From Clostridia bacterium (GTDB lineage: Bacteria; Bacillota; Clostridia; TANB77; CAG-465): a stretch of 64,000 nt of DNA. Numbering within the stretch: the first letter of the stretch is position 1; every line of letters begins with the position of its first letter. The notes beneath the pieces were generated by a model, which was not told the DNA's origin, did not search any database, and was given only the letters and a program-made list of their open reading frames with translations. Positions 1 through 64,000 of this stretch are shown here, in pieces. The stretch is taken from NCBI GenBank assembly GCA_028684095.1, contig JAQUGQ010000002.1, positions 62,001 through 126,000 of the forward strand, given 5' to 3'. The translations under genes and the position numbers were made by a program.

Positions 1-317
1 ATTCTAGAACATTTAAGTCTAGTACAACTATGAAAATTGCTACAATTCAGATAGGATATGCTGATGGTTTGGATAGAAAATTATCAAATAAATTAAATGT
101 TTATATTAATAATATACCTTGTAGAATTATTGGTAACATATGTATGGATATGTGTATGATAGATGTAACTAATGTACCAACTATACAAGTAGGAGACTAC
201 TGCACAATACTAGATTACGATGACAGTATATATACAATTGCTAATATAATTGGAACAATAAATTACGAAATAATTTCCAGAATATCTAAAAGAGTAAAAA
301 GAATATATATACAATAG
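1..317 (+). CDS. alr: alanine racemase, C-terminal part (5' end outside window)
   Basis: This is the C-terminal end of a PLP-dependent alanine racemase, which interconverts L- and D-alanine for peptidoglycan. The frame is already open at base 3 and reads RTFKSSTTMKIA before the first ATG at 30, so that ATG is internal and the gene begins upstream of the window. Visible family motifs are GYADG, which holds the catalytic tyrosine of the second active-site base, and CMDMCMIDVT, followed by the usual C-terminal beta-domain. About 105 residues are present out of a usual 370-390. It is followed at once by a strong bidirectional hairpin and converges on prfA. Family call is secure; only its upstream part is unseen. 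Confidence 0.93.
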   Translation, partial: SRTFKSSTTMKIATIQIGYADGLDRKLSNKLNVYINNIPCRIIGNICMDMCMIDVTNVPTIQVGDYCTILDYDDSIYTIANIIGTINYEIISRISKRVKRIYIQ

Positions 318-318
318 C

Positions 319-365
319 AAAATGTAGCAAACAATAATTAAAGTATTGTTTGCTACATTTTAAAA
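319..365. terminator. bidirectional intrinsic terminator between alr and prfA
   Basis: Perfect 18-bp arms (319-336 and 344-361) enclose a 7-base loop. A-runs and T-runs on both sides let it serve alr on the plus strand and prfA on the minus strand. Confidence 0.85.
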
Positions 366-373
366 ATCAACTT

Positions 374-1435
374 TTATATAATTCCTTCTTTTAATCTTTC
401 TGCTCTATCATATGAATTTAATGCTTCCAACATATCATCAAGATTGCCATTCATAAAGCTTTCTATTTGATACATTGTATAACCAATTCTATGATCTGTA
501 ACTCTTCCTTGTGAGTAGTTATATGTTCTTATTTTTTCACTTCTATCACCAGTACCAACTTGTAATTTTCTTGTAGAAGCAAGTTTTTTGTTTTTTTCTT
601 CTTCCATATATTCATATATTTTTGAACGTAACATTTTCATAGCAGTTTCTTTATTTTGAGTTTGTGATCTTTCAGATTGACACGTAACAACAAATCCAGT
701 AGGTGCGTGAGTTATTCTAATAGCAGAATCTGTTTTGTTTACATGTTGACCTCCTGCTCCACTAGCTCTATATGTATCAATTCTCAAATCTTCATTTTTA
801 ATATCAACTTCTACATCATCAACTTCAGGTAGCACTGCAACAGTTACAGTAGATGTGTGTGTTCTGCCACTAGTTTCTGTTTCTGGTACTCTTTGAACTC
901 TATGAACTCCACTTTCAAATTTAAGTTTACTAAATGCACCTTTTCCTTTAATCATAAATGAAACTTCCTTTATACCGCCAATACCTGTTTCATTCATATC
1001 TAAAGTTTCTACTTGCCATCTTTTTAAATCTGCATACATAGTATACATTCTATATAGATTATATGCAAAAAGTGCAGCTTCATCTCCACCTGCCCCTCCA
1101 CGTATTTCTATAATTACGTTATTATCATCATTTGAATCTTTTGGTAATAATAACACTTTAAGTTCATTATCAATTTGCACTAATTTATTTTTACATTCTA
1201 AATATTCAGCTTCTGCCATTTCTTTCATATCTAATTCAGACATAAGTTCTTTAGCTTCATTCATAGCTTTTTCATTGTTTTTATATTCTATGTATTTTTC
1301 AACTACATCTTTCATTTGTGAATGTTCTTTCATTAATTTTTTCCATTCTTCTTGATTAGATATAACAGTAGCATCAGATATTTTACCCGTTAATTCATTA
1401 TATTTTATTTCTAGTTCTCCCAACTTGTCAAACAT
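374..1435 (-). CDS. prfA: peptide chain release factor 1
   Basis: Class I release factor that reads UAA and UAG in the ribosomal A site and triggers peptidyl-tRNA hydrolysis. The anticodon-like tripeptide is PET (about residues 184-186), matching the RF1 pattern PxT rather than SPF of RF2. The GGQ catalytic motif lies at about 228-230 in GAGGQHVNKTDSA. At 353 aa it has the usual RF1 length. I start it at 1435, not at an ATG 36 bases upstream, because GAGGA sits 5 bases before this ATG and the product then begins MFDKLGEL, typical of RF1. A TTGACT/TATAAT promoter lies just upstream and the alr-side hairpin ends it. The prmC methyltransferase gene often found next to prfA is not adjacent. Confidence 0.97.
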   Translation of the reverse strand: MFDKLGELEIKYNELTGKISDATVISNQEEWKKLMKEHSQMKDVVEKYIEYKNNEKAMNEAKELMSELDMKEMAEAEYLECKNKLVQIDNELKVLLLPKDSNDDNNVIIEIRGGAGGDEAALFAYNLYRMYTMYADLKRWQVETLDMNETGIGGIKEVSFMIKGKGAFSKLKFESGVHRVQRVPETETSGRTHTSTVTVAVLPEVDDVEVDIKNEDLRIDTYRASGAGGQHVNKTDSAIRITHAPTGFVVTCQSERSQTQNKETAMKMLRSKIYEYMEEEKNKKLASTRKLQVGTGDRSEKIRTYNYSQGRVTDHRIGYTMYQIESFMNGNLDDMLEALNSYDRAERLKEGII

Positions 1436-1462
1436 ATTATTCCTCATTTCTATATAACATAT

Positions 1463-1491
1463 ATTATACAATAATTTTTGTAATAAGTCAA
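1463..1491 (-). promoter_or_regulatory. sigma-A-type promoter of prfA
   Basis: On the minus strand TTGACT and TATAAT are separated by 17 bp, about 30 bp upstream of the prfA ATG. Confidence 0.75.
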
Positions 1492-1578
1492 TTATTTAAC
1501 TTTTAATATTATTATAATAGACTAAAATATATTGAATTATACAAAATATTATAAGTAAATATATAATATTTTTACAGT

Positions 1579-1621
1579 AAAAAAGTGATAGTCATAATTT
1601 AATATAACTATCACTTTTACT
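1579..1621 (-). terminator. intrinsic terminator after divIVA
   Basis: Inverted repeat AAAAGTGATAGT / ACTATCACTTTT just downstream of the divIVA stop, flanked by A and T runs. Confidence 0.75.
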
Positions 1622-1629
1622 AATAATAT

Positions 1630-2073
1630 TTATTCTTCTTCTTTTATAATTTTTAATTGTGCTTCTAGCATAGAACTTACTTTTATTTTATATATTTGCA
1701 TTTGTTGTTTTATTTGTTCAAGTTCAATTTGCTTAGCTCTAATTTCCAACTTAACTTCTTCAAGTGTGAAACTTGATTCACATCTAGCACTTTTTCTAAT
1801 TTCATCAGCTTCAATAGCTGCTTTTTCTTTTATCTCATCTGCAACTTTTTGAGAATTTTCAATGGTTTGTGTTACACCTTGTTCCAAAGAATCGTAATAT
1901 TTTATTGATTCTTCTGATCTAATTAATTTTTCTTTTATTTCGGAATTTTCCTTATACAAATTTTCATAGTCTACGATTAATAACTCTAAAAAATTTTCAA
2001 CTTCCTTTATTTCATATCCGCCTAATTTAGATTTCTTAAAAACTTTATTCTCAATATCTATTGGCATAATCAT
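1630..2073 (-). CDS. divIVA: DivIVA-domain cell division / polarity protein
   Basis: Peripheral membrane coiled-coil protein that marks curved membrane at poles and septa and recruits division or sporulation partners. The N-terminus MPIDIENKVFKKSKLGGY followed by EIKEVENFLEL matches the DivIVA lipid-binding domain (usual pattern PxDIxNKxFxxxxxGY...EVxxFL). The remainder, about residues 40-147, is predicted coiled coil rich in E, K and Q. Start chosen at the ATG at 2073, which has AGAGGT seven bases upstream; a GTG at 2082 would overlap that ribosome site. It lies directly downstream of sepF in the same direction with its own promoter and terminator, fitting the division gene neighbourhood of Firmicutes. 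At 147 aa it is a little shorter than the Bacillus protein. Confidence 0.9.
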   Translation of the reverse strand: MIMPIDIENKVFKKSKLGGYEIKEVENFLELLIVDYENLYKENSEIKEKLIRSEESIKYYDSLEQGVTQTIENSQKVADEIKEKAAIEADEIRKSARCESSFTLEEVKLEIRAKQIELEQIKQQMQIYKIKVSSMLEAQLKIIKEEE

Positions 2074-2092
2074 ATCTATCACCTCTTTTTAC

Positions 2093-2121
2093 ATTATATA
2101 TCATTTTATTAAAAACTTCAA
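2093..2121 (-). promoter_or_regulatory. probable promoter of divIVA
   Basis: TTGAAG and TATAAT with 17-bp spacing on the minus strand, about 20 bp upstream of the start. Confidence 0.6.
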
Positions 2122-2172
2122 CAAAATATTAGGATTTTATTGATATTTCATAATATTTCAGAGAATTTAAGA

Positions 2173-2205
2173 CAAAAAAGCCACACATAATTAATATGTA
2201 TGGCA
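2173..2205 (-). terminator. terminator after sepF
   Basis: Imperfect hairpin GCCATACATATT / AATTATGTGTGGC followed on the minus strand by TTTTTTG. Confidence 0.65.
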
Positions 2206-2211
2206 ATATTT

Positions 2212-2703
2212 TTATTTCATCCATGAGAAAGATAGTTTTTGTTTATATTGACTTCTTTCAACATCATTTTGTATTTCAACATTTCTTGGTGTTATTAAGT
2301 AGATTAAATTAGATACTTTTTGTATAGTCCCTTCTACAGCGAATGTAGCTCCACTCATAAAATCAAGTATTCTTCTTGCATCCTCTTTATTAACACTTTC
2401 CAAATTAACAATAACAGATTTTTTGCTTTTTAAATAGTCTCCTATTTCTTGAACATCTTCATAACAATTTGGTTGAGTTATAACCATTTTAGATGAAGAA
2501 ATAGCTGTATTCATAGGAATAACTTTAGATTGAATATTTCTAGCTGAATATGGGCTTTCTTGTTCAATTTCATTGAAATTCCTTCTTGATTTATATGTAG
2601 ATGTTGTATCCTGTACTTCTTGATCATCATCGTAATCGTCAACATTATTCTCATCATTTGAGCCAATATTTAACATATTCATAAACTTGTTAATAGCACC
2701 CAT
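2212..2703 (-). CDS. sepF: cell division protein SepF
   Basis: Membrane-binding partner of FtsZ that helps assemble the septal ring on the cytoplasmic face. An N-terminal amphipathic stretch (about residues 1-14, MGAINKFMNMLNIG) would bind membrane; an acidic linker rich in D and N follows. The C-terminal SepF domain (about 72-160) includes QPNCYEDVQEIGDYL, VNLESVNKEDARRILDFMSG and TFAVEGTIQKVSN, typical of the family. At 163 aa the length is usual. AAGGGGG before the ATG and a TTGACT/CATAAT promoter support this start. Neighbours divIVA and the ftsEX-peptidase operon are also division genes. ylmE/yggS, often next to sepF, is not here. Confidence 0.95.
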   Translation of the reverse strand: MGAINKFMNMLNIGSNDENNVDDYDDDQEVQDTTSTYKSRRNFNEIEQESPYSARNIQSKVIPMNTAISSSKMVITQPNCYEDVQEIGDYLKSKKSVIVNLESVNKEDARRILDFMSGATFAVEGTIQKVSNLIYLITPRNVEIQNDVERSQYKQKLSFSWMK

Positions 2704-2734
2704 ATTTTTTCCCCCTTAGAACCTTTATATTTTA

Positions 2735-2763
2735 ATTATGCAACAAAAATTAAAATAAGTCAA
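2735..2763 (-). promoter_or_regulatory. sigma-A-type promoter of sepF
   Basis: TTGACT-17 bp-CATAAT on the minus strand. Confidence 0.7.
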
Positions 2764-2848
2764 TAGTTTTTTGTTATTTTATAACTTTTTTATATTTTAT
2801 TCTAATCTTTTGATATAAAATAATTTTTTTTGAAATATTTTTGTAATA

Positions 2849-4030
2849 TTAGCGATATACAAATTTCATCCCACCAAAGTAAGAAAGTGCATCTACTCTT
2901 TTGTTGTTTTTATATAACTCTAGGTGTACATGCGGACCCGAAGAGTTACCAGTTGTTCCAACAAATGCAACGGTTTGTCCTTTAATAACTTTTTGCCCCT
3001 CAACTACATTTAATCTTTCAGCATGTCCATATAATGATTTATATTTATTTCCATCAGCTGTACTAGTACCATAGTCTATTATTACACAGTTACCATATCC
3101 ACCATAATATTTAGCCAAAGTGACTGTTCCCGATTCCATAGCTGTTATTTTAGAGCCACTTATACCCGAACCAGCTATATCAACTCCTGTATGTGTTGTA
3201 TAGATACCTAAATCAAAAGGATCATATGATATATTATATTTAGCAGTTATAATAACATATCCTGGTACAGGCCAAGCAAACTGTCCACTAAAAGAACCAC
3301 CTGAATCTAACATCTTTTCTATTTCTGATTGTATTTTTTTCGAAGCTTCTGTTTCTTGTTTTGCAAGTGCTTGTGCTTTAGCTTTCAAAGTTGTTTGTGA
3401 AGATTTCATCTCATTCATTTTGTTTTCTTTTGCAGTTTTAGCATTTTCCAATGCATTAGAAGACTTCTCAGTATCATATTTTAATTGTTCTAGCTGAACT
3501 TTTTGAATTTCAATATTATTTTTAATATAATCTATATACTCTTTTTGAGTTTGCATATTATTTACCAAAGATTTATCATATTGAAGTATGCTAGTAAGTA
3601 CATTAATCTTAGAGAAAAAATCTGAAATACTCTCTGAAGATAAAAAAATATCTAACATACTAGGAATACCGTTTTCATATATAACTCTAAGTCTAGTTAT
3701 ATATACTTCTTCTGCACTATTATATGACTGTGCAGAATTTTGAAGAGCTTTTTCTTGTTCAGTAAGTTTACTATTTACTTCATCTACTCTCTTTTGTAAA
3801 TCACCTAATTTACTACTAAAAGTTACCATTTTGCTGTCCAAATCCATCATATCGTATAAATCTTGTGCTATTTCTTGATCCAATCCAGTAAGCTTCTTTG
3901 TAGTTGCCTGTTGTTCTAATTTTATAGCTTCTAATTGCTTTTGATAGTCTGATAATGTGTCTGCATATACCACTTTATTCATTGTTAATAATATACCCAA
4001 GATTATTAATATACTTGATATTTTTTTCAT
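2849..4030 (-). CDS. secreted coiled-coil M23 peptidoglycan hydrolase, FtsEX partner (CwlO/PcsB/EnvC-like)
   Basis: Secreted murein hydrolase probably controlled by FtsEX. The start is the ATG at 4030, preceded by GGTGG; in-frame codons further upstream lie inside ftsX. A signal peptide (residues 1-23, ending VVYA before DTLSDY) is followed by a long coiled coil (about 25-240) and a C-terminal M23 metallopeptidase domain (about 275-390). Zinc-site residues are visible: H280 and D284 in HTGVD, H336 in YGHAE, and H367/H369 in GPHVHLEL, so the enzyme should be active. Its start lies 8 bases after the ftsX stop, so it is in one operon with ftsE and ftsX. Coiled coil plus hydrolase beside FtsEX is the layout of PcsB, CwlO and EnvC systems, here with M23 chemistry. 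Confidence 0.9.
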   Translation of the reverse strand: MKKISSILIILGILLTMNKVVYADTLSDYQKQLEAIKLEQQATTKKLTGLDQEIAQDLYDMMDLDSKMVTFSSKLGDLQKRVDEVNSKLTEQEKALQNSAQSYNSAEEVYITRLRVIYENGIPSMLDIFLSSESISDFFSKINVLTSILQYDKSLVNNMQTQKEYIDYIKNNIEIQKVQLEQLKYDTEKSSNALENAKTAKENKMNEMKSSQTTLKAKAQALAKQETEASKKIQSEIEKMLDSGGSFSGQFAWPVPGYVIITAKYNISYDPFDLGIYTTHTGVDIAGSGISGSKITAMESGTVTLAKYYGGYGNCVIIDYGTSTADGNKYKSLYGHAERLNVVEGQKVIKGQTVAFVGTTGNSSGPHVHLELYKNNKRVDALSYFGGMKFVYR

Positions 4031-4038
4031 ATTACCAC

Positions 4039-4929
4039 CTATACCTTTAAATATTTTCTTATAGAAATTGCACTTCCTACTACACCAATAAATAAACCTA
4101 TTATGGTAAATATTATTAATATTTGGTACCACAATTGTGAATATGGCATAAATCCAAATATACCTAAACTTGTACCAATTTTAGGAAGTCTTGCATATAT
4201 TATCACATATGATACAGATATTAATACAAAAGATATTAATGCACTAAGTAATCCCATTATTGCACCTTCAACTATGAAAGGTTTACGAATAAATGAATTT
4301 GTAGCTCCAATATATTTCATTATATATATTTCTCTTTTATTAGAATAAACAGCAAGTTTAATAGTATTAGAAATAATAAACATTGAAATTATTAGCATAA
4401 TACATCCTATACCTAATAAAAATATATTTGCTATTTTAGAAATTGTTATAATAGCTTGTATTGTTGTTTCGTTATATTTCACTTTAGTAATACCATCAAT
4501 TTTTTCTACTTGAGATTTAATAGCTGATGCTTCATTTATATCATTAAAAGTTATTACAAATGATGCAGGAAATGGTTTTACCTTTTCAAGTCCTTGTAGT
4601 AAATATTCCTGATCCTTAAATACACTTTTTGCATCTTCAAATGCCATATCTTTGTCTATGTATTTGATATCTTTTACTCCTGGTATTATCTTAATGTTAT
4701 CTTTTATATATTCTGTTTCTACTTCTGTTGATGCATCATCAATAAATGCCTGAAATCCTTGTTCATTTCTAACTGTTTGTACATTTTTGTTAACATTCTG
4801 AAGTAATATGATAAATATTCCTAGCACAATCATTGTTGCACAAATTATTAACATAGTCGAAAAAGTTTTCGATCCATGTTTTTTTAAATTATCATACCCT
4901 TCCTTAATTAAATAAGTATTGGTTGTCAT
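4039..4929 (-). CDS. ftsX: cell division ABC transporter permease FtsX
   Basis: Integral membrane subunit of FtsEX, which couples ATP hydrolysis to activation of a cell-wall hydrolase outside the cell. Four membrane segments are visible (about residues 22-43, 170-195, 215-240 and 265-285). A roughly 120-residue extracellular loop lies between the first two, the site that binds coiled-coil hydrolases in this family. The start overlaps the ftsE stop by four bases (ATGA), implying translational coupling. The M23 coiled-coil hydrolase follows immediately. The length of 296 aa is normal. Confidence 0.95.
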   Translation of the reverse strand: MTTNTYLIKEGYDNLKKHGSKTFSTMLIICATMIVLGIFIILLQNVNKNVQTVRNEQGFQAFIDDASTEVETEYIKDNIKIIPGVKDIKYIDKDMAFEDAKSVFKDQEYLLQGLEKVKPFPASFVITFNDINEASAIKSQVEKIDGITKVKYNETTIQAIITISKIANIFLLGIGCIMLIISMFIISNTIKLAVYSNKREIYIMKYIGATNSFIRKPFIVEGAIMGLLSALISFVLISVSYVIIYARLPKIGTSLGIFGFMPYSQLWYQILIIFTIIGLFIGVVGSAISIRKYLKV

Positions 4930-5606
4930 TTCAAATAACCCCCTCTTGCATCATCTCTTACAACTTTCCCGTTATCTAGAGCTATTACTCTCTTATTTAA
5001 TCCATCAACTATATCTTTAGCATGTGTTACAACTAGTACTGTTGTACCTCTTGCATTTATATCAAGTAATGTTTTAAATATTTCATTTGCAGTTTTAGGA
5101 TCTAAGTTTCCTGTAGGCTCGTCCGCTATTATAATTGGAGGTCTTGTAGCCAATGCTCTAGCTAGTGATATTCTCTGCTGTTCTCCACCAGATAATTGAT
5201 TAGGATAACAGTTTTCTTTACCATCAAGTCCAACAAGTTCCAAAACAGATTTCAACTGGAATTTTATATCTTTTTCTGAAGCTTCTACAACTCTTAATGC
5301 AAATATTATATTTTCTGCAACTGTTCTATCATAAAGTAATCTAAAATCCTGGAAAACAAATCCTATTTTCCTTCTTAGAAATGGTATATCTTTTTCCTTC
5401 AATTTATTTACATTTGTGTTATTTACAATTACTGTGCCAGTAGTAGCATCATCCTCTTTAACCATAAGTTTTAAAAACGTTGATTTTCCACTACCAGATG
5501 GCCCCACCAAAAATACAAATTCACCTTTTTCTATTTTTATATTTATATCTTCTAACGCCGCAACGTCATGATTATATTTTTTACTTACATTTATAAATTC
5601 AATCAT
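4926..5606 (-). CDS. ftsE: cell division ATP-binding protein FtsE
   Basis: ABC ATPase that powers FtsX. All signature motifs are present: Walker A GPSGSGKST (35-43), Q-loop FVFQDFRLL, ABC signature LSGGEQQR, Walker B IIIADEPTGNLD and the H-loop VVTHA. AAAGGA precedes the ATG, and a TAGACA/TAATAT promoter lies 50 bp upstream, so it heads the ftsE-ftsX-M23 operon. At 226 aa it is a standard FtsE. The C-terminus ends RDDARGGYLK, within the usual variation. Confidence 0.96.
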   Translation of the reverse strand: MIEFINVSKKYNHDVAALEDINIKIEKGEFVFLVGPSGSGKSTFLKLMVKEDDATTGTVIVNNTNVNKLKEKDIPFLRRKIGFVFQDFRLLYDRTVAENIIFALRVVEASEKDIKFQLKSVLELVGLDGKENCYPNQLSGGEQQRISLARALATRPPIIIADEPTGNLDPKTANEIFKTLLDINARGTTVLVVTHAKDIVDGLNKRVIALDNGKVVRDDARGGYLK

Positions 5607-5632
5607 ACTTTTTCCTTTCGTATATTACATAT

Positions 5633-5661
5633 ATATTACCATAAAATTGTTTTATTGTCTA
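5633..5661 (-). promoter_or_regulatory. probable promoter of the ftsE-ftsX-M23 operon
   Basis: TAGACA-17 bp-TAATAT on the minus strand. Confidence 0.55.
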
Positions 5662-5674
5662 GTAAAATATTTTA

Positions 5675-5701
5675 AAAAGTAATAAAAGGGATATATTCCC
5701 T
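5675..5701 (-). terminator. short terminator after ruvA
   Basis: Hairpin AGGGAATATATCCCT directly after the ruvA stop, followed by TTTTATTACTTTTT on the minus strand. Confidence 0.6.
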
Positions 5702-6280
5702 CTACTTTTGTAAGTATTTTAGGCACATACGTATTATGTCTTGTACAGACTTATTTTCTAAATTCATTTCGTTAACACAACTAGATAATTCACGTTCTGA
5801 ATATCCTAAAACTTTAAGTGCTGTTATAGCCTCATCAACTTCTATATTATTCTTCACTGTACTTTTCTTTAAAATTTCCACATTTGATATTTTATCTTTA
5901 AGTTCAAAAATAATTTTTGCAGCTAGTTTAGGTCCTATTCCTGGTACACTTTTAAGTGTCAGTATATTATCAGTGGCAATAGCCGTGCACATATCTTCAA
6001 TAGATATGTTAGATATTATTCCAAGAGCTACTTTACTACCAACACCACTAACACTAATTAATTTTTTAAAAAACTGCAAGCGATTTTTAGTTAAAAATCC
6101 AAATAATTTCATTTCATCTTCCCTATGCTGGAAAAATGTATAAATTAAAACTTTATCATCTAGTTTTAATTTGTTTAAATCATCTTCAGCCATATGTATA
6201 TCGTATCCAATATTATTTACATCTATAATTACCTTATCATTTGATATATCTTTGACTAATCCATTAAAATATGCATACAT
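5702..6280 (-). CDS. ruvA: Holliday junction branch-migration protein RuvA
   Basis: Tetrameric DNA-binding subunit of RuvAB that holds the Holliday junction. The product begins MYAYFNGLV, as RuvA proteins do. Two helix-hairpin-helix motifs are seen in the middle domain, around SVSGVGSKVALGII and SVPGIGPKLAAKII. The C-terminal three-helix RuvB-binding domain (about 145-192, EAITALKVLGYSERE) is present. I use the ATG at 6280, which has GGTGA upstream; an ATG at 6292 would overlap that site. It is monocistronic here: ruvB, usually next, is not in the window, and a short hairpin follows the stop. Confidence 0.95.
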   Translation of the reverse strand: MYAYFNGLVKDISNDKVIIDVNNIGYDIHMAEDDLNKLKLDDKVLIYTFFQHREDEMKLFGFLTKNRLQFFKKLISVSGVGSKVALGIISNISIEDMCTAIATDNILTLKSVPGIGPKLAAKIIFELKDKISNVEILKKSTVKNNIEVDEAITALKVLGYSERELSSCVNEMNLENKSVQDIIRMCLKYLQK

Positions 6281-6311
6281 GCAATCACCCATATATATTT
6301 TACATCAAAAC

Positions 6312-6614
6312 TTATTTTTTGTCAAATGTTTTATATATATTTATATAATCAGCAATATCATTTAAACATTTACTATTTTTTATTTCTTTAGTCATTTTAT
6401 CAGATTCAGTATCTGACATATTATTTAAGTAAATATCTATCGTTACTGTTTTATCACTGTTTATTTCATTTTTTCTAAAATCAAATATTTTATTTGATAC
6501 TCTTTTAAAATAATTCAAATATGACATACTAAAAATATCGAAAAATGATCCTATAATTGCTACAATTCCAACAATTGCTACTAAATTTATTACTGTTTCA
6601 ATTAAAATATCCAT
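6312..6614 (-). CDS. small single-pass membrane protein, unknown function
   Basis: I do not recognise this 100-aa protein. A hydrophobic segment at about residues 6-30 would span the membrane, followed by a basic, polar cytoplasmic tail of about 65 residues with K/D/N-rich sequence and no cysteine pair or repeat. AGGTGA seven bases before the ATG supports the start. It lies upstream of ruvA in the same direction, 31 bp away, and diverges from the next unknown gene, whose promoter overlaps the shared 104-bp gap. Base composition matches its neighbours, so there is no sign of recent transfer. Confidence 0.7.
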   Translation of the reverse strand: MDILIETVINLVAIVGIVAIIGSFFDIFSMSYLNYFKRVSNKIFDFRKNEINSDKTVTIDIYLNNMSDTESDKMTKEIKNSKCLNDIADYINIYKTFDKK

Positions 6615-6662
6615 TTATATCACCTACATTATTATATTTTAAAAGTTTTACTATTGTTACAC

Positions 6663-6691
6663 TTGAATTTATATTACAATAAGTGTATAAT
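6663..6691 (+). promoter_or_regulatory. sigma-A-type promoter of the 6719 gene
   Basis: TTGAAT-17 bp-TATAAT on the plus strand. It decides the start of the next gene: an in-frame ATG at 6683 lies inside the -10 region and cannot be used. Confidence 0.75.
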
Positions 6692-6718
6692 ATATATAAA
6701 TCAGGAGAAATTTATTTT

Positions 6719-7228
6719 ATGAATATAGTAAACAAAATAAGAAATGTATATTTATACGTAAGAAAAGATAAATTAATAGATTGTATCAAATATGGAATGA
6801 AATTATCTGAGTATACCAATGTTTCTTTTTATAAAGGAACTTTAATAAAAAAAGGTATCCTAGCATATATATCACCTAAAGATTCTGATAAATATTTTAA
6901 TGAAAGTTATGATATATTAAGGATCAAAACTGATGAGTTAAATATATATGTGAACAATAGTAGCATTGTAGAATATTGTGAAAATAATACATGTAACTTT
7001 TCTGAAATGTGCAATTTAAATAATTATTTACTAGGAGAGTTTATAAATCCAAAACTGATTATTTGTTCTACAATACTACCAGAATATATCTATAAATATA
7101 ATAGAATAATAGATGTACCTTTACTTGTAGATAATTCAAAAGAATTTTATTTAAGTAAAGAATTAGAAAAAGAAAATGAAAATAAATTTGATAATTTAAC
7201 ATTTTCTATGTTAAAAAGCCTAAGCTAA
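6719..7228 (+). CDS. soluble protein of unknown function
   Basis: A 169-aa protein that I do not recognise. It has no signal peptide or membrane segment. The sequence is rich in Y, N, K and S and contains a small cysteine cluster in the middle (YCENNTCNFSEMC, roughly residues 90-105) that might bind metal, though I see no known domain. The start at 6719 follows CAGGAG and lies downstream of a clear promoter. Its stop codon is inside the left arm of a strong terminator, so it is monocistronic. It is the only plus-strand gene between alr and rpsU, flanked by minus-strand operons. Confidence 0.65.
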   Translation: MNIVNKIRNVYLYVRKDKLIDCIKYGMKLSEYTNVSFYKGTLIKKGILAYISPKDSDKYFNESYDILRIKTDELNIYVNNSSIVEYCENNTCNFSEMCNLNNYLLGEFINPKLIICSTILPEYIYKYNRIIDVPLLVDNSKEFYLSKELEKENENKFDNLTFSMLKSLS

Positions 7229-7247
7229 AATTGCTTAGGCTTTTTTA
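7213..7247 (+). terminator. intrinsic terminator overlapping the stop of the 6719 gene
   Basis: AAAAAGCCTAAGC / GCTTAGGCTTTTTT hairpin; the TAA stop is in the stem. A-runs and T-runs on both sides may also stop the facing HlyD-like gene. Confidence 0.85.
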
Positions 7248-7259
7248 TGACTATTAAAT

Positions 7260-8468
7260 TTATTTTTTAGATTCTACAACTCTATCATATACTTCTAAAT
7301 TTCGTTTTTCAGATAAATTAAGTTCTACTTTTTCATCTTGTGTATAATTTCTAATCAATGATATTGTATCCAATTTAAGTAGATTTTTAACTGGTATATC
7401 AATATATTTATTTAAACTAAGAATCGTGATATAGTCAATATTATTTAACGTTTTAATAGAGGAATTACTTACAACAAGTCCTGTTAGCTCTTTCCATATT
7501 ACTTTTACATCTGTCTTTCTTAAATCAACTATTTCTTCTATATTATTATTTATTTTAAATATACAATAATTATAATTATCATTAGAAATCTTCTTAATTA
7601 AAATTCCTGATATTTTAGAATTTTTATCTAACAATTCTATTGTATATGTCATATTTTCTATAATATATTTATCATTCAACTTATCTTCTTTTATAATTAC
7701 ATATGATTCATAATTGTCTATTATTTTAATCCCAAATGTCTCTTCTTGAGTCTTATTATACTCAGTAATTACTTGGTCTATATCTTTTTGTAGAAATTGA
7801 TTAATATTATTTATTTCAAATTTATTTTCAAGTCCATCATTCTTATATATTATTATACCAGATATTGATGCCTTAACGTTATTAGAAGATTTATTCATAT
7901 TTACTTTATATTTATCTCTTTGTAGTATAAGGGATTTTACCTCACTTCCACTAGGTGTAAGAGAACTAATTGTTAATGCTTTTTTATATGCCAAATTATC
8001 AAGCTTTGTTTTATAGTCACCCATTTGAATATACGAAGATATATTTTTCATTTGCTTTGTTATAATATCAATTTCCTTATCAATTAAAATCACTTCATTA
8101 GAATATATTTCAGGTAAAAGTTGTAATTTTTGATTTATTTCCTCGTCCATTTGAGCCAACTGTGTTAAATCTTTTTCATATTTTTCATTTTTATATATTC
8201 CAATAACACTATTTGTAGTTATTCTTTTTTCAGATTCAGCTATGGGTATTAAGGTTTCATCATTATTATATGTTATAATTGTTTCTTTATTTAGCACATA
8301 TCCTTTTGTTTCAGTATATATTTCATATTTACCATTATTAGTCTCAGATACTTTAACATCTTTCTCTTTTTTATACCATATTATAAAAAAAGAAATAATG
8401 ATAATAAATATTATAGAAATTATTATAGAAATATTCTTTCTTATTTTGTTATTATTATTATTTTTCAT
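7260..8468 (-). CDS. HlyD/membrane-fusion-like single-pass membrane protein
   Basis: 402-aa protein with a basic, Asn-rich N-terminus, one membrane segment (about residues 12-30) and a long extracytoplasmic part. That part has a central coiled-coil/helical region (about 90-185) flanked by beta-rich stretches such as YTETKGYVLNKETIITYNN and SNNVKASISGIIIYKNDG, which resemble lipoyl/barrel-sandwich halves of HlyD-type adaptors. Many Firmicutes carry such a HlyD-like protein without a transporter, often near division genes. Here it is the last gene of the mutS-mutL-miaA run and overlaps the end of miaA by 11 bp. No ABC or outer-membrane partner is nearby, so export is unsupported. Family assignment is moderate. 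Confidence 0.6.
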   Translation of the reverse strand: MKNNNNNKIRKNISIIISIIFIIIISFFIIWYKKEKDVKVSETNNGKYEIYTETKGYVLNKETIITYNNDETLIPIAESEKRITTNSVIGIYKNEKYEKDLTQLAQMDEEINQKLQLLPEIYSNEVILIDKEIDIITKQMKNISSYIQMGDYKTKLDNLAYKKALTISSLTPSGSEVKSLILQRDKYKVNMNKSSNNVKASISGIIIYKNDGLENKFEINNINQFLQKDIDQVITEYNKTQEETFGIKIIDNYESYVIIKEDKLNDKYIIENMTYTIELLDKNSKISGILIKKISNDNYNYCIFKINNNIEEIVDLRKTDVKVIWKELTGLVVSNSSIKTLNNIDYITILSLNKYIDIPVKNLLKLDTISLIRNYTQDEKVELNLSEKRNLEVYDRVVESKK

Positions 8469-9381
8469 ATATATTCACCATAATTTCCTCTATAATTTTA
8501 TCTTTTGTATTTGTAGCATCAAGATATATTAAATTCGGCATCTTCTTAAACCAAGTCATTTGCCTTTTGGCATATTGCCTCGTTTTTAACTTAATATCTT
8601 CTATAACTTTATTCAAATCTATTTTGTTTTCAAAATATTCAAAGAATTCTTTATAGCCAACAGCTTGTTTAGCTGTACAATTTGGTAATTTATATACTAT
8701 CTTAGCTTCATCTTCTAAACCCTCTTGTATCATTTTATCAACTCTTTTATTAATTCTTTCATTCAATATTTCTTTATCTAATTTAAGGCAAAATAGTTTG
8801 AATTTATATTTAATTTGTGTATTATTAATTCTTTCTTTTTCTTCTTCCATATGCTCACTTTTAGTTTTATTTGATTTATACATTTCTAATGCTCTTATTA
8901 CTCTCTTTAAATTGTTAGGATGAATCTCATTTGCTGATTTTTCATCAACTTCTCTTAGCATATTGTAAACATATTCATTAGAAAAATTTTCAGCTAATTT
9001 ATATAACATATCTCTATATTTTTGGTCTATTTCTTGTTCTTCGAAATTCATGTCTAATATTACTGAGGAAATATATAAACCAGTTCCACCAACTATTATT
9101 GGAACTCTACCCCTTTTAATTATATCATCAATTTTTTCATAACATATTTTCTTGAAATCTGCTACAGAAAAATCTGAATTCAGAGATATAATATCTATCA
9201 TATGATGAGTTATCCCTTGCATCTCCTCTTCAGTAACTTTAGCAGTTCCAATATTTAAATCTTTATATATCTGCATAGAATCTGCAGATATTATCTCACC
9301 ATCAATTATTTTAGCAAGCTCTATACTTAAACTTGTTTTTCCAGAAGCTGTAGGGCCAACTATACATATAACATCATTCAC
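8458..9381 (-). CDS. miaA: tRNA dimethylallyltransferase MiaA
   Basis: Transfers a dimethylallyl group to N6 of A37 in tRNAs that read UNN codons. The P-loop GPTASGKTSLS (about residues 8-18), ISADSMQIYKDLNIGTAKV (substrate and DxxQ-type region), GGTGLYI and the C-terminal QYAKRQMTWFKK are classic MiaA. At 307 aa the length is normal. The start codon is GTG with AGGTGAT upstream, 8 bp after the mutL stop. It sits in the conserved clostridial order mutS-mutL-miaA; hfq, which often follows miaA, is replaced here by the HlyD-like gene. Confidence 0.96.
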   Translation of the reverse strand: MNDVICIVGPTASGKTSLSIELAKIIDGEIISADSMQIYKDLNIGTAKVTEEEMQGITHHMIDIISLNSDFSVADFKKICYEKIDDIIKRGRVPIIVGGTGLYISSVILDMNFEEQEIDQKYRDMLYKLAENFSNEYVYNMLREVDEKSANEIHPNNLKRVIRALEMYKSNKTKSEHMEEEKERINNTQIKYKFKLFCLKLDKEILNERINKRVDKMIQEGLEDEAKIVYKLPNCTAKQAVGYKEFFEYFENKIDLNKVIEDIKLKTRQYAKRQMTWFKKMPNLIYLDATNTKDKIIEEIMVNIYEK

Positions 9382-9389
9382 TATATCAC

Positions 9390-11252
9390 CTATTTTCTAC
9401 CAAATTTTTTCTCTATTTCATATTTACTAATTTCATATGCAGTAGGTCTTCCATGTGGACATGTAAATGGATTTTCTAATTTCAACATTTCGTCTACAAG
9501 TTTTATATTTTCCTCTTTAGTTAATTTCATGTTTCCTTTTACAGCTGCTTTACATGCCAAAGTTGCTAAAAATCTAAATTCTTTATTTTTATATTCTGTT
9601 TTATTACTACCCCTAAGTTCATCAATTATATCTAAAAACATTGATTTATAGTCTATATCTAAATCTGCTATATTTGGTACTCCTGATATTTTATATGAAT
9701 TATTTGAAAAACTTTCTAATATAAATCCACAGTTTTCAAAATACTCTACATTATTAAAAACAAATTCACATTCATTATTTTTAAGTTCAATTAATATTGG
9801 TATCATTAACATTTGAGTCTCTTTAGTTTTCGAGTAAAAATTTTCTTTAAATTTTTCGTATAGTAATCTTTCATGAGCGGCATGCTGATCTATTATATAC
9901 ATTTTATCCCTTATTTGAATTATAATATATGTGTTAAATACCTGTCCAATATAAATGTATATTAACTCATCATTTTTATACATTTGAATTTCATCTTTTA
10001 TATATAGCTCTTTAGTTTCTGGTAAATATTCACTAACTATGTTTTCTTTTATTTGATTAATTTTTTCATGATCAATAACTAATGAAATTATATTATTCTC
10101 TATTTTTTCACTATTATTTTCGCTATTGTTTTCATCGGTATTTTCTTTAATTATTTCTTCATTAGAACCGAAATTCATAGTATTATATTTAAATATTTGA
10201 TTATATTCATTTTTAATTTGAACTTCTTCTTCAGAAACAATTGTAAATGGACTATGCTTTCTATCATTATTTTCCAAAACATTTTTTATAGCAAAATATA
10301 CTGCTTCAAACACATCTTTTTCATTCTCAAATTTAACTTCAAGTTTAGCTGGATGAACATTTACATCTATAGTTTCAGTATTTATTTTAAGATTTATAAT
10401 AGCAAAAGGAAATTTATTAATACCTAACTTTTCTGTATATGCCTTTTCAATGCTGCTTTTTAATATTTTATCCTTAACAAATCTTTTGTTAATATACGTA
10501 AATTCATTATTTCTTGTTGATCTGGAAATTTGAGGAAGTCCAACCACACCTGTAACCACTATATCTTTATATGAATAATCAACATTTAATATATTAGAAT
10601 ATATATCTTTTCCAAATATAGTGTATATTACTGATTCTAATTTGTTATCTCCAGAAGTACTTATTATGGTTTTTCCATTATTTATATATTTAAATGAAAT
10701 ATGAGGATTTGAAAGTGACATTCTTATTATAACATCTTCAATATATCCTGATTCAGTATAATCTTTTTTCAAAAATTTAAATCTTGCAGGTGTATTATAA
10801 AAAACATCCTTTATATATATAGTTGTTCCTTTATTAAAAGCAATTCTTTCTTTAGTAATTATATTTCCTGCTTCCACAACTATTTTTGTACCAACTTCTT
10901 CATCTTTATGTCTAGTTGATAATGATACTTTAGAAATTGCTGCAACAGAAGCGAGTGCTTCTCCTCTAAATCCCATAGATGTTATTTTTAATATGTCTAC
11001 CTCTTGTCTTATTTTACTTGTTGCATGTCGTTCAAATGCAATTTCAACATCATCAGACCTAAAACCATCACCGTCATCATTTATTTTAATATAACTTATT
11101 CCACCATTTTTTATTTCAACAGTAATATTCTTTGCATTAGCATCAATTGAATTTTCAACTAATTCTTTAACTATTGAAGATGGTCTATCAACAACTTCGC
11201 CAGCCGCTATTTTATTTATAGTATTTTCATCTAATAAAATAATGTTTCCCAT
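9390..11252 (-). CDS. mutL: DNA mismatch repair protein MutL
   Basis: Couples mismatch recognition by MutS to strand incision. The N-terminal GHKL ATPase has KIAAGEVVDRP, KELVENSIDA, DDGDGF, RHATSKI and GFRGEALASVA (within the first 105 residues). The C-terminal domain carries the endonuclease motif DQHAAHERLLYE (pattern DQHAxxExxxxE) and the metal-site ACKAAVKG and CPHGRPT, so this is a nicking MutL, as expected in a bacterium without MutH. The Asn/Glu-rich linker (about 370-420) is normal. It lies 2 bp after the preceding gene and 8 bp before miaA, in one transcript with mutS. Length 620 aa is usual. Confidence 0.97.
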   Translation of the reverse strand: MGNIILLDENTINKIAAGEVVDRPSSIVKELVENSIDANAKNITVEIKNGGISYIKINDDGDGFRSDDVEIAFERHATSKIRQEVDILKITSMGFRGEALASVAAISKVSLSTRHKDEEVGTKIVVEAGNIITKERIAFNKGTTIYIKDVFYNTPARFKFLKKDYTESGYIEDVIIRMSLSNPHISFKYINNGKTIISTSGDNKLESVIYTIFGKDIYSNILNVDYSYKDIVVTGVVGLPQISRSTRNNEFTYINKRFVKDKILKSSIEKAYTEKLGINKFPFAIINLKINTETIDVNVHPAKLEVKFENEKDVFEAVYFAIKNVLENNDRKHSPFTIVSEEEVQIKNEYNQIFKYNTMNFGSNEEIIKENTDENNSENNSEKIENNIISLVIDHEKINQIKENIVSEYLPETKELYIKDEIQMYKNDELIYIYIGQVFNTYIIIQIRDKMYIIDQHAAHERLLYEKFKENFYSKTKETQMLMIPILIELKNNECEFVFNNVEYFENCGFILESFSNNSYKISGVPNIADLDIDYKSMFLDIIDELRGSNKTEYKNKEFRFLATLACKAAVKGNMKLTKEENIKLVDEMLKLENPFTCPHGRPTAYEISKYEIEKKFGRK

Positions 11253-11254
11253 AA

Positions 11255-11884
11255 CTATTCACCTACTATTCTACTTATTTCTTCCTTTACTTTTTTTATT
11301 GATTCATCTATATAATTATTTAGACACTCGTGTGATATAAAATTTATTTTAGTGTTTTCATTTTTAATTGGAAATACAACATTTTCATCTATTATCTTAT
11401 CTACGTTATACCCTCTTAAATCATCTTTTATAGATAATCTAATTTTATCAATGTCAAGATTATCTTTTTCTATTATATAACTATCAACATTTATATAATC
11501 TGAATACATATCTTTTTTAAATTCTTCTGATTTATGAATTGTATTATCAAAAGTATATAGAATCTTTTCTTTATCAATGCATTTAGCAAATGAATCTACA
11601 TAAGTATCAAACCAAATTCTATCTTCAATTAAATGTGCATAATAACCTAATGTTACTTCATCATTTAGCTTGTCTTTATTATCTTGTAAAAAAGATTCTA
11701 AATCTGGTAATTTTATTATTTTATTACCACGCTCATACTCTTTTATATAATGTGTAATATCTTTACTCTTTGTCATTATTTTTATCATATCTGGTAATAT
11801 TGCTCCAGCTACAAATTTATTAGACAAATTAAGTTCTTTCTGAACTTTTTGTGATATATATATATGCATTATTATAGAGCTCAT
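11255..11884 (-). CDS. zinc-dependent phospholipase C / nuclease-like protein (putative)
   Basis: 209-aa soluble protein between mutS and mutL. Histidine and aspartate residues occur in the order expected for the zinc-dependent phospholipase C-like helical fold: H7 in MHIYISQKV, D in GAILPD, H in ITHYIKEYE, and H/D in GYYAHLIEDRIWFD. The protein begins near these residues with no signal peptide, so it would act in the cytoplasm. AAGGTG precedes the ATG. Tight spacing (17 bp to mutS, 2 bp to mutL) puts it in the mismatch-repair transcript, though I know of no mechanistic link. The substrate is unknown. Confidence 0.55.
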   Translation of the reverse strand: MSSIIMHIYISQKVQKELNLSNKFVAGAILPDMIKIMTKSKDITHYIKEYERGNKIIKLPDLESFLQDNKDKLNDEVTLGYYAHLIEDRIWFDTYVDSFAKCIDKEKILYTFDNTIHKSEEFKKDMYSDYINVDSYIIEKDNLDIDKIRLSIKDDLRGYNVDKIIDENVVFPIKNENTKINFISHECLNNYIDESIKKVKEEISRIVGE

Positions 11885-11901
11885 TTTACACCTTCTTCTA
11901 A

Positions 11902-14478
11902 TTATTTTGATTTTTCCTTCAATTTGTATAGTAATTGTAAACCTTCTCTAGGCGATAATTCGTCTAAATCAGTATTTTTCAATATTTTAGATATTTCATT
12001 CAATTGGAAATTAAACATATCTACAGCTATATTTTCAGCATCAATCTTTTTACTAACTTTTATACTTTTTTTAGCAATATCTGAAAGTTCTAGCTCTTTT
12101 AATATGTGTCTTGCCCTTGATATAGTCTTTTTAGGTAATCCAGCAAGTTTAGCAACATATATTCCATACGAATTATCTGCCCCTCCAGGTACTATCTTAT
12201 GAAGAAATATAACATCATCACCACATTCTTCTGTTTGTACTGAATAATTTTTTACACATTCTAAATTATCTTCCAACTCTGTAAGTTCGTGATAATGTGT
12301 TGCAAATAAAGTTTTACATTTTACTTCACTAACTATATATTCAACAGTTGCCCAAGCAATAGCTAAACCATCATATGTAGAAGTTCCTCTACCTATCTCA
12401 TCTAATATAACTAAACTGTTATTTGTAGCATTTTTCAAAATATTCGACAATTCGGACATTTCAACCATAAAAGTTGATTCTCCCATAGATAAATCATCTG
12501 AAGCTCCTACTCTTGTAAATATTCTATCTACAATACAAATACTTACTTCTTTAGCTGGCACAAAACTACCTATCTGTGACATATATGATATTAAAGCTAC
12601 TTGTCTCATATATGTTGATTTACCAGCCATATTAGGTCCAGTAATTATATTAAACATGTCCTGCTCATTATCTAAATATGTATCATTAGCTATAAATGAT
12701 ATATCTTTTAAAGCTTTTTCAACAACCGGATGTCTTCCTTCTACAATTTGTATACTATTATCTGTGTTAATAGTAGGCTTAACATAATCATTTTCAATCG
12801 CTACTGTTGCTAGTGAAATTAATCCATCTAAAGTTGCTACTAAATTAGCAGAAAGCTGAACTCTTTTAACTTCATTTCCAACCTTTTCTCTAATAACACA
12901 AAATATCTTATATTCTAAATCTTTAAGTTTATCTTCAGCATTTAGTATTTTTTCCTCAATCTCTTTTAATCTAGTAGTTATATATCTTTCACATCCTGCT
13001 AATGTCTGTTTAGTTATATATCTATCTTTAGGTACTAAATCTTTATATGAATTAGTAACTTCTATATAATAACCAAAAACTCTATTGTAGCTTACTTTTA
13101 AACTTTTGATATTTGTTAAATATTTTTCTTCTGCCTCTAACTCCATAAGCCACTTATTACCTTCAGATTTTGCTAATCTATATTCATCAATTTGAAAGTT
13201 GTATCCACTTTTAATAATTTCTCCATCTTTTAAATTAACAGGAGGATCATCTACAATAGAAATATTGATTAATTTATATAAATCTTCAAGTGTATCTATT
13301 TTAGAATATATTTCAGTAATATATTTATCATTTGATATTTTTGATAAAGCTCCAATTAATTCTTTTAATTTTGGTAATCCTTCTATAGAATTTTTAAGTA
13401 CTACTACATCTTTTGGACCTGCAGTAGAACCAACAATTTTAGATATTATTCTCTCAATATCATATACTTGTTTAAGTGCAAATGTTATTTCATCTTTTAA
13501 GATAAATTCCTTTGTAAATACTTCTATAGAGTTTTGTCTTTTTTCAATTATTGTTTTTTCAAGTAATGGATTTTGAACCCAATCTCTTAAAAGTCTTCCT
13601 CCCATTGCGGTAACAGTCTTATCTAAAACCCATAATAAACTTCCTTTCTTTATTTTTTCTCTACTAGATTCTAGAATTTCAAGATTTCTTCTTGTTTGTA
13701 TATCAAGTTGCATATGTTTTTCTATTTCATATTTTTTTATATCACTAATTTGATTTACACTATTTTTTTGTGTATGAAAAATATAATTAAGAATTGTGAT
13801 TACACATGATTTTTGTACCTCATGTATATTCATATTTTCGGTAAGTTCTGATATTTTTTCGTTTGTATTATAGTTTTCATATTTTGATATATATATATTA
13901 AATCTCTTTTTAATATTAAAAGTAATATCACTATCATAATCTTCTTTTGATATTAAAATTTCAGATGGCGATATTCTAGCTATTTCATCTATTATCTTAG
14001 AATCTATATTTTCGGTAAATATACTAGATATATAAATTTCACCCGTTGATATATCTGCATAAGCAAAAGCTGCTACCTTTTTAAGAATTAGAAATGCTGA
14101 AACATAATTATTTTTTTTATCATCTAATAATGTTTGTTCTGTTATTGTTCCAGGTGTTACAATTTTTACAACATCCCTTTTTACCAACCCATCGGCAAAC
14201 TTCGGATCTTCAACTTGTTCACATATAGCTATTTTATAGCCTTTTCCAATAAGTTTCGGTACGTATGTATTTACACTATGATAAGGTATTCCACACATAG
14301 GTGCTCTTTCTTCTAGCCCACAATCTTTACCAGTTAGAGTAAGTTCTAATTCTCTGCTGCATGTAATTGCATCATCAAAAAACATTTCATAGAAATCCCC
14401 AAGTCTGAAAAATACTATTGAATCATTATACCTATTTTTAATTTCTAAATATTGTTGCATCATTGGTGTAGGTGTCAT
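11902..14478 (-). CDS. mutS: DNA mismatch repair protein MutS
   Basis: Mismatch-recognition ATPase. The Phe-x-Glu mismatch wedge is seen in FFRLGDFYEMF near the N-terminus. The ATPase has Walker A GPNMAGKSTYMRQ, Walker B SLVILDEIGRGTS and the C-terminal helix-turn-helix region. I start it at 14478 (MTPTPMMQQYLEIK) rather than at the ATG nine bases upstream, because AAGGAG has proper spacing only to this one. The 858-aa length is standard. It has a TTGCAA/TATAAT promoter and heads the operon with the phospholipase-like gene, mutL, miaA and the HlyD-like gene. Confidence 0.97.
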   Translation of the reverse strand: MTPTPMMQQYLEIKNRYNDSIVFFRLGDFYEMFFDDAITCSRELELTLTGKDCGLEERAPMCGIPYHSVNTYVPKLIGKGYKIAICEQVEDPKFADGLVKRDVVKIVTPGTITEQTLLDDKKNNYVSAFLILKKVAAFAYADISTGEIYISSIFTENIDSKIIDEIARISPSEILISKEDYDSDITFNIKKRFNIYISKYENYNTNEKISELTENMNIHEVQKSCVITILNYIFHTQKNSVNQISDIKKYEIEKHMQLDIQTRRNLEILESSREKIKKGSLLWVLDKTVTAMGGRLLRDWVQNPLLEKTIIEKRQNSIEVFTKEFILKDEITFALKQVYDIERIISKIVGSTAGPKDVVVLKNSIEGLPKLKELIGALSKISNDKYITEIYSKIDTLEDLYKLINISIVDDPPVNLKDGEIIKSGYNFQIDEYRLAKSEGNKWLMELEAEEKYLTNIKSLKVSYNRVFGYYIEVTNSYKDLVPKDRYITKQTLAGCERYITTRLKEIEEKILNAEDKLKDLEYKIFCVIREKVGNEVKRVQLSANLVATLDGLISLATVAIENDYVKPTINTDNSIQIVEGRHPVVEKALKDISFIANDTYLDNEQDMFNIITGPNMAGKSTYMRQVALISYMSQIGSFVPAKEVSICIVDRIFTRVGASDDLSMGESTFMVEMSELSNILKNATNNSLVILDEIGRGTSTYDGLAIAWATVEYIVSEVKCKTLFATHYHELTELEDNLECVKNYSVQTEECGDDVIFLHKIVPGGADNSYGIYVAKLAGLPKKTISRARHILKELELSDIAKKSIKVSKKIDAENIAVDMFNFQLNEISKILKNTDLDELSPREGLQLLYKLKEKSK

Positions 14479-14506
14479 CTTTTGCATCTCCTTATCTTAC
14501 ATATAT

Positions 14507-14535
14507 ATTATATCAAAAATATACATTTATTGCAA
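14507..14535 (-). promoter_or_regulatory. promoter of the mutS operon
   Basis: TTGCAA-17 bp-TATAAT on the minus strand, about 30 bp before the start. Confidence 0.65.
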
Positions 14536-14586
14536 TAGATGTATATGAAAACTAAAAATAATACTATTTAATCTATTTATTAAAAA

Positions 14587-14625
14587 AAATACAAGTATCC
14601 ATTTCTGAACACTTGCATTTAACTT
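14587..14625 (-). terminator. terminator after rpoC
   Basis: Imperfect hairpin around GCAAGTGTTC / GATACTTGT followed on the minus strand by eight T residues. Confidence 0.65.
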
Positions 14626-14630
14626 AAAAC

Positions 14631-17600
14631 TTATTCTTCTTCAGCAACTTTTTCAGTTTCTATTTCAGTTTCTATTTCATCATCTTGAATAAAATCAGAC
14701 ATATCAGAAATTTCTTCATTAACATTTTCAGTTATATTTTCTAATTCATTTAACTCTTTTTCTTCTATATCTTCAGGTATTTCAACTTCTAACTCAGAAT
14801 ATTCTACTACACCAGTTCCAGCTGGAATTAAACGACCAATTATAACATTTTCTTTTAATCCCTGTAACTTATCTACTTTACCTTTAATTGCGGCATCTGT
14901 AAGTACTCTTGATGTCTCTTGGAATGATGCAGCTGATAAGAAAGATTCTGTAGATAATGCAATTTTAGTAATACCAAGTAATGTTTTTCTACCTACAGCT
15001 GGTTTTAATCCTAAAGATTTAACTCTTTTGTTTTCAGCATTATATTCATTCATATCAATCGTAGAAGCATTAAGTAATTCAGTGTTACCTTTATTCTCAA
15101 TATAAATTTTTCTAAGCATTTGACGTGCAACTATTTCTATATGTTTGTCATTAATATGAACACCTTGTGTTCTATATACTTTTTGAACTTCTTGAATTAA
15201 GTAATTTTGAACAGCAAGATCACCTCTAATACGTATTATATCATGAGGGTCTAGTGAACCTTCTGTAATTCTATCTCCGGCTACTACTTTATCACCAGCA
15301 TGAACTACTAAACGCATTCCATATGGTATTAAGTATTTTTCAACATATTTTTCATCATCTGTAACAATTACTTCTTTATTGTTTCCAACTTCTCCGATTG
15401 TAACTGTTCCACATATTTCACTTATCATAGCAACACCCTTAGGTTTTCTAGCTTCAAATAATTCTTCTACTCTAGGAAGACCTTGTGTTATATCTCCACC
15501 AGCAACACCACCTGTATGGAATGTTCTCATTGTAAGCTGTGTTCCAGGCTCACCTATAGATTGTGCAGCTATTACACCAACAGCCTCTCCAGCTGTTATA
15601 ATATCACCAGTTGCTAAGTTTTTGCCATAACATTTTGCACATACTCCTCTTATTGATTCACATGTAAGTGCTGAACGTATTTTTACCTTAATTTTTCCTA
15701 TAGATACAATTCTCTTCGCCATATCATCATTAATGTATGTATTTTTTATATATAGCATATTTCCTTCATCATCAAATATATCTTCAGCTAAGAATCTACC
15801 TTCTATTCTTTCAGTAACTTTTTCTATTGGTTCTCCGCTTTCAAGTATATCTTCAACATATAGTCCTTGATCAGTTTTACAATCATCTTCCATAATTATT
15901 ATATCTTGATTAACATCGACCAACCTTCTAGTTAAATAACCTGAATCGGCTGTTCTAAGAGCTGTATCTGCAAGACCTTTTCTAGCACCATGTGATGATA
16001 TGAAAAATTCTAGAACATCTAATCCTTCTTTAAAACAAGATTTAATAGGTAATTCAATTGTTTTGCCTGATGTATCAGACATAAGTCCACGAATACCTGC
16101 AAGTTGTCTTATTTGAGTTGGGTTACCTCTAGCACCTGTATGAGCCATCATGTGTATAGGATTTAATTTATTTGGATTATTCATAACTGCTTCTTGTATT
16201 TCTTCGGTTACTTTAGCCCATGTCTTAATTGTTTCATTATATCTTTCTTCATCAGAAATTAATCCTCTTTTAAAGTTTTTAAGAATAATTTCTACTTTTG
16301 TCTCAGCTTTTTCTAATAATTCATATTTAATTTGTGGAATCTCAATATCTGATACTGATACCGTTACTGCAGCTTTTGTAGAATATTTAAATCCATTAGC
16401 TTTTATTTCATCCAAAACTTCAGCAGTTCTAGGTATGCCGTGAGTTGCAATACATTTATCTATTATAATTCCAAGTTCTTTTTTTCTAACTGGAAATTCA
16501 ACTTCAAGTCTAAATTCATTATCTATATCTGATCTATCAATAAATCCTATATCTTGTGGTATATACTTATTGAAAATCATTTTACCAATTGTTGTATCAA
16601 TTATTTTAGAAACCTTCGTTCCACCAATATCTTTAGTAATTCTAATTTTTATTGGTGCATGAATTCCAATAAATTTCTCATCATAAGCCATCATAGCTTC
16701 ATTCATATCAGAGAATATCATTCCTTCACCTGGTTCGTTAGGCAATTCCATTGTTAAATAGTAACTTCCAAGTATCATATCTTGTGATGGAACTGCTACT
16801 GGCTTACCATCTTGTAATTTAAGTAAATTATTTGAAGCTAACATTAAACATTTTGTCTCAGCTACAGCTTCTGGTGAAAGTGGAACGTGAACAGCCATCT
16901 GATCACCATCAAAATCGGCATTAAATGCTGTACAAACTAAAGGATGTAATTTTATTGCTCTACCCTCTACTAGTACTGGTTCAAATGCTTGTATACCAAG
17001 TCTATGTAGTGTAGGAGCACGGTTAAGCATTACAGGTCTATCTGTAATAACCTCCTCTAAAATATCCCATACTGCAACATCTGTTCTTTCTACCATTCTT
17101 TTAGCATTTTTGATATTAAATGCTTTTCCTCTTTTAACTAATTCTTTCATAACAAAAGGTTTAAATAGTTCTAGAGCCATTTCTCTAGGTAATCCACATT
17201 GATGTATTTTAAGTTCTGGTCCAACAACTATTACTGAACGTCCAGAATAATCAACTCTTTTACCTAATAGGTTTTGTCTAAATCTACCTTGTTTACCTTT
17301 TAACATATCAGATAAAGATTTTAAAGGTCTTCCACCTGCACCTGTTATTGGTTTACCACGTCTGCCATTATCTATTAATGCATCAACAGCTTCTTGTAAC
17401 ATTCTTTTTTCATTTCTTACAATTATATCAGGAGCCTCTAACTCGATTAATTTTTTAAGTCTATTATTTCTGTTTATAACTCTTCTATATAAATCATTCA
17501 AATCAGATGTTGCAAATCTTCCACCATCTAATTGTACCATAGGTCTAAGCTCTGGTGGTATAACTGGTATAACATTTAATATCATCCATTCTGTACTATT

Positions 17601-18263
17601 ACCAGAGTTTAAAAATGCATCTACTGTTTCTAATCTTTTTATTATTTTTTGTTGCTTTTGTCCAGTTGCTTTATCTAAATCCTTATAAAGACTTTCTCTA
17701 AGTTTAGTAAGATTTTGTCCTTTAAGTAGTTGTTGAATAGATTCTGCACCCATACCTACTTTAAAAGAACCTGCTCCAAATTGCTCTATAGCATCTCTAT
17801 ATTCCTTTTCATTTAAAACGTCACATTTGCTAAGTGTTGTATTTTTCGGATCTAACACAACATATGAAGCAAAGTAAATAACTTTTTCTAATGCTTTAGG
17901 AGATATGTCGAGCATTAAACTCATTCTACCTGGTATTCCTTTGAAATACCAAATATGAGAGATAGGACAAGCAAGTTCTATATGCCCCATTCTTTCTCTT
18001 CTTACTTTTTTCTTAGTAACTTCTACTCCGCATCTATCGCATATAATACCTTTATATCTTACTTTCTTGTATTTTCCACAGTAACATTCCCAATCTTTAG
18101 TGGGTCCAAATATTTTCTCACAAAAAAGTCCATCTCTTTCAGGTTTTAATGTTCTATAATTGATTGTTTCTGGTTTCTTAACTTCGCCCTTAGACCATTC
18201 TCTCATCTTTTCAGGGGAAGCAAGACCAATTCCTAATCTATCAAAATTTTCCATATCTTGCAT
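14631..18263 (-). CDS. rpoC: DNA-directed RNA polymerase subunit beta'
   Basis: Largest catalytic subunit of RNA polymerase. The N-terminal zinc site is [19 protein letters not shown] (residues about 60-80), the active-site magnesium loop is [12 protein letters not shown], and the second zinc site is seen as [35 protein letters not shown] and the trigger-loop region [11 protein letters not shown] are intact. At 1210 aa it has the usual Firmicutes length and an acidic C-terminal tail. It follows rpoB after 19 bp with AAGGAG in the gap, and a terminator follows the stop. Confidence 0.98.
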
Positions 18264-18282
18264 ACTTAAAAATCACTCCTTC

Positions 18283-21200
18283 TTAGTTTACATTGTCACT
18301 ATCGTCATATATTCCGGTTTCAGTTTTAACATCGTAGTCTTTATTATCATCATTCAATTCTTCAATTTCAGTATCTTCTATTTCTTCACCATCTTCATCT
18401 TCAAATGTCATACCTTCAAAATCTGATTGAACAATTTTATTTAATTTTTCAATATCTTCATTTGTTTCCAAAACTATTTCTCTTGAATCTACTTCTGTCT
18501 CAACTGAATCTTTAAGTTCTAATTCTTCATCTTGTCTATACATTTTTAAATCTAAACCTAAGCTTTGTAATTCTTTTGTAAGTACCCTAAATGCTTCTGG
18601 TATACCAGGTTTTGGGATAGGTTCACCTTTTACAATTGCTTCATAAGTTTTTAGTCTTCCTACTATATCATCTGATTTAACAGTTAACATTTCTTGTAAT
18701 GTATATGCTGCTCCATATGCTTCTAATGCCCAAACTTCCATTTCACCAAATCTTTGACCACCAAACTGTGCTTTACCACCTAAAGGTTGTTGTGTAACTA
18801 GTGAGTAAGGTCCTATTGAACGAGCATGTATCTTATCATCAACCAAATGGTATAACTTAAGCATATACATATATCCTACTGTTACTTCTCTGTCAAATTT
18901 TTCACCACTTCTACCATCATACAAAGTAAATTTACCACTTCTATTTAAACCTTGTTGCTCAAATAAATCAGCTATTTCTTCTTGCTTTGCACCATCAAAT
19001 ACTGGTGTTGCAATTTTCCATCCAAGCATTTTAGCAACATAGCCTAAATGTACTTCTAAAACTTGACCTACATTCATACGTGAAGGAACACCAAGTGGAT
19101 TAAGTACTATTTGAAGTGGAGTACCATCAGGCATATATGGCATATCTTCTCTTGGTAATATACGTGATATGACACCTTTATTACCATGACGTCCTGCCAT
19201 TTTATCTCCAACTGATATTTTTCTTTTTTGTGCTATATATATTCTAACAATTTTATTTACTCCAGCTGCTAATTCATCTGATGTATCTCTTGTAAATATT
19301 TTAACATCTACAATTGTACCAGTCTCACCATGAGGAACTCTAAGAGATGTATCTCTTACTTCTCTTGCTTTGTCTCCAAATATAGCTCTTAATAATTTTT
19401 CTTCTGCAGTAAGTTCTGTTTCACCTTTAGGCGTAACTTTACCAACTAATATATCACCCGGTCTTACAACTGCACCAATACGTATTATACCATTTTCATC
19501 TAAATCTTTTAATGCATCATCCCCAATATTTGGAACTTCTCTTGTTATTTCTTCAGGACCAAGTTTTGTGTCTCTAGATTCACAATCATAATCTTCTATA
19601 TGTATTGATGTAAGTACATCTTCTTTAACTAAATCTTCTGATATAAGTATAGCATCCTCATAATTATAACCTTCCCAAGTCATAAATCCAATTAGTATGT
19701 TTTTACCAATTGCAAGTTCACCATTTTGTGTTGAAGGACCATCAGCGATTACATCACCTTTTTTTATATCTTCTCCTTTTACAACTATTGGCTTTTGATT
19801 TATACAAGTTCCTTGATTAGATTTCTGATATTTAATTAATCTATATTCTTGTTTACCTTTTTTAGTATCTATAATAATCTTTTGAGCATCAACATATGAT
19901 ACTATTCCATCTTCTTTAGCTGTTATAACAATACCCGAATCAACTGCTGCTTTATATTCAATACCTGTTCCAACTATAGGGCTATCAGCTCTAATAAGGG
20001 GAACTGCTTGACGTTGCATGTTCGCACCCATCAAGGCACGGTTAGCATCATCATTCTCTAAGAAAGGAATCATAGCTGTTGCTACAGAAACAAGTTGTTT
20101 TGGAGAAACATCCATATAATCAACTTTTTCTCTATCAATTTCTAATATTTCAGCTTGATCTCTAGCTTTAACTCTTTTGTGTACAAATCTATTTTCACTA
20201 TCTAATGGCTCATTAGCTTGTGCTACAACATAATTATCTTCAGTATCAGCAGTCATATATTCAATTACATCAGATATAACTCCTGTAGCTTTATCTATTT
20301 TTCTATATGGTGTTTCTACAAAACCATATCTATTTATTTTAGCAAATGTTGAAAGTGAACCTATAAGACCAATGTTTGGTCCTTCTGGTGTTTCTATTGG
20401 ACATAATCTACCATAATGAGTATGATGAACGTCACGAACTTCGAATCCAGCTCTATCTCTAGATAAACCGCCGGGCCCAAGAGCAGATATTCTCCTCTTA
20501 TGAGTAAGTTCAGCAAGCGGATTTATTTGATCCATAAACTGTGATAACTGACTACTTCCAAAAAATTCTCTTAATGAACTAACTATAGGTTTTATATTAA
20601 TCATTGATTGAGGAGTTGCTGAGTCTAAATCCTGTGTTACCATTCTTTCTTTTACTACTCTTTCAAGTCTTGCAATACCGACTCTAAATTGATTTTGTAG
20701 TAACTCACCAACGCATCTTACACGTCTATTACCTAAATGATCTATATCATCTACAAAACCTAATCCAAATCTAAAGTTAATAAAATAGTTTATTGAAGCT
20801 ATTATATCATCCATAGTTACATGCTTAATTACTAATTTTTCTCTATTTTTTTCAATTAATTTTGTAATTTTTTCTTGATTTCCATCTTCACATTCATTCT
20901 CTTGTAGTAAATTTTTCAAAACCGGAAAATGAACTTCTTCTTTTATTATATTTTTGTCTATTTCAAATCCTAAATATTTAGAAATATTAACTGTATTATT
21001 ACCAATAACTTTAACTCTTTTTCCATCTTTATCTAAATAAACAATGTTTATACCACAATTTTTTATTTCAAAAGCTTGATCTTCTGAAATCACTTCCATA
21101 GCCTCAACTATTATCTCTCCTGTTTCGGGATTTATAATTTTATCTTGAGTTATTTCACCTTTAATTCTATTTGCAATACTTAATTTTAAATTATATTTAT

Positions 21201-28918: not shown

Positions 28919-29213
28919 TTATATCATATCTTCTTTTTCTTGTTCTCTTACATATTTTGCTATTGTTGTTTCATTAAGCCCTACTGTACTAACAAAATAT
29001 TCTTCTTCCATGCTTATATTTTATTTCCCATATCTTTCGTGTATTATTAACAAACTTTTTTCTTTTAAATAACCCATTAAACTTGATACCGCCAACTTTG
29101 GTGGAATTATTATCATCCTTTATTAGATAACCCCCTTTTTATAATTTTGATGTTGTCGAAATATCATTATTATATCATAGGGAATTTAATTTTCTCACTG
29201 GCATAGCCAGTGG
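28919..29213 (-). mobile_element. second, more decayed IS200-type relic
   Basis: The minus-strand frame from 29115 reads IIPPKLAVSSLMGYLKEKSL, then a TAA, then FVSTVGLNETTIAKY and ends at 28919. This is an IS200 TnpA with an internal stop and a deletion. A CACTGGC/GCCAGTG hairpin (29196-29212) lies upstream, as in the other relic. Within the gene-free stretch 28507-29521, the parts 28673-28918 and 29386-29521 show nothing further except AT-rich sequence and a small GATTGT/ACAATC hairpin at 29432-29451. Confidence 0.65.
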
Positions 29214-29253
29214 TTGTTTATCACGTGCTATTTATGAAGCTAATATAAAGAAA

Positions 29254-29385
29254 AATCAGTAGAAAATTTTCTACTGATCTTTTATGATATGCTAATATTT
29301 ATGACACTGTTTGATCATTATGCTGCTTATTAAATTAATGTTTCTACAAAAGGCTTTTTAGGCTCAATTGTATAACATTAATTTA
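29254..29385 (-). other. 3' structured region and terminator downstream of the second solenoid gene
   Basis: On the minus strand a 12-bp inverted repeat TAAATTAATGTT/AACATTAATTTA (29331-29342 with 29374-29385) is followed by a perfect palindromic terminator, AATCAGTAGAAAA/TTTTCTACTGATC (29254-29280), with T runs. Confidence 0.45.
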
Positions 29386-29521
29386 AAACATTTACATTAC
29401 AAGCTTTTCAGGCTTTGCTATGTTTATTGAAGATTGTATTTTTAAACAATCAAACTTAACTATTATAGAATCAACCGAGACATGATTTAATTATCAAAAT
29501 ATTACTTTTATGAAGTTATAT

Positions 29522-31426
29522 TTAATAGCTCATAGTTTTTTCTGACGTTGTAATATCACTACCTGACACACTTATAACGGCAACTCCATGACTTCCTTCA
29601 GTGATTGTGACACGTATATGATATACAGTATCATTAACCTTTACAACTTCATTACTTAAATTCGATTCGATAGTTGGTACTAATCCACCTTTACTTATCA
29701 CTACTGAGGCAAAAATTTCTGTTGCCCCGTCAACGTGATCTCCAAAGGTTATTTTTGCAGTTGCATTTGGTACTACAATTTCAACAGGAATTACAGTTAC
29801 TGTACAAGTATCTGTATATTCGCCATCAACAGATTTTGCAGTTATAACTGCTGTTCCTTGTGATACTCCAGTAATTGTACCATTTGATGATACTGTTGCT
29901 ATCGAACTACTATTTGAACTCCAATTAACTAAAACATTGTTTGCATTTGATGGAGATACTGTTGCAGATGCACTAGATGTCTCTCCAACATTTAAGTTCA
30001 TTGTTTCTGGTGTAACAGTAATTCCGGTTACAGCTATAAAATTAGGGGTTACAGTTACTACACAAGTGTCTGTATATTCACCTGAAGCAGATTCAACTGT
30101 TATTATTGCTGTTCCTTGTGATACTCCAGTAATTGTACCATTTGATGATACTGTTGCTATTGAACTGCTATTTGAACTCCAATTAACATTTTTGTTACTT
30201 GCGTTTGACGGATATACTGTTGCAGATGCACTAGATGTCTCTCCAACATTTAAGTTCATTGTTTCTGGTGTAACAGTAATTCCGGTTACAGCTATAACAT
30301 TAGGGGTTACAGTTACTACACAAGTGTCTGTATATTCACCTGAAGCTGATTCAACTGTTATTACTGCTGTTCCTTGTGATACTCCAGTAATTGTACCATT
30401 TGATGATACTGTTGCTACTGAACTACTATTTGAACTCCAATTAACATTTTTGTTACTTGCATTTGATGGATATACTGTTGCAGATGCACTAGATGTCTCT
30501 CCAACATTTAAGTTCACTGTTTCAGGTGTTACAGCAATTCCCGTTACAGCTATTGTGTTAGCTCTAACCGTCACAACACAGTTTTTAGTATAGTAACCGT
30601 CCAATGTTTTTGCTGTGATAATTGTATTTCCTTGAGCTATAGCAACTATTTGTCCGTTTGAACTAACTGTTGCTACTGAACTATCATTCGAACTCCAATT
30701 AACATTTTTGTTACTTGCATTTGATGGTAACACTGTTGCAATTGCATCATATTTATTTCCAATATTGAAAATAAGTGTTGATGGTGTTAGGTTAATACCT
30801 GTTACAGCTATCGTTGTATTTGCAGGTGTAATATTAGGAACCGTGTTATTATTTTGATTGATATTACCACCGACATTAATGTCTCCTTTAATGTTAACAT
30901 CTTTTTCAACGTTAACATTTCCTTTTATTGTAACATCTTTCTCAACAGTAACGTTTCCTTTTACTGTAACATCCTTTTCTACTGTTAGACTTTCAACGTT
31001 AACATTTCCTGTTACAACATCTTTTACTTTAACTTTTCCTGCTATGACATCTTTTAGTATTGTTTTACCAGTTACAGTGACATCTTCTTTAACTACAACA
31101 TTGCCATCAGCAATAATATCGCCACCAATGTTTACATTTTCTTTAATGTCAACTGCCTTTATAGCTAAATTAACATAGCCATTAAATATTACCGTAGTGT
31201 ATATTAAAGATGTAGTAACTACAATTAATATACATATTAGTATTAGATGAACAAAGTACCGGCGAAACATCCAGAGAACTATACCAAGAACTAAAATCAT
31301 GGTAATTGAGAGTAAGCACACAATTGTAATCATTGCATTAAAAAACGTTGATAATATTGTTGCTGACAATACAATTGTTAGAATTAAGCAAATAACCCAA
31401 CCAAATCTTTCAAAAAAATTTTTCAT
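29522..31426 (-). CDS. multi-pass membrane protein with solenoid repeats, four BIG2-like Ig domains and conserved C-terminal domain
   Basis: 634-aa paralogue of the 27532 protein. Residues 1-80 contain the same three membrane segments (MKNFFERFGWVI start, LWMFRRYF between helices). Residues 91-198 carry the same V-x-G-D/N-V solenoid repeats. In place of the proline linker, four BIG2-type Ig repeats of about 85 residues follow (about 205-545); each has VTGI-VTPET-NLNVGETSSASA and a central NVNWSSNSSS-ATVSSNGTITG. Repeats 2-4 are nearly identical in protein and DNA, so they duplicated recently. The last 85 residues (ITFGDHVDGATEIFASVV onward) match the paralogue. I infer a surface stalk with a conserved tip; no sorting signal is present. 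Confidence 0.72.
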   Translation of the reverse strand: MKNFFERFGWVICLILTIVLSATILSTFFNAMITIVCLLSITMILVLGIVLWMFRRYFVHLILICILIVVTTSLIYTTVIFNGYVNLAIKAVDIKENVNIGGDIIADGNVVVKEDVTVTGKTILKDVIAGKVKVKDVVTGNVNVESLTVEKDVTVKGNVTVEKDVTIKGNVNVEKDVNIKGDINVGGNINQNNNTVPNITPANTTIAVTGINLTPSTLIFNIGNKYDAIATVLPSNASNKNVNWSSNDSSVATVSSNGQIVAIAQGNTIITAKTLDGYYTKNCVVTVRANTIAVTGIAVTPETVNLNVGETSSASATVYPSNASNKNVNWSSNSSSVATVSSNGTITGVSQGTAVITVESASGEYTDTCVVTVTPNVIAVTGITVTPETMNLNVGETSSASATVYPSNASNKNVNWSSNSSSIATVSSNGTITGVSQGTAIITVESASGEYTDTCVVTVTPNFIAVTGITVTPETMNLNVGETSSASATVSPSNANNVLVNWSSNSSSIATVSSNGTITGVSQGTAVITAKSVDGEYTDTCTVTVIPVEIVVPNATAKITFGDHVDGATEIFASVVISKGGLVPTIESNLSNEVVKVNDTVYHIRVTITEGSHGVAVISVSGSDITTSEKTMSY

Positions 31427-31593
31427 AATATTAACACTCCTCTTGTTTTTATTTTTTCAGTAATATGATATATATGAAAACATACAATTGCAACCCCTCA
31501 CAATAGTGTGTTGTATATTTAACAGATAAATTATTATCTATAAATTAAAAATATCTATGTTAATATTATATCATCTTTTTCAGTAATTGTCAA
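31427..31593 (-). promoter_or_regulatory. promoter and conserved leader of the second solenoid gene
   Basis: TTGACA-17 bp-TATAAT (31565-31593) and a leader matching that of the first solenoid gene, including ATTGTGAGGGGTT at plus 31492-31504. The distance from the -10 to the ATG is 139 bases here and 138 in the paralogue. Confidence 0.6.
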
Positions 31594-31680
31594 TACTTAT
31601 GTAAACTTATACTACTAATATTCTATTATGTGAAGTGAAAAAGAAACCTCATTTCTGAGATTCCTTAAAATATTTTTATA

Positions 31681-32436
31681 TTATTTTACAAGTTTTGCTT
31701 GAACAACATATCTACCATTAGTTTTCACATAGTCACATGTTGATAATGTTAGTATAGTATCGCTACTGCTCACAGAAACTTTTGTATCAAATACACTTTT
31801 ACTTTTAAGTGTATTTAAAAAATCCCCATAATCATTTAAATCTGCAAATACTGTGTCTATATAAAAGAAATCTGTATCAGTTGTATATGCTGAAAATATC
31901 TCCCATTTATAGTTTCCTTTAATCGTTGACATTTCTATTATTTTATGTTCATTCAAAAATTTCTCGTTTTTAAAGTTTAAAAGTGGTGTAAAGTGAGAAT
32001 CTACTTCTGTATTATGACCATATATTATAAAGTGACTCATTTTATCCATGTTATTAATATCAGATCTATAATCTAAGAATGTCTCTCCCCATTTTGTTGT
32101 AGCATTATCCCTATCATTTCTTAAATATCTATTGTTATCTGTTGATTTAAATATTGGCATATCAATAGATGTACCTGGTACCATAAGCCATGCTATAGCA
32201 TCTGGATATTGTAGGTTTAAAGCTAAAATTTCTTCTTGTAGGTTAATTCCTTGACCTTCAGAATCAATTACTTCTTTATTAATATCTCCAATTAATTGTT
32301 CTTCAGTAATATCAACATTTTTATTACTGATTTTTTCTTTCAAATAATATGCTCCACCTGTTATTAATGCTATTATTATTAATATAACAACAATCTTAAC
32401 TATTTTTTTATTTCTTTCATTTCTTTCATCCAACAT
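31681..32436 (-). CDS. class B sortase
   Basis: Membrane-anchored transpeptidase that joins proteins carrying a sorting signal to the cell wall. One N-terminal membrane helix (about 11-30) is followed by an extracellular catalytic domain. The triad is complete: His141 in IIYGHNTE, Cys234 in TLSTC, and Arg242 in NGRYVVQAKL. Overall pattern (IAWLMVPGTSIDMPIF, KWGETFLDYRS) is that of class B, whose enzymes prefer NPxTG- or NPQTN-like signals. The gene directly upstream encodes a secreted repeat protein ending NPNTGK, its likely substrate. At 251 aa the length is typical. A hairpin separates it from that gene, so they may be co-transcribed only partly. Confidence 0.92.
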   Translation of the reverse strand: MLDERNERNKKIVKIVVILIIIALITGGAYYLKEKISNKNVDITEEQLIGDINKEVIDSEGQGINLQEEILALNLQYPDAIAWLMVPGTSIDMPIFKSTDNNRYLRNDRDNATTKWGETFLDYRSDINNMDKMSHFIIYGHNTEVDSHFTPLLNFKNEKFLNEHKIIEMSTIKGNYKWEIFSAYTTDTDFFYIDTVFADLNDYGDFLNTLKSKSVFDTKVSVSSSDTILTLSTCDYVKTNGRYVVQAKLVK

Positions 32437-32512
32437 AACTAATCAGCCTCTCTTTCAATTAATATATTATAACACATATACCTTTTAATAAATACTATTT
32501 TCTAAAATTTTA

Positions 32513-32551
32513 TATAAAAATGAGAGATATATTTTTATATAGCCCTCATTC
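32513..32551 (-). terminator. terminator after the NPNTGK repeat protein
   Basis: Imperfect hairpin ATGAGGGCTATAT/ATATATCTCTCAT followed by T-rich sequence on the minus strand. Confidence 0.6.
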
Positions 32552-32559
32552 AATTGCTT

Positions 32560-33708
32560 TTATTTACCTGTATTCGGATTTGGAATCCAATCTGCTGGTT
32601 TGTCAGCAGGTGGTGTTGTACTTTGTATTATTGAGAACGATAATGAATTAGCTGCATTAGCTAAATTTCCTGCTGCATCCATTGCTGTTCCACCTGTTAT
32701 TGATATAGTTTTTGATCCTCCAATTGCACCTTGTACATTTGTAAGTGTAATTATTCTATCATTACCTGATACTGCTATACTTTTATTTGCTGTAAAACCA
32801 TTAAGTATTATTGATCCAGCACCTAACCATATATTAGCTATTCCTACATTATCTGTATATTTTGCTACAAATGTTACAGTTTGACCTGCATATATTGAAT
32901 TAGGATTTGGTCCTGTTATACTAAGTACTGGTGCAACTGTATCTGATACACCAATCACAGTTTGAACTATAGTAAACATTGAAGAATTAGCTGCATTAGC
33001 TAAATTTCCTGCTGCATCCATTGCTGTTCCACCTGTTATTGATATAGTTTTTGATCCTCCAATTGCACCTTGTATATTTGAAAGTGTAATTATTCTATCA
33101 TTACCTGATACTGCTATACTTTTATTTGCTGTAAAACCATTAAGTATTATTGATCCAGCACCTAACCAATTGTTAGCTATTCCTACATTATCTGTATATT
33201 TTGCTACAAATGTTACAGTTTGACCTGCATATATTGAATTAGGATTTGGTCCTGTTATACTAAGTACTGGTGCAACTGCATCTGTAGGAGTAGCAGCATT
33301 AATTGTAAAAGTTCCTGAAGCTACTGAATTAGCAGAATTTGATAAGTCACCAGTTGAAGAAATTGCTGTTCCTCCTGTTATTGATACAGATTTACCAGAA
33401 CCTACACCTTGTAAATTTGTAAGTGTTAATGTTCTTGTATTTCCTGTACCTGATATTGATTTGTTTGCTGTAAAACCATTAAGTACTACTGATCCTGTAC
33501 CTAACCATATGTTTCCTACATCTCCTGTATATGTTAATGTAAAATTAATGGTACCCCCTGCTATAGGGTTATAATTACTTGGTGCACTTATTCCTAAATA
33601 CACACCTGATAAAGCACTTACATAATTACCTATTGGTAAAGTCATAATTGTAATTGTAAGTACACACAATATAGATATTAATTTTTTTATCATATTATTT
33701 TTTTTCAT
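32560..33708 (-). CDS. secreted three-repeat Ig-like surface protein ending in NPNTGK
   Basis: 382-aa secreted protein. The ATG at 33708 has GGAGG nine bases upstream and yields a signal peptide MKKNNMIKKLISILCVLTIT... cleaved after about residue 33 (VSA before LSG). Three repeats of about 105-115 residues follow; repeats 2 and 3 are almost identical (IYAGQTVTFVAKYTDNVGIA, WLGAGSIILNGFTANKSIA, ISITGGTAMDAAGNLANAA). Their pattern resembles bacterial Ig-like adhesin domains. The C-terminus is DWIPNPNTGK: a class B-type NPxTG signal without the hydrophobic helix and charged tail that normally follow. I checked the other frames after the stop and saw no such helix. The class B sortase gene is next downstream. 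Confidence 0.8.
   Translation of the reverse strand: MKKNNMIKKLISILCVLTITIMTLPIGNYVSALSGVYLGISAPSNYNPIAGGTINFTLTYTGDVGNIWLGTGSVVLNGFTANKSISGTGNTRTLTLTNLQGVGSGKSVSITGGTAISSTGDLSNSANSVASGTFTINAATPTDAVAPVLSITGPNPNSIYAGQTVTFVAKYTDNVGIANNWLGAGSIILNGFTANKSIAVSGNDRIITLSNIQGAIGGSKTISITGGTAMDAAGNLANAANSSMFTIVQTVIGVSDTVAPVLSITGPNPNSIYAGQTVTFVAKYTDNVGIANIWLGAGSIILNGFTANKSIAVSGNDRIITLTNVQGAIGGSKTISITGGTAMDAAGNLANAANSLSFSIIQSTTPPADKPADWIPNPNTGK
32625..33270 (-). repeat. two near-identical tandem repeats inside the surface-protein gene
   Basis: Bases about 32645-32935 and 33000-33285 are almost the same over nearly 300 bp (only a few single-base differences, such as IWLGAG versus NWLGAG), consistent with recent duplication or gene conversion. 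Confidence 0.75.
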
Positions 33709-33744
33709 TTTTAAATACCTCCATTTAAAATTTCTTATGTTATT

Positions 33745-33773
33745 ATTGTAACACAAATGAAATATAAAGTCAA
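33745..33773 (-). promoter_or_regulatory. promoter of the NPNTGK protein gene
   Basis: TTGACT-17 bp-TACAAT on the minus strand. The remaining gap to 33998 is AT-rich, and I could not place a sporulation promoter for the SASP gene in it. Confidence 0.65.
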
Positions 33774-33998
33774 TAGTTTTTTAGATATTTCTATTCAAAA
33801 ACCCTTTAATTCATGTTTTTATTCATATTTTATTTTACATAACATTGAAATATAAAGAATATTTTTTTGTTTTAAAAATAACAAAATATAAATTATTGTA
33901 AAAATTTCCAGTATTATATATTTAGATTTGCACAAATTATAATTGTAAAACAAATTAAAATGTTTTATAGTTATAATTAAAAACTGGAGGTGAATATT

Positions 33999-34205
33999 AT
34001 GGCATCATCAAACAATCAAATAGCTAATCCACAAGCTAGAGAAGCACTAAACAAATTCAAATATGAAGTAGCTAACGAAGTAGGAGTAAATTTAAAACAA
34101 GGTTATAATGGAGATTTAACTTCTGCACAAGCTGGTAAAATAGGTGGTCAAATGACAAAAAAATTAGTAGCACAAGCTGAAAGTCAAATGCAAAACAATA
34201 AATAG
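33999..34205 (+). CDS. alpha/beta-type small acid-soluble spore protein
   Basis: 68-aa DNA-binding protein that coats spore DNA and protects it from UV and heat. It contains the germination-protease cleavage region KFKYEVANEVG and the second conserved block GGQMTKKLVAQAE, both diagnostic of the alpha/beta SASP family. TGGAGGTG precedes the ATG at 33999; a GTG nine bases upstream overlaps that site. It is monocistronic with a strong terminator. Its presence is good evidence that the organism forms spores. Confidence 0.95.
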   Translation: MASSNNQIANPQAREALNKFKYEVANEVGVNLKQGYNGDLTSAQAGKIGGQMTKKLVAQAESQMQNNK

Positions 34206-34226
34206 TTGCTAAATAAATTTTAAATT

Positions 34227-34262
34227 AAAAACAGGGGAAATTAAAATTTCCCCTGTTTTTAA
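34227..34262. terminator. bidirectional terminator after the SASP gene
   Basis: AAAAACAGGGGAAATT/AATTTCCCCTGTTTTT, perfect arms with A and T runs on both sides. Confidence 0.9.
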
Positions 34263-34407
34263 TTATGCTTGTTTATATTCATTTATTGGACAAGCTTCCG
34301 CATCTTTTCCGTTTACGCCATTCTTTATCTTTATAACATTTAATATAACCATCCGAAGTTGTTTTTATATTCCAATGACAAGTCTCACATTCTTCTCGTT
34401 TTGCCAT
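34263..34407 (-). pseudogene. small four-cysteine (zinc-ribbon-like) protein with a probable one-base frameshift
   Basis: AGGAGG precedes an ATG at 34407 and the frame reads MAKREECETCHWNIKTTSDG, YIKCYKDKEW and then ends as RKRKRCGSLSNK (stop at 34279). Skipping one A in the AAAA run gives instead KDAEACPINEYKQA (stop at 34263). That keeps a cleaner ending with the fourth cysteine in a more natural context. Either way there are cysteines at 7, 10 and 24 plus one near the end, suggesting a small metal-binding protein. It may be an intact 42-aa gene, a frameshifted gene or a sequencing error. It lies just downstream of hpf in the same direction. Confidence 0.5.
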
Positions 34408-34419
34408 AATTAAAACCTC

Positions 34420-34776
34420 CTACTTATCTTCATTTAAAATTTCATCTATATTTAATTTGTAAGTATTACCTTCGTCAATTCCTTCTCTTCTTTTCTTTTC
34501 AATAATTGACTTCGATTTTCTAATTTGACTTTCAATTTTTTCTATAACTTTTTCTATGCCGTAGTATAAATCTTCACAATCCTCATTTGCCAAATATGTT
34601 GTACTCTTATATTCTATTCTAATATCAACATGTTGTTTTTCTTTGTCTACTGAAAAAGTAACATGACAAATTGTAGCTTCATCAAAAAATTTCGCTAATT
34701 TTTCAACTTTCTTTTCAGTAAATTCTTTAATAGCCTCCGTAACCCCCGTATGCAATCCAGTTAAATCTATTTTCAT
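34420..34776 (-). CDS. hpf: ribosome hibernation promoting factor, short form
   Basis: 118-aa S30AE-family protein that binds the decoding centre of idle ribosomes. The start MKIDLTGLHTGVTEAIKEFTEKKVEKL and the helix LYYGIEKVIEKIESQIRKSKS match the HPF N-terminal domain. Most Firmicutes carry long HPF of about 180 aa with a C-terminal dimerisation domain that builds 100S ribosomes. That domain is absent here, and after the S30AE domain there is only a short charged tail. GAGGAG precedes the start and a TTGAAA/TATAAT promoter lies upstream. The reading frame shows no sign of truncation in the DNA right after the stop. Confidence 0.9.
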   Translation of the reverse strand: MKIDLTGLHTGVTEAIKEFTEKKVEKLAKFFDEATICHVTFSVDKEKQHVDIRIEYKSTTYLANEDCEDLYYGIEKVIEKIESQIRKSKSIIEKKRREGIDEGNTYKLNIDEILNEDK

Positions 34777-34799
34777 TAAAAATCAACTCCTCTAAATAT

Positions 34800-34828
34800 A
34801 TTATACTATAACCATTTTATATTTTCAA
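34800..34828 (-). promoter_or_regulatory. promoter of hpf
   Basis: TTGAAA-17 bp-TATAAT on the minus strand. Confidence 0.65.
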
Positions 34829-34867
34829 GTCTTTTACTTTATTTTATTTTTTTCTATCAATATAATA

Positions 34868-37800
34868 TTATAAATCTAAAAAATTTAGTTGTGAGGATTT
34901 AGGCATGTTTTTAAAACATCCGTTTTTTTCAAGAACCTCTATTGATACTTTTCCAAGTTTAGCCTTTATTTGAACATCTTCTATTGATTCAAATTTTCCT
35001 TGTTTCCTAGCTTCTATTAATTTTTCAGCATCAACACCTCCAAAACCTGTAAGTGCAGTAAGTGGTGGTCTGATTCCTTCTTCTTCAACTAAAAATTTAT
35101 TAGATAAAGATAAATAAATATCAACAGGTAAAAATTTAATTTCTCTTTCATACAATTCATTTATTACCTCTAAAACTGTTAATGTATCCTTATCAGTTTG
35201 TGACAGATTTTCTCTAGATTCATAATCCTTTATAGCATTTTTTACAATGTCTTTTCCATTTAACATTATATCAGAAATAAAACTATTAGCTCTTACAGTC
35301 AAATAAGTAGCATAAAATTCCTTTTTGTAATATACTTTAAAATATGCAATTCTATATGCCATCATAACATATGCTGCTGCATGAGCTTTAGGAAACATAT
35401 ATTTAATTTTTTTACAGGAATCTATATACCAATCAGGTACATTTGCTTGTATCATAGCCTTTTCCATTTCTTCGGTTAACCCTTTACCCTTTCTAACATT
35501 TTCCATTGTTTTAAATGCTATTGAAGGTTCTTCTCCCATCTGTATTAAATATATCATTATGTCATCTCTAGTACATATAGCTTCTTTTAAAGTTGCAACT
35601 TTATTTTCAATTAAAGTCTGAGCATTACCAATCCAAACATCTGTACCATGAGATAACCCAGATATTCTAATTAGTTCGCCAAATGTCGTTGGTTTCGTAT
35701 CTATAAGCATTTGTCTTACAAATTTAGTTCCAAATTCAGGAACAGCAAATGTTCCTGTTTCAGAGTTTATTTGTTCCTTAGTTACCCCTAATACTTCAGT
35801 AGAAGAAAATAATGACATTACCTTTTTTTCATCAAGTGGTATAGTAAGTGGATTTACTCCCGTTAAATCTTGTAACATACGTATCATAGTTGGATCATCA
35901 TGTCCAAGTATATCTAATTTAAGTAAATTATCATGTATTGAATGAAAATCAAAATGAGTTGTAATTGATTTAGCAAACACATCATCAGCTGGTTTTTGTA
36001 TTGGGCAAAAATCATAAATTTCTTTATCTTTTGGTACTACTATAATTCCACCAGGATGCTGACCAGTAGTTCTTTTTATACCTGTACATCCCCTAGATAT
36101 CCTGTTTATTTCTGGCATTAATATAGGTTTTTGTTTTTCATCATAATATTTTCTAACAAATCCATATGCTGTTTTATCTGCTATTGTTCCAATAGTACCC
36201 GCTCTAAATGTTTTAGATTTGCCAAATAATAATTCTGTATGATTATGAGCCTTCGATTGATAATCTCCAGAAAAATTTAAATCTATGTCAGGTGATTTAT
36301 CACCTTTAAATCCTAAGAAGGTTTCAAATGGTATATCCATACCATTTTTATTCATTTGTATATTACAATTAGGACACATTTTATCATCTAAATCTATACC
36401 TGTAGTAAGTGTTGTATTTGGAAATTCACTATATTTACATTTAGAACATATATAATGAGCTGGAAGAGGGTTTACTTCTGTAATACCTGTCATTGTCGCT
36501 ACAAATGAAGAACCAACAGATCCTCTTGATCCGACTAAATATCCATTTTCATTAGATTTTATAACTAGTTCTCTAGCTATTATATACATGACAGCAAAAC
36601 CATACTTTATTATAGGTACTAATTCTTTTTCAAGTCTTTTTTCCACTATTTCAGGTAATTTTTCACCATATATTTCTCTTGCACTTTCATATGATATTTT
36701 TTTTATATTTTCTTCACTTCCTTCAATAGAAGGGGGATATGTACCATCTGGAACAGGTTGTATATTTTCACACATATCAGCTATTTTATTCGTATTAGTA
36801 ACCACTATCTCTTCTATTTTTTCTTTATCTAAATAGTAGAACTCTTTTCTCATTTCATCTGTAGTTCTAAAATATAAAGGTGCTTGTTTATCAGCATCAC
36901 TGTAACCTTGTCCTGACATTATAATACGTCTATATATTTCATCTTCTGGATTTAAAAAATGTGCATCTGTAGTCGCAACTACCGGTATGTGTAACTTATC
37001 TCCTAAATCAATAATGCGTTTATTTACATCAATTAAATCTTGAATCCCATTTACTTTTCCATTATCTATATAAAATTGATTATTACCTAAAGGCTGTATC
37101 TCTAAATAATCATAATATTTTGCTATATCTACAATTTCAGATTCCTCTTTTTTATTTATAATTGCCTGATACAATTCACCTAATTCACAAGCTGATCCCA
37201 CAATAAGTCCTTCTCTATATCTATTTAACAGAGATCTAGCTATCCTAGGTTTTTTATGAAAATTAAAAAGATGTGAAAATGATATTAATTTATATAAGTT
37301 TTTAAGTCCTATATAATTTTTAGCAAAAATTATAACATGATTATAAGGTATGTTTTTTATTTCCTTATCTATCACTGAATATACATATCCTTTGATGTTT
37401 AAACCTTTTTTATTAATATCCTTAATCATTTGGTTAAATATTTCTGTAGTAGCTCTAACATCGTTTATTGCTCTATGAGCACCTTCTAATGGAATACCCA
37501 TATTTTGAGCTATTGTCCCTAATTTATGATTTTCATAATATTCATATAATTCACGTGATATAGCCAATGTATCTATAGCCTTATTTTCTATCTTTAAATT
37601 ATATTCTTTTGCAAAATGTGTAACAAATCCCAAATCAAAAGATGAATTATGTGCAACTAATACACTTCCTTTAGTAAACTCAATAAATTTAGGTAATACT
37701 TCATCTATTTTAGGTGCATTTTCTACCATAATATCAGTTATATGTGTAATTTCCTGAACTTGTTTAGGTATTGGCCTCTCTGGGTTAACAAATGTACTAA

Positions 37801-38002
37801 ATTCTTCTATTATTTTGCCGTCCTTTACTTTAGCAATAGCTATCTCTGTTATTCTATCTATCCCTGGTTTAAAACCTGTTGTTTCTAAATCAAATACACA
37901 ATAAGTATCTGAAATAACAAACTCAGGTTCAACATCTACAACTAGATAACCTTCAACCCCATAAATAACTTTTGTTTTAGCAGCTGCTAGTCCGGCCTTC
38001 CT
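34868..38002 (-). CDS. polC: DNA polymerase III PolC, C-terminal part (exonuclease, second PHP part, polymerase); separated by a frameshift
   Basis: The frame is open from 38002, after a TAA, and reads GLAAAKTKVIYGVEGYLVV directly, continuing the protein encoded by the 37977-39176 frame. It contains the proofreading exonuclease (VFDLETTGFKPGIDRITEIA, then VAHNSSFDLGFV, with D/E residues intact), the rest of the PHP domain, the zinc cluster CSKCKYSEF and CPNC, and the polymerase active site KSPDIDLNFSGDYQ. No ATG, GTG or TTG with a ribosome site exists before the first ATG at 37729, which lies inside the exonuclease domain, so independent translation is unlikely. Joined to the N-terminal part, the total is about 1435 aa, the normal PolC length. 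Confidence 0.9.
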   Translation of the reverse strand, partial: RKAGLAAAKTKVIYGVEGYLVVDVEPEFVISDTYCVFDLETTGFKPGIDRITEIAIAKVKDGKIIEEFSTFVNPERPIPKQVQEITHITDIMVENAPKIDEVLPKFIEFTKGSVLVAHNSSFDLGFVTHFAKEYNLKIENKAIDTLAISRELYEYYENHKLGTIAQNMGIPLEGAHRAINDVRATTEIFNQMIKDINKKGLNIKGYVYSVIDKEIKNIPYNHVIIFAKNYIGLKNLYKLISFSHLFNFHKKPRIARSLLNRYREGLIVGSACELGELYQAIINKKEESEIVDIAKYYDYLEIQPLGNNQFYIDNGKVNGIQDLIDVNKRIIDLGDKLHIPVVATTDAHFLNPEDEIYRRIIMSGQGYSDADKQAPLYFRTTDEMRKEFYYLDKEKIEEIVVTNTNKIADMCENIQPVPDGTYPPSIEGSEENIKKISYESAREIYGEKLPEIVEKRLEKELVPIIKYGFAVMYIIARELVIKSNENGYLVGSRGSVGSSFVATMTGITEVNPLPAHYICSKCKYSEFPNTTLTTGIDLDDKMCPNCNIQMNKNGMDIPFETFLGFKGDKSPDIDLNFSGDYQSKAHNHTELLFGKSKTFRAGTIGTIADKTAYGFVRKYYDEKQKPILMPEINRISRGCTGIKRTTGQHPGGIIVVPKDKEIYDFCPIQKPADDVFAKSITTHFDFHSIHDNLLKLDILGHDDPTMIRMLQDLTGVNPLTIPLDEKKVMSLFSSTEVLGVTKEQINSETGTFAVPEFGTKFVRQMLIDTKPTTFGELIRISGLSHGTDVWIGNAQTLIENKVATLKEAICTRDDIMIYLIQMGEEPSIAFKTMENVRKGKGLTEEMEKAMIQANVPDWYIDSCKKIKYMFPKAHAAAYVMMAYRIAYFKVYYKKEFYATYLTVRANSFISDIMLNGKDIVKNAIKDYESRENLSQTDKDTLTVLEVINELYEREIKFLPVDIYLSLSNKFLVEEEGIRPPLTALTGFGGVDAEKLIEARKQGKFESIEDVQIKAKLGKVSIEVLEKNGCFKNMPKSSQLNFLDL

Positions 38003-39176
38003 TTATTTCTTTATAGAAAGCTTTCGATATAGCTTGATGAGCTTCTGGAAATGATTGAGCAACACCATGATCTGTAATAGCTATAGCCTTATGTCCCCAT
38101 TTTATTGCCTCGTTTACTATGCTAGTAGCAGAAGATATACCATCCATAGCGCTCATCTGAGTATGAATATGTAATTCTACTCTTTTTTGCAGCGATGTAT
38201 CTTTTCTTTTTTCAGGTTTTTCTGCTTCTACTATGCTATTTATCATTATAGTTAATTCATTACTAAAAGTATCAATTTTAGGATTTCCCATTAATTTTAC
38301 ATATTCACCAACTTCTAATCTTGAACCAATTTTTTCTATATCATTATCATTCAAAAACATTTTACAAGAAATAGTACTTGTTAAATCAGTAATATCAAGC
38401 ATAACTAACATTTTACCTGACTTTAATTTTCTTATATCTTTAAAACATATCTCTCCTGATATACATGCCCTATCATAGCCATCATTTAGTTTAACAATTT
38501 TATCTTCTAATTCACTAGAAATATTTTTTCCTATTATAACGTAAGATGGCATATTACTTTCAAATTTTGGTTTAGGCTCTCTATTTGAATATTGTAAATA
38601 TTTTTCGTTTTTGGATAAATTAGTATTTACTTGCACATTATTAAAATCAGGTATACTTTCTACTATATTTATTTCAACTAATTTAGGTTTAACAAGTTCT
38701 TGTTGTGCTATTCCTTTCATATCTTCAAACTTAACATTAATACTTTTACCAAATTTGATTTGAATGCACTTACATATATATTCATCAATCCTTTTTAATT
38801 TTAGAAACTTTGAATATGGTTTATTCAAAGTAATTGTTAAATTACTATTTATATTTATATCAGCATTTTCAAATAATTCTTTTGTATATGAAACAATCTT
38901 ATTTACATCATTAAATACATCTCTTATATTTTCTACTGTAAGTTGTTCTATTATCCCAAAATATTTATAATTTACCTTAAAGTTTTTTAGTTCATATATT
39001 TCACATGCTTTTTTTTCAAAATCATTTATATCCTTTAAGGAAATATTAAGATTACTAGAAGCTTCCAACACAACAGAGTTTAATTTTTTTGAAAATTTAA
39101 CTTCATCTACATTTGCATTTAGAAAGTCATTTGATAACTCTATATTATTAAATACATCTTTAACAGTTTTTTGCAA
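37977..39176 (-). CDS. polC: DNA polymerase III PolC, N-terminal part; runs out of frame near 37985
   Basis: Replicative polymerase of low-GC Gram-positives, N-terminal 399 residues. It has the PolC N-terminal domains, an OB-fold region and the first part of the PHP domain with VELHIHTQMSAMDGISSATS and HKAIAITDHGVAQSFPEAHQ. The expected continuation KKAGIKVIYGVE-type sequence is in another frame: here the frame runs EIKEGRTSSC and stops at 37977. The two frames overlap over 37977-38002 around AAGGAAGGCCGGACTAGC, so a single added base would explain the break. The start is probably the TTG at 39176 with AAGGAGG upstream. It follows rseP after a hairpin. Confidence 0.9.
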   Translation of the reverse strand: MQKTVKDVFNNIELSNDFLNANVDEVKFSKKLNSVVLEASSNLNISLKDINDFEKKACEIYELKNFKVNYKYFGIIEQLTVENIRDVFNDVNKIVSYTKELFENADININSNLTITLNKPYSKFLKLKRIDEYICKCIQIKFGKSINVKFEDMKGIAQQELVKPKLVEINIVESIPDFNNVQVNTNLSKNEKYLQYSNREPKPKFESNMPSYVIIGKNISSELEDKIVKLNDGYDRACISGEICFKDIRKLKSGKMLVMLDITDLTSTISCKMFLNDNDIEKIGSRLEVGEYVKLMGNPKIDTFSNELTIMINSIVEAEKPEKRKDTSLQKRVELHIHTQMSAMDGISSATSIVNEAIKWGHKAIAITDHGVAQSFPEAHQAISKAFYKEIKEGRTSSC

Positions 39177-39203
39177 CTATAATCCACCTCCTTTTATTAA
39201 AGA

Positions 39204-39245
39204 AAGCAAAATAAATACCAAATATGTTATTTATTTTGCTTTTAT
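39204..39245 (-). terminator. hairpin between rseP and polC
   Basis: AAAGCAAAATAAATA/TATTTATTTTGCTTT arms with a short T tail between the rseP stop and polC; because polC's ribosome site follows at about 20 bp, partial read-through is likely. In the annotated order polC lies upstream on the minus strand, so this hairpin ends the polC transcript before rseP begins elsewhere: polC starts at 39176 and the hairpin lies 5' of it, so it terminates transcription coming from rseP. Confidence 0.6.
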
Positions 39246-39265
39246 ATTTTTCTTTAGTAAAAACT

Positions 39266-40510
39266 TTAAAATATTCTAACTATATCTTTATACGTAACAA
39301 CAATTGTTAAAAGTATTAAAGCACCAAACCCAACAAAAGAAACAAACGCTTCAAACTGTACCGGTATCTTTCTTCTTATAATTGATCCTATTAATACAAA
39401 TAAGATTTTTCCTCCATCAAGTGGTGGAAAAGGAAGTAGATTAGCGATACCTATTGCTAAACTTATAATCGCTAGAATATTTAAATATTCTAATATTCCT
39501 GTGGTTTTAGAAACTACAACACCTATCCCAACTATACTAGAAACATCATCTAGCATTACTTTTCCTTTAAATAAATCTACATAAGAGTTTACAACTGTAC
39601 TTATTATTTTTATAGACTTATCAAAAGCATACACTAATGTTGTATTTACAGACTTTGTATCATATATTCCTAAATCAAATTGCTTTTGAGCATCAGGTGT
39701 TAATGATTTTGTTAAATTTTCACCGTTTCGATCTATTACTATTATCATTTCATTATTTGCATTTTGTTTTATTAAATTTATAATATCAGTAGCATTGTTT
39801 ACAGTGTTACCATTTATCTGAGTAATTATATCACCTGATTTTATACCTGTTTTTTCTGCTTGTTTACCAGCTCTTACAGTATCTATTTTATTTGTTCCTT
39901 TTGTATCATCAGATACAAAAGATGCTCCTATATATCCTATATCTTTTACCGCATTTGTAAATTCAACTTCCTTTATTATTCCATCTCTAATATATTCTAT
40001 TTTTGTAACATCACTATCTGTATAATTAGTATTCATTAAATCTTGTGCTAATGTTGTTCTATCTCCATTGATTTTAGTAATTTTATCACCAGCTAATAAA
40101 CCAGCTTTTTCAAGAACAGAATTACTTGTAAACTCTTTAATTTCAGTCGTATATGTCGGAACACTAAATGAAATTGACATTAGTATTATAAATGCTAGTA
40201 ATATATTAAAAACCACTCCCATTACTAATACTATAATTTTTGATAATGCATTTTTATTAGAGTAAGAATTCGATTTGTTAGATTCTTCTCCTTCTCCTTC
40301 AATCATAACATAGCCACCAAGTGGTATCCATCTCAAAGTATACATTGTTTCTTTAAATTTCTTTTGCACTATTTTTGGACCAAAACCTATTGAAAATTCA
40401 TTTACACCAACTTTCAGTAATTTTGCTGCAATAAAATGTCCAAATTCATGTATTGTTGCTACTACACATAATATTACAATTAATTTTATTATTGCTATTA
40501 TTATAATCAA
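39266..40510 (-). CDS. rseP: site-2 protease RseP
   Basis: Intramembrane zinc metalloprotease that cleaves anti-sigma factors and signal-peptide remnants. The zinc-binding HEFGH lies in the first membrane helix (about residues 20-24), and the third ligand region NLLPFPPLDGGKI is near residue 355. Two PDZ-like stretches occupy about 110-280 (SNSVLEKAGLLAGDKITKIN and RAGKQAEKTGIKSGDIITQI), the tandem arrangement seen in many RseP proteins. A TTG start at 40510 follows AAGGAG. It lies in the conserved order frr-cdsA-rseP-polC, but dxr and ispG, which usually flank it, are absent. Confidence 0.95.
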   Translation of the reverse strand: MIIIIAIIKLIVILCVVATIHEFGHFIAAKLLKVGVNEFSIGFGPKIVQKKFKETMYTLRWIPLGGYVMIEGEGEESNKSNSYSNKNALSKIIVLVMGVVFNILLAFIILMSISFSVPTYTTEIKEFTSNSVLEKAGLLAGDKITKINGDRTTLAQDLMNTNYTDSDVTKIEYIRDGIIKEVEFTNAVKDIGYIGASFVSDDTKGTNKIDTVRAGKQAEKTGIKSGDIITQINGNTVNNATDIINLIKQNANNEMIIVIDRNGENLTKSLTPDAQKQFDLGIYDTKSVNTTLVYAFDKSIKIISTVVNSYVDLFKGKVMLDDVSSIVGIGVVVSKTTGILEYLNILAIISLAIGIANLLPFPPLDGGKILFVLIGSIIRRKIPVQFEAFVSFVGFGALILLTIVVTYKDIVRIF

Positions 40511-40525
40511 ATTTTACACATCTCC

Positions 40526-41344
40526 TTAATTAAACATATATATTTTCAAAAATATATACATTACTGGTGCAACAAAAAGCATACTATCAAATCTATCTAG
40601 AATTCCTCCATGACCTGGAATTATATTACCAAAATCCTTTATATTACAATATCTTTTTATTGCCGAGGCAGATAAATCACCAAATTGACCCGCTATACCT
40701 GCAATTACACCTGCAGCCAACATATATATAATGTTCATATTCATACTAAAGTATGCATTACCAATATATGTTAGTATAGTAAAGCATAGAATCACTCCTA
40801 ATATTCCACCAATTGAACCTTCAATAGTTTTTTTAGGACTAATCTCTATACACAATTTATTTTTTCCATATTTTGTACCTATAAAATATGCAAAAGTATC
40901 ACTTGCAAATGCAGCTATAAATACATAAAGTATTAAAAATCTACCATTTTGCATCATAAGTATTGATTTCAAAAACGAAAACATAAATGGTATATATATT
41001 AGTGAAAATACTGTAATTGCTACATCTACTATTGTTCTTTTTAAATTTGTTAATATAATATACATAAATATTATTATCAAAAGTGCTGGCAATGCTATTT
41101 TTGTAATTAACATTTTATCCTGATCTGGTATAATTCCACCCATTAAGAACATTGTTAAACACCCTAGATACCCTACCCATGATATTGGTTTATAACTAGC
41201 ATTTTTAAATGCCTTATTATATTCATATATACCTAATATAGACAAAGTTGTTATAACACATGTATCTACAAATGTTGAATCAAATAGACCTATTAGTATA
41301 AGAACTAACAAAAAAATTGCACCAGATAATATTCTTCTCTTCAA
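40526..41344 (-). CDS. cdsA: phosphatidate cytidylyltransferase CdsA
   Basis: Membrane enzyme that makes CDP-diacylglycerol from phosphatidate and CTP, feeding all phospholipid synthesis. About seven or eight hydrophobic segments are visible. The C-terminal signature block GQFGDLSASAIKRYCNIKDFGNIIPGHGGILDRFDS contains the conserved SxxKR, PGHGG and DRxD elements, and FAYFIGTKYGKNKL is also typical. Both possible start codons are TTG; I prefer 41344 (MKRRILSGAIF) because AAGGG is better spaced than for the TTG at 41353. It lies between frr (18 bp) and rseP (15 bp). uppS, normally between frr and cdsA, is missing. Confidence 0.94.
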   Translation of the reverse strand: MKRRILSGAIFLLVLILIGLFDSTFVDTCVITTLSILGIYEYNKAFKNASYKPISWVGYLGCLTMFLMGGIIPDQDKMLITKIALPALLIIIFMYIILTNLKRTIVDVAITVFSLIYIPFMFSFLKSILMMQNGRFLILYVFIAAFASDTFAYFIGTKYGKNKLCIEISPKKTIEGSIGGILGVILCFTILTYIGNAYFSMNMNIIYMLAAGVIAGIAGQFGDLSASAIKRYCNIKDFGNIIPGHGGILDRFDSMLFVAPVMYIFLKIYMFN

Positions 41345-41362
41345 ACAAATCAACCCTTACCT

Positions 41363-41911
41363 TTATATTTCCATTATTTCTTTTTCTTTAACATCAGTTA
41401 CTTTATCTATATTTTGTATATATTTATCAGTAATTTTTTGAATTTTTTCTTCATTCATATCTAATTCATCTTCTGTCATTTCAGAAGCCTTTTGTTTAGC
41501 CTTAGCTAAATCCATAGCATCTCTTCTTGTATTTCTTATAGCTACTTTAGCATCTTCTCCAAGTGATTTAATTTCTTTAGCTAAATCTTTTCTTCGTTGC
41601 TCATTTAATTCAGGAAATATCAATCTAATAGATACCCCATCATTTATTGGATTGATACCAATTCCTGCTTTATTTATTGCTTTTTCGATTGCAGAAAGTA
41701 TACTCTTATCCCATGGTATTATTTGGATTTGTCTAGCTTCTGGAACAGCAATTGTTCCCACTTGATTTATTGGTGTATTCATCCCATAATAATCAACTTC
41801 TACTTTATTTAAAATTGCAGGATTTGCTCTTCCGGCTCTTATATTAGCAAATTCCTCAACTAGATAATCAATAGCTTTTTCCATCTTTTGCTCAATTATA
41901 TTATAATCCAT
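41363..41911 (-). CDS. frr: ribosome recycling factor
   Basis: Splits post-termination ribosomes together with EF-G. MDYNIIEQKMEKAIDYL, the arginine-rich block FANIRAGRANPAIL, and RRKDLAKEIKSLGEDAKVAIRN are standard RRF features; the length of 182 aa is normal. The ATG at 41911 has GGGAGGA upstream, while a TTG 15 bases earlier overlaps the ribosome site. A TTGATT/TATAAT promoter precedes it, so it heads frr-cdsA-rseP-polC. pyrH, usually upstream of frr together with rpsB-tsf, is not adjacent; rpsB-tsf lie 20 kb away in this window. Confidence 0.97.
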   Translation of the reverse strand: MDYNIIEQKMEKAIDYLVEEFANIRAGRANPAILNKVEVDYYGMNTPINQVGTIAVPEARQIQIIPWDKSILSAIEKAINKAGIGINPINDGVSIRLIFPELNEQRRKDLAKEIKSLGEDAKVAIRNTRRDAMDLAKAKQKASEMTEDELDMNEEKIQKITDKYIQNIDKVTDVKEKEIMEI

Positions 41912-41939
41912 TTTTATTCCTCCCAAAAATTATATCTAC

Positions 41940-41968
41940 ATTATACAATTAAATGCTTAAAAAATCAA
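41940..41968 (-). promoter_or_regulatory. promoter of the frr-cdsA-rseP(-polC) operon
   Basis: TTGATT-17 bp-TATAAT on the minus strand. Confidence 0.65.
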
Positions 41969-41987
41969 TAGTAATTGTATATAAATA

Positions 41988-42026
41988 CAAAAAGAACTAG
42001 AAAAAATATAATTCTAGTTCTTTTAT
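41988..42026 (-). terminator. terminator after the UMPH-1-like gene
   Basis: AAAAGAACTAG/CTAGTTCTTTT hairpin followed by T on the minus strand. Confidence 0.75.
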
Positions 42027-42065
42027 AAAATTAACTTGTTATGATAATGTAGTTATAATATTAAT

Positions 42066-42848
42066 TTAAATATTATTCATTTTCTTTACTAGTAAATCAA
42101 ATGATGTGTTATGTGTGCATATTATATTAAAATAATTTAGAAACGTATCAAAATTTTCATTTATATTCTTATCTAAAAAAACAATTTTTATTGAATCTTT
42201 TAATTTTGCTTTAGATAACATATTAATATCATTTATACTACTAGCTAACAATATACAATTTGTTTTGTTTTTTATTAAATCTTTAATATCATTAGATATT
42301 GAAGATTCATTTTTATTCAACGGATGAATTATTTTATTCATATCAGTATCAAAAAGTATACTATTTGATATTATATAAATATTATCATAATCACAATTAT
42401 TATAGCTTAGAAAAAAATTTATAATTTCAGAAATTCCATCTGATACTATTATAACAGGAATATTTTTTTCATACGTAAGCTTTAAAAAGTTTTTTACACC
42501 TTCTCTAATATTTATATTAATTTTTTTACAAATACAACGTTTTATTTTATTATCATCAATATTTAGTTCTTTATATAAATCAATATTTTCTTTCCATACA
42601 TTTTTAATACAATCACATTTATCATCAAAACCTAATTTACTATCTAATTCTATGGATTTACATTTAAAATTTAAATCTTCGATTTTTTTCATACAAGCTT
42701 TTTTTAACTTTATATTACTAGTAATTACACTCCATGTATCAATACTATTATTATTAGTTATAACATTATCAAAGTTAACTAAAAAATAAATAGAATCAAT
42801 TTCAAGTTTTTTAAGTTTGTCTTTAGTATTATCATCTATGTATATCAA
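42066..42848 (-). CDS. HAD-superfamily protein resembling pyrimidine 5'-nucleotidase (UMPH-1), nucleophile replaced
   Basis: 260-aa soluble protein, K/N/I-rich. INIREGVKNFLKLTYEKNIP followed by VIIVSDGISEIINFF, DNIYIISNSILFD, IIHPLNKNE and LLASSINDINML follow the UMPH-1 order of HAD motifs II-IV. Motif I reads YFLVNFDNVIT: the first aspartate of DxD, the phosphorylated nucleophile, appears as Asn, while the second Asp is kept. If that alignment is right the enzyme would be inactive or have changed function. The start is a TTG with AGGAGG upstream. It is monocistronic with its own terminator, upstream of the frr operon. The eukaryotic P5N-1-like call is moderate. Confidence 0.6.
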   Translation of the reverse strand: MIYIDDNTKDKLKKLEIDSIYFLVNFDNVITNNNSIDTWSVITSNIKLKKACMKKIEDLNFKCKSIELDSKLGFDDKCDCIKNVWKENIDLYKELNIDDNKIKRCICKKININIREGVKNFLKLTYEKNIPVIIVSDGISEIINFFLSYNNCDYDNIYIISNSILFDTDMNKIIHPLNKNESSISNDIKDLIKNKTNCILLASSINDINMLSKAKLKDSIKIVFLDKNINENFDTFLNYFNIICTHNTSFDLLVKKMNNI

Positions 42849-43039
42849 AGCGATACGCCTCCTAACATAATAATTGTATATATTAATTATAATTATTCTT
42901 ATTATATCATAAAATTTTACATTTACAAATAATTTATGGGAAATACAGAATATTTGGCATAAAAAGTAGTATTTTAGTTGTTAATATAATGAAAAATATT
43001 CCAAGCTCCCTCGAACTTAATAAAAAGCATTATACAAAT

Positions 43040-43070
43040 TGAACTGAATCCAAAAAGTTAGACACTTTTT
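43040..43070. repeat. solo copy of the IS3-family-like end
   Basis: 31 bases starting TGAACTGAATCCAAAAAGTT match 25308-25338 with one difference. The inner AAAAAGT-TAGAC-ACTTTTT folds and may act as a terminator for the neighbouring minus-strand gene. No transposase is nearby. The gap 42849-43039 is otherwise AT-rich and empty. Confidence 0.5.
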
Positions 43071-43083
43071 ATTACAAAGGAAA

Positions 43084-43707
43084 TTAATTCAGATTCTTAT
43101 CTATAATGTCTGTAGAAATTGTATTATTCTTTGTTAATTCTTTAATACGTCTGTATGCTTCTCCCCAATTATCAATATCATACAGTTTAGAATTTTCTGA
43201 TATTTTCTTTGAATTTTTTTCTCGAAAATATAATGCATTAATACCATTTTCAGTGGCATCTTCACATACATCTGGTGAATCATCTAAAATTATACTAATT
43301 CCATTTTCCAAACATACTTTTGTTTTATCATCTGTTTTCCAAAAATACTTATCAAACACTAATCCACTTTTTTCAAACATTTCTTTTACAACAGTACTTG
43401 CTTCTTCATGTATTAATCCTCGATTAGAAATAACACATAGTTCATATCCTTCGTCTTTTAATCTTTTAATTATTTCTATTGCCAATGGATTAAATGGTGT
43501 AACCTTTGTTAATTCCACGAAATATTTATCAGCGAAATATTTTAGTTCTTCAGATGTCCAATCGTATCTTTGTTTAACTTTAAGTGCTTGTCTATCTCTT
43601 ACTCCATTTTTATTAAGATCACAAAAGTCATATAACTCAGCATATGCTCTAACTACATTCATGTAATCTAATATAACTCCATCTACATCAATACCTATTT
43701 TAACCAC
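43084..43707 (-). CDS. HAD-family 5'(3')-nucleotidase-like phosphatase
   Basis: 207-aa soluble HAD hydrolase. Motif I is intact as IGIDVDGVILDYM (DxD at about residues 6-8). Motif II is CVISNRG, and motif IV is ISIILDDSPDVCEDA. The pattern resembles the 5'(3')-deoxyribonucleotidase NT5C-like and YorS-like proteins in Firmicutes. The start codon is GTG with GGAGGT upstream. It precedes the UMPH-1-like gene on the same strand but about 240 bp away, with an IS-end-like hairpin between, so they are probably separate transcripts. Substrate specificity cannot be read from sequence. Confidence 0.75.
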   Translation of the reverse strand: MVKIGIDVDGVILDYMNVVRAYAELYDFCDLNKNGVRDRQALKVKQRYDWTSEELKYFADKYFVELTKVTPFNPLAIEIIKRLKDEGYELCVISNRGLIHEEASTVVKEMFEKSGLVFDKYFWKTDDKTKVCLENGISIILDDSPDVCEDATENGINALYFREKNSKKISENSKLYDIDNWGEAYRRIKELTKNNTISTDIIDKNLN

Positions 43708-43884
43708 ATTCTACCTCCAATTATATATATTATATCATATCATAAAAAAATTTTAATTACAATCCTTTAAAGTTAAAATATCATTTAAAGTTTATTGTAT
43801 AGTAGGTTTCATATATTAACAAGTTTTTTAATAGCAAATAATAACATTTGTCGAATTCAGACGAACGATTATTCTTATAAAAAG

Positions 43885-43913
43885 TTGACTTATCAATTGT
43901 TAAATGTTAAAAT
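43885..43913 (+). promoter_or_regulatory. orphan plus-strand promoter in an empty intergenic region
   Basis: TTGACT-17 bp-TAAAAT on the plus strand, pointing into the 3' end of the convergent GAF gene. The gap 43708-44040 has no ORF or terminator that I can see, so the product, if any, is unknown. Confidence 0.4.
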
Positions 43914-44040
43914 ATATTAGTGATAAAAATTGAAAAGTAACTATTAAAAACAATCATTAAATTAAATATTAAGTAAAAAGTTAAAAGATATACAATTTAA
44001 TTAAGTTGTTATTATACATCAATTAGTATATAATAAGGCC

Positions 44041-44454
44041 TTAATATTTTGAATCTCTTATAAAAAGTTCTACAAATTCAAGTGTAGTTTTGGCATATTT
44101 TAAATTTATTTCCTCATAATAAGTGCAATTATGCGTATTTATTAATGTACCAAAAACTTTATTATCTATAATAATAGGTAAAATTATTTGAGTAATATAT
44201 TTAATATCTTTTGATTGTTCATTATATATTGGAATAACTTTATCATCACTTAATATAACATTTTTATTAGAATCATTGTTAAACAATAATGCTTGTTTTA
44301 ATAGTTCTAGACTTATTTCTTTATTTTCAACATTTGAAAATAACTCCGAAGCAGCATATAATACATTTTCTAAATCTGTTATATAGATTGTACTTCCAAA
44401 ACTTAATTTTACCGAAATATCTATAAATTTTTTAAATTTTTCTTTTAATATCAT
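44041..44454 (-). CDS. GAF-like protein resembling the SpoVT C-terminal domain, no DNA-binding domain
   Basis: 137-aa soluble protein. IYITDLENVLYAASELFSN, IYNEQSKDIKYITQIILPII and KYAKTTLEFVELFIRDSK follow the GAF-like C-terminal domain of SpoVT (strand with YITD...I, then QVIAPI..., then a final helix). SpoVT itself has an N-terminal AbrB-type DNA-binding domain of about 50 residues, absent here with a good start (AGAGGTG before the ATG). It may sense a small molecule or pair with another protein. A perfect TTGACT/TATAAT promoter lies upstream. It is divergent from the RHH gene. Confidence in the SpoVT-like fold is moderate. Confidence 0.6.
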   Translation of the reverse strand: MILKEKFKKFIDISVKLSFGSTIYITDLENVLYAASELFSNVENKEISLELLKQALLFNNDSNKNVILSDDKVIPIYNEQSKDIKYITQIILPIIIDNKVFGTLINTHNCTYYEEINLKYAKTTLEFVELFIRDSKY

Positions 44455-44480
44455 TGGGCACCTCTTTCTTCATTAAACAT

Positions 44481-44509
44481 ATTATAACATTTATGGATAA
44501 AAAAGTCAA
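44481..44509 (-). promoter_or_regulatory. promoter of the SpoVT-like gene
   Basis: TTGACT-17 bp-TATAAT on the minus strand. Confidence 0.75.
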
Positions 44510-44591
44510 ACTAATATGAATATTTTATCTTCTTGATGAGTAGTTAAATTATTTTAAATAAGATAGTATAATAATACCTGAGGTGTCTATT

Positions 44592-44948
44592 ATGCAAGAA
44601 TATTTGAAATTTTATAAAAGAGAAAAAACAAATAAGAAAGTTGTAGAAATTGATTATACATTATATGAAAAATTACAATACCTATCAGGCGAAATATACG
44701 ATGCAAATATAAATCAATTAATATGTGCATGCATAAACGTTTACTACTCTTATGTAGAAGAAAATAATAATCTATATATAGCAGAGAAAAACAAAACAGA
44801 TATTACTGTTATGCGTACAGTTTCATTTAGAGAATCAGAATATAAAAAATTGGAATCTCTAAAAGGAAAATATAGCGTTTCAATTTACCGTCTACTTAAT
44901 TCTGCTATAAAATACGTATTGGATAAATCAGATATTATAATGAAATAA
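44592..44948 (+). CDS. putative tandem ribbon-helix-helix protein
   Basis: 118-aa protein with two similar halves. Each has a short strand and two helices: VVEIDYTLYEKLQYLSGEIY then NINQLICACINVYYSYV (about 15-55), and MRTVSFRESEYKKLESL then SVSIYRLLNSAIKYVLD (about 75-115). This strand-helix-helix pattern with S-I-x-x-L-L-x-x-A-I is that of ribbon-helix-helix DNA-binding proteins, which normally work as dimers; here one chain could supply both halves. The ATG at 44592 has GAGGTG upstream. It precedes the unknown 45004 gene by 55 bp in the same direction. DNA binding is inferred only from the pattern. Confidence 0.5.
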   Translation: MQEYLKFYKREKTNKKVVEIDYTLYEKLQYLSGEIYDANINQLICACINVYYSYVEENNNLYIAEKNKTDITVMRTVSFRESEYKKLESLKGKYSVSIYRLLNSAIKYVLDKSDIIMK

Positions 44949-45003
44949 CTATTAATTCTATTTGCTAATAAGTAAAAATTTATAAAATATGGAGTGATAT
45001 AAT

Positions 45004-45492
45004 TTGATATTAATAATAGATAAAAATAAAATTGAACTAACCGCTATATCAAGAAATGTTACAACGATTAATGATATTAAAATTAAATTTAATTCAAGTA
45101 CTATTCAAGATATACTCAGCATTGCTTATATTAATAGCAGATATATAAACGATATGCGTGAAAATGGTACTGAAGGTCTTTTAGCTTTAAAAAATAGAGT
45201 TTTGGTTTTAATGGGAAAAAAAATCAAGTTTATTATAAAAAAAGAAGAGTTTTTAGAACTACTTTATAAAGAATTTAATATAGAACATGAATTGTTTTTA
45301 GGTGCTTGGAATTGTAAAATCAATAATATTACTGTCGAAAATCAATTATATTATAACAATGGAGTAATTTTTGAAAAAACAAAAGAAAGTTATTTGAGTG
45401 AAATGGTAATGCATTATTCAGTTACTTCTACTATGGATACATATTTAAATCCATATATTGATGAAAAGAAAAATGTTATTAATAGTACATAG
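45004..45492 (+). CDS. protein of unknown function
   Basis: 162-aa soluble protein with a TTG start and GGAGTG eight bases upstream. I recognise no domain. It begins with a beta-rich stretch (MILIIDKNKIELTAISRNVT), then a helical part with a SAYINSRYIND-like segment (DILSIAYINSRYINDMRENG) and KKEEFLELLYKEFNIEHEL, and ends in a polar region. No membrane segment or signal peptide is seen. It follows the tandem RHH gene and is closed by a strong hairpin, so the two may form a two-gene operon. It lies just outside the tRNA-Leu island. Confidence 0.55.
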   Translation: MILIIDKNKIELTAISRNVTTINDIKIKFNSSTIQDILSIAYINSRYINDMRENGTEGLLALKNRVLVLMGKKIKFIIKKEEFLELLYKEFNIEHELFLGAWNCKINNITVENQLYYNNGVIFEKTKESYLSEMVMHYSVTSTMDTYLNPYIDEKKNVINST

Positions 45493-45493
45493 A

Positions 45494-45523
45494 ATACGAG
45501 TTAAAAAACTCGTATTTTTTTAT
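45494..45523 (+). terminator. terminator after the 45004 gene
   Basis: AATACGAGT/ACTCGTATT hairpin followed by TTTTTTT on the plus strand. Confidence 0.85.
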
Positions 45524-45576
45524 TACAGTAAAAAACAGTAAAAAATCCAACTTGCATAAACAAATTGGATTTTATT

Positions 45577-45744
45577 CTAATGTAAAGTTGTAAAAATAAT
45601 ACCTAATTCATTTGTATAGATAATAATTGTTAAAAGAGTGCCAATACCAATCAAGAAATTAATTAATTTATTTTTTCCATAGTAATATGGCGATATTCTT
45701 ATTTTTATTTCTCCTTCTCCTATAATCAGGAATTTTTTCAGTTC
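45577..45744 (-). pseudogene. possible gene remnant encoding a membrane-tail peptide
   Basis: An open minus-strand frame of about 55 codons reads GEGEIKIRISPYYYGKNK followed by a hydrophobic segment FLIGIGTLLTIIIY and stops at 45577. No ATG, GTG or TTG with a ribosome site starts it. A minus-strand hairpin-plus-T (about 45536-45572) follows. Possibly the end of a degraded cargo gene at the island border. Confidence 0.25.
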
Positions 45745-45750
45745 TCATGT

Positions 45751-45858
45751 AAAAACAAAGAAAAGCAGTTACAATAAAAATCCTGTAACTGCTCTATTTT
45801 ACTGGTGGAAATGATCGGAATCAAACCGATACGGGATTTAACTCCCGCAGATTTTAAG
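45751..45858 (-). repeat. third, diverged copy of tRNA-Leu 3' half plus its terminator
   Basis: 45803-45858 matches the anticodon-to-CCA half of the tRNA-Leu at 52334-52391 with a few changes (for example ATTTCC for ATTCCC and a one-base deletion in the anticodon arm). It is followed by its own GCAGTTACA/TGTAACTGC terminator hairpin (45765-45792) and the shared AAAGAAAAGCAG block. There is no 5' half, so it is not a tRNA. Beyond it, 45859-46113 is AT-rich with a weak likeness to the 151-bp island repeats and no gene. Confidence 0.8.
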
Positions 45859-46113
45859 TTGAAAATTTGTTGATTTATACAAAAACATATTTTTCTAAGA
45901 TGCTGCTATTGCTATATTTTTAAAGAAGTATGCTCTATATTAGTTTATTATGTTTTATGTACGTATTTATATTACAAAAAACATTGTATTCATTATAGAA
46001 TAAACGTAATAGTATTTTAAAAATTTAATTTAATTTCTTATGAAATAGTGCCTTTTCACAATATTTTTTACCTATCATATAATATAGAACATGATAATAA
46101 AGGGGGTGTAATC

Positions 46114-46503
46114 ATGTTTAAAAACCCATATTACTGTGATGATAATAATACTTCTACAAATTGCTGTTCTAGAGATTCTGATAGTGACATTGCTAATTCT
46201 AATGATAGTGCCAATAATAATTACTTTTCTAAAGATTATGATTTGGACAACTATCATTATAAACAATCTAAGCTTTATGTTAACATGCAAGAATTGTTCT
46301 GTTTGTGTGCAGGAAAAGTACTTTGCTTCTTGTCTAGTTTATTAGCATTTACTGTAGGTTTAATTTTAGGAGCAATTTTTTCAGAAATTCTCTTACTTTC
46401 ACTTTCTTCAATAATTGTTTTTGCTGTAGTCTTAATAATACTAATTATTACATTATTAATATTCACGCATTGTAATTGCTGTAAGTACAGAAAATGTGGT
46501 TAA
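46114..46503 (+). CDS. small membrane protein with Asn/Asp-rich N-terminus and terminal cysteines
   Basis: 129-aa protein, unknown function. The ATG at 46114 has AAAGGGGGTG upstream. Residues 1-60 are hydrophilic and rich in D, N and S with a CC pair; then come two hydrophobic segments (about 65-92 and 95-118) and a short tail HCNCCKYRKCG with four cysteines. The charge and cysteine pattern suggests a membrane protein with a cytoplasmic metal-binding or palmitoylation-like tail, but nothing proves it. It is the only plus-strand gene in the tRNA-Leu array, between tRNA copies 2 and 3. An imperfect ATTCGA/TCGAAT hairpin (46509-46537) follows. Confidence 0.55.
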   Translation: MFKNPYYCDDNNTSTNCCSRDSDSDIANSNDSANNNYFSKDYDLDNYHYKQSKLYVNMQELFCLCAGKVLCFLSSLLAFTVGLILGAIFSEILLLSLSSIIVFAVVLIILIITLLIFTHCNCCKYRKCG

Positions 46504-46792
46504 TAACACTATTCGATATGTATAATACATGTCGAATACATAAGTTTAATAAAGTTTGTATACTCTATACAAAATTCATTTAAAAATCGAATATTGCATT
46601 TTAGAATAGCATAATTATTTCATTAATTATTTTAAATTACTTAGGGACAAGCTATATGATTACAAAGTATGCTTTCAAAAAATTAAAATTACCTTGATAA
46701 ATAATAAATTGAATCAGTTTTCTAGAACTATTTAAAATAAACTATTGTAAAATATCATTAAATTGCTTTCTGTTAAAACCTTTTAAGAAAGC

Positions 46793-46895
46793 AAAGAAAA
46801 GCAGCTATACAATAAATGTATAACTGCCTGGCATTACTGGTGGGAATGATCGGAATCGAACCGATACGGGATTTAACTCCCGCAGGATTTTAAGT
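46793..46895 (-). repeat. perfect 103-bp direct repeat: tRNA-Leu 3' half and terminator (putative att site)
   Basis: Identical over 103 bp to 52289-52391. It contains the tRNA from the anticodon loop to CCA and the GCAG..CTGC terminator but not the 5' half of the tRNA. The two copies bracket a 5.4-kb segment. Directly on its high-coordinate side begins a 151-bp repeat. The upstream stretch 46538-46792 is AT-rich with no feature. Confidence 0.9.
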
Positions 46896-47031
46896 TAAAA
46901 ATTTGATACTTCATAGAAAAATATAGTATGCTGAATTAGTTGATATTTCAACATTTATTGCAGACTATATTCTATATTTATTTATTATATATTCTAGCGT
47001 TTTATCTAGTTTGTTAGAAAAATGTTAGAAA
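46881..47031 (-). repeat. 151-bp island repeat R3
   Basis: Runs from CGCAGGATTTTAAG (tRNA core) to TGTTAGAAAAATGTTAGAAA. Same length and layout as R2 and R1. It carries the palindrome GTTGATATTTCAAC inside a larger imperfect inverted repeat (GCTATATT-like arms). Confidence 0.85.
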
Positions 47032-47073
47032 TTTTTCTGTTTTCTCTTGTTTATTATACTAACACTATCTGTA

Positions 47074-47535
47074 TTAAATTAATCTAACTAAAGCTAAAAA
47101 CGACTTAAGGTTATTAGATGGAACAATATACATGCCCAATGCATTTAGGTAATGTACCGCAATGGAAGTTAATTCATGTGCCCTATATTCATCGGCTTCA
47201 AATGCTTCCTTGTCAAAAATTTTAAGTCCAGTATATTCCGCTAGCTCTTTCAACTTAATAGATTTCAATTTTAATTCATCAGTAATACTAGTATTTGCCC
47301 AAGCCCACATCCAAGAATTACTTTTACTTGACCATGAACCAATTGGTATAATTATAAATTCCGACTCTACCTTACCAGCCTTTTTAAACTGAATAGATTC
47401 AGTAGTTTGGTCATACCAAAACTCATCATATTTGCCCAAATCGTAATCACTAAATAATAAAGCCTGCTTGTTTTCAAGTTCTTTATAACACTTATCCAAA
47501 AACTGATCAAATTCTTTATCCGTCAATTTAGACAC
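47074..47535 (-). CDS. DUF6882-like protein (island cargo)
   Basis: 153-aa soluble protein. The centre, SWSSKSNSWMWAWANTSITD with KLKELAEYTGLKIFD and then AHELTSIAVHYLNALGMYIVP, matches what I remember of the DUF6882 family, a domain of unknown function found near defence and toxin loci; this is from memory and not searched. It may start at GTG 47535 or at TTG 47526, since AAGGA spacing suits the latter. It has its own TTGATT/TATAAT promoter and is the sole gene between repeats R3 and R2. Its stop lies 42 bp from the TGTTAGAAA end of R3. Confidence 0.6.
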   Translation of the reverse strand: MSKLTDKEFDQFLDKCYKELENKQALLFSDYDLGKYDEFWYDQTTESIQFKKAGKVESEFIIIPIGSWSSKSNSWMWAWANTSITDELKLKSIKLKELAEYTGLKIFDKEAFEADEYRAHELTSIAVHYLNALGMYIVPSNNLKSFLALVRLI

Positions 47536-47561
47536 TTCCTTCCATTATATGAATAATATGT

Positions 47562-47590
47562 ATTATATAACATTTTAAAATAATAATCAA
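47562..47590 (-). promoter_or_regulatory. promoter of the DUF6882-like gene
   Basis: TTGATT-17 bp-TATAAT on the minus strand. Confidence 0.65.
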
Positions 47591-47650
47591 TGATCAAATA
47601 ATATATTTATATAATATCACTTGATTACAATATATCTGTATTTTAGCCTT

Positions 47651-47801
47651 CGTAGGATTTTAAGTTAAAGATTTGATACTTCGTAAAAAAATATAGCATG
47701 TTAAAACAGTTGATATTTCAACGTTTCTTGCAGGCTACATTTCATGTTAACTTATCTTATATTTCATTGTTTTATCTTATTTGTTAGAAAAATGTTAGAA
47801 A
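47651..47801 (-). repeat. 151-bp island repeat R2
   Basis: CGTAGGATTTTAAG at one end, TGTTAGAAAAATGTTAGAAA at the other, length exactly as R1 and R3. The sequence past the core differs from the tRNA, so only the 10-base core is tRNA-like. Confidence 0.85.
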
Positions 47802-47833
47802 AAACAATATATGACTATTTATTTTGAAAAAAT

Positions 47834-48301
47834 CTAATTATCTTTACTAATTATTTTCCCCACAAGCATATTAGGTAAATATTCTATAGTATAATATTCA
47901 TCAACTTCTATAGCTTTATAATAAAATACTATTATACTAATCTCACCTGTATCAATATTAATAACTTTAATTGATCTTCTTCTTATCAGATTGTCCCATT
48001 CAATAGAATGACTTAAAGTTTTACATCTAATTACTTTAAAATCTCTATTGATATAATTTTTTAAATCTTTAATTCCGACAGGTATTATAAATATAGCTAA
48101 TATTGGAACTGTTATTAAGACTATCCTTGCTGCTACATTAAAAGCTTTAATATGTTTTCTTACAAACTCTTTTTTATTTGGATATGCTTTTTCAGGATCA
48201 ATAATTATTTTTTTACTAAAAACTAATTTAGCACACCATAGACCTCCTATAATAATAAATAAATACCTTATATATTCAATAGCATAGTCATCTAAATTCA
48301 T
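47834..48301 (-). CDS. two-pass membrane protein (island cargo), unknown function
   Basis: 155-aa protein. Two membrane segments are seen (about residues 10-28 and 56-76), with a basic loop between and a C-terminal beta-rich soluble part of about 75 residues (FKVIRCKTLSHSIEWDNLIR, then VINIDTGEISIIVFYYKAIE). I do not recognise the family. AGAGGT supports the start and a TTGACA/TATCAT promoter (18-bp spacing) lies upstream. It is the only gene between R2 and R1, with its stop 33 bp from the R2 end, repeating the cassette layout of its neighbours. Confidence 0.6.
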   Translation of the reverse strand: MNLDDYAIEYIRYLFIIIGGLWCAKLVFSKKIIIDPEKAYPNKKEFVRKHIKAFNVAARIVLITVPILAIFIIPVGIKDLKNYINRDFKVIRCKTLSHSIEWDNLIRRRSIKVINIDTGEISIIVFYYKAIEVDEYYTIEYLPNMLVGKIISKDN

Positions 48302-48358
48302 TTTGCATTTACCTCTTTCTTAATTATGACAATTTTCTCTTATATTTAATATAGGTAT

Positions 48359-48388
48359 ATGATATCACAAGATTTATATTATTGTCAA
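48359..48388 (-). promoter_or_regulatory. promoter of the 48301 membrane gene
   Basis: TTGACA-18 bp-TATCAT on the minus strand, between this gene and R1. Confidence 0.55.
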
Positions 48389-48449
48389 GTTTTTCCAAAA
48401 TTTAAGGAATATAACTGTCATATTTTATAAGCTATAATTATTTAGTCTT

Positions 48450-48600
48450 CGTAGGATTTTAAGTTAAAGATTTGCTATTGTACAAAAAAATATAGCATGT
48501 TGAAACGGTTGATATTTCAACGTTTCTTGCAAGCTATATTCTATGTTAATTTATTGTACATTTAACTGATTTATCTTATCTGTTAGAAAAATGTTAGAAA
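48450..48600 (-). repeat. 151-bp island repeat R1
   Basis: CGTAGGATTTTAAG to TGTTAGAAAAATGTTAGAAA, length as R2 and R3. R1 and R2 are the most alike (for example a shared run TTTAACTTAAAATCCTACGA on the minus strand). Confidence 0.85.
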
Positions 48601-48645
48601 TCATCTTTTGTCTCATTTTGTAGGTCATCAATTAATTTTTACTAA

Positions 48646-49326
48646 TTATCTATTAACAAACAAATGAAAATTACTATATCTTTTTAATGAATTATTATCT
48701 TTTTTAATAAAATCCCATGTTGCTTTATAACTCCCTCTAACTGCAATTTCCGTATCGTTAATAAACGGAATAAAAAATTGTGGATAATAGTAATATAAGT
48801 TTTCAAATTTGTTTGATAATTCTTTTTTCATGGCATCATCTGCATTTTGTTCTTTATGCAATACATGCTCTAAATTACATGAAAAATAATAAACATTATA
48901 TGGTAGTTTATCTCTTATTTCTTTGAGTGCTATTAAAATATTTAAGAAACCACTTTTCTTTAAATTTCTTCTAATTATATTTGCAACATTTCTTGTTTTT
49001 ATAAATTGGCCATTATAGCTTGTCCCTTCTTTATCTTCAAATATTACGTTATTATTATTTATAAAAACTCCATCAGTATCTACGATATGAATTACTCTTT
49101 CTATATCCTCAATTTCAAAGAAATTTTTATCCATACATTCAGTTATTTTTTCATTAATTTTATCAATAAGATTTATACTATTAGTCTCTGAATCAGTCAA
49201 TATATCACCACGAATAATTTTAAAAAGTATAGTTTTATCTTTAAATATTTCGCTCAAAATTCTTTCCAAAGAAACTTGATCAGAATAACCTTCAACAATT
49301 ACAATAATTACCTTTTTAACACTCAT
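48646..49326 (-). CDS. TOPRIM-type protein, putative effector of a two-gene defence module
   Basis: 226-aa protein starting at an ATG that overlaps the ATPase stop by 11 bp (AGGTGA upstream); a GTG at 49338 is also possible. The N-terminal VIIVIVEGYSDQVSLERIL with E12 and D16 and the later VIHIVDTDGV (D83, D85) form a TOPRIM-like metal site. The rest is helical with no second known motif. An AAA ATPase followed by a TOPRIM protein is the arrangement of PARIS (AriA-AriB) and resembles OLD/AbiL-type abortive-infection modules. Here the TOPRIM partner could be a nuclease held inactive by the ATPase. I cannot tell which family without a search. Confidence 0.6.
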   Translation of the reverse strand: MSVKKVIIVIVEGYSDQVSLERILSEIFKDKTILFKIIRGDILTDSETNSINLIDKINEKITECMDKNFFEIEDIERVIHIVDTDGVFINNNNVIFEDKEGTSYNGQFIKTRNVANIIRRNLKKSGFLNILIALKEIRDKLPYNVYYFSCNLEHVLHKEQNADDAMKKELSNKFENLYYYYPQFFIPFINDTEIAVRGSYKATWDFIKKDNNSLKRYSNFHLFVNR

Positions 49327-50704
49327 CGGCAACTTCACCTGCCAATCTAAAGGCCCTTCTTATTTCAAAATCATTGGTCTCATTGTATAAATTTTCTTTT
49401 TGACCTCCTAATACTATACTTTTAATATATAAAGATCTCAAATTATTGTTAGTTTTAACATTAGTAAAATTAATATATCTATTATCTGGATTAGTAGTAG
49501 TAAAAAATACTGATTCATTATTTAATATTTCTAAAGGTCTTAAATTATGAGAAGTAAATATTAATTGACCTTTACCACCAAATTCTAACACTTTTAATAT
49601 TTCTCCTAATAAATATTCATAAATGCCTGAGTCTAATTCATCGATAACTACACAGACCGAACTCTTATTATATACAGAAATTAAAGCACCTAAAATACAG
49701 ATTATTTTAATAATACCCTCTGATTCACATTCTATTGGTATACTAAGATTATCTTTAAGTGATAATAATTGTACTTTTATTCCTTCTGTTCCATCTGGAT
49801 TCTGTTGTTTTCCGTAATTACGTAATTCAATTCTTAATGTTGGAATTATTTTATTTAACACGATGTTTAACCTAAAGATAACTTTATTTAACATACAAAA
49901 ATTTTCTTCTGTAATTACTGGTACACCTTTTATTGGTATAGCAATATCACCAACTGTTATCTCATTTTCATCTTCAAGTCTAAAAGTTAATGGTAAAAAC
50001 AAATTAAGGGAAATAGCCGCCAAACTTTTATTATTAATAATGATTAAATTACACTTAGCATAATATTGCAATGCCTTTATAATATTTCCATACTCTTCAT
50101 TTTTGAAAGCTTTTCCAAATATATTCATACTATACTTATTAAATATAAACGAAGTGTTTTTTTCTATAGATAGTTGCTTAGCAACTTTAATTTGAACAAT
50201 ATTTTCTTTATCTGAACTTATTAATTTATCAAGCATTATTTTTGGTTTAAATTCAATTCCTGTTGATTCTTTATCATAACTTATTATTGCTTTCTTAGAT
50301 TTCCATATTCCATTATCAAATTTTGAATACGATAACTTTTCATGAGATATTTCTACGATTTTATTTTCCAATTTTTTTAGTGTGATTTTATAATTAACCA
50401 AATACCTCTCATTGAGTCTTTCAATATGAAAATCAAATTCTAAAGTCGACTCTTTAGAAAATACATTTATATAGTCATATGTATCCTTAAATAATTCGTT
50501 TCCTTCTAATAAGTTTTTTAAAAATCTACAAGCATCTACTAAAGCTGTTTTTCCAGAACCATTTTGTCCATATATGCCAATAGTTTCAAACTTATCATCA
50601 CATTTTTCACCAAGCAAATAATTGTTAAATTTAATTGTTCCGTTTTTAACATTTTTTAAATTTGAAATTCTTATTCTCTGTATTTTTATTACAGCATTTT
50701 TCAT
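49316..50704 (-). CDS. AAA-family ATPase (ABC/OLD-like), putative sensor of a defence module
   Basis: 462-aa ATPase of the AAA_15/AAA_21-like group. The start MKNAVIKIQRIRISNLKNVK leads to Walker A GQNGSGKT (46-53). Walker B is VCVVIDELDSG near residue 350, followed by LIFTSHNLRPLEIL, the pattern of ABC-type ATPases in OLD, AbiL and PARIS systems; a coiled coil could sit between. The ATG at 50704 has AGGAGG upstream, and a TTGATT/TATAGT promoter is in place. It is coupled to the TOPRIM gene by an overlap. The pair lies within the tRNA-Leu island, where defence genes are common. No methylase or helicase is adjacent. Confidence 0.78.
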   Translation of the reverse strand: MKNAVIKIQRIRISNLKNVKNGTIKFNNYLLGEKCDDKFETIGIYGQNGSGKTALVDACRFLKNLLEGNELFKDTYDYINVFSKESTLEFDFHIERLNERYLVNYKITLKKLENKIVEISHEKLSYSKFDNGIWKSKKAIISYDKESTGIEFKPKIMLDKLISSDKENIVQIKVAKQLSIEKNTSFIFNKYSMNIFGKAFKNEEYGNIIKALQYYAKCNLIIINNKSLAAISLNLFLPLTFRLEDENEITVGDIAIPIKGVPVITEENFCMLNKVIFRLNIVLNKIIPTLRIELRNYGKQQNPDGTEGIKVQLLSLKDNLSIPIECESEGIIKIICILGALISVYNKSSVCVVIDELDSGIYEYLLGEILKVLEFGGKGQLIFTSHNLRPLEILNNESVFFTTTNPDNRYINFTNVKTNNNLRSLYIKSIVLGGQKENLYNETNDFEIRRAFRLAGEVADEC

Positions 50705-50727
50705 AAAAATTCCTCCTATCACATTTA

Positions 50728-50756
50728 ACTATAACACAAGTTAAAGCTAAAATCAA
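50728..50756 (-). promoter_or_regulatory. promoter of the ATPase-TOPRIM pair
   Basis: TTGATT-17 bp-TATAGT on the minus strand. A palindrome GATACA-TTT-TGTATC lies 20-30 bp further upstream (about 50777-50793) and a longer imperfect AT palindrome at about 50886-50945; either could be an operator. Confidence 0.55.
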
Positions 50757-50953
50757 CATTTTTTATTAAAATTGATACATTTTGTATCTATTTTAATATT
50801 TTTTATTCTTTTTTATATTATTACACGTTATTTGTTAACATATACTTTAATTTCATATTTATTTAATAAAACTTATTTGAATATAATTGCGCATAATTAT
50901 ATTATCATAATAATTATATTATAATTATGTGTAATTATGATATAAATCATAAA

Positions 50954-51183
50954 TTATATACTAACTTTATATCCTGTTACTTTTCCATATATATATATCT
51001 TTTTCTGTTGTATAAATAGGTTTATATTTTTTATTTTCTGCCATTAAAATTATACTATTATCATTTTTATAATATCTTCTTACATGCATTTTCTTATCTT
51101 TATCTTCTTCATAAAAAAATACAATTATATCATTATCATTAAATGATAATGCAGGTTCTCCCCATTTTTGATGTATTTTTTAA
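50954..51183 (-). pseudogene. C-terminal relic of a LexA/CI-type (S24 peptidase) repressor
   Basis: An open frame without a start reads KWGEPALSFNDNDIIVFFYE, then HVRRYYKNDNSIILMAENKK, then IYGKVTGYKVSI and a stop at 50954. It follows the LexA/CI C-terminal fold (GDIVA-like, V-R-Y with the catalytic Lys region, ENxxYxPI, GKVxGV). The DNA-binding half and the serine are missing and a TAA precedes the frame. It indicates that a phage-like or ICE-like regulator once stood here. Confidence 0.6.
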
Positions 51184-51209
51184 ATGATTTATATAATATT
51201 CTAAGACAT

Positions 51210-51244
51210 AAAAAACACTCTTATAAATTGAAGAGTGTTTTTTC
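51210..51244 (-). terminator. terminator after the 51257 gene
   Basis: AAAAACACTCTT/AAGAGTGTTTTTT hairpin with T run on the minus strand. Confidence 0.85.
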
Positions 51245-51256
51245 TTTTTATTATAA

Positions 51257-52108
51257 TTAACATATTATGTTTCTATTATCGTTATTAGAGTTTATATATT
51301 CAATGCCTTCATAATTATTTTTAATTGCATTATTAGATATTATAATTAATAATTCTTCGTTTTTAACATAGATATCTACATATACAGAATCAGCTATCAT
51401 TATTATAAGAGCACATTTACTTTGTTCAAATTCTTCATATGTATTAATTTTATGTACTTCTTCACCTTTTGGAAAAGCTTCTAAATCAAGAAAAACAGGA
51501 TAATATTTTTTCTCTTTAATTAAATTGTACATAATATCTCCATTAATTATTTCTGATTCAAATAAAAATTTATTGTCTTCTACATGTACTTCTTGATTTC
51601 CTGTTATCCACGTATATTTTGAACAATCTATACCCTCTAAAATATCATTGAGAACTTTAGACCATTCATTTGGTATAAGAAATCTTATACCCCTTCTAGT
51701 AACATCATCTTGTGCTTGAACATTAATAACTTTAATTGATTGACTTTCGTCAGTTTTTATTGAATTATTAATTATATCTGTAAATATACTTCCATTTTTA
51801 TTTATAAATTTTTGCATTTTAATTTCTCTCATTGATAGGAATATAAATATAATTGAAGAAACAATTACTCCATATAAGCCTGATACATTATAAATAAATA
51901 CATTAAATCCTATAAGGATACATATGGCGATTATTAATAGACCAGGAAATGTTTTCAATAAATCAAATAAGTTCTTATTATTAGGATCTTCACTTGCTAT
52001 ATTATCAAGCAACTTTCTTGTCCTTAAAATTATTGTTCCTATTTTTATAAATACTAAATAAAATATTATAAGAACAATAATTGCACTTATATATCCAAGT
52101 TCTCTCAT
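51257..52108 (-). CDS. membrane protein with DUF2691-like C-terminal domain (island cargo)
   Basis: 283-aa protein. Three hydrophobic segments (about 4-27, 54-75 and 80-95) form the N-terminal third. The C-terminal part begins RRGIRFLIPNEWSKVLNDIL and continues with YTWITGNQEVHV, FESEIINGDIMYNLI, then YPVFLDLEAFP and CALIIMIADSVYVDIYV. This order matches what I recall of DUF2691, a small domain of unknown function in Firmicutes; recalled, not searched. The ATG at 52108 has GGGAGAG upstream. It is the first cargo gene after tRNA-Leu and ends in a strong terminator, so it is separate from the ATPase module. Confidence 0.55.
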   Translation of the reverse strand: MRELGYISAIIVLIIFYLVFIKIGTIILRTRKLLDNIASEDPNNKNLFDLLKTFPGLLIIAICILIGFNVFIYNVSGLYGVIVSSIIFIFLSMREIKMQKFINKNGSIFTDIINNSIKTDESQSIKVINVQAQDDVTRRGIRFLIPNEWSKVLNDILEGIDCSKYTWITGNQEVHVEDNKFLFESEIINGDIMYNLIKEKKYYPVFLDLEAFPKGEEVHKINTYEEFEQSKCALIIMIADSVYVDIYVKNEELLIIISNNAIKNNYEGIEYINSNNDNRNIIC

Positions 52109-52255
52109 ATATTTCTCTCCCATCCATTACCGAACAAATATATTATAGCATTTTAACTTTTAATATTCAATACATTCTTTGGAATTTTTTAAATATACTT
52201 ACAAATAAGTTATTCATAGATTTATTTAATATTCTAGTTCGTAATATATTATACT

Positions 52256-52275
52256 TGTTAGAAAAATGTTAGAAA
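52256..52275 (-). repeat. island arm-type repeat next to tRNA-Leu
   Basis: TGTTAGAAAAATGTTAGAAA, the same 20 bases that end R1, R2 and R3, here 14 bp beyond the tRNA terminator block. Two TGTTAGAAA units spaced 11 bp look like integrase or excisionase arm sites. Confidence 0.8.
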
Positions 52276-52288
52276 TTATCGTTAAAAT

Positions 52289-52391
52289 AAAGAAAAGCAG
52301 CTATACAATAAATGTATAACTGCCTGGCATTACTGGTGGGAATGATCGGAATCGAACCGATACGGGATTTAACTCCCGCAGGATTTTAAGT
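52289..52391 (-). repeat. perfect 103-bp direct repeat, tRNA-side copy (putative att site)
   Basis: Identical to 46793-46895. It covers the tRNA-Leu from the anticodon loop to CCA and the terminator hairpin GCAGTTATACA/TGTATAGCTGC that ends the tRNA transcript. Confidence 0.9.
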
Positions 52392-52422
52392 CCTGTGCGT
52401 CTGCCAGTTCCGCCACAATCCC
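52334..52422 (-). tRNA. tRNA-Leu(UAA)
   Basis: 89 nt including an encoded CCA. The D-arm has TGGCGGAACTGGCAGACGC; the anticodon stem CAGGA/TCCTG encloses CTTAAAA (anticodon TAA). A long variable arm (CGGGAGTTAAATCCCG) marks a class II Leu tRNA, and the T-arm is ATCGG-TTCGATT-CCGAT. Acceptor strands GGGATTG and CATTCCC pair except for a U-U mismatch at 5-68. This copy has both halves and a promoter, so it is the functional gene. Confidence 0.95.
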
Positions 52423-52434
52423 ATCGACATATAT

Positions 52435-52462
52435 ATTATATCATTATTTTTTAAAATGTCAA
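52435..52462 (-). promoter_or_regulatory. promoter of tRNA-Leu
   Basis: TTGACA-16 bp-TATAAT on the minus strand, about 12 bp before the tRNA 5' end. Confidence 0.75.
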
Positions 52463-52481
52463 CATTTTTATAAAATTTTAC

Positions 52482-52518
52482 TAAAAAAAAACAGGAAGTT
52501 TTTTATACTTCCTGTTTG
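52482..52518 (-). terminator. terminator after secF
   Basis: AAACAGGAAGT/ACTTCCTGTTT hairpin followed by TTTTTT on the minus strand. Confidence 0.85.
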
Positions 52519-52559
52519 ACCATTAATTTGTTATATAATCTTATCCTATATGAATAAAT

Positions 52560-53456
52560 CTATATTTTATTTTTTGCACTTTTGAATTTCATTTTATCAA
52601 ATATATACCATAGCGATGAAGCTACAAATATTGATGAATATGTTCCAGTAAGTATTCCTACAACTAATGGAAGTGAAAACTCTATTAATACTTGTTGATT
52701 ATTTAAATATGCAAATATTAATACTATTGATATTGCACCAATTGTTGTAAAAGATGTAAACATAGTTCTTCTCATTGTTTGACTAATACTAGTATTAATT
52801 GTATCTTTAAGATCTGTAGATTTAGTTATTTTTCTTCTGTTTTCTCTTATTCTATCATATACAATTATTGTATCATTTATAGAGTAACCTATTATCGTAA
52901 GTAGGACAGCTACAAATGTTGAATTTATTGGTAATTTAAAAATTCCATATAAAGCAACCATTATAAGTATATCATGTAATAATGACATTATTGCAGTTAT
53001 TGCTGAAATAAAACCCAATGTTTTAAATCTAATTCCTATATATACAAGTAAAGCAAGAATTGATACAACTAATGCTAATATTGCAGATTGAATTAAATTT
53101 TTTCCAAATGCTGGTTGAACATTTCTAATTGATGGATCATCCATAGTAGTATATTTTTCTTTTAAAGCATCTGTTATTTTTTCAGATGTCTCTTCAGGAA
53201 TTACATCAGTTGTAATTGAAACTGATGATTTTCCACTTGACATTTTTTGTACTAATGGTTTTGAACCAGTAATATTACTAATTAAATTTTCTATTTCATT
53301 ATTATTAAATTCTGTTTTCAAGTCAACTTGTATTTTTGTACCACCTTTAAAGTCTATATCAAATCTAAATCCAGTTAAAAACCCGTAAGTAATTCCTGAA
53401 ATAATTATGATTAATGATATTGTTAAAAATAAATATCTATATTTTAAAAAGTTCAT
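52560..53456 (-). CDS. secF: protein translocase subunit SecF
   Basis: 298-aa membrane protein that assists the Sec channel, using the proton or sodium gradient to pull proteins out. MNFLKYRYLFLTISLIIIIS with GFDIDFKGGTKIQV, the periplasmic P1 domain, and VVSILALLVYIGIRF and VLLTIIGYSINDTIIVYDRIRENR are the standard SecF core; six membrane segments are expected. GGAGGT precedes the ATG within the secD end. It is coupled to secD (2-bp gap). yajC, often upstream of secDF, is absent. Confidence 0.97.
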   Translation of the reverse strand: MNFLKYRYLFLTISLIIIISGITYGFLTGFRFDIDFKGGTKIQVDLKTEFNNNEIENLISNITGSKPLVQKMSSGKSSVSITTDVIPEETSEKITDALKEKYTTMDDPSIRNVQPAFGKNLIQSAILALVVSILALLVYIGIRFKTLGFISAITAIMSLLHDILIMVALYGIFKLPINSTFVAVLLTIIGYSINDTIIVYDRIRENRRKITKSTDLKDTINTSISQTMRRTMFTSFTTIGAISIVLIFAYLNNQQVLIEFSLPLVVGILTGTYSSIFVASSLWYIFDKMKFKSAKNKI

Positions 53457-53457
53457 A

Positions 53458-54759
53458 TTATTTAACCTCCTTTTTTATTCCAAATAAGAAAGGATTACTA
53501 CCAGCTATTGGTAATACTTGTTTTAATATTGCTTTTGTAATAAATACTGCAGTAAATAAACTTGTTAGTACACCTATTGCAAGTATAAGTCCAAATCCTT
53601 TTACTGGTCCGATACCAAATAGATACAATAATAATGCTATTATAAATGTTGTTACATTTCCATCTATTATAGCTGACATTGCATGTTTAAAACCTTTTTC
53701 AAATGCTTTCTTATATCCGATATTATTTTTAAGTTCTTCTCTAAATCTTTCAAATATTATAACACTTGCATCAACTGCCATACCTATAGAAAGTATTAAT
53801 CCTGCAATACCAGCTAATGTTAAACTTATATTAGTAACTACCATTATAAATAATATGATTGAAGTATAAGCAACTAAAGCAATTGCTGAAATTAATCCTG
53901 GAAGTCTATACATTAATATCATAAATGCTGATATCAATGCTAAACTTATAAGACCAGCATATATACTTATCTCTAAAGCTTTTTGTCCTATATATGGACC
54001 AATATATTCTTTATTTATTACTTCTAAAGTAAATGGTAAAGCACCAGAATCAATTAACATAGCATATTGAGTTGCTTCAACTTTTTTCTCTGCATATGTT
54101 CCTTTTCCCATTGTTATTATAGCTGTATTTGAATCAATTTTACTATTTACAGTTGGTTCAGTTATAATCGTGCCATCTAAAGTTATAGCTAATGTCTTTC
54201 CAATTAATTTTTCTGTTGCTGCTGCAAATTTTATTGTACCCTCTTCACTAAACTCAAGAACCACATGTGGTTCAGTTGACAAACTTGAACTAGTTGAATT
54301 AGTTGGTTCTTCACTATATTTAGCACCCTTTATATCAGAACCAGATAAAAGCACATTTCCCTCAGGATCTCTAAATTCAATTTTAGCTGTTTTATCTAAT
54401 CCTTTTACTGCTTCTAAAGGATCTCTTGTTTGATCCTCTATCTTAGCGGGTATCTCAACATATATTTGTTTTGTATTTTCATCAGTTCTAACATAAAAGT
54501 CATATATATTGATTTTTTCAAGTCTCTTACGAATAACAGCTTCTGAAGTTTTCAAATCTTCAGCTGTTATTTCATTGTTATCATTCACAGCTTGATATGT
54601 AATTGAAACTCCTCCACTTATATCTAAACCAGTTTTTATATCTTTAGCACTTTTAATATATGTTTTTTCATTTATAATTAAACCAAATATACTTAAATAT
54701 GCAAAAACACAAATTACCATTATCATTATAATTGCAGTTAAAATATTTTTCCTTTTCAA
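53458..54759 (-). CDS. secD: protein translocase subunit SecD
   Basis: 433-aa partner of SecF. The core GLDISGGVSITYQAV, the large P1 periplasmic domain (about 50-260), and LILSIGMAVDASVIIFERFREE (with the transmembrane DA..VIIFER helix) are all present, with six membrane segments in total. I start it at the TTG at 54759 (MKRKNILTAIIM) because GGAGTG sits 6 bases upstream; the longer ATG at 54816 lies inside the promoter. A TTGACT/TATAAT promoter lies just upstream. It heads the secD-secF unit. Confidence 0.96.
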   Translation of the reverse strand: MKRKNILTAIIMIMVICVFAYLSIFGLIINEKTYIKSAKDIKTGLDISGGVSITYQAVNDNNEITAEDLKTSEAVIRKRLEKINIYDFYVRTDENTKQIYVEIPAKIEDQTRDPLEAVKGLDKTAKIEFRDPEGNVLLSGSDIKGAKYSEEPTNSTSSSLSTEPHVVLEFSEEGTIKFAAATEKLIGKTLAITLDGTIITEPTVNSKIDSNTAIITMGKGTYAEKKVEATQYAMLIDSGALPFTLEVINKEYIGPYIGQKALEISIYAGLISLALISAFMILMYRLPGLISAIALVAYTSIILFIMVVTNISLTLAGIAGLILSIGMAVDASVIIFERFREELKNNIGYKKAFEKGFKHAMSAIIDGNVTTFIIALLLYLFGIGPVKGFGLILAIGVLTSLFTAVFITKAILKQVLPIAGSNPFLFGIKKEVK

Positions 54760-54787
54760 GATAATCACTCCATTTCTTACAAGTAGT

Positions 54788-54816
54788 ATTATACTATTTA
54801 ATTTGAAAATAGTCAA
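54788..54816 (-). promoter_or_regulatory. promoter of secDF
   Basis: TTGACT-17 bp-TATAAT on the minus strand; it overlaps the long-form ATG of secD at 54816, which decides against that start. Confidence 0.75.
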
Positions 54817-54880
54817 GATTTTTGTAATATTTTCGAAACAAATAGGATAAATTCGCTAATTATACACATATTCTAATGAT

Positions 54881-54919
54881 AAAATTGTATAAATCCAATC
54901 AAGTATTTATACAATTTTT
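54881..54919 (+). terminator. hairpin between zinc-ribbon gene and secD
   Basis: AAAATTGTATAAAT/ATTTATACAATTTTT with a T run on the plus side and on the minus side a weaker one. It lies 60 bp beyond the main terminator of the zinc-ribbon gene. The rest of 54920-54974 is empty. Confidence 0.5.
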
Positions 54920-54974
54920 GTTTATAGTTTTTTGTTTTATATTCATCAACATCTTAATTTTTCTATACTTTTAG

Positions 54975-55012
54975 ATAGAAAAAAAGTAGTAGTTTACACT
55001 ACCACTTTTCAA
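54975..55012 (-). terminator. terminator after the zinc-ribbon gene
   Basis: AAAGTGGTAGT/ACTACTACTTTTTTT hairpin on the minus strand. Confidence 0.85.
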
Positions 55013-55015
55013 AGA

Positions 55016-55177
55016 TTAATATTTTCTTTGATTGTTTCTAGATTTTTTTGCATTTCTGCATTCTTTACATCTAACTGGTTCGTTTTCGAAACCTTTTTCT
55101 TTGTAAAATTCTTGTTCAGCTACTGTAAATACAAATTCAGCTCCACAATCTTTACATGTTATAGTTTTATCTTGCAT
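55016..55177 (-). CDS. small zinc-ribbon protein
   Basis: 53-aa protein, too short for usual ORF cut-offs. It reads MQDKTITCKDCGAEFVF and then AEQEFYKEKGFENEP before VRCKECRNAKKSRNN. The paired CxxC motifs (C8/C11 and C37/C40) form a zinc ribbon of the probable-zinc-ribbon family; some members are fused to cold-shock domains. AGGAGG lies seven bases before the ATG. The ribosome site can be masked by a leader sequence, see the separate entry. It has its own terminator and a 5' leader of about 90 nt. Role unknown; RNA or DNA binding is likely for the family. Confidence 0.88.
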   Translation of the reverse strand: MQDKTITCKDCGAEFVFTVAEQEFYKEKGFENEPVRCKECRNAKKSRNNQRKY

Positions 55178-55185
55178 TGGTTATA

Positions 55186-55251
55186 CCTCCTTTAAGATTT
55201 TTGATTAGTCAATTTAAAAACTCAACTTTAAAAATTTACTTTTCTTAAAGG
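55186..55251 (-). promoter_or_regulatory. leader element that can hide the ribosome site of the zinc-ribbon gene
   Basis: CTTAAAGG (55189-55196 on the minus strand, part of the ribosome site AAAGGAGG) pairs perfectly with CCTTTAAG at the start of the leader (55244-55251). An 8-bp stem would occlude initiation; a TTGTAT-16 bp-TATAAT promoter (about 55285-55312) lies upstream. Confidence 0.4.
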
Positions 55252-55367
55252 ATAATATTTTTACTCTAATCAATTATATATATTATATCATAAATATATA
55301 TAAATACAAGTATTTTTATAATATTTTGTGTATTTTAGCTAATTTGTTAATATTTTATGGTAAAATA

Positions 55368-57344
55368 TTAATGTTTATTTGTTTCACCAAATAATTCATC
55401 AAATTTTGCTTCTAGTTGCTTTTGTAAATCATAACTGTCTTCTTTTTCAAGTATAGTATTATTATTGTTTATAATTTCTTTTTTTTCATCTGATTTTAAT
55501 GTATCACCAATTATACTTAAACTATCATCTTTAATTTTTTCTTTAGCTTTTTTTAATCTTTGTTCTAAATGATTTGTTATATTCATTGTAGAAATTTCTA
55601 CTTCTTCTGGTTTTACCATTTCTGTTATATCTTTTATTTCAGTTTGTTTTGCTATATCTCGTTGCTGATGATACTTATAATACCAAGCCTTCTCTGCTTT
55701 AATAGGCTTCATACCTCTTATTAAGATTATTTCTGAATTATTTTCCATTCTCATGATTTCATCAATTGTCATTAAGTCTCTTCCTTGTCTTTGTTCACTT
55801 ATGCTTACACCTTGTTTATTCCACTCGTTCTTGTCTTTACTAACAGATTTACTAGAAAATTTAATTGTTTTTTGACCTAAACTTTTACATATATATTCAC
55901 AAGTTTTTATAGACTTACATCCTAAAAAAATTTGAGTATCACAGTTAGCAATAATATTTTCCCATGTATCCTTATATAAACCTTCTAACTGATCTAAACT
56001 CTGTATTATTATAGATACACTTACTCCTAAACTTCTTGTTGTACTTAGTTTTTTACTAAAATCTGGAATTTGTCCAACATTAGCAAATTCATCCATTACC
56101 AAATAAACTTGTTGACTCAAAGTTCCACCATTTTTACTTGCCTGTGAATATAATCTTACTAATAATTGGCTAAAAAATATTGTTACTATATAGTTATATG
56201 TAGAATGATCAGCTGGAGTAATTACAAATATAGCTGTTTTCTTTTGACCTAGTGCTTCAAAATCAATATTATTAGATGTTGTTATTTTTTGCATATCAGG
56301 AGTATCAAAATGTGATAGTTTAGATACCAATGATATCGCTATGCTTTGTTTTGTTTTATCAGCACCTAAACGGATACCTTCATATTCTTTTCTACCAGGA
56401 TGTTCAGGCTTTAATTCATCAATAAATAATTTATCAAATACTGATTCATCACTACCACCAGCTCTTACTATATTTAAACAGCTAGATAAATTTTGTTGCT
56501 CAGTTGGTAATATAGATATAACATAATATATACAAGCTTTAAGTAACATTTTAGCAGTATTATCCCAGAATGGATCCGCAGATTTACTACCTCCATCACC
56601 TTCTCCGCCAGTAACGATTGTATGTGCTATTATATCAACATCTGAATGATCTTTCACATGTGATAAAGGATTGTATCTATCACTAAATTCTGGATCTACT
56701 AAATTAAATGCCTTAACATCCCAACCTGCATTTCTCAAATAAGTTGAAGTTTCTCTATATAGTTCACCTTTTGGATCAGTTATTACATAAGAACCTAATT
56801 TTTGTAGTATATTAGGCTTAACATAACATGCTGACTTACCAGTACCAGAACCACCTATTACAAGTATATTTTTATTAACTTTTACTTTTCTCAAATCTGT
56901 TCCCAAGTAGTGATTTTTACTTAATATAAAACCATTTTTTTTATTTAAAATTTCACTTCCGTCTTGTTGTTTATCAAATTCTTCTCCATTTTTACTCCAT
57001 TCACTAGAGCCGTTTTCCATACCATCATATTCATGTTTCTTTCCATTTTTAATTAAATAAGATATGTACAAACCTATAAATATTATTAAAATCCAAAATG
57101 ATATTTTAAGAAAACCAAAAAAATCCTGTCCTGACATTACTATTTTCCCAAGAGTACCTAATGGATTAGTTAAATTAGTCATAAATCCTGACATCACTTT
57201 TGTTGTTCTTTCATAACCTGTTAAAGTTTTCTCTAAGTCTAAACCAGATACGAAAAAAGCACCTATTACAAATATATCTATAAGTAAGTAGATGATAAAA
57301 ATAGTTATTATTTCTTTTTTCTTGTGTTTAAAGTTATTCAGCAT
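55368..57344 (-). CDS. VirD4/TraG-type coupling ATPase (orphan)
   Basis: 658-aa membrane ATPase that in type IV secretion links the DNA or protein substrate to the transport channel. Two or three membrane segments lie within residues 10-100. The RecA-like ATPase has Walker A GGSGTGKSACYVKPN (164-171 for the core) and Walker B VYLVMDEFANVG, with DPKGELYRET and RQGRDLMTIDEIMRME typical of VirD4/TraG. The acidic, coiled C-terminal tail (about 560-658) is unusual and could bind a partner. GAGG precedes the ATG. No relaxase, VirB4 or other mating gene is in the window, so either the other parts lie elsewhere or it serves another role. Confidence 0.88.
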   Translation of the reverse strand: MLNNFKHKKKEIITIFIIYLLIDIFVIGAFFVSGLDLEKTLTGYERTTKVMSGFMTNLTNPLGTLGKIVMSGQDFFGFLKISFWILIIFIGLYISYLIKNGKKHEYDGMENGSSEWSKNGEEFDKQQDGSEILNKKNGFILSKNHYLGTDLRKVKVNKNILVIGGSGTGKSACYVKPNILQKLGSYVITDPKGELYRETSTYLRNAGWDVKAFNLVDPEFSDRYNPLSHVKDHSDVDIIAHTIVTGGEGDGGSKSADPFWDNTAKMLLKACIYYVISILPTEQQNLSSCLNIVRAGGSDESVFDKLFIDELKPEHPGRKEYEGIRLGADKTKQSIAISLVSKLSHFDTPDMQKITTSNNIDFEALGQKKTAIFVITPADHSTYNYIVTIFFSQLLVRLYSQASKNGGTLSQQVYLVMDEFANVGQIPDFSKKLSTTRSLGVSVSIIIQSLDQLEGLYKDTWENIIANCDTQIFLGCKSIKTCEYICKSLGQKTIKFSSKSVSKDKNEWNKQGVSISEQRQGRDLMTIDEIMRMENNSEIILIRGMKPIKAEKAWYYKYHQQRDIAKQTEIKDITEMVKPEEVEISTMNITNHLEQRLKKAKEKIKDDSLSIIGDTLKSDEKKEIINNNNTILEKEDSYDLQKQLEAKFDELFGETNKH

Positions 57345-57382
57345 ACTATTGCCTCATTTCATTTGTTATATTTTTTATATAG

Positions 57383-57571
57383 TTAAATTATATTATCATC
57401 ATATCCATCATTTCTTTTGTTTATGGCTTCATGATTTTTTATTTCTATTAAATCAGGTAATACTTCTCTTCCTATATTCGCGGTTATAAATTTAGTTATA
57501 TTAGTTTTAGCTAAATTTCCTAATTCATTTCCAGTTACTTTAAAAGCGTCAACATTAATTAATATATTCAT
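57383..57571 (-). CDS. small protein of unknown function in the VirD4 operon
   Basis: 62-aa protein with GGAGGT before its ATG. It reads MNILINVDAFKVTGNELGNL, then TKFITANIGREVLPDLIEIK. No membrane segment or known motif is seen. It lies 52 bp downstream of the 57624 gene and 38 bp upstream of virD4, all on the minus strand, so it is probably co-transcribed. A role in the same machine is inference only. Confidence 0.5.
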   Translation of the reverse strand: MNILINVDAFKVTGNELGNLAKTNITKFITANIGREVLPDLIEIKNHEAINKRNDGYDDNII

Positions 57572-57623
57572 TTAAATACCTCCTTTTTGTTACATATAAA
57601 GTATATTTATTATAACAGTTAAA

Positions 57624-58163
57624 CTACATATTCTCTTCGTCCAATATTTTATATTTCAATTCTAATACTATATATGCTTTTTGAGGCAATATTTTACAGC
57701 TGCCCTTTATTGTATTTGTTATTGGGTCCATAAAAATTGAAGGATGTACTTCTTCTCCAGTTTGTGTATCTACAATAGAAAAATGTCTTTTCATATCAGG
57801 ATTGTATTCTACTTCCTTGTACTCAATACCCTCTTTATTAAATATTGTACCATAGCTAAGTGGCACATTAGATTCAGTTGCTTTAAATCCATCACTAGTC
57901 AATTCTCCAGTACTTAATATTACCTTTGATTTTGTAAGTGTTAGCAATACTATTAACTGTTTATCTTGACCACCACAAATTACATTAAAAGTTTTTTTGA
58001 ATTTTCCATCTTGTTCACTATCAATTGGATCAATTTTTTGAAGAGATAGAAAAGCATTGCCTTTTTTGTATTCATCTTCATTTTTTTCAACAACGAATCC
58101 TATAGTATTCATACCAGGCATATCTATTATTTCAAATTTATTCATCTGTATTAAAGGTTCCAT
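57624..58163 (-). CDS. protein of unknown function upstream of the VirD4-like gene
   Basis: 179-aa soluble protein with no signal peptide and no domain that I recognise. It is beta-rich with many charged residues (FNVICGGQDKQLIVLLTLTK, then YGTIFNKEGIEYKEVEYNPD, then ALKYK-like strand KAYIVLELKYKILDE at the end). The ATG at 58163 has AAGGGGT upstream and a TTGCAT/TATAAT promoter follows at 58206-58234. It is the first gene of the set that ends with virD4. It might be a substrate or regulator of that ATPase, but this is a guess from position. Confidence 0.55.
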   Translation of the reverse strand: MEPLIQMNKFEIIDMPGMNTIGFVVEKNEDEYKKGNAFLSLQKIDPIDSEQDGKFKKTFNVICGGQDKQLIVLLTLTKSKVILSTGELTSDGFKATESNVPLSYGTIFNKEGIEYKEVEYNPDMKRHFSIVDTQTGEEVHPSIFMDPITNTIKGSCKILPQKAYIVLELKYKILDEENM

Positions 58164-58205
58164 GAAGCTACCCCTTTTCCTAAGTTCTCACTTATCATAT
58201 AAGAA

Positions 58206-58234
58206 ATTATACTATATATATATATAAAATGCAA
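58206..58234 (-). promoter_or_regulatory. promoter of the 57624-57383-virD4 unit
   Basis: TTGCAT-17 bp-TATAAT on the minus strand. Confidence 0.6.
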
Positions 58235-58276
58235 TATGTTTTTTTAAATTTACATAAAAAAATACTATTTTGCTAT

Positions 58277-60088
58277 TTAATATATATTAATATCGTTATT
58301 TATACTTACTTTAGTTCCTATTTTTACAGTTGCCTGTTGAGCTTTGTATACATCTTTAGATAATGATATAGTACTAACTAATGTCCCATCTAATTTTTTA
58401 GTAATATAAGCTTCTGAAGCATATCCATTTACACCTTTAACTATTATTGATGTTACTCCTGAATCGAGAAATGTATCATATGTATATTTAGTCGTATATG
58501 GTATATAGTATAATATTTTAGATGAAAGAGTTATATCATATTCTTCTTTTTCTTTTGTTCCGTATATGCTTATATTCATATTACCACTTTCACTATAAGT
58601 AGTAATTATTTTTATCGGATAATTTCTTGTGTTCTTAAATTTAAAATCCAAAACATTTCCGTATACAGTAGCATCCCTACTAGGTGGAACGTATCCAACA
58701 GGTAATCCATGTTGATGTCTCTCAATTATTTCCATGTTTGCTATAAGAGCAACATTATATAGAGTTGATGATGTTTGACATATTCCACCACCCACTTCAT
58801 ATACAACTGTACCACCTTTAAATGTAGCTGCATCCTTATATCCCTTTGAGTAAGTTGTTTCACCAATTTTATTATAGTATGAAAAAATTTCTCCCGGCAT
58901 GACAATTACACCATTTAAATAACTAAGAGCAATCCTTAAATTATTTGCTCTGGTTTTTTGTGATGAATCAAAGTACGTAGTATAACCTGAAAGCTTATCA
59001 TTGTATAATGTGTATGTTATATCTGACAATTTGATTTTAGGAACTATAACTGTAAGTGGAAATTCTATAGAAGTACCTTCAATTTTATTTTTTTCAATAT
59101 TTAAAACTTCTTTTAATTTACTTGTTTCTAAATCATAGCCATTTTTTTCATTAACAAATTTGGTAGGTGTAGTAGTTAAATCTATATATGCATCTTCTGG
59201 ATTTCTTTTAACTTTGTTATATACTTCTTCAATGTTAATATCAGTAGGAATTTTAAGTTCAACATTAATATTATAGTTACTTGATTTGAATTGTTTAAGT
59301 ATATTTAATATATCAAATTTTACTTTATCATAGTTTATACTATTACCTGTTTTACCTTTTATTATTGTTAATATATTTTTTACTTCATCTATACTATATG
59401 TATCATCAAAATATCTATCTTCTAATGTTAAATCTATATTCTTTATTACATTATCCAGTTTGTCCTCTGTATATATATATTCTGGTATAATTTCATTTTT
59501 AAACATCAATGCTGATAAAATTTTAATATTATCTATTAAAAAGTTATCTTTCCTGCCAAATGACATTATAATATCAGATGTCTTCTGAACATCAATAGTA
59601 TACTCAATATCATCAGCTTTAACATCATATATATCTTTATCATTCTGATATATATCTATGTTAAATGTTTCTTTGATAGTATTTGCTTTTTGTTCAATTA
59701 ATTTAACTACTTGTTCTGAAGTAAAATTTGAAATATCTTGACCCAACACATATACATTTTTATATACATTAGTATTTAATCTATTTAATGCACATATTAT
59801 ACCAAACAATATAATTACATTTACAATTAAAATTATTAATGATATGAAAATTATTTTAAATTTTTTATTACCTTTTTCTTTAATCATTAGGTAATGCCTG
59901 TGTTTTTTACTGTTTTTTTCTTTAGGGGGTATAGAAGTATTTTGTTCATTATTATTATCAGATTTGGGTAATTTATCATCTAATGGAACATTAAATATAT
60001 CTGTTTCATCTGGAGTATTTTGATTTTCTTCTATAACAGTATCTTGATTGTTTTTATTTTCAAATAGTTCATTATGTTCTTCTTTCAC
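58277..60088 (-). CDS. VanW / YoaR-like exported protein with G5-type C-terminus
   Basis: 603-aa protein with a GTG start and GGAGGGG upstream. Residues 1-75 are a charged cytoplasmic segment; a membrane helix follows at about 79-102. The extracellular part has two YoaR-type peptidoglycan-binding-like repeats (about 115-360) and a VanW domain with VMPGEIFSYYNKIGETT, GGGICQTSSTLYNVAL and ERHQHGLPVGYVPPSRDATV, the family signature. The end (about 510-603) is beta-rich like G5/surface domains. VanW was named from vancomycin-resistance clusters, but here it is monocistronic, with no van genes. Role in the cell wall is inference. Confidence 0.85.
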   Translation of the reverse strand: MKEEHNELFENKNNQDTVIEENQNTPDETDIFNVPLDDKLPKSDNNNEQNTSIPPKEKNSKKHRHYLMIKEKGNKKFKIIFISLIILIVNVIILFGIICALNRLNTNVYKNVYVLGQDISNFTSEQVVKLIEQKANTIKETFNIDIYQNDKDIYDVKADDIEYTIDVQKTSDIIMSFGRKDNFLIDNIKILSALMFKNEIIPEYIYTEDKLDNVIKNIDLTLEDRYFDDTYSIDEVKNILTIIKGKTGNSINYDKVKFDILNILKQFKSSNYNINVELKIPTDINIEEVYNKVKRNPEDAYIDLTTTPTKFVNEKNGYDLETSKLKEVLNIEKNKIEGTSIEFPLTVIVPKIKLSDITYTLYNDKLSGYTTYFDSSQKTRANNLRIALSYLNGVIVMPGEIFSYYNKIGETTYSKGYKDAATFKGGTVVYEVGGGICQTSSTLYNVALIANMEIIERHQHGLPVGYVPPSRDATVYGNVLDFKFKNTRNYPIKIITTYSESGNMNISIYGTKEKEEYDITLSSKILYYIPYTTKYTYDTFLDSGVTSIIVKGVNGYASEAYITKKLDGTLVSTISLSKDVYKAQQATVKIGTKVSINNDINIY

Positions 60089-60162
60089 AAAACCCCTCCA
60101 TGTTTCTAATTTATTTACTTACATTAAATAATATTCTCACATTAATATATTAAATTAATAGA

Positions 60163-60918
60163 TTATATTGTTTCTGTTAATTCTATTTTTTCTGTTGGTA
60201 CTATCGTTTCTATTAATTCTCCAATGTTTTTTCTAATAAGTATAAGTGGAGTAAGTTCTTTAGATTGTCCTGCCGGATTGTCTATGATTAAAGCCTTTAA
60301 TTCATCTTCTGTCTTATCTATAGCATCACATTTTCCTAGTATCTCAACATTTATATCATTAGCGTCAACAATCATTGACTTTACTCCAGTTTTTTCATAT
60401 ATTTCATTGCAAACTCCAACTGGATTTTCAGGTATTCTTATTCCAAATTCCGCATAATCTTCAAATACTTTACCGTAAAATCCGTCTAATCCACTTATTT
60501 CTTGACCAACTATTTCATAAAACACTCCCCTTTTACCAAGTATTTTACCTATTCCTCCCATTATTGCAGCATATATTACTTTAAATCTCCCACATATCAT
60601 AATAGCAAACTGCATCTTATATGGATTATCAACTCCAACTCCAGCATCACTTCTCATAGCAAATCTAGATAAAAATTTAGCTAATAATCCTACTTTAACA
60701 TCTTTTTTGTACACTACTCTCTTTTGACATAATCCTATAATTTTTTCACTTATAGATAAAATATCCCCTTCTTCATATAAATCTTTTACATACTGCTCAA
60801 TTATCTTAATGTAGTCTTCTCCTATTTGCACATAATGAGTATTTATTGCATGTCTAGAATATACATCATTTCCTACTTGTATCTCAACCTTTTTGTCTTC
60901 ATTTGCTCTAAATTCCAT
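60163..60918 (-). CDS. CofE-like F420-0:gamma-glutamyl ligase family protein
   Basis: 251-aa soluble protein. GLLAKFLSRFAMRSDAGVGVDNPYK, GGIGKILGKRGVFYEIVG, and SMIVDANDINVEILG followed by ALIIDNPAGQSKELTPLILI fit the F420-0:L-glutamate ligase fold, which also occurs in many Clostridia that lack coenzyme F420. No F420 genes are in the window, so another amino-acid ligation or substrate is possible. AAGGA precedes the ATG. It lies upstream of the VanW gene with a 74-bp gap and no clear terminator. The gap 60919-61260 to the divergent CBM25-like gene is AT-rich; I see no ORF and only weak promoter-like hexamers. Confidence 0.7.
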   Translation of the reverse strand: MEFRANEDKKVEIQVGNDVYSRHAINTHYVQIGEDYIKIIEQYVKDLYEEGDILSISEKIIGLCQKRVVYKKDVKVGLLAKFLSRFAMRSDAGVGVDNPYKMQFAIMICGRFKVIYAAIMGGIGKILGKRGVFYEIVGQEISGLDGFYGKVFEDYAEFGIRIPENPVGVCNEIYEKTGVKSMIVDANDINVEILGKCDAIDKTEDELKALIIDNPAGQSKELTPLILIRKNIGELIETIVPTEKIELTETI

Positions 60919-61260
60919 TTTAATTCCTTCTTTCTATTCATATTGTTTTTTTATAAATATATATATATTATTTGATTATTTGATAATACTAATACCAAAA
61001 TTTGTATATATACATTTTGTAATCTGATTCTTATTGATAGTATTAATATATAATATAAATATATTATCACAAATCATTAAAAAAATCAATAATATAAAGA
61101 TATATTCTAATAAAATATTATATAAAAATATAATATTTTAAATTTTATATGTATAAAAATGTCTTCTTTTGATTTTATTTGTATACAATTGTCGAATGTG
61201 TTGAAATATGTTGTCAAATATTATAGAATATGTATGGATAAGAAATAAGGAGGGTGTTTT

Positions 61261-61791
61261 ATGAATGATATAGAGAAATGTTGTTGCTCAGAATATATTA
61301 AAAAAGATATTATGTTGAAACTTAGTTTTACAAATGAAACTTATAGCATATATGGAAATTTAAATAAAGGGGATAAAGTAATTTTAAAATATTTTGGTAA
61401 GCTACTTATTAACGAAACATCAGAAAATACCAAAATATTTTTCAATTACGGATATGGTAACTTATGGACAGATAAAAATGCATTAGAAATGGTATTATGT
61501 TGCCATAGTGATAAAAAATGTTATTGTAGCGAATTAGAATTAATAAATACAGAAAATTTGTTTTTTTGCTTTATAGATAATAATAATAATTGGGATTTAA
61601 ATGAAAGTTCCAGCTATATGATTACAATAGATACCCCTATTACTACATTAATAAAGAAACCATTTGCAGTTACAATCCAAGACGAAGACTCTATGAGTGC
61701 AACTAGTAATTTTTTAAAAAAGTTAACCACTAAATTGATGCATTTATTTGCTAGTATAGGTAGTTTATTTGATAAGAAAATTAAATTATAA
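61261..61791 (+). CDS. CBM25-like carbohydrate-binding-domain protein
   Basis: 176-aa protein with AAGGAGG before its ATG and no signal peptide. The centre FFNYGYGNLWTDKNALEMVL, then SELELINTENLFFCFIDNNN with NWDLNESSSYMITI, resembles the starch-binding CBM25 fold (W in YGxxxxW, F-x-F-x-D-xxx-WD-x-N at the end). An N-terminal CCCSEYIKK cluster and several later cysteines (LCCHSDKKCYC) are unusual for CBM25. A helical C-terminal tail (about 145-176) could reach a membrane. In Clostridia, single CBM25 proteins of this size have been seen near sporulation or glycogen genes, but no enzyme is adjacent here. Moderate confidence. Confidence 0.5.
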   Translation: MNDIEKCCCSEYIKKDIMLKLSFTNETYSIYGNLNKGDKVILKYFGKLLINETSENTKIFFNYGYGNLWTDKNALEMVLCCHSDKKCYCSELELINTENLFFCFIDNNNNWDLNESSSYMITIDTPITTLIKKPFAVTIQDEDSMSATSNFLKKLTTKLMHLFASIGSLFDKKIKL

Positions 61792-61836
61792 AAAAGAATA
61801 CGAAGATAAATTATATTTATCTTCGTATTCTTTTTT
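61791..61836. terminator. bidirectional terminator between the CBM25-like gene and tsf
   Basis: AAAAAGAATACGAAGATAAA/TTTATCTTCGTATTCTTTTT hairpin; T runs on both sides. Confidence 0.9.
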
Positions 61837-61850
61837 GTTTTTCTTATTTA

Positions 61851-64000: not shown

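Follow-up and report, generated by a model that had tools for sequence, protein, structure and literature searches.

The analysed window is a stretch of 64,000 nucleotides from contig JAQUGQ010000002.1 of the gut Clostridia bacterium assembly GCA_028684095.1, and all positions below refer to it. The minus strand carries a tRNA-Leu(UAA) gene at 52334–52422, the integration target and the sole full-length match found in the genome. The 3' half of this gene with its terminator (52289–52391, minus strand) is repeated perfectly at 46793–46895 on the same strand, the flanking base differing at both ends of the 103-bp repeat, and the oldest displaced copy, at 45751–45858 (minus strand), is 83.5% identical with two gaps. 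Both the perfect direct repeat and the diverged copy had been reported in the first-pass annotation and are borne out. An Rfam search revealed nothing besides the tRNA.

Four units, named A to D with increasing distance from the tRNA, follow one another at this locus, with core-to-core sizes of 3928 (A), 799 (B), 770 (C) and 1036 bp (D). The head of unit A contains the tRNA 3' half at 52289–52391 and that of the old unit D the one at 46793–46895, while B and C come without such a half. Unit A has both ends as in the integrase-bearing relatives described below, attL and attR both being kept, but the integrase is missing. Units B and C have a core at each side but possess neither a head arm nor a tRNA half; both start at the core, agree in 12 of the 13 following bases and then diverge, and their cargo differs. 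Since direct insertion of B or C into the tRNA gene would destroy the tRNA, we infer that they can stand only behind a unit such as A.

Structure of the attachment sites

The tail attachment sites of units A, B and C (48450–48600, 47651–47801 and 46881–47031, all on the minus strand) are three 151-bp repeats, 81–87% identical and without indels. The first-pass annotation gave their length correctly but had them begin with GGATTTTAAG, whereas they start with CG[C/T]A and GGATTTTAAG lies four bases further in (46885, 47655 and 48454). The tail site of unit D, the most distant from the tRNA, is decayed and its arms are gone (45840–46000, minus strand). The genome search suggested at that stage detected the 151-bp repeat at only these three places in the whole 1.46-Mb genome, all in the array and linked to tRNA-Leu. 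Phage and plasmid collections searched with a 160-bp form of the repeat gave no match.

Read along the tRNA, each repeat consists of an arm, a hairpin and a core. The crossover core is CTTAAAA, the anticodon loop of tRNA-Leu(UAA), and the double arm site comprises two copies of TTCTAACA, 11 bp apart. The tail arms begin 136 and 125 bp before the core; a fourth arm copy, the double site that heads unit A by the tRNA (52256–52275, minus strand), lies 116 and 127 bp past it. The 20-base arm pattern, with up to two mismatches allowed, occurs at four places in the genome, all in the array, and the reversed control at none, which exceeds chance expectation. All four copies are identical at 20 of 20 positions. 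In the three repeats, only 1 of 41 arm and core columns is variable, against 35 of the remaining 110 (p = 3e-5); the arm and core columns were picked after inspection, and an unchanged 20-base run anywhere is expected in about 10% of random placements. Such a constraint would fit a site that has been kept working, though not necessarily since its arrival here.

An imperfect hairpin, with a run of T's after it, can be folded from the repeat and is kept in the sister species G002. Copy C has one outer stem pair altered on both sides and has lost inner pairs, as judged without a shuffled control. Our guess is that this hairpin is a putative terminator; a terminator scan of the region did not include it among its calls.

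Gene content of the units

The largest unit, A, carries three minus-strand genes. They encode a 288-aa protein with DUF2691 and weak DUF2975 matches (51257–52123), an AbiLi-like AAA_21 ATPase (49316–50722; AbiLi E 6.5e-28), and, as the partner of this ATPase, a 230-aa protein with a weak TOPRIM match (48646–49338; Toprim 0.024, below the cut-off). Unit B encodes a 155-aa protein without a family match (47834–48301, minus strand), unit C a DUF6882 protein (47074–47535, minus strand), and unit D a 136-aa protein with no match above the cut-off (46093–46503, plus strand). The minus-strand cargo genes were said to end 33–46 bp from the repeats, and the measured gaps of 42, 32 and 45 bases agree with such close spacing. 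A promoter-like site is present upstream of each first gene in A, B and C, but this is weak evidence for cassette promoters, because the region holds 94 such sites versus 64.6 expected.

Homologues of the 230-aa partner were found in 7 of 366 genomes of the order, the window genome included, and in all six others the ATPase gene adjoins that of the partner, which once has an internal stop. A comparison of the partner with solved structures gave no convincing match. Of 50,697 phage records, only that of a Clostridioides phage contains the ATPase, at 42%. For the unit B protein, a single homologue apart from itself was detected in 371 genomes of the order. Homologues of the unit B and TOPRIM-like proteins were not found by a tRNA-Leu within about 1.5 kb, nor by any tRNA in the 3.4–3.7 kb fetched around them. 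A role in phage defence is plausible for the cargo of unit A only, whose ATPase and partner are a candidate AbiL-type pair.

Search for an integrase in the array and its genome

A genome-wide search for PF00589, in a genome judged 96.7% complete, gave no match in or beside the array. Pfam analysis of the six cargo proteins, which is also the extent of the search for serine recombinases, detected no recombinase, integrase or relaxase, and tblastn of the array with 12 integrases gave nothing better than E 0.21. The earlier statement that the array lacks a tyrosine recombinase is thus upheld.

The window genome's own integrases share 20–30% identity over long alignments with the integrases of TTCTAACA-arm elements; they lie away from tRNA-Leu, and no paired arm was present within the 3.6–6.1 kb fetched. 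The recombinase gene next to the same arm repeat that the first-pass annotation proposed to look for was not found in this genome. Two of these integrases, from C21 and C2, were considered as helpers and rejected: they are 31–42% like the integrase of G014, whose site has other arms, and so belong elsewhere. A direct helper related to the integrase remnant of G002 was likewise rejected, the best other one among the matches listed from 371 genomes of the order being at most 40% identical.

The locus in the genus

In G002, the same place between secF and the same outer genes is occupied by one unit with other cargo. Its tail site is 84% identical, and the integrase in the unit is broken into pieces. 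The third genome of the genus, G001, gave no tRNA-Leu match. The content of the tRNA-Leu locus differs between the two species compared of the three genomes in the genus.

Two further features of the window were observed. A 658-aa protein, which we take to be VirD4/TraG-like, is encoded beside secD (55368–57344), with a related frame at the same place in G002. A DNA polymerase at 34868–39176, presumably PolC-like, is seemingly split in two frames (34868–37729 and 37977–39176).

Related elements in other genomes

We scanned one genome for each of 84,980 species, the window's own genome possibly being left out, for the core and the double arm at the appropriate spacing. This revealed 19 stretches with one match in each, G002, G005, G020, G106 and G274 among them. 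In 18 of the 19, a tRNA-Leu 3' half abuts the core according to BLAST; the remaining one (L115, Butyricicoccus pullicaecorum DSM 23266) gave no BLAST match, although the sequence looks like a tRNA 3' half by eye. Core, arm and abutting tRNA half together make up the signature of an integrase attachment site, and the repeats are, as predicted from sequence, attachment sites of a tyrosine-integrase family that targets tRNA-Leu in other gut Clostridia.

Outside the window's genus, 13 tRNA-Leu units with both ends on one contig were examined, the kinship of seven of the genomes not being given. One of them, in G033, has other arms and no integrase and was left out, leaving 12 units: two in G390 and one each in G395, G389, G386, G397, G398, G400, G317, G005, G030 and G020; the head end of the G389 unit is cut at tRNA position 39 by the contig edge. 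A tyrosine integrase was found by tblastn inside all 12 complete units with these arms. In 11 of them its gene lies beside the tRNA, on the opposite strand and with its near end 65–295 bp from the tRNA 3' end, which is where the first-pass annotation expected an integrase in place of the cargo gene beside the repeat. The exception is G400, where the integrase is deep inside the unit and split in two reading frames. Together with the tRNA abutment, these integrases bear out the earlier reading of the repeats as sites of a tRNA-targeting recombinase.

Head arms occur at the same offset in 11 of the 12 units, double in eight and single in G005, G030 and G020, with none in G400. Tail arms are present in all 12, G030 having one exact copy only; eight of the units were originally found via the tail pattern, while the second G390 unit and those of G397, G398 and G030 are independent of it. 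SAM-like N-terminal domains accompany PF00589 in both the G317 and the G005 integrase. A Mob_Pre relaxase is also encoded by the G317 element, as is, beside the integrase, a small helix-turn-helix protein. In G390, two integrase-bearing units stand in tandem. A tail arm spacing of 117 bp is common only to the window and G002, the other families having about 154 bp; because of this difference, the integrases of the latter may not act on the window sites.

Several of these elements show features of their own. The tail attachment site is near-identical in G106, G274 and G317 (L091, L096 and L095), members of three genera of one family, which would be a sign of recent transfer. The elements of G005 (L069:13280–13558) and G030 (L071:11117–11395) bring a complete second tRNA-Leu gene, and the 5' half of the host tRNA (positions 1–41) is orphaned about 190 bp upstream. 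The G400 unit (G400:C33, L172) is an 18.6-kb composite in which the split integrase and an arm pair, with no core or tRNA half beside them, lie mid-unit near genes that resemble serine recombinases by sequence only.

Among viral contigs, none carried the core with a double arm or the start of the repeat, eight carried the core with one arm, and a search with six peptide patterns revealed no relative of the G317 integrase. The arm pattern alone, with at most one mismatch, was found in 12 of 385 genomes of the order, 10 of them outside the genus, three by a tRNA-Leu 3' half; the other seven matches were taken as chance, since they have no tRNA half and mostly lie inside or at the start of genes. 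Pairs of full-length tRNA-Leu in G004, G007, G009 and G013 were rejected as element ends, being two ordinary genes with core-type genes between them, as was the pair in G011, whose members point in opposite directions.

Other arm types were also observed at tRNA-Leu. G014 and G026 have an integrase there without TTCTAACA within 400 bp, and in G033, tRNA-Leu and a 3' half enclose a 2-kb unit that has TGACCA repeats 10–11 bp apart close to each end and in which tblastn detected no integrase. Several integrase types thus use tRNA-Leu, and integrase-less units are not confined to one of them. The head tRNA-Leu of G033 (L070:5113–5201) has the loop CTTTAAA and is assigned the anticodon tta by ARAGORN, which is ochre-suppressor-like, while the displaced 3' half keeps CTTAAAA; genes near the altered tRNA still end mostly in TAA. 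Either the assembly is wrong at this loop, or the anticodon has really changed at the crossover.

Origin of the array

The array is, in our judgement, probably a stack of integrase-less, CIME-like mini-islands bounded by attachment sites in tRNA-Leu(UAA). The units would have entered in succession, each at the tRNA or at a junction already present, and the integrase responsible, now absent, would either have been lost in cis or have come with a related element arriving in the cell. Unit A keeps the tRNA whole, which would let inner units lacking a tRNA half persist, and if a related integrase reached the cell, excision of single units or of the whole stack could follow. Any movement of the units, past or potential, would probably depend on the enzyme of another element. 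In favour of a stack are the tRNA abutment in 18 of 19 stretches, the integrases in 12 of 12 units, the conservation of the arms, the decay of unit D and the single unit in G002; against it are the lack of an integrase with these arms in the genome, the tail arm spacing that only G002 shares, and the absence of a head arm and tRNA half from B and C. Of the earlier proposal that the array is acted on in trans, the tRNA-Leu-linked sites stand. With no such integrase detected in the genome and a broken one in the G002 unit, the same facts are also accounted for if the integrase was lost in cis and the units then stacked.

That remnant, the decay of unit D and the missing helper integrase would also be accounted for if the units were dead: ordinary integrase-bearing mobilizable elements that stacked long ago, lost their integrase, head ends and transfer genes by deletion, and now form a fixed, immobile accessory island. 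We consider this possible but rather unlikely, since all four arm copies have stayed identical against a variable remainder of the repeat, and B and C begin at one and the same point 13 bases beyond the core, a coincidence hardly expected from two independent deletions.

The junctions of B and C look alike, as in an integron, and these two units could instead always have been single-arm cassettes, inserted singly at existing junctions by an integrase acting in trans. Each cassette would be equipped with a promoter, a hairpin resembling a terminator, a core and a single arm site; a tRNA half would be unneeded, with entry at existing junctions behind a unit that restores the tRNA. B and C do share the core, 12 of the 13 next bases and the tail site but not the cargo, and have the promoter-like sites; however, no free cassette or second array was found, each of the 19 stretches having one site (the window's own genome possibly left out), and homologues of the B and TOPRIM-like proteins are not located by tRNA-Leu. 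Such an origin of B and C is doubtful, and it is equally improbable that a visiting phage/IME-type tyrosine integrase builds integron-like arrays of small-gene cassettes at a tRNA. Duplication of the repeats and exchange of cargo by homologous recombination between them, with no integrase needed, is very improbable: the repeats are long enough and the 103-bp repeat is perfect though its flanks differ, but the similarity of B and C ends 13 bases past the core, and relatives show core-to-core insertions, including the tandem in G390.

Comparison with known systems

In integron cassette arrays, small genes are each followed by a similar recombination site, the system consisting of IntI, attI and attC. 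Unlike these, the window sites are arm-and-core sites in a tRNA, and no PF00589 protein is encoded in or beside the array. If B and C are movable, tRNA islands can grow nearly gene by gene, much like integrons. An IME (integrative and mobilizable element) has its own integrase together with a relaxase or oriT; neither an integrase nor a relaxase was found among the six cargo proteins.

The tRNA-Leu integrase elements of gut Clostridia (G317, G390, G005 and others) share the target, core, double arms and head offset with the stack but differ in their size of 7.6–25 kb, their own integrase and the tail spacing of about 154 versus 117 bp. The combination of core, double arm and tRNA half is a simple signature for finding such elements in gut Clostridia genomes, and it also yields intact candidate integrases.

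The ssrA islands of Dehalococcoides, 15 without and 16 with an integration module, resemble the window in having tandem units between repeats of the 3' end of an RNA gene, but differ in the serine recombinase, the ssrA target and the integrase-bearing neighbours in the region (PMC3146451).

CIMEs (cis-mobilizable elements) have lost integration and transfer genes and kept their att sites, stack by accretion, measure 1.2–13 kb with cargo, and are most decayed farthest from the target (PMC7563491, PMC5704250). The array shares with those of S. salivarius and S. agalactiae a tandem of small cargo units that lie between att sites at a gene's 3' end and encode neither integrase nor relaxase, and in both the most decayed unit, here D, is farthest from the target. 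No integration or transfer genes were found inside its units (Pfam, PF00589 and tblastn with the 12 integrases), and its att family is that of integrase-bearing elements, with no intermediate of a derivation by deletion from an ICE or IME seen for A, B or C. Unlike the window, the streptococcal CIMEs lie behind an integrase-bearing element, as found by a method that could see only such cases. The tRNA-Leu elements of S. salivarius were not found in tandem (PMC7563491), which counts against a CIME stack. Units B and C also lack the target-side half and arm, whereas the classical definition has both att sites kept.

A full-text literature search found no closer system. In layout the array lies close to the CIME tandems already described; it would be a variant of these and not a class of its own. 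We have not seen described a run of three units without an integrase-bearing partner, nor bare-core units such as B and C. At this locus, small accessory genes, possibly including a phage-defence pair, reside at a tRNA with well-kept recombination sites but no integrase of their own.
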